Assembly (NCBI GenBank): GCA_034696485.1
Contig: JAQIWT010000319.1
Location: forward strand, 1-23,458
DNA: 23,458 bases
DNA from: Isohypsibius dastychi
Lineage: Eukaryota; Tardigrada; Eutardigrada; Parachela; Isohypsibiidae
Reading direction: 5' to 3'
Positions 1 to 23,458 of this stretch are shown piece after piece (position 1 is the stretch's first letter; the number at the start of each line of letters is the position of its first letter). The translations under genes and the position numbers were made by a program. The notes beneath the pieces were generated by a model, which saw nothing but the letters and a program-made list of their open reading frames with translations, made no database searches and was not told where the DNA came from.

Positions 1-422
1 TGGAAAATACTTGCGAAGGCTCAGCTGAGAGGACAAACCTTTCCGGGATTTCCGGTTGGGTTTCAACGTACATGCCCGATTGTGTTGAGGTCCTTGTACC
101 AAGAGCCTGGAAAATAAGTTGACGGTTTTCGTCGCATTCCCACAGTGTTCAAACAGTCTTCGAGTTCAAGTTGCAAATTGAGACATTCCGAGCTTACCTC
201 GATTTCCGTCGCTAACGGATCTTCGCCATCCACTGGTTTTGAAACAACTTGGTTGAGTATCCATCGACCTTTAAACAAACACCAACACTGACTCAACTCG
301 TATAGGACAAGGACCAAAAAAACAAAACAAATCAACAACTTACGTTTATGCTGCGAATATCTTTCCGTTTCACCCACAGTTATTTCCTGAAGACTGAGAG
401 GTGCCTCAACCAAAATCTCCAT
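1..422 (-). CDS. Unrecognised gene, 5' part, three exons, runs off left edge
   Basis: Exons 422-344, 268-198 and 106-1 join in one open frame from the ATG at 422. The donors are GTAAGT and GTAAGC, and the acceptors end in TTTAAAG and TTTTCCAG. The joined reading gives an 85-residue N-terminus beginning MEILVEAPLSLQEITVGET, then a stretch rich in acidic residues, Thr and Pro. I see no signal peptide, membrane segment or known motif. Exon phases (1, 0) are consistent, which supports a real gene over chance. It is divergent from the PACS homologue, with about 450 bp between the two start codons, so the two may share a promoter region. The family is not recognised and the C-terminal part lies outside the window. 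Confidence 0.55.
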
Positions 423-876
423 GAATAACTTTTCTCTTTTTTTTAAGCAGGAAGAGAAACGAAGAAGCAAAATACAAACTATCGGAAGAATCCGAAAACT
501 TGAAGTTGGGGAAAAAACTGCACGAATTTGAGTTGATTGATTTTGCATTTTCGCATTGTTGATTGATTTCGAAAAAGAAATCACACCGCGGCGTCTGGAC
601 CTTGTAACACACAAAAAAGCAGCAATCATCATTTGATTAAATAGCACTGGGGCCTACCACAGGTTGTTACTTGAAGTTGTCGGGGTGGACGAAACCAACA
701 AAAGCCCCCACGCCATCTAAGCCAAACGTAAACAAAGCAATAAACTTATCTGTTTTAATTTGATTTCCGTTTCTGCATGACTCCAGGTTGTTATTTCGCT
801 CAGGAATCGAATTCAAAATGGTTTCCTCACTTGTTGGAGCTCATTTTTGAATCTCTGATCGGAAGTCGAACAAAGG
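423..876. other. Divergent intergenic region between two host genes
   Basis: This 454-bp gap separates the start codons of two genes transcribed in opposite directions. It should hold both 5' UTRs and promoters. I see A-rich and T-rich stretches but no convincing TATA box or conserved element. Minus-strand reading frames that extend into 423-647 lie upstream of the better-supported ATG at 422 and are probably UTR. Confidence 0.4.
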
Positions 877-2451
877 ATGGGGGAGAAAGGGAAAGTTCAT
901 CAAGTTGCAATTGGGCCATCTTCCAAAGGCCCCATTCCCATGAAATTTTTTGCCATCGGAGAAGTCGACCGCCGTTCGCCATCATTCTCGACCAGCAGGT
1001 TTGTTATTTATTTCCACATTATTTTCTACTCGAAACTTGAGGACGGAATGTGTTTGCAGGATCTGCTCCGTGAGATTTGTTCACCTTTCCATCGTTATAA
1101 CGATGAATTTTAATTAAAATTCTCGAGGAAGACCTCGCTTCTGTGACGATCGCCGTCAAGATAAAGGTTTGCTTTCTTGAATACATGTGTGTTTAGTATT
1201 TGGTATTGAAGTTTGGAGTGAAATAGGGATCGAAGCGGACATTGCGATCTGCAGAATTCGAGATGGGACCTAATGGCCTATTTGATGCGGATTTGGATAT
1301 TTCCGTTTCTTTACAGGTGAAGTTTATTTGATTTATTAGATTGATAATATTTATTCAATTTTTATCTGTTTTCGTCCGTAGTATCCACATTACTTGAAGA
1401 GAAGAGACAACATATTTTATGTCATGCTCCAGCGGCGGAAGCGCTATAAAAGCCGTCGAATATTAGGTTATAAAACTTTGGCTGTTGGATCGTTGGATAT
1501 GAGTGAGGTAATGTGAAACATTCTAGGAAGTTTAAGGTTTTCTGAGAAAGACTAAAAATGTTGTTATAATAAAGATTTCATTCCCAGTAAGTCGATTGGT
1601 GGATGATCAAAATGGATCAAAATCATGCGATATTTTATTTACAAATAATTTCTTAGCGAATTTTTTTAAGTCAGTCCAGTGAATCTTTAAAACATAAAAT
1701 TCTTTCCTCAAGAAAGCATAAACGGATACTAACGCTTTTATCCAGTTAATCTTAATCATTCTTTCCCGTGATTTATTTTATTACCTTAATTGATATACGT
1801 GCTTTCAAACTACATAGGTACATTTTGTGGCTGGGATCTTTTTTCCGCAGTTTTTCAGTTGTAGCTAACTACCGGTTTTCACTCAGGACGAGTTGAGGAA
1901 TTTCGGCAGTTTATTCTTTTTTGTAGGTTTTGCAGAGGGCTGTTGATTTGGAGCTGCGTTTCTATTCGGATCTGAAAGATGAGAAAAGTGCAGTGGCCAA
2001 TATTACAATGGCTTCGCTTTCAACTCAGCCGGCAAATGCCGGAAATGGTAAGGCTCACCAGTATATTAACAATTTCTGAATTCGCAGTCTTTTATCATTT
2101 TTTTACTTGCAATTTTATAAATTGCTTATAATTTGTTGCAAATTGAATTTTTTTGATTGGGTTCAATGTTGTTATTTTATGACGAAGGTCTCTTTTTAGA
2201 ACCGACTTCGGATGACGATGAGTTCACCTCGGATATGTCGGATAGTGAAGGTGATGCCGCTGGTGAAGATCCCATGGGCTTCGGTGGAAAGTCATCTAAA
2301 TCAACCCGCGAACCGAGTCGATCCCATCGCGTAAACAAATATCTAAACATATCTTCTCGACGATTGTGCTTCATGTACCTGTTTCTATTTTCAGCATGAA
2401 AATTTCAAGCAGAAAGTCATCTCGCTTTTGCGGGAATTCAAGACACCCGAG
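877..2451 (+). CDS. PACS: PACS (phosphofurin acidic cluster sorting protein) homologue, N-terminal cargo-binding part
   Basis: PACS proteins bind acidic-cluster motifs in membrane cargo and guide sorting between endosomes, Golgi and ER. Exons: 877-998, 1060-?, 1128-1166, 1227-1316, 1382-1507, 1927-2047, 2200-2330 and 2395-2451. They encode family hallmarks in order: [69 protein letters not shown] and [10 protein letters not shown]. An Asp/Ser/Glu-rich exon follows, then [16 protein letters not shown]. This is the FBR (furin-binding) region and the start of the middle region. Anomaly: after RICS (1069) the frame that fits the family resumes near 1113-1128 only across a TGA and a frame change. 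Removing 1070-1127 (GTGAGA...CGAG) keeps the frame but deletes about 14 normally conserved residues. The middle and C-terminal parts are not recognisable in the remaining 21 kb. Confidence 0.9.
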
Positions 2452-3648
2452 GTAAGTTATTCTGTCGGGGAAATTTTGTTGCAGAAAACTCCATGTTATA
2501 TGCATGTTTTTAAAAACCGGAAAGAGTGAAGCTCTTGAGTATTTTCTTTTGGTGGCAAAGGTTCCGAACTTCGAATAATTTTCGAAATTCATTGTTGTTT
2601 TAATCGGATTTTCGAAGGAATTTGTTTAGATGAGGTGACGTCGCATCGGTTCATGCTTTAAAATGACATTAAGTGGTCGAAGAACTGAAATGTAGGAATG
2701 AGGCGTTTGTTTATTTGTCGGAGTCTCTTTTTTTGTTTGTGTGCTGTTGATATCTTATGATCTTTATGATAATACGGTTAGTTGATCGTTTGAATAACCT
2801 GTTGATTAATGCAAGCAGTTTGGAAGGTGTTGTTGATTTTTTGACAGCTTTAACAGATGTTTCTCTTAGTTATCTGTGAAATAATCGTATCATTGTACAA
2901 GGTGTTCCTGGATCTTGTAGGAGACCCATATTTGGTGCCGAAACACGGTTTGGAATCGTTGTTTACTGGAGTTATTTCTTTTAGAGAAACATTTCGCGCG
3001 ATTGGAAAACTGCATAAAGAGACGAAGGATTTGAAAAATTCGGATCCGACAAAAAAGAGCGACGGACTGGGAACTTTTTCTCGGCTGAGGAAAAGGTAAG
3101 CCATTTAGTTCATTGCAAACTCTTCAGTGAAAACATCTTCACTCCTTCTTTCTTCTTCGATCCCTTTTGCCTCATTTTCCTACCTTAGTTTTCGATGAAC
3201 TGCTCACCCACAGCTATTTCCAGGTTAATTAGGAAAGAACTTTCTGATTTACCTGCTTTAGACAAAGTCTATTGTTCTTTAAGGCGACAGTGGCGCCATC
3301 TCTCGCATAATTTGATTTCATGCAGAAAGAATGGGAAATCAGGGATTAGTCCGATTTGAATTCTGAAAATTGTTCTGGAATCGTATTTTTCAAGGTTTTT
3401 GGAACTTTCTGGAGTCACGTGACTTTTGTGTGATGTCATCGAGACCTTTACGAAATTTTTTTTCTACACAATTTTCCGGAGTAGGAAGAAGCGAGAAAAA
3501 CGCCTGAGCAAACGCATAAATTTTTTGAGCACGTCTGCTTGATAAAATTTATAAAAATTCGATCATTTTTTTTTCGAATGGTTGAAAATTGAATTCAGGA
3601 AGAAATTCAAAGAATAGGATAGCAACAACATTCATGCTGTAGAATCCT
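2452..3648 (+). other. PACS downstream region with one possible further exon
   Basis: The donor GTAAGT at 2452 shows that the PACS transcript continues. The only candidate exon I see is open on the plus strand up to 3099, with TTTCTTTTAG at about 2976-2985 as acceptor and AAAAG|GTAAGC at 3098 as donor. It encodes a basic segment (KETKDLKNSDPTKKSDG, then FSRLRKR). Its phase does not match the preceding exon directly, so it is uncertain. The sequence from 3100 to 3648 shows no coding signal. A TGGCGCC at 3291-3297 resembles the start of a retroelement primer-binding site but has no flanking LTR that I can see. Confidence 0.3.
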
Positions 3649-3978
3649 ATGGAAAATCGAGCTCAATATTCCTGTTTACCCAACGGAATAAACTCTTTTT
3701 CAGATAAGAAAATTCTTTTTCTTTGTGTAATTTGCGTCAGCCTTTTTCCATCAGTACCAGCGTTACTAATTGCTTTTGCGGTCGTGATTCTTGTTCTCAT
3801 TTTGACATTGAAAAAGAGTCATCTAGGGCAGAATCAAAATAGCAATCCAGAACTGCTAGCAAGACAGAGAAGACTCATAAAACTCCAAAACCGCAACCCG
3901 ATTCACCGACAGGCGCCCCCGATCTATCATCAAGCTCAATATAGAGCTCAACCCTCGGCCCCGAACCCCGAGGTTTGA
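3649..3978 (+). CDS. Small single-pass membrane protein with PPxY-containing tail
   Basis: This is a 109-residue ORF with an in-frame stop just upstream of its ATG. Residues 1-20 are polar. Residues of about 23-55 form a long hydrophobic block (ILFLCVICVSLF, then PALLIAFAVVILVLILTL) that ends in KK. The remaining 50 residues are a basic, Gln/Asn/Pro-rich tail containing APPIYHQAQY. PPxY is a ligand for WW-domain ubiquitin ligases and is used as a late-domain motif in retroviral and other membrane-linked proteins. The topology (short ectodomain, one membrane span, basic tail) resembles the C-terminal end of an envelope protein or a small accessory membrane protein. It lies 1 kb upstream of the gag ORF on the same strand. 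I do not recognise a family, and the mobile-element link is inferred from context. Confidence 0.4.
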   Translation: MENRAQYSCLPNGINSFSDKKILFLCVICVSLFPSVPALLIAFAVVILVLILTLKKSHLGQNQNSNPELLARQRRLIKLQNRNPIHRQAPPIYHQAQYRAQPSAPNPEV

Positions 3979-4333
3979 CTAAATAAGGAATTCCAATAGA
4001 TAGATCATCTGACTTTCTATTTTGGAATATTTTCTTTTGGGAACTAGATAAGCAGACGTTCCAAATCCCGGAATCACAAGACATTTTTCAAATTAGAACT
4101 AGATCTTATTTCTAATTTGAGTCATTCTTTTCGCCAAGAGATTACTTCACAAGGCGTTTATTTTTGTTTCTGCATGAAATCTTTCCAGGAATCTCTAGAT
4201 TAATTTCATTTCCACTTTGCTCTCATTTTCAGTCATCTTTGGAAAATAGAATTGGCATTTTGATTTACTTTCAAGTGTTTTACTTTGGATTTGATTTTCA
4301 AAATGTAATAAATCACTTGTTTATCATTTTGAG
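3979..4333. other. AT-rich spacer with a perfect hairpin
   Basis: There is no coding signal beyond a weak plus-strand frame. An 11-bp perfect inverted repeat (TCAAATTAGAA at 4088-4098 and TTCTAATTTGA at 4110-4120, loop 11) is the clearest element. AATAAA at 4307-4312 could serve as a polyadenylation signal for the upstream ORF. Confidence 0.35.
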
Positions 4334-4555
4334 ATGGAAGCTTTACGTCAGCCAGTTAGTTTGAAGGAATCAACTCTCTACTTCATAAGTCAGAATTTGG
4401 GAATCTTCTCTGAAGTTTTCAATATTCTACCTCCTTCTCTTCACCGACAAATTATTTTATTTGAATCTTGGCCTCCTCCAGGCTCAGTCTACGAAGATTG
4501 GTCAGATGCCCTAAATGCAATTCGTCTCAGTAGTATACTTCATGATTTTGAATAA
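4334..4555 (+). CDS. 73-residue ORF with BC-box/Cul2-box-like motif pair, upstream of gag
   Basis: The small ORF ends with TAA at about 4552, followed by AATAAAG. Residues 9-18 (SLKESTLYFI) resemble the elongin-C-binding BC-box (S/T-L-x3-C-x3-hydrophobic), with Thr in place of the usual Cys. Residues 32-40 (LPPSLHRQI) match the cullin-2 box pattern hydrophobic-P-x2-hydrophobic-x3-hydrophobic. The order and 13-residue spacing are as in VHL-box proteins, which recruit cullin-RING ubiquitin ligases. The C-terminal half is acidic and Trp/Pro-containing. It sits about 90 bp upstream of the gag ATG, with an intron between them. Both motifs are short and loose, so the functional reading is inference. 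It could be a chance ORF in a 5' leader. Confidence 0.35.
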   Translation: MEALRQPVSLKESTLYFISQNLGIFSEVFNILPPSLHRQIILFESWPPPGSVYEDWSDALNAIRLSSILHDFE

Positions 4556-4588
4556 AGTCTGAGTTTGAAATTTTAATTTCAATAACAG

Positions 4589-4640
4589 GTAAGTTATCGT
4601 CTTTCTTTTCTCATTTGAAATCGACTTTCTTTTTCAATAG
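4589..4640 (+). other. Predicted intron in the gag 5' leader
   Basis: A canonical donor (ACAG|GTAAGTTATC) and a pyrimidine-rich acceptor (CTTTCTTTTTCAATAG|ATC) define a 52-base intron that ends six bases before the gag ATG. If the organism uses spliced leaders, the same acceptor could instead be a trans-splice site. A spliced leader this close to the ATG is unusual for an LTR-retrotransposon gag and fits better with a gene expressed on its own. Confidence 0.5.
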
Positions 4641-4646
4641 ATCAAA

Positions 4647-6032
4647 ATGGAAACTGCAACGGTTGTTAATCTCGATCATGATGCTTTTGCCAAAGCAGTC
4701 GTTAGCGCAGTGAACACTGCTCATTCAAAACCAGGAATGGTTCATCCACCAAATTTTTCTGGTGAAGATGATAGTGATGTTTCATCTTGGCTTAAACAAT
4801 ATGAATTAATTGCTAAAGCCCAGAATTGGAATCTTGCTATAAAACTTCAACGATTTCCTCTCTACCTGAAAGGTTTAGCTCAAGATTGGTACTTAAGCAG
4901 GCCCGAATCAGAAGAAAATGAAGTCCCCAAAACACCTGAAGTTGAATGGGATGATATCAAAGAACAAATGTTTGAACATTTTAGGGGTCCTAATTTTGTT
5001 TCAAGACAGCTAAGAACCCTTTACAGGAGAACAATGCAAGAGACTGACTCTCTTAATTCTTATTTAGCGGCAATTTTGAAGATCTACTTTGCTTTGGAAG
5101 ATTGCGGAAAAGAATTCGATGAAGAGGAGAAAGTAACTCGATTAATTGAAGGGCTTTCTGTAAAAGTTCATCAATACACCTCTCTTCTTGGACCTGAAAC
5201 TATCCAGTCTTTTTGTAATGATGCTGCAAAAGCTATTGATATGGTTAAGAAAGAACAAGCCTCAAATCGTCAAAGACGCTTTACTCCTCTTGAAAACCCC
5301 ACTTCCCTGATTGATCCTTGTGGAATTTCTGATCGAAATCAAAATCGAAATCAAGACCGAAATCAAGATCGGATTCAAAATCGAAATCGAAACGAAAATT
5401 CAAATCAGAATTTCAATCGATTTAATTTTCAAGAAAATAGAAAAATTTTTGATTTCAAAGATAATTCTGACAATTACAACCGTCAGCCTCGTGAAAATTT
5501 CCAAAGGAATTTCAATAACAATCAAGGTTTTAGACCTCGTGGAAATTTCAATAATCGTGGGAATAATTTCAATCGCAATTTTAATAACAACCGAAGAGGT
5601 TTCAACAACAATAATGATTCTTTCAGACCCAGATTCAATAATTCTGGATTTACAAACAATTGGAACTTCAACAGGAATAATCAGGATTTTCCCAATCAGA
5701 ATTTTGGAAATAGAAACTTCGGGAATCAATGCCCATACTTTTCTCGAAATTCAGGAAACTTCAGAAGAGACTCCGTCTCCAATTCAGCTGCAGGAAACAA
5801 AATGGTTTGCTTCTTTTGTGGCGGTGATCACATGGCGGCAAACTGCGACAAGAAAGCGACAGGACCTGCAGCCCGTCGTGAAGCCAACGTCTATATGATG
5901 AAAGAAGATCCAGACCAGCAACCTGGAACCTCTTCAACCGAATCCTCAAGAATCAAAGAATTTCCAGGATTCATGACCTTACAGCAGACTGCCAACTATA
6001 ACAAAACAGAGGTTTCACGACATGATTCATGA
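4647..6032 (+). CDS. Intact retrotransposon-type Gag protein without pol (possibly domesticated)
   Basis: This is a 461-residue uninterrupted ORF. Residues of about 45-205 match the Retrotrans_gag (capsid-like) pattern: WLKQYELIAKAQNW, then LYLKGLAQDWYLS, W101, FRGPNF, LRTLYRRTMQ and LIEGL. Residues of about 225-375 are a low-complexity Asn/Arg/Phe-rich segment (NRNQDRNQDRIQNRN and many N-F-N-x and RGNF repeats) likely to bind nucleic acid. Residues of about 388-400 form a zinc knuckle CFFCGGDHMAANC. This reads C-x2-C-x3-H-x4-C, one residue shorter than the retroviral C-x2-C-x4-H-x4-C. No protease, RT or integrase follows; the convergent ATPase pseudogene begins at once. The family assignment is secure at domain level. 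Whether it is a truncated Ty3/gypsy element or a domesticated gag cannot be decided from sequence alone. Confidence 0.8.
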   Translation: METATVVNLDHDAFAKAVVSAVNTAHSKPGMVHPPNFSGEDDSDVSSWLKQYELIAKAQNWNLAIKLQRFPLYLKGLAQDWYLSRPESEENEVPKTPEVEWDDIKEQMFEHFRGPNFVSRQLRTLYRRTMQETDSLNSYLAAILKIYFALEDCGKEFDEEEKVTRLIEGLSVKVHQYTSLLGPETIQSFCNDAAKAIDMVKKEQASNRQRRFTPLENPTSLIDPCGISDRNQNRNQDRNQDRIQNRNRNENSNQNFNRFNFQENRKIFDFKDNSDNYNRQPRENFQRNFNNNQGFRPRGNFNNRGNNFNRNFNNNRRGFNNNNDSFRPRFNNSGFTNNWNFNRNNQDFPNQNFGNRNFGNQCPYFSRNSGNFRRDSVSNSAAGNKMVCFFCGGDHMAANCDKKATGPAARREANVYMMKEDPDQQPGTSSTESSRIKEFPGFMTLQQTANYNKTEVSRHDS

Positions 6033-7882
6033 TGGGATAATCGAATTCATATACCGCATTGCTCTGTTTGTAGAACTTGCACGAATGTGCGCAATAGCTT
6101 CGCGAAGTTCGCGGGCAGATCTATTCTGGTCATCTAACGGGACTTCAGTGGTTGTTCGATTTTTCGTGGAGGAACTGGACTGGCTCTTAGGTTCATAGTA
6201 CCTTGAAGCCTCCGGGATGACTTGATTTATTTCAAATGGTTCCATCTTTTCCTTCCATTCACCCTGTCCCGTTTTCTCCAAGAACTATAATGAGCTGATG
6301 ACCTGAGATTGGCAGATTTATTACAATCCACTCACCACCTGTGTCGCTGCAACAAGCATGCCGTACAGAGTCAGCAATGTGGAGATTGCTGTCCGTCACA
6401 TTGATCAAAGCTGTCGTTACTTTAGAGCGTACGCCTAGAGTGCGTCTCCACATTGCGGTCAAGTCGTCATCTGTTAGAATGAGAAGTTTTCCGAAATTTT
6501 GCGAAGCCACTGCTTCTCCCTCTTCGATGCTCGACCATTCCGGTTCTGTGGTATGTTTAATCTGCTGGTCCATCGGCAGAACAATAGCGCGGCTGAGAGC
6601 GGCAAATCTGGGATTGCAAAGAATTTTTGAGACACATCAAGAATAAACACGCGTATTTCACTTGAATTCAGATTTGTTTTGAGACCAATCGAAAAAAAAA
6701 CTTACTTCGTTCGAACATATTCCATTGCTTTTTCGTTGCATGTTATCGCCAATGAAGTTCCTGGTCTCAGCTTTTCATCGTGCTTTAAAATTTCACATGC
6801 TTCGAAACATTCATGAATTGCTGTTGCAATTGTTACTGAGTTGGTACAGTCATGAATAACGATCGGGAAATGTTCGTCGTCATATCTGACTCGCAGAGCA
6901 GATATAGTGATATCTATTGCGACGTACGAGTACTCAGCATTCGTCCCCAAAAAAGCCACTGATATCTCAGTAGACATCGTTTTCCGGTGTTTCTTGGACC
7001 TGTGACCACAACGGCAGGAACATGGCCGAATTTGGCTATTACAGCCGAGTGGTTGAGATTTGAAATGCAGGTGTGCCCACAAACTCGAACAAAGTTAATG
7101 AACAAGTCTCCCATCCCATCCTATTGCAGTGTTGCTCTGACCGAATCCAGAATGTTTTTTTCGCTGACTCCCTCAAAAATCACCAGTCCAACGCACTGAT
7201 TTCCAACTTTGGACGGTGCCCAGATGTACTTTGCTGACTCTACGGTGATGCGTTTCACTTAGCCGTTCTCGCGCTGGAAGAGTACATCCGGCTCAAAACA
7301 ATATGACTTTTCGTCGTCCTGAAGGTTGCGGGGAACAACGGGCTCTTCGTCGGGAGTAGTGTTGTTATTTTTGCATTTCCTGTAAGCGTAGGGCAGACAA
7401 TCAGTATGAAGCTGAAGAATGGTGAACTTTTGAAACTGGGGTAGATACTCCGAGAAAACTGCTTGCTTCCAAACAACATAAGCTGACAGCAATTTCTGAT
7501 CGAGGGTGACTACAATCGTTGGCATTCCTTCAGCCTTCGGAATATCAAACTGAAACTTTTGAACGCTTCGGTATAATGAGCTGCTCAGGAAGCATGGGCT
7601 GAAAGAAATATGAAGATGATAAGTTGGAGTAAAAATAGCAACAAAATATTCAGAAAAAGAACATTGACTCACAACTGTTTTCCATGATAGTTTGGATGAT
7701 AGAGGTCTCACATTCATTACGCCTCTCAATGAGCTACGCCGCATATTCCTTGTAGGAAGCCAGTCAAAATCCCAAATCATAGTGCTTTTCAGAATCTCGA
7801 ACTTCGTAGTATGTGCGGTTGTCTTTTTCAAAAAAACTCAATCTCAGGATTCGACCTCTTTTGCAAACAGCTTGGCGGCCAT
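6027..7882 (-). pseudogene. P-loop ATPase pseudogene that retains its introns
   Basis: Reading leftwards from an ATG at 7882 (MAAKLFAKEVES), coding sequence can be followed through 7674, a 75-base intron (7673-7599, GTGAGT...TTTCAG), 7598-6706, a second intron (6705-6608, GTAAGT...CCCAG), and 6607 to about 6345. A last coding-like block, 6281-6027, is offset by one base. The centre carries VPAVVVTGPRNTGK (Walker A, 6980-7000 region), then a block ending FPIVIHDCTNS that resembles a Walker B/sensor segment of a helicase-type ATPase. Breaks: an early TGA after MAAKLFAKEVES, TGA and TAG in the first exon, TAA at 7259-7261, TAG at 7121-7123, and a one-base frameshift directly after the Walker A lysine. 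I recognise the ATPase class but not a named family; it may come from a mobile element. Confidence 0.6.
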
Positions 7883-8092
7883 CTTGAAAAATGTAGTCTG
7901 AGCAGATTTTTCAACGGCTGAGTACTTTTATTCACAATTTTTCACCTTACTGGGCGAGTGGAAAACCACAAACAAAACATTCTGTGTGAGGTGAAAACGT
8001 TATCAGAGACCAGCAATCGAAATTATTAACCTTTCTTGTGAATTGACATCAAAGAAGTACTTATTTCAAGTTACCAAGCTCCAACTGCAAAC

Positions 8093-8462
8093 ATGACGCG
8101 CTCAAAACTTGATGACCTTTCTTCGGAATATGGATTGTGGCGAATCCTGGCCCTGCATCAAGTTTCACAGAAAATTCCTGAAACATTACGACATGACGAC
8201 GCTCTTCAGGTATTAATTGCAGCTGCGTCTTTCTCTATTGGAGTAATAATTTTCATTGAGTTTCCGCTCTACTTGCCTTCAGTCACTGTTTACTAACGCA
8301 CTCTGCTTGTTGCATCAACTTGTGAGAGACAGTATGTTGCTCGCGATTGAAGATATGCAGAAACCCTTGTCAGCAGAAGAAATGCAAATCGTATCAAAAA
8401 TACTGAGAATCCGATGGAAAGACATTCCTATGCGAATGCTGCGTGCGATTCTCCTAGTGTGA
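8093..8462 (+). CDS. Small two-exon gene, unknown function
   Basis: Exon 1 is 8093-8209 (39 codons, ends CTTCAG|GTATTA). The intron is 8210-8282 and ends TTGCCTTCAG. Exon 2 is 8283-8462. Joined, they encode 98 residues with no stop, phase 0 on both sides. The product is predicted helical: an amphipathic N-terminus (SKLDDLSSEYGLWRILALHQ), a middle helix (LFTNALCLLHQLVRDSMLLAI) and a basic end (SKILRIRWKDIPMRMLRAILLV). No signal peptide or catalytic motif is visible. It lies head-to-head with the ATPase pseudogene (211 bp between ATGs) and could share its regulatory region or belong to the same mobile unit. The family is not recognised. Confidence 0.45.
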
Positions 8463-8790
8463 GGCTATACATCGGACACGAGGATAAAGTTTGCCGAACC
8501 TTCGAAGTTCGGGAAAATAAATATTCGGACCATCTACTCTTTTAATTTCACTGTTGTCACAAAACAATTCCGCCATTTGTGGAGCCATGAAATGGATGAG
8601 ATTTCTTTCACGGAAGTTGTCACTGTCTCCTGAGTTGATTGCAAATTTCACTCGCCTATTGTTACTTTCTTCGTCGCAATGAAAGGTTTGGGTTCGAAAA
8701 CATGCGGGTACTTATGCTCGTTCTTTTCTCGTTTGCGAAGATAAACAAATCAGTATCAAGATCGATAACACCACAATCAATTCAAAACTG
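8454..8790 (-). pseudogene. Minus-strand coding remnant, two frames
   Basis: Two coding-like segments abut with a frame change near 8650. One covers about 8745-8650 (KREKNEHKYPHVFEPKPFIA). The other covers 8670-8454 (VKFAINSGDSDNFRERNL, then NIYFPELRRFGKLYPRVRC). Composition is protein-like in both, and no intron signal separates them. They lie upstream of the ATPase pseudogene in the same orientation and may be another gene of the same decayed unit. No family is recognised. Confidence 0.3.
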
Positions 8791-8794
8791 AGCA

Positions 8795-8807
8795 CCCCCC
8801 CCCCCCC
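8795..8807. repeat. Poly-C tract
   Basis: Thirteen consecutive C residues follow AGCA. Such tracts are slippage-prone, and the exact length may be a sequencing estimate. Confidence 0.9.
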
Positions 8808-9140
8808 GTTGCATTTGAGGTAAAAGGAAATCAAGAGATTCAGAATACAAAAACGCTCAGTCGAAGCTGCGGAAATGAAGAGCAAAAGTTTAAACTGAGC
8901 ACTGTGATAGAGTGGTAAGTTGCGATCAGCATGGCGCGTTCCATTCGTTGACTGACGTCACATACTTTTCCGATCTTTGAAGTTGTGGCGGGAGCTCTTC
9001 AGTTCTTGGTTAAACACACCCGCTAAAACTTTTTCATTTCAGTACATTCTACTCCTGTTTAGTATTCCAAGCTTGGGTGACATAATCCTGATTGGCTCTG
9101 GGAAATGAACTTCTGATAATAGAATCGCAAATATTCCGAG
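8808..9140. other. Spacer between ATPase region and gypsy relic
   Basis: I see no coding frame, TIR or LTR end here. The sequence has a few palindromic hexamers and no repeat structure. It may contain the decayed gypsy integrase, but no integrase motif is readable on the minus strand. Confidence 0.3.
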
Positions 9141-9875
9141 TTACATGTGCAGTGTTAAAAGGAGCTCAGCGTCGGGACGATTCTCTGGTGCAGCAGAGAT
9201 GGCGGCGCGTGATAGAGCGTCAGGATCAAGGTGTGTGTCTCCACTGCGGTAAACTACCTTGAGTTCAAACTGGCTCAAGAAGGTGGCTCACCGGGCGAGT
9301 TTCTGATTGTTCGTTTTTCAATGACTGCACCCATATTAGACTGTGGTGGTCGGTTACCACTGTACAGGGTTTACCAACCAGGTACTGTCTGAACTTCTCA
9401 ATCGCGTATACTCATCCAGTGCATTCCCTCTCAATCGCACTCATTGGTCTTTCTGACTCTGATATTTCCGAGAGCACTAGCATACTGGTTTCAGGCCTGC
9501 GGGGTGTTCCTGCGCCAACACCGCTCCGCATGCTGAGCTTGAGCTATCGACGCAGACGAAGTCTCGAGTGCATCTTCGAAGTGCGCTGGAACATTTGCTG
9601 TTGCCATCTTTGACTTGAGCGCGTCAAATGCTTTTTGACGTACGCTGGACCAGTCCAATAAGTCATGCTTCGTTTTATCTTTGTTAACCACCAAATGAAA
9701 ATCGCTGAGGGGAGGGGGGCGCATATCTTGGCAAAATTTGGGATAAACATGCGGTGAAAGCTGCATAATCCCACGAAGCTCCGGAGATAGGTTACCGTTC
9801 CTGGTACTGGAAAGTTTCGGACTGCCGCAATCTGCGCGTCATCTTTTTGCACCCCCTCTTTAGAGATTCCATATC
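9141..9875 (-). pseudogene. Ty3/gypsy pol relic: end of reverse transcriptase plus RNase H
   Basis: Read leftwards, this is the C-terminal part of a gypsy-type pol. The RT connection region comes first (ISKEGVQ, then VRNFPVPGTVTYLRSFVGL and FIPNFAKICAPL). Next come LLDWSSVRQKAFDALKSKM, the RNase H core ([25 protein letters not shown]) and the terminal YRSGDTHLDPDALSRA box. It is broken by frame changes near 9715 and 9500 and between 9320 and 9256, and by TGA at 9412-9414. The last readable frame ends at the TAA at 9141. It is the downstream half of the element whose upstream half lies at 13130-13600, separated by the Harbinger insertion. It is non-functional. Confidence 0.85.
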
Positions 9876-9878
9876 TTA
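9876..9878. repeat. Left TTA target-site duplication of the Harbinger element
   Basis: TTA directly precedes the left TIR, and the same TTA follows the right TIR at 13127-13129. A 3-bp TTA/TAA duplication is the signature of PIF/Harbinger insertion. Confidence 0.9.
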
Positions 9879-9903
9879 AGGTCGAAACATGCTTCACTTG
9901 CCG
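9879..9903 (+). repeat. Left terminal inverted repeat of Harbinger
   Basis: It begins AGGTCGAAACATGCTTCACT and continues TGCCG. It matches the reverse complement of 13102-13126 at 23 of 25 positions. Confidence 0.92.
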
Positions 9904-10214
9904 GTCTAGTGCAAGTCGTTTTTAGCAAGTTATTGCCGAACTTCAGAAAACCGTTGCTCGACTTGCCCAATTAAACTTGCGCAAGTGTTATTTGGCCCTC
10001 GCAATTAATTGCGCAATTGTCCTGGAACAAGGACTTGCTCTTCTTGCTTAGGGGATGGGGCCTGTTTCGGCAAGAAGCAAGAATTGCTGGGATTGAACCA
10101 ATCACCGTTCTGCTCGCTTAATGAAATTAAATTGAATTACCCATCGGTCCTAGATATACCGGCTTTCATATCCATTCTCGCTCTCTTCATTTTGCATTTT
10201 TACATAAAACAAAA
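9904..10214. repeat. Left subterminal region with CTTGC/GCAAG repeats
   Basis: About ten copies of CTTGC or its complement GCAAG occur between the TIR and about 10080, in both orientations and including GCGCAAG and ACTTGCGCAAGT. The right end shows the same motif. Such subterminal repeats are typical binding sites for transposase or the partner DNA-binding protein. The last 100 bp serve as leader of the MADF gene. Confidence 0.7.
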
Positions 10215-11170
10215 ATGACATACAAAGGTGACGTACAAGTCCTAATCGACGCTGTTGAAAAATTTCCGATGCTGTGGAACTCAAGTATTGCGGAATACCG
10301 GGACAAGCCAAAGAAAGACCTCGCTTGGGAAGAGATCGGAAAACAACTGGATTCTACACGTACGTAATTTTTTGTTTCAAATAGGTTACGGATTTTGCTG
10401 AGTGGTTCTTCTTGGTTTTTGTGATTTTATCAAAATAATAGATGATTATTCCAGCTGACGCCGTTTCGAAACGGTGGAAAAATTTGCGAACACAGTTTGG
10501 AGAGGAAGTGAAAACTCAGGCTCTTGGAGCGAGTGGAGCTAAAGGAAAGCCGAAAAAGAAGCCTTGGCAGTATTTTCAGCGTTTGCAGTTTTTGAAGGAC
10601 GTCATGACGCCCAGAATGTGAGTACTTAGAAACATGAAACAAAGAAAACATCAGTGACCCCTTGACTTCTGTATTTGGGCCAATTAACTTATGATATATA
10701 CTGTATTATTAAAGGTCATTCGGCAACGTTGAGGAGGAAGCGCAGGAGAGCGGCGAACTTGGCGATGGTGCCGAACAATCTCCTGACGCGGATGCCGCGG
10801 ATAATCCTGGTACCGGAATGCCGAAATCCACCGGACAGAAAAAGTTCACCCCTGGAAAACGAAAGCGTGGAGCAGGAGGCAACAACGAGTCTTTTCTCAG
10901 CAGAGCCGCGGATGCCATGGAAAGACTGAGCAAAGAAGACCCATCGGATGAATGGAGCCGTTTTGGTGCTAGAATTTTTTTAAAACCAGTTTCCATAGCA
11001 ACTTGGATGTCTTTTCAGGAAACCGCATTGCCGAAATGATTCGCGATGATGTTCGGTTCACCAGACGGGCCACGCTGAAGGGGGAAATTATGGACCTCGT
11101 TATTGCGGCATCCCGGGAACCTCAGGTTTTTGAAAACTACGACGGCCAGGAATATCAGGCACTTCAGTGA
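10215..11170 (+). CDS. MADF/BESS-domain DNA-binding protein, Harbinger accessory gene
   Basis: Four exons (10215-10359, 10455-10617, 10715-10965, 11019-11170) join into a 236-residue ORF with consistent phases (1, 2, 1). Residues of about 8-105 form a MADF domain: VLIDAVEKFPMLWN, DLAWEEIGKQL, VSKRWKNLRTQFGEE, KPWQYFQRLQFLKDVM. A Gly/Asp/Pro-rich linker with a nuclear-signal-like KKFTPGKRKRG follows. The C-terminal part has a BESS-like helical region (FLSRAADAMERLSKEDPSDE, then RIAEMIRDDVRFTRRATLKG). In PIF/Harbinger transposons a Myb/SANT/MADF-type protein is the usual second gene; it helps carry the transposase into the nucleus and onto DNA. Its place just inside the left TIR supports that role. 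Confidence 0.9.
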
Positions 11171-11403
11171 TTACTGTGTAATAGATGAGATAACTTCTTT
11201 CAAATGAAAGAAAGTCAGATCCGTGTTTAACAGAAATTTCCACTTAATGAGCTGTATCACACCGCCGAATTTCTATCATGTTCGATTTAGTTCCGCATTT
11301 GAATAAAAGAAGTAGGCTACTATGCTTGCAATTGTCCTGGGTCATTTATTATTCAAACAAAAAGAATCATTAGGAAACAACATAAGCAATCTGACATCAA
11401 CAA

Positions 11404-12871
11404 TTATCGAGTTCCCGCGAACTCGCCGAACGCTTGCCGATCTTGAAATTCAACTCGCCCTTCTTTGGAAAGAAAATAACTCCGAAATCGTTCGCGGATT
11501 TCCATTCCTTTACCGAAGATTTTTCGAGACCTTGGTTTTGGTTTTTCCTTGAAGATATTCTCATCTTCAGCGTCCTGGTCAGTGTCTTCCTGAAAAATGT
11601 CTGCACTGTCTTTTTCCGAATTTTTCCTGACGAAATTATGAAGGACGATGCATGCAGCAATAACGCGCTCCACCATCTCGGGCTCGTATTCTGCAATTTA
11701 GAGTTGAAGTTGAATGATAGATTGAACCCGAATCGTTCAGAATGACCTACCCATTTTTCTTATAAGAATTCGCCAACGCTTAGCCAGAATACCGAATGCA
11801 TTCTCGACTATTCGACGAGCTCTTGAGAGCCGGTAGTTGAAGATCCGCTCTCCGTCCTCCAGTTTACCAGAATAGGGTGTCAGCAGATTCTCAGCTAGCG
11901 GGAAAGCTTCGTCGGCGACAAATACTGGAGGAACTTTGACATTACTTCCCGGCAGAATAAGGTCATCCGGCTTGTCAAAGCTGCCGTTCGTTATCGCGCT
12001 CCCCAGTTTCCATCTGGAAAACGTTCCACCATCACTCTGCTTGCCATATCCCCCGATGTCAACAGCTACGAAGTTGTAGTCGGCATCTACAATTGCCATA
12101 AGAACCAAGGAATATTCTTTGAAGTAGTTGTAAAACATGGATCCCGAATTGCTTGGGCACTGAAACAAAAACAATTCATTTTTTTCAGTTTCAACAATTT
12201 TCTAAATTTCAAAATCATTGTTACTCACCCGTATAATAACATGTTTTCCGTCAATGGCGCCTAAGCAATGAGGGAACTGCCATCTTTTAAAAAACTCGTC
12301 GGCGTTCTTCTCCCAGACGGCTTTATTTGGAACCGGTAAGTATTCAGTTTTGAGACTGTCCCAAAGAACTTCACAGGTTTCCCGAAAAATTTTATCCACA
12401 GTTGATATTCCCATGCGGTAGCTGGCAGCAACAACATGTTTGTAGCTTCCGGTTGCCAAGATTCTGCGAAAGTTCACATCGCATTAAGCTCATTATCACT
12501 TGATATTTTCGCGTTGCTTCCCGCTCGTACTAAGAACACGTATTTCCAACTTACCTCAACGTGATTGCTAGTCTTTCTGCCGGGCCGATAGGAATGGAGT
12601 GGGTTCCCTGATGAATTAAGCGATCTTGAACGATGCTCAGCAGCCGGTCGAAATTCTCTTTGTCCATCCTAAAGTACCTGAAATGTCCTTCCGGGTCATG
12701 CTCACGCAGCTCCTGGACTAGAGTATGAAATTCGCCTTTTTCGAAGCGCTCCCTGTTGACTTTTCGTACATCGCAGGTTCTTATGTTGCGTAGTACTCCT
12801 GAAGCTACCAACATCGCTAGGAAAGTAACAGCCGCAATTCTCCGCTTTCGAGATATGACCTTATCAACCAT
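11404..12871 (-). CDS. PIF/Harbinger DDE transposase, intact
   Basis: Four exons (12871-12555, 12463-12229, 12159-11751, 11690-11404) join with phases 2, 0 and 1 into a 415-residue ORF. The N-terminal region has an HTH-like segment (ENFDRLLSIVQDRL, GPAERLAITLR, MGISTVDKIFRETCEVLWDSL). The DDE_Tnp_4 catalytic core follows: CLGAIDGKHVIIR (first Asp, about residue 177), VAVDIGGYGKQSDGGTF (second, about 227), ADEAFPLAENLLTPY, and RARRIVENAFGILAKRWRIL (Glu, about 303). It ends with MVERVIAACIVLHNFVR, typical of the family, and a charged tail. All catalytic residues are present. The start codon lies inside the right TIR, and transcription converges on the MADF gene. The usual length for this family is about 350-450 residues. 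Confidence 0.93.
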
Positions 12872-12962
12872 TCTCCAGAAACAAAATTTGAGAAGCTATC
12901 GACTTCTTTTAAATAATGTTTAGTCGGAAAAATTCGGCTGTGGTGAGGGCGGTATCTTGCCG

Positions 12963-13101
12963 GACTTTTTTGTGATCAGTTGCTCAAACAACCAGCAAAT
13001 ATTTCTTGGCCAGATCTTGCCGGGCAACTTTTATTGCCGGCAAGAAAAGTTGCGCAAGTTAGCAAGAAATTGCAGCAATTTTATTTTTTCTTGCCCAATC
13101 T
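12963..13101. repeat. Right subterminal region with CTTGC/GCAAG repeats
   Basis: Five copies of CTTGC/GCAAG occur inside the right TIR and a sixth lies within it, interspersed with GCCGGCAAG and GTTGCGCAAG. The density mirrors that of the left end although the surrounding sequence is unrelated, which suggests functional binding sites over simple sequence duplication. Confidence 0.7.
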
Positions 13102-13126
13102 CGGCAAGTGGAGCATGTTCCGACCT
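13102..13126 (-). repeat. Right terminal inverted repeat of Harbinger
   Basis: The reverse complement begins AGGTCGGAACATGCTCCACT, differing from the left TIR at positions 7 and 16. TTA follows directly at 13127-13129. Confidence 0.92.
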
Positions 13127-13129
13127 TTA
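13127..13129. repeat. Right TTA target-site duplication of the Harbinger element
   Basis: It is identical to the TTA at 9876-9878 on the other side of the element. Confidence 0.9.
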
Positions 13130-13600
13130 GCACTCTGGCCGAAGGGCAGCCAAATGTGCATTTGTTTGGGTTAAGAGCGAAGTTACCTTCGCGAATGTGC
13201 TGCAGAACAAGGCGCAAGCTGTCCGGATGATCGCCAAATGTTTTGGAAGCTACATTGATTTCATCAATGTATGCAATGCAATGCATGCATAACAAGTCTC
13301 CCATGAGAGTATTGATGGCCTGCTGAAAGATGGTCGTCGAGCATTGGATGCCAGTTGGTAGAGTGACATAGCAAAAGTTTCCAGCGGGAGTCATGATTGT
13401 GAGGAATGACGAACCTCTCCTGCAATTGACACTTGATGAAACCCAGCTCGCAAATCTGAGATAGTGAAGCAGCTGCAATTTCGCATGGCATCAAGAATGT
13501 CTGCTACGAATGGTATTATATACCGCAGAGTTTTAACGACCTTGTTCAACATTCTAAAGTCGCCAATGAGAGGCCAATGGGAGAAAGGAGAAATCCACAG
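13130..13600 (-). pseudogene. Ty3/gypsy pol relic: reverse transcriptase core
   Basis: Read leftwards from about 13600: PLIGDFRMLNKVVKT (RT domain 1), PFVADILDAMRN, SDLRAGFHQVSI (domain 3), then MTPAGNFCYVTLPTGIQCS and TIFQQAINTLMGDLL (domain 4). These are followed by the catalytic block CIAYIDEINVASKTFGDH and NFALNPNKCTFG. The usual Y-x-D-D motif reads YIDE (13260-13271), so one catalytic aspartate is lost. A frame change near 13400 separates domain 3 from domain 4. The segment ends at the Harbinger insertion. Upstream of about 13600 the gypsy similarity stops and unrelated sequence begins. Confidence 0.85.
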
Positions 13601-13685
13601 TACAACACTTTACTCAACTCAACCCAATACACTAGCACCAGGGTTTTATACCCCAGCAAACCTTATCAATAAAAACAGGTAGACA

Positions 13686-13706
13686 TGTGCTCTTAACGAG
13701 AGCACA
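13686..13706. repeat. Perfect hairpin (7-bp stem, 7-base loop)
   Basis: TGTGCTC at 13686-13692 pairs with GAGCACA at 13700-13706. Confidence 0.8.
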
Positions 13707-13725
13707 GCCTATAAAAAACATCAAG

Positions 13726-13746
13726 AGTGAGGCAGAAAGCCTCACT
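13726..13746. repeat. Perfect hairpin (8-bp stem, 5-base loop)
   Basis: AGTGAGGC at 13726-13733 pairs with GCCTCACT at 13739-13746. It lies 20 bases after the previous hairpin. Confidence 0.8.
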
Positions 13747-13931
13747 TAGCTCTCCTCCTGGTGCAGTCCATCTCTTGGAAAACTCCAGAAAGCCAAGCAT
13801 GAAATGCAGAAAGGTAAATGCATAAAGAGGGCAAAAGAGAAATAGAAGAAAATAAGACAAATAAACAACATCAAATATCAACGGATTTTGTCTTGCATTT
13901 GTACTATCTCATGTTGTTTCTTGAGCTTTAA

Positions 13932-14419
13932 AATTTTTTAATTTCTTTGTTCCACTAAATGCGGAACATCAAAAATGAGGAACCACTGTTGACCTGGCTC
14001 CTCATTACCGAGATCGGCGTCATCGGAATCGTGTCGAATAGCTCCGGATGATAAACGACAGCAAACATCTGATTCTAATGGGGTACGGTGACGACTGGCC
14101 CAATATCTGGCCCAACGGGAGCCATGCGGCGGACGACAATACGGTCACCCGGGGCAACGAGGACGGTGACGGAGCCACCCGGGTCTGGGACTGCGGGAAC
14201 CGCAGATGACCAGCGCAAACGTGTCGGAGATGGAGACGTAGATGGAGAACGTCGTTGCCGCGGTGGAACAACAGCCTGACTTGCTCGCTGGACTTGACCA
14301 AACTCCGTGCGGATCTTCGTGGCTTGGAATTTGATGTACACCAGCTCCTCACGCATCTGTTCAAGGGTGCATTCGATGCGGTCCAGACGGCGTTTTGTTC
14401 GACGTGCGAGTTCCGTCAT
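13932..14419 (-). pseudogene. GC-rich coiled-coil ORF, possibly gag-like, with a frame change
   Basis: From the ATG at 14419, an N-terminal helix rich in Arg/Glu/Leu (RRLDRIECTLEQMREELVYI) looks like a coiled coil. A Ser/Pro/Arg-rich segment follows (PPRQRRSPSTSPSPTR), then a Val/Pro-rich end with a stop at 14075. Beyond the stop, a frame offset by one base stays protein-like (GAIRHDSDDADLGNEEPGQQ), suggesting a frameshift near 14085. The GC content is clearly above the A-rich flanks. A coiled coil plus a basic Ser/Pro region is seen in some retroelement Gag N-termini, but I recognise no domain. Confidence 0.35.
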
Positions 14420-14443
14420 GGCTGCCTACAACATGGCAAACCC

Positions 14444-14640
14444 AAATGCATCAAAATACAAAGCTAAAAAAACACAATCTGTTCAAACAAAGAAACATCA
14501 AATGCATGAAGATGAAGCTAAAAAACAACCTGTGTATACAGAAAAACATCAGAATGCATGAGAGGTGAGCTGAAAACAAGAACAACCTGTAGAGAACAAA
14601 AAACAAATAAGCAAAATACGGGAAAAAAACTGAAAATAAA
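14444..14640. repeat. Degenerate tandem repeat, period about 52-60 bp
   Basis: AATGCATCA/AATGCATGA recurs at about 14444, 14500 and 14552. Each is followed by GA(A)GCTAAAA/GAGCTGAAAA, then ACAACCTGT or a close variant, then A-rich sequence. A fourth, weaker copy may start near 14612. The region is otherwise non-coding. Confidence 0.55.
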
Positions 14641-15454
14641 CACAACGTGATAATCTGCAACAACAAAACAATCAACCTGGATAAAAATGATATCAAACTC
14701 AACATTGAAGACAAAGAAGCTGCTTGCTACCACTGTTAGTAGAAAATGTGTTAGGGGTTCAACTCTGAACATTCTTCCAGTTTGTTGTATTGCGAGATTT
14801 TTTGAATTCTATGGAGTCCAAGGGGTAGCAGCTTGGGCCATTACCCGGGGTTCCCGAGAGCTTGAAACTCGGTGAACAACCACGAGAATAATTTTGTTTC
14901 TCGACATTTCTGAGGTTTTGTAATGAAAACAAATCCTCCTGACAATGGCAAAGCAATGGTAGACACGAAACAGCAGTGCTCATATGGAAGAAACATCACT
15001 AACAAGAGTATGTTTATTTTTGGAGATTTTGAGGTGTCGGGTATGTTTTTTTGTTTACTGTGTTATTGTTCTTACAGGAATAAGATACAAACAGGGTAAA
15101 AGAACGAGTTCGGATATTATAAATTGACAATTTTGGAACAAACGAATGAGGATAATATTTTTTTTGAGAAATCTGAATTCGGGTCTTTTTAGAATTTCTC
15201 TAACTTAATTACGAAAAGGAGACACGATTTAATATGGTGACACTGCAAAAGTGAATACTCAGTGTCCGGATCGGCGTATAAGCCATGACGCCGACGAGAA
15301 AGAGCTAAAGAAGGTGGTATCTGTTGCTCACGTGGCTGAGCGTTACGTAAATTTGGATAAGCATGATGAATGTCATCCACAACATCAACGTTCAACATCA
15401 ACATCAACAACAACATCAACATCAACATCAACATCATTAATATTCAACGTTAAA
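14641..15454. other. Repeat-rich spacer, no firm gene
   Basis: The sequence is AT-rich. A plus-strand frame from 15251 (DADEKELKKVVSVAHVAERY) is protein-like but runs into a microsatellite, and I see no start context or intron support. No mobile-element end is visible. Confidence 0.3.
15379..15437. repeat. Microsatellite, (ATCAAC)n with interruptions
   Basis: ACATCAAC units are repeated about nine times with a few substitutions (CAACGTTCAAC, CAACAACAAC). The run ends at ATCATTAATATTC. Confidence 0.9.
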
Positions 15455-15892
15455 TTAGTGATTCATGAATGTCATCATCACTTGTACAAAGGAAACAATA
15501 AAATAAACGGACGATTTCATAACTTGCCCGTTGTGCTTTGTTGATGGTTCGGAGAGGAGAAAGTCGACGCAGGGCTTTGCTCTCGCATCGAGTGAGTATA
15601 GATTTGTTGAAATGGGAGAGGCCATATGTTTATTTTGGAAGTCATGTTGGTTGACAGGGTAAGAGACATGGGAAGCAAAGAGATCTGGAGGTGCCATTGA
15701 GAAGGAATTTTGGTGCAATTTGGCGTTGACAGAGTGCGTTCGATTGTGGTGAAACACTGGATTACGGGTCTCAAGGCGTCTGTCGATTGTAGGTTTGGAG
15801 GATGATTTTCTGAGTTCGTGGAGGATCTTCGGTGGAATGGAAGCGGAGGTAAATGTGATCAGAAGAAGAGTTAATGTGATGACAGGAAACAT
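15455..15892 (-). CDS. Possible small secreted protein
   Basis: From the ATG at 15892 a 145-residue ORF begins with a good signal peptide (MFPVITLTLLLITFTSAS, likely cleaved after TSA). A basic, His/Asn/Ser-rich mature part follows with few Cys. Just upstream on the minus strand, TTTGTTACTTCTTTTCTTTTCAG at about 15920-15942 is a strong 3' splice site, so the ATG may begin a second exon. The frame stays open upstream to 16345, but that part reads like intron or another frame. The C-terminal end approaches the microsatellite. No family is recognised, and a chance ORF cannot be excluded. Confidence 0.3.
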   Translation of the reverse strand: MFPVITLTLLLITFTSASIPPKILHELRKSSSKPTIDRRLETRNPVFHHNRTHSVNAKLHQNSFSMAPPDLFASHVSYPVNQHDFQNKHMASPISTNLYSLDARAKPCVDFLLSEPSTKHNGQVMKSSVYFIVSFVQVMMTFMNH

Positions 15893-16098
15893 GATTCTGA
15901 AGAAGGAATGGGAGAACTGAAAAGAAAAGAAGTAACAAAAACATTGAAAATGGAAAGTGAAAATAAACAAAAATGAACTATGAAGAAAACGACTTGGTTC
16001 GAAATGCGGTGAGCATGTCGTTGTCAAAATAAAGCCGGTAGAGTGGACACTCGTCGAAGAGTTGTTCGGGAAAGCGTTCTCTTTATCCCTTATGTAAC

Positions 16099-16690
16099 AT
16101 GTTTTAACAGATCCGATTAAAATTTCGGAACATAAGATGATTGACGAGAAGATCAGCCATAGCAAGAAACTGGTTTGTTGTGCGCTGTGTATATTTGCAG
16201 TGCGCAATGGGGCGGTTGTGAAGTGCCTGATTGACGTCGTCATCTTGGAATATGTCATGAGAATGATCGCTTGGCTGTGGCAGTTTACCGGGGGTCGCAA
16301 TTTTGATGATATGTTGAAGATCAGAATCGAGAGAATCCAAAACATTGAGAGAAGGTCGTTTCATAAAGAAATAACCGTAAGTAGATAGTTGGCAAGCACC
16401 AAGGTGTGGTAATGGTCGAAGTCGTCACCAAACATTTGTCGTAATTGATGAAAACGCTTGGCAGTAGAAAGATCGGCATTAGGGACATCTTTGGCAACAG
16501 GATTATTGAGGATACGGAATTTTTTTGCAAAGTGGGGCTGTGATCAGCTGTGTTGGGGACGGTTCAATGTCGCACAACGGCGAAGCCAAAATGAATTTGT
16601 TCTAGCCTCGTGCGGATACACGACCGCCTATGTCCCTTCGATTCTTTGAATGAAATCTTTCGGTTGTTTGCTGAGCGCCACTCGAATTTT
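16099..16690 (-). pseudogene. Minus-strand coding remnant with one frameshift
   Basis: Two protein-like frames follow each other leftwards. The first is about 16535-16370 (FAKKFRILNNPVAKDVPNAD, then FHQLRQMFGDDFDHYHTLVL and ANYLLTV). After a one-base shift near 16380 comes 16364-16104 (MKRPSLNVLDSLDSDLQHII, then HDIFQDDDVNQALHN and FLAMADLLVNHLMFRNFNRI). Composition suggests real but decayed coding sequence. It lies downstream of the integrase relic in the same orientation and may be part of the same element. No family is recognised. Confidence 0.35.
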
Positions 16691-17048
16691 ATTTTTTACT
16701 GAGATTTGAAAATTCTATTTCACCTCCCTGGTTATTTTGAAAATGCGTCCGAGACCTTCGCAACCTGGAAATGTTGCCGCCGCCAACCCGAATCTCTTCG
16801 GTTACCGACCGGCCGGTTCGACCGATGCCTGGAAATGTACAAATCCCTAATCTGATCATCATGTTGCTAGGCGATGTTTCGCAAATGTCTTTTCTTTTGA
16901 TGGTTATCTTTGTATTGTGAGCTTTAAGCGTGTTAATTTTTCGACACTTGTGAGTCGGAAAAGGTCAGATCCTTCTCTCGATACGGTAGAAAACTTTCAT
17001 TTTTTCGATTCCTTGCTTCCCTTTCTTGAAATTCTGTATTGGCGTGGT
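16691..17048. other. Spacer with short plus-strand ORF
   Basis: A 35-codon plus-strand ORF from 16744 (MRPRPSQPGNVAAANPNLFG and onward) is GC-richer than its surroundings and could be a first exon, since GTACAA follows at about 16834. Nothing else is readable. Confidence 0.2.
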
Positions 17049-17392
17049 CTAGTTACGAAATCCTTCACTTCGATAAAGAGCTGTTTCTGCAACAGGAAAT
17101 TGTCTGAACAAAGTGGCTTGGTTCTCCATACAAGTTTTTACAAAATTTACTTCGAATACACGTGATATCGTGTGGTTCATACGATCGAGAATCAGATAAA
17201 GCCATAAATGGGCATTTTCAGCAAGTCGTAGTTGTTTCAAGTTGCTCAACAGCATCTACACTTCTTCAGCGTTGCTGTTGTTACACTTGCTCGGATCTCC
17301 AACACCTCGTTCAGAACATGTTCGTGGAGCTGACGCCGTACATCAGTGAAAAAATCAGTTTCGTCAATTTCTGATTTTTCGTCTAGTGTCTG
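17049..17392 (-). pseudogene. Minus-strand coding remnant downstream of the integrase
   Basis: Two helical, protein-like frames occur: about 17392-17265 (SEIDETDFFTDVRRQLHEHV, then NEVLEIRASV) and 17255-17049 (LLSNLKQLRLAENAHLWLYL, then FRQFPVAETALYRSEGF). A frame change and stops separate them. They follow the integrase relic on the same strand and may be its C-terminal extension or the next gene. No domain is recognised. Confidence 0.35.
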
Positions 17393-17479
17393 AAACCATG
17401 AATTTGAACATGATGATCGTGTAAAGTTGAAAAGCGGTGATTAAAATGTCGAGACTTGAGAAGCTTGTATCAGTTACAC

Positions 17480-18020
17480 CTACACGCACTGTTTCAAGAT
17501 TGTAAATTGCACCGCATCGGCTATTCCAAACGTCGGATTAATCAAACCGCTGAATTCAGGTTTTTTTCGATGGAATAAGAATGCCAGGTTCCGGTAAGTA
17601 ACTTTGGCCGGCGCAAAGCCGGTCATGCGATGAATGTGGTTGCTTATAGTTCTGACAAGTTCCGGCTGAATCGATATGTAGTGGTGGGATTCATCCCGCG
17701 TGAAAAATCTGAGACGTACCCCCTTGATTATTTGGTTGAATCGCTGACATCTGCGGGCCTTTAAAAACGATGATATAGTATAATCATGAATCTCGTATTT
17801 GTTATAATCCTCGTTCGCAAGATCTGAATAAAATTCACCGCCGTGATCAGTAACACTTTTTTGAGAAGAAACTTTTTTTCAGCATTTTTCATAAGAGGCG
17901 TCAGTCAAGTTGATGATTTTTGTTTGGATTTACAGGCTCGAAAAATGCAGATCGACAGTGTATCAGTGACCGTCAGAATCCATATAAAACCACCGTTAGC
18001 GTCAAAGTGATCTCAAATAT
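17480..18020 (-). pseudogene. Integrase relic of Maverick/Polinton type
   Basis: Integrases of this class insert large self-replicating, virus-like DNA transposons. Read leftwards, the signature order is clear: FIWILTVTDTLS (first catalytic Asp, 17962-17964), KSKQKSS, then after a frame change SVTDHGGEFYSDL (second Asp, 17846-17848) and YNKYEIHDYT. The block LKARRCQRFNQIIKG (expected K-A-x3-E-R-F-N) is next, followed by RFFTRDESHHYI, HIHRMTGFAPAKVTYRN and a stop at 17480. The catalytic Glu position reads Gln (CAG, 17744-17746), a TGA and a frameshift lie between the two Asp blocks, and their spacing is short. The copy is dead. Class assignment rests on the EFYs...KYeIhdYt...lKA...RFN pattern. 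A retroviral-type integrase is the alternative. Confidence 0.65.
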
Positions 18021-18725
18021 CAACGGGATCAGCCATTCATGGAGCACAGTCATCACACACTGGGAAGTATGTTTAGTTAGATGTGTGATTAGAACCAAAA
18101 AGATTGGAGTGCCTGTCTATCATGAATGGTTTTTGAAATGAACGCCTCAATAAACGCCATCACAAAACCAAGCCCCTTCAAAAACTTTGCCGGTCGCGTC
18201 CAGGATCTGTGTATTTCTGCCAGGTATAACATCCACGACATTTGACGGGACGCCGTTCAGAACTACAATCGCAACCGCAAGCCGCCTGACGTTTGTGAAA
18301 GCAGATAAAGTCCTTCTTTTTGCACCGCACCAGAACACCAATGGCTCAAAGAATCTTGCACACGCATGGCAGCATCTCCACGGAATACTTCACCAGACGA
18401 CTTCAAATGACTATGTCACTGGTTATTATCGTCACAGAAGCAAACAAACGACTGTCATTAACATCTCCCGCATAAAGCTGTTTTATCCACGTGAGTCCAT
18501 CTGACTCCGAACCGCCTCTTCAAGTTAAAAAGCGGACACTAGAGATGGGATCCTGTGGGCCGACGAACAACGCAATGACAAGAATGGTGATTTTTCTTCG
18601 GACTATAGAGCCCCTCTTCGAGCTTCTGCCACAAGAACTGCGTCAGCAGATGAACACGCCACTGAAGCCACAATTTCTCCACAGCTTACGGTCAAATTTC
18701 AAACCCATTCCAACCACGGCTCAAG
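18021..18725. other. Region open on both strands, coding strand unresolved
   Basis: Plus strand 18187-18504 is open for 105 codons (ICVFLPGITSTTFDGTPF, then HAWQHLHGILHQTTSNDYV). The opposite strand, 18341-18147, is also protein-like (VVLNGVPSNVVDVIPGRN, then ILDATGKVFEGAWFCDG). Plus strand 18491-18841 is open as well (FLRTIEPLFELLPQELRQQM). I cannot decide between them. The decayed state of both neighbours suggests remnants of mobile-element genes. Confidence 0.25.
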
Positions 18726-19418
18726 ATGTCGTTATCAAGAGAAGGGTCAAGAACACCTTGCGCTGTCAGCACGATTCGCAAAAATGCAGGTACTTTGGTG
18801 CAACATTCTTTTCAGCCGACTCTGGAGCAACATGCAGATGAAGAAAGTTCAGACCCATATCAACAACCTGTTCGCCGTAGAGACAAAGTACGCAAAAAGA
18901 TAAGTTGTCTGGTCGAAAACATGAATATCCCTGTACGAAGAAGGTCTACCATTAACAAACGCTTACTATGGCTAATGTTGTTTTCCTGGATGTTCTCAAC
19001 GTGTATAGCGCTACGAACGGCCTTGTAAGACTGTTGGCATCAACTTTCACGGGTATCTTCGACGTTCACCACTATCACGCTTGTGAGACCTTGCCAGATA
19101 CACCTTTTCCAAGAAGTGGAACGTCCGACGTCTTCGTACTCAAACGTCCCAAAAACACCGTCAAGGCCATCGCTTGTCGAGCAACCTTGAACTATGCTCA
19201 TGTCACCACCTTGTTCTGGGGATCCACTGATACCATCAGCAGTAACACCAGAAAAGAGGTCACACCTGGTGATTGTCGAAGTATGTTTCAAACTGTTGAC
19301 TGTTTTTAAGTCCACATGGAGAAGTCAATATCAAGTCACTAATACTAGTTCATGTCTTGTCCCAACCATTTCAGCGACGACAACGATAAACTGTATGGTG
19401 GCAGAAACCGAATGGTAA
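18726..19418 (+). pseudogene. Envelope-glycoprotein-like ORF, broken
   Basis: A basic N-terminal segment (QPVRRRDKVRKKISCLVENM) leads into a hydrophobic signal/anchor (RLLWLMLFSWMFSTCIA) that ends at 19028. After a frame change near 19000, 18968-19309 continues with an ectodomain-like stretch: HYHACETLPDTPFPRSG, VFVLKRPKNTVKAIACRATL, HVTTLFWGSTDTISSN, EVTPGDCRSM. A second frame change near 19290 continues as TNTSSCLVPTISATTTINCM and stops at 19416. Spaced Cys and this motif order resemble the N-terminal region of the negative-strand-virus-like (chuvirus-type) glycoproteins that some invertebrate retroelements carry. The C-terminal fusion and membrane-anchor parts are missing. It is a non-functional remnant. 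The assignment is by pattern only. Confidence 0.4.
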
Positions 19419-19937
19419 TAATAATGAAATAAGTTGTACTTATACTAATTGTTTTGAACTAATGAGGTCAGTTGGCGTCAATGCTGTTGCCTGTGTCAGC
19501 GAGATTCGCAAGCGTCCAGATTGGTAACGGATCTACCGTCGCGTGAATGCGATTCTGAAAAATTGCATTCGAGTCGAATTCGATGAGTATACGGAAGAGC
19601 AACTCCAAAGCGAACTGAATACATTCAGTCCACTGTAGTCTGGAGGTCCACAGCTTTATGTAATCCCCGAGCGAGGGCACAATTATGTAACTTTTGGCTA
19701 GAAAGTAATGCCATCATTCTCATTTTGCTTCGGTTGGCATGAATTTCACTCATCGCTATTATTTTTCTGATCTGGTAAGATGCTTGGCTAATATCTGATT
19801 ATGCATCCGAATTCTTGTCTGCTCCTCTTTGGAACGTGCGAGGATGTACTGGATTTTGCACTGACATATATTAATCGAATCAAAACGATAGCTCTTAATT
19901 TTTTCTCGTTTCTTATTTTCTTTCTCTCACCACACCA
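19419..19937. other. Spacer with a short plus-strand coding remnant
   Basis: A plus-strand frame from 19463 is protein-like across a TAA and a TAG (EIRKRPDW, then RIYRRVNAILKNCIRVEFDE). The opposite strand 19680-19468 is open too. No domain is recognised. The rest is AT-rich non-coding sequence. Confidence 0.25.
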
Positions 19938-20364
19938 TGGCCCACCAAATCCCCGATGAGATGCGTGTTCGACATATTCGAGATTGATTTGCCACGTATT
20001 CTGACATCACTAATGCTAGCCATCTCTCAAAGATTGAATGCCTGCTGGAACGCGTTCTGAAAATCATCGAAGAGCAAGGACAACCAACCATGCTGCGTGT
20101 GACGCATGATGGTTATCAACAGTGCGTAGATTGTTCAATTCATTGTGTTTCGTGCATTTTACCAACATGTTAATAGCGAAGAACCCATTCCGCTTAGTTC
20201 CACTAAGCACGCTTCACGAGTTGATTGAAGACGATGACTTTAGTATGGCTGACGAGAATAACTACTTGCTGGCCGAAATCACCTTGCGACAAATTATTCG
20301 CATCGAGAGATCTTTGATTCCGCGAGAAGACCAAAGTGAAGACATGGAGGTTGTTGTCTTAATG
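19938..20364 (+). pseudogene. Decayed helical ORF upstream of the 230-residue gene
   Basis: The ATG at 19938 starts MAHQIPDEMRVRHIRD. A TGA interrupts, and then the same frame continues with ASHLSKIECLLERVLKIIEE. A candidate intron (GTGCGT...TTAATAG, about 20119-20175) leads into NPFRLVPLSTLHELIEDDDF and LRQIIRIERSLIPREDQSED, which end at a good donor (TTAAT|GTAAGT, 20363). The phases do not match across the first intron. Acidic helical composition suggests a once-real protein. A possible next exon starts at about 20400 (NYLSCIYNAVGA, then EQIPQWREKLEEYREKI) in a frame that overlaps the start of the 230-residue ORF. Confidence 0.35.
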
Positions 20365-20422
20365 TAAGTCAGCTCCAGTCGTTTGGCAATTCGGAGCAGC
20401 AATTATTTATCTTGCATTTATA

Positions 20423-21343
20423 ATGCCGTCGGAGCTTCCATTCATACCGCTGTTGGAGCAGCCGAGCAAATCCCGCAATGGCGTGAGAAGTTGGAAGAGT
20501 ATCGAGAAAAGATCACCAAACATTCTTGCACCGCTCTTTATTCACGAATTCCCGGAGCTCACCGTGGAAGAACGCTCCCATGCAGTTCAACCAGGTCATC
20601 CGATAGGCCCTGGAGCAGATTCCAAAATATATTTTTTGGAATACGGTTAGTTCCTGTAGATTTCTCTTTTAAGCTTTCTTGATTTATGAAATATTTATTT
20701 ACCGTTGACGAATTTTTTTTTGTCACTATCCAAAATTACACTGCGGAATGTCAACCATTTTTTAGTGCGTTTTTTGGTGCGCAAATTGTTTAGTGAATTA
20801 CTGTCCTAAAATGCTCCAGATGCTGTTATTTCATGTGTCACATAAAACTGAAATATTTCCTCGATTGGAGATCGATTACCAGAGAAAATGGAAATCGTTG
20901 GCGTTTATCTTCCGATTCTTCCATACTGAAGCTGATCAATTCCGAATGATAGGCAGTTTATTTTGTAAAGCTGCAAGGTATAAGGCAACAAACTGAGCAA
21001 TTTTTTTAAACACCGGATATGCCACAATATTTTCTCGTGTTTTCATTTGATATTCAGATTTATTTACAAAGAAAAAAGGCTAGCACTTCGAAACACGCAT
21101 CTGAATGATTTCACCACTCCTATACCTGGAACTCAAACGTCTGCATCCGAACAAGTTATCGAGTTCACTTCATTCTTGCACAGACTTGCGCCAGATTGGA
21201 TGACCTTGATCCCAAGAAGCCAGGCAACAAACCTTAAACTCTGGCGTTTTGCTACGTACCATGATGAGACCACAGTATCAGCTACTTCCACTACTCCCCC
21301 AACGCTCACTGAATTACCGGTGGAACAACTGCCCAAGGATTAA
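20423..21343 (+). CDS. Three-exon gene, 230 residues, unknown family
   Basis: Exons 20423-20645, 20794-20977 and 21058-21343 join without a stop (phases 1 and 2). The introns are GTTAG...TTTAG (148 bases) and GTATAA...ATTCAG (80 bases). The product contains LFIHEFPELTVEERSHAVQP, GPGADSKIYFLEY, then a helical, aromatic-rich middle (YQRKWKSLAFIFRFFHTEAD, KAARFIYKEKRLALRN) and a Thr/Ser/Pro-rich tail (ATSTTPPTLTELPVEQLPKD). No signal peptide or catalytic motif is visible. The exact start is uncertain because an alternative frame (EQIPQWREKLEEYREKI) is equally open over 20400-20520 and would need a frameshift to join. The conserved phases make the splice structure credible. The family is not recognised. 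Confidence 0.5.
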
Positions 21344-21374
21344 GGAGCAAGCTCGGGAAGATTATGATTAAATC

Positions 21375-21955
21375 ATGGAGCGAAGACGCTTCGACGGAAA
21401 GAGCAAAGACGCTTCGAAAACACCGGCAAAAAGTAGCAAAAGTACATTACCAGCAGAGAGCTGCTCTGACAGCAATGCCTGTTTACCAATGCTGGGTCCC
21501 GCGCGGTGCCATGTCTTTGGTTCTTCCCTGGCAGCAACCTCAGTTGAAAAGATCTGCTCTTAGCAATCCTTATCAGTCTACAGAGTATCGACCGCCCACC
21601 AAAAAATAGAATAACGACCTGGTCAACGCAGTTGCCAATTCACTGGTTTCTGAAGTCCATCATCTGGACTGCGACGGGAGAAGAAACGTGTTCAACTTCT
21701 GTCGCTGATGGCGTCGAAGCGGCCCAACCACTAGCCAATGCCAAAGCATCGTCTCTCATGGCGACTCCGCAATGCTTCATCAATGCATCAAGGTCACTGC
21801 CGGTGTACTGGGAGGAAGATCGCGCTGTGGCAAAGAGCCGATTCTTCAAAACCGCTCCGTTCCACCCGATGAGATCACCCTATTTTCAACGTTTGTTCCC
21901 ACCTTCGAGATGGGGTCTTTGGCTTAGTAAACGAGAGTATCTATCCTTGGCATAA
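21375..21955 (+). pseudogene. Plus-strand coding-like region, frame unresolved
   Basis: An ATG at 21375 opens a Lys/Ser/Ala-rich frame (MERRRFDGKSKDASKTPAKS) that stops at 21561. AAGACGCTTCGA is repeated within it. From 21632 to 21955 one frame is open for 107 codons (VADGVEAAQPLANAKASSLM, then LPVYWEEDRAVAKSRFF), while another frame over the same DNA also reads well (VTAGVLGGRSRCGKEPIL). No domain is recognised. It may be another gene of the unit that includes the 230-residue ORF. Confidence 0.25.
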
Positions 21956-21967
21956 TGAAATGCCTAT

Positions 21968-22195
21968 ATGAAAACTGCCAATAGTTTTATTGATAGAGCC
22001 TACAAACTGCCAGTCGCCTTGTCTACCTCCTCGAATGACAAACCAGGTGTGGAACGATTGACAAGTTTACCCATTAGCGTTCTAAGCGGCTACCTTGATA
22101 AACTAGGACAGCTCTTATTGGCTCTGGATACGAGTGGCAACTGAAATTTCTCCGAGCTTCTTCAAGCCGAACGCACTGGGTCCCAGGTACAATAA
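21968..22195 (+). pseudogene. Short ORF interrupted by one TGA
   Basis: From the ATG at 21968 the frame gives FIDRAYKLPVALSTSSNDKP, then ERLTSLPISVLSGYLDKLGQ and LLLALDTSGN. A TGA at 22142-22144 interrupts, and the same frame continues NFSELLQAERTGSQVQ to a TAA at 22193. GTAC after TCCCAG could be a donor. Composition is protein-like. The family is unknown. Confidence 0.3.
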
Positions 22196-22500
22196 TGTTC
22201 ATGTATACTACCTGGAAGCATCTTCTGATCGGTACCTGAATAGCTCCTGATCCGAATTTGCTGATTTTATGCCGTATATTCAACCGTAAGGGCCCTTAAT
22301 ATGTTTAACTGAAAGCAACCCCGGACGACGCCTCCTGTTAAGTACCAAGTACAAATTAATACAGCCAACACTCATGCCCAACGGCTGTGAATATCCGCAT
22401 GAACACCGGCTACAGATTATGAATGGATCGGAGTGACAGTTGCCTTCACCCATATTCACGTGACCTCTGCGCAGGGTGTTATATTGCAATTCCATCAAGA
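22196..22500. other. Spacer, nothing recognised
   Basis: No frame stands out. A plus-strand segment near 22415-22515 (IGVTVAFTHIHVTSAQGVIL) is open but has no supporting start or splice site. Confidence 0.3.
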
Positions 22501-23458
22501 TGGATTCGCCGCTCATCACGCAGGTACTCTGATCCCATTTTGCGTCTCATCTATTCCTGTATCAGCTTTTTAACACTCTTCTTGAAATAGTCCGCGATCC
22601 AGTTCTTTGGGAGTTTTTGTATAAATTTGATAGAAAAAAGGTATCGCAGTTACCCCAAACTTCCAGTTTCCAAGACTGCCCACTTTCCAATGGACTCATG
22701 CGCATTTGGTCTGAGTCTGACTCATTTAATTGCCGTAGGTCCCTTATAGGGCCGCAGCGACCCGAAAAGTCTTCCCCGATGGTTTCTCCTGTCATCTTCG
22801 CGCATCTCACACATCTCCAAATTGTCAGTTACTCATGTTGCGGACTATTTTCTTCTTTTATGTAGTCTTGTTCTCACTTCAACTTTGTAAATGCTCTGCT
22901 AGAATATCTCGCAATATTTTTATCCTCATCTGCTCGCAAAGTGCTATGACTATTTTAGTCTCGTCTGGCCAGAACGCGACAGAAAATCTTTTTACAACCA
23001 TCACCTCGCGCCAGTCGAATTCCGCTCCGAGTGCTATCCCCCGTGGCAAGGTCATCAGTGAGTACTAGTATCACGTCACTTCGCTCATTGTATCACTTGT
23101 GCTACCTTGTCTTACCCTCATCTCTGCATCGAATTCTACTGAATCTGCCGGTTCTGCGTCTCGTCTAGATCTTCGAAGTATCCTGAATGATCCTGCAAGA
23201 CAGCACATCTTCTACCGCCTGATGCGGTTCACCAAGTCATGCCAAAAAGATTTTGGAATAATGGAGTACCCAACATCGACCTTTTCTACTTCTGACATCA
23301 ACGTTACCTGATCACCCCCTAATTATCTCGAGCGTGTCTCAGTCAAACAGTCTAGTCCTTTTGTCGTACAACAAGGATCACTAGAATCAGTGGAGCGCCT
23401 CATCAAGTCCATTGACCGTAAAATCCGAATGAAAGCCCCAGCCCAGAATAAGAACCCC
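22501..23458 (+). pseudogene. Multi-exon gene fragment with one in-frame TGA, runs off right edge
   Basis: Candidate exons are 22501-22524 (MDSPLITQ), 22566-22731 (LFNTLLEIVRDPVLWEFLYK, then LMRIWSESDSFNC), 22867-23056 and 23171 to the window end (LRSILNDPARQHIFYRLMRF, then TKSCQKDFGIMEYPTSTF). The introns are GTACTC...TATCAG, GTAGGT...ATGTAG and GTGAGT...GTCTAG, and the phases agree. In the last exon a single TGA after SDINVT interrupts a frame that then stays open to the edge (LERVSVKQSSPFVVQQGSLE). LLEIVRDPVLWEFLYKF and LRSILNDPARQHIFYRL share a pattern faintly like RGS-domain starts, too weak to assign. Family unknown; it may be a decayed gene. Confidence 0.35.

Follow-up and report, generated by a model that had tools for sequence, protein, structure and literature searches.

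We characterized a PIF/Harbinger DNA transposon of 3,248 bp that occupies positions 9879–13126 of the window, the whole 23,458-nucleotide stretch of tardigrade DNA analyzed here (contig C319), and is flanked by TTA duplications. In all likelihood, the element is complete, with coding capacity of the autonomous type, and is inserted in a pre-existing Gypsy pol sequence. Nothing in its Harbinger anatomy departs from published descriptions, and it is a well-supported member of this established superfamily. Its value lies in being a coding-complete tardigrade PIF/Harbinger accompanied by a partner gene and a deleted relative, and in a motif at its ends that offers a concrete candidate binding site for the MADF accessory protein; beyond these points, it is an ordinary nested insertion.

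Anatomy of the element and its predicted genes

Published accounts of PIF/Harbinger elements describe two genes, one of them encoding a MADF/Myb-like partner, and a 3-bp duplication (PMC9710019, PMC2836001). The window element has this organization (Table 1). Its 25-bp terminal inverted repeats (TIRs) agree at 23 of 25 positions, exactly the two mismatches of the original prediction, and the predicted TTA duplication is in place on both sides; with the duplications included, a repeat finder extends the inverted similarity of the ends to 41 nt at 80%. The same ends occur in two other copies, C198 and C122, and the target duplication, of the TTA/TAA type characteristic of PIF/Harbinger, is TTA/TTA in both the window copy and C122.

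The element carries two convergent predicted gene models of four exons each, with GT..AG introns and no internal stops; exon borders were placed by eye from GT..AG and the reading frame, and the splicing is thus a predicted one. Both anticipated ORFs are present as these stop-free models. The plus-strand gene would encode a MADF/Myb-like protein (MADF_DNA_bdg, 81.9 bits, cut-off 22), a second gene of the Myb/SANT/MADF kind found in PIF/Harbinger, and the minus-strand gene a 415 aa transposase of the DDE_Tnp_4 type (95.9 bits, cut-off 24.8). All three catalytic residues reported in the original prediction were recovered: D177 and D267 lie in columns at which all 115 relatives agree, and E303 in one at which 113 of the 115 do. 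Animal PIF/Harbinger elements, such as zebrafish Harbinger3_DR and insect PIF, are described as similarly built, with two genes, TIRs, a 3-bp duplication, a DDE transposase of 400–500 aa and a Myb/SANT/MADF protein, but the accessory protein is shorter here, at 236 aa compared to 300–400 aa (PMC9710019). Fish Harbinger elements are described in PMC9179366, and the relevant part of a paper on tardigrade repeats (PMC11071193) only names PIF-Harbinger among the curated superfamilies.

A megablast search of the whole element against a plasmid collection gave no match, and the single match in a PDB sequence search, an antibody light chain (E 0.051), was not credible. Separately, we observed that intron 3 of the MADF gene model (window 10966–11018), only 53 bp long, is 96% identical to its counterpart in C198, compared to 75–83% for the other introns; some transcripts may read through it, or it may bear a signal.

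Table 1. Features of the transposon and of the Gypsy sequence on either side (window coordinates).
Feature	Positions	Strand	Remarks
Gypsy pol remnant, downstream half (end of RT, RNase H part)	9144–9875	-	several frame changes; DNA match to L036, protein pieces
Target site duplication, left (TTA)	9876–9878	.	related Gypsy copy L036 has single CAA here
Left terminal inverted repeat, 25 bp	9879–9903	+	23/25 match right end
Left subterminal region	9879–10110	.	10 CTTGC/GCAAG sites; conserved in C198, C74, C122
MADF gene exon 1	10215–10359	+	predicted
MADF gene exon 2	10455–10617	+	predicted
MADF gene exon 3	10715–10965	+	predicted
MADF gene exon 4, with stop	11019–11170	+	predicted
Transposase gene exon 4, with stop	11404–11690	-	predicted
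Transposase gene exon 3 (D267, E303)	11751–12159	-	predicted
Transposase gene exon 2 (D177)	12229–12463	-	predicted
Transposase gene exon 1	12555–12871	-	predicted
Right subterminal region	12950–13126	.	7 CTTGC/GCAAG sites
Right terminal inverted repeat, 25 bp	13102–13126	-	23/25 match left end
Target site duplication, right (TTA)	13127–13129	.
Gypsy pol remnant, upstream half (RVT_1)	13130–13576	-	frame change near 13410–13424; RVT_1 match, DNA and protein match to L036

Other copies and relatives of the transposase

Searching the genome assembly (30,365,899 bases, 30.4 Mb, in 1,648 contigs; all copy counts are lower bounds) with the whole element returned at least 9 matches at six places on six contigs (C319, which is the window, C198, C74, C122, C1266 and C543), and searches with the ends only returned 4 and 5 matches, adding no contigs. 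A COX1 search gave no matches, a sign that the assembly may not be complete. At least two full-length copies of the family are present, along with one complete deletion derivative and three partial ones; a clear excess of deleted over full forms is thus not seen in this assembly, and the earlier statement that full copies are uncommon compared to deleted derivatives finds no support in this family.

The second full-length copy, at C198:18609–21902, is identical to the window element at 2,876 of 3,245 aligned positions (88.6%) and is flanked by the triplets TGA and TAA, an imperfect duplication. Its coding sequence is damaged: the MADF frame contains two stops, the modelled start of the transposase lacks an ATG, and in the transposase gene the acceptor preceding the last exon is altered and the donor following the first exon is GC; residue 270 of its transposase is serine, where all 115 relatives have phenylalanine. 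The two transposases differ at 28 positions, 27 of which were comparable with at least 58 relatives, the window residue being the commoner at 17 and that of C198 at 9. Comparison of the two copies gives dN/dS values of 0.112 in the MADF gene (dS 0.30) and 0.088 in the transposase (dS 0.35); at about 0.1, these values show that both derive from ancestral copies that maintained functional proteins.

The deleted derivative, at C122:30039–30739, measures 695 bp, has TTA on both sides and retains roughly 226 and 181 bp of terminal sequence. C1266 consists of a right end only, and C543 is an eroded derivative truncated where its contig begins. At C74:24069–24295 (L003), about 227 bp of the transposon left end are followed by unrelated sequence, with no right end within the fetched stretch; this is either a copy that was broken or a remnant of one side only. 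The genome search proposed with the original prediction thus yielded another copy (C198), a short derivative (C122) and, as detailed below, a related empty site (C1210). It did not yield the near-identical copies that had been put forward as a sign of recent activity: there were none among the whole-element and end-only matches, and recent activity is therefore not demonstrated. A recent burst is likewise unsupported, none of the copies at the six places recovered by these searches being near-identical. We also considered that the window copy might be young, given its short protein branch (0.0093, compared to 0.057 for C198) and the changes in C198 at conserved residues. However, in a left-end alignment of four copies (226 positions), the window copy has 7 private changes and C198 only 3 (C122 has 9 and C74 has 12), and because the window copy has more of them than C198, we dropped this interpretation.

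These observations bear on whether the element, although structurally complete, is immobile, either silenced or inactivated by changes that leave its frames open, an alternative that we consider to fall only a little short of an even chance. The lack of near-identical copies in the assembly and the divergence of the only other full copy are consistent with it. So are the departures of the window transposase at 3 of 74 highly conserved columns (5 in C198; median of 2 and range of 0–11 among relatives) and its phenylalanine at position 353, where 93% of 67 aligned relatives have tyrosine. However, the gene models are open, the catalytic residues are intact and the TTA duplication is perfect; moreover, the three departures are common to the window copy and C198 and therefore predate both, with dN/dS remaining near 0.1.

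Co-domestication, in which a PIF element has given rise to a pair of host genes, as described in insects, is extremely improbable. Both genes are open and under purifying selection between copies, as such a pair might be, but PIF domestication is marked by the absence of TIRs and target site duplications (PMC9710019). Here both are present, and the unit is nested in Gypsy, is missing from a related Gypsy copy and recurs, with its ends, at C198.

The relatives of the transposase were retrieved by a search that scored only the 7,979 candidates sharing most words; of the 120 hits listed, 5 exceeded 520 aa and were set aside, and the other 115 entered a quick tree of 117 rows. Both full copies group with P0004 (Hypsibius exemplaris) and with P0008 and P0108 (Paramacrobiotus metropolitanus) at 97% SH-aLRT; these three are 44–48% identical to the window transposase over 86–95% of the query, whereas another Hypsibius transposase, P0011, belongs to a different clade. 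The highest identity among the matches listed, 56% over 68%, is to a metagenome fragment, P0006, which falls in a neighboring clade. With the transposase grouping with one Hypsibius and two Paramacrobiotus sequences, horizontal transfer is unsupported. For a BiP-type HSP70 of the same genome, queried as joined pieces with one exon left out and with alignments covering about 60%, the best named matches are Hypsibius exemplaris (92%, 1,045 bits) and Ramazzottius varieornatus (88%, 1,036 bits); other named sources among the 120 listed reach at most 967 bits, and metagenome entries 1,027–1,073 bits. Both this protein and the transposase grouping point to a tardigrade host, probably a eutardigrade.

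Genome-wide, there are at least 26 DDE_Tnp_4 matches, both full copies included, and at least 7 MADF matches on 5 contigs. On C101, a DDE_Tnp_4 match (27216–27683, plus strand) and a MADF match (29094–29216, minus strand) lie 1.4 kb apart in convergent orientation, possibly representing another two-gene Harbinger family.

Insertion into an older Gypsy sequence

The transposon interrupts a Gypsy pol remnant: the RVT_1 profile matches the upstream Gypsy side (13130–13490, minus strand), and near the element the Gypsy protein matches extend as far as 9144 on one side and 13576 on the other. DNA searches with the flanks found relatives on C1210 (right flank) and C11 (both flanks), and closer comparison matched both window flanks to C1210 (L036). 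In L036, the left-flank match ends at 9875 and the right-flank match starts at 13129, the insert is absent, and the two are separated solely by the 3 bp corresponding to the duplicated TTA, which read CAA in L036. A related Gypsy copy thus lacks the insert at exactly this point, and therefore Gypsy came first, in agreement with the order originally read from the sequence, with Harbinger inserting later. The C11 copy was rejected as an empty site because about 120 bp are absent there.

The accompanying claim that the two Gypsy halves lie in one frame holds at the junction. After subtraction of 3,251 bases (the element plus one TTA), the two Gypsy ORF frames are identical; a stop-free frame runs through the insertion point in C1210; and residues 602–624 and 624–700 of L036 match the two sides in the window, with no residues missing. 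Away from the junction it must be qualified: several frame changes are present on both sides, and the remnant is therefore a decayed fragment rather than a reverse transcriptase broken only by the insertion. Notwithstanding the short contigs of this assembly, the exact 3-bp duplication, the base-for-base match of the ends to those of the family and the exact continuity of the Gypsy sides with the related copy render an assembly artefact joining transposon to Gypsy extremely improbable.

Elsewhere in the window, at 4641–6032 (plus strand), there is an open frame of 463 aa, rich in Asn and Arg and with a Cys-His knuckle-like stretch, which we take to resemble retrotransposon gag. Its Pfam matches are all below the cut-off, and one more weak Gypsy protein match (32% identity) lies within it, at 5724–5930. 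A Pfam scan of 9 other window ORFs gave none over the cut-off.

A clustered motif at the ends and a proposed mechanism

The motif CTTGC/GCAAG occurs 17 times in the 409 bp of the two subterminal regions, compared to 3 times in the 2,839 bp inside the element, and 36 times in the remaining window (1.8 per kb). Among simulated sequences with the same neighbor frequencies, 0 of 2,000 per end reached the observed count, although this overstates the surprise because the motif was chosen after the ends were seen. In C122, there are 11 and 7 sites in the ends and none in the middle, and in C198, 10 and 6 in the ends and 9 inside. We then compared the conservation of the sites with that of their surroundings, leaving out the TIRs as well as C543 and C1266, both of which align at the right end. 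At the right end, in three copies, 28 of 30 site positions are conserved, against 90 of 135 in the surroundings, and 3 of 164 shifted masks did as well; at the left end, in four copies, the counts are 39 of 45 and 120 of 156, with 29 of 200 shifts as good. The right end thus shows extra conservation of the CTTGC sites, for which the left end gives no clear indication.

The Myb-like protein of zebrafish Harbinger3_DR is described as binding a 9-bp subterminal motif (PMC9710019), which makes the CTTGC/GCAAG array a plausible candidate site for the MADF accessory protein. As far as seen here, the array is particular to this family. A stronger proposal, which we regard as unlikely, is that this is a still-mobile autonomous tardigrade Harbinger family in which the array, and not the short TIRs alone, serves the MADF protein as a platform for assembly and for recruiting the transposase, and has to be retained by deleted derivatives if they are to move.

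Reasoning from rice Ping/Pong and zebrafish Harbinger3, we infer that the MADF protein would bind motifs clustered at both ends, for which the CTTGC-type sites are candidates, and would recruit the DDE transposase into the nucleus and onto the element ends. The transposase would then cut the element out and join it at a TTA/TAA target, duplicating the target. The same two proteins would also move deleted relatives in which about 226 and 181 bp of terminal sequence survive. In the PIF/Harbinger systems described, both proteins are needed and deleted derivatives are mobilized (PMC9710019, PMC2836001), as in rice Ping/Pong and mPing (PMC2836001); C122 is built like such a derivative and may have been mobilized in the same way.
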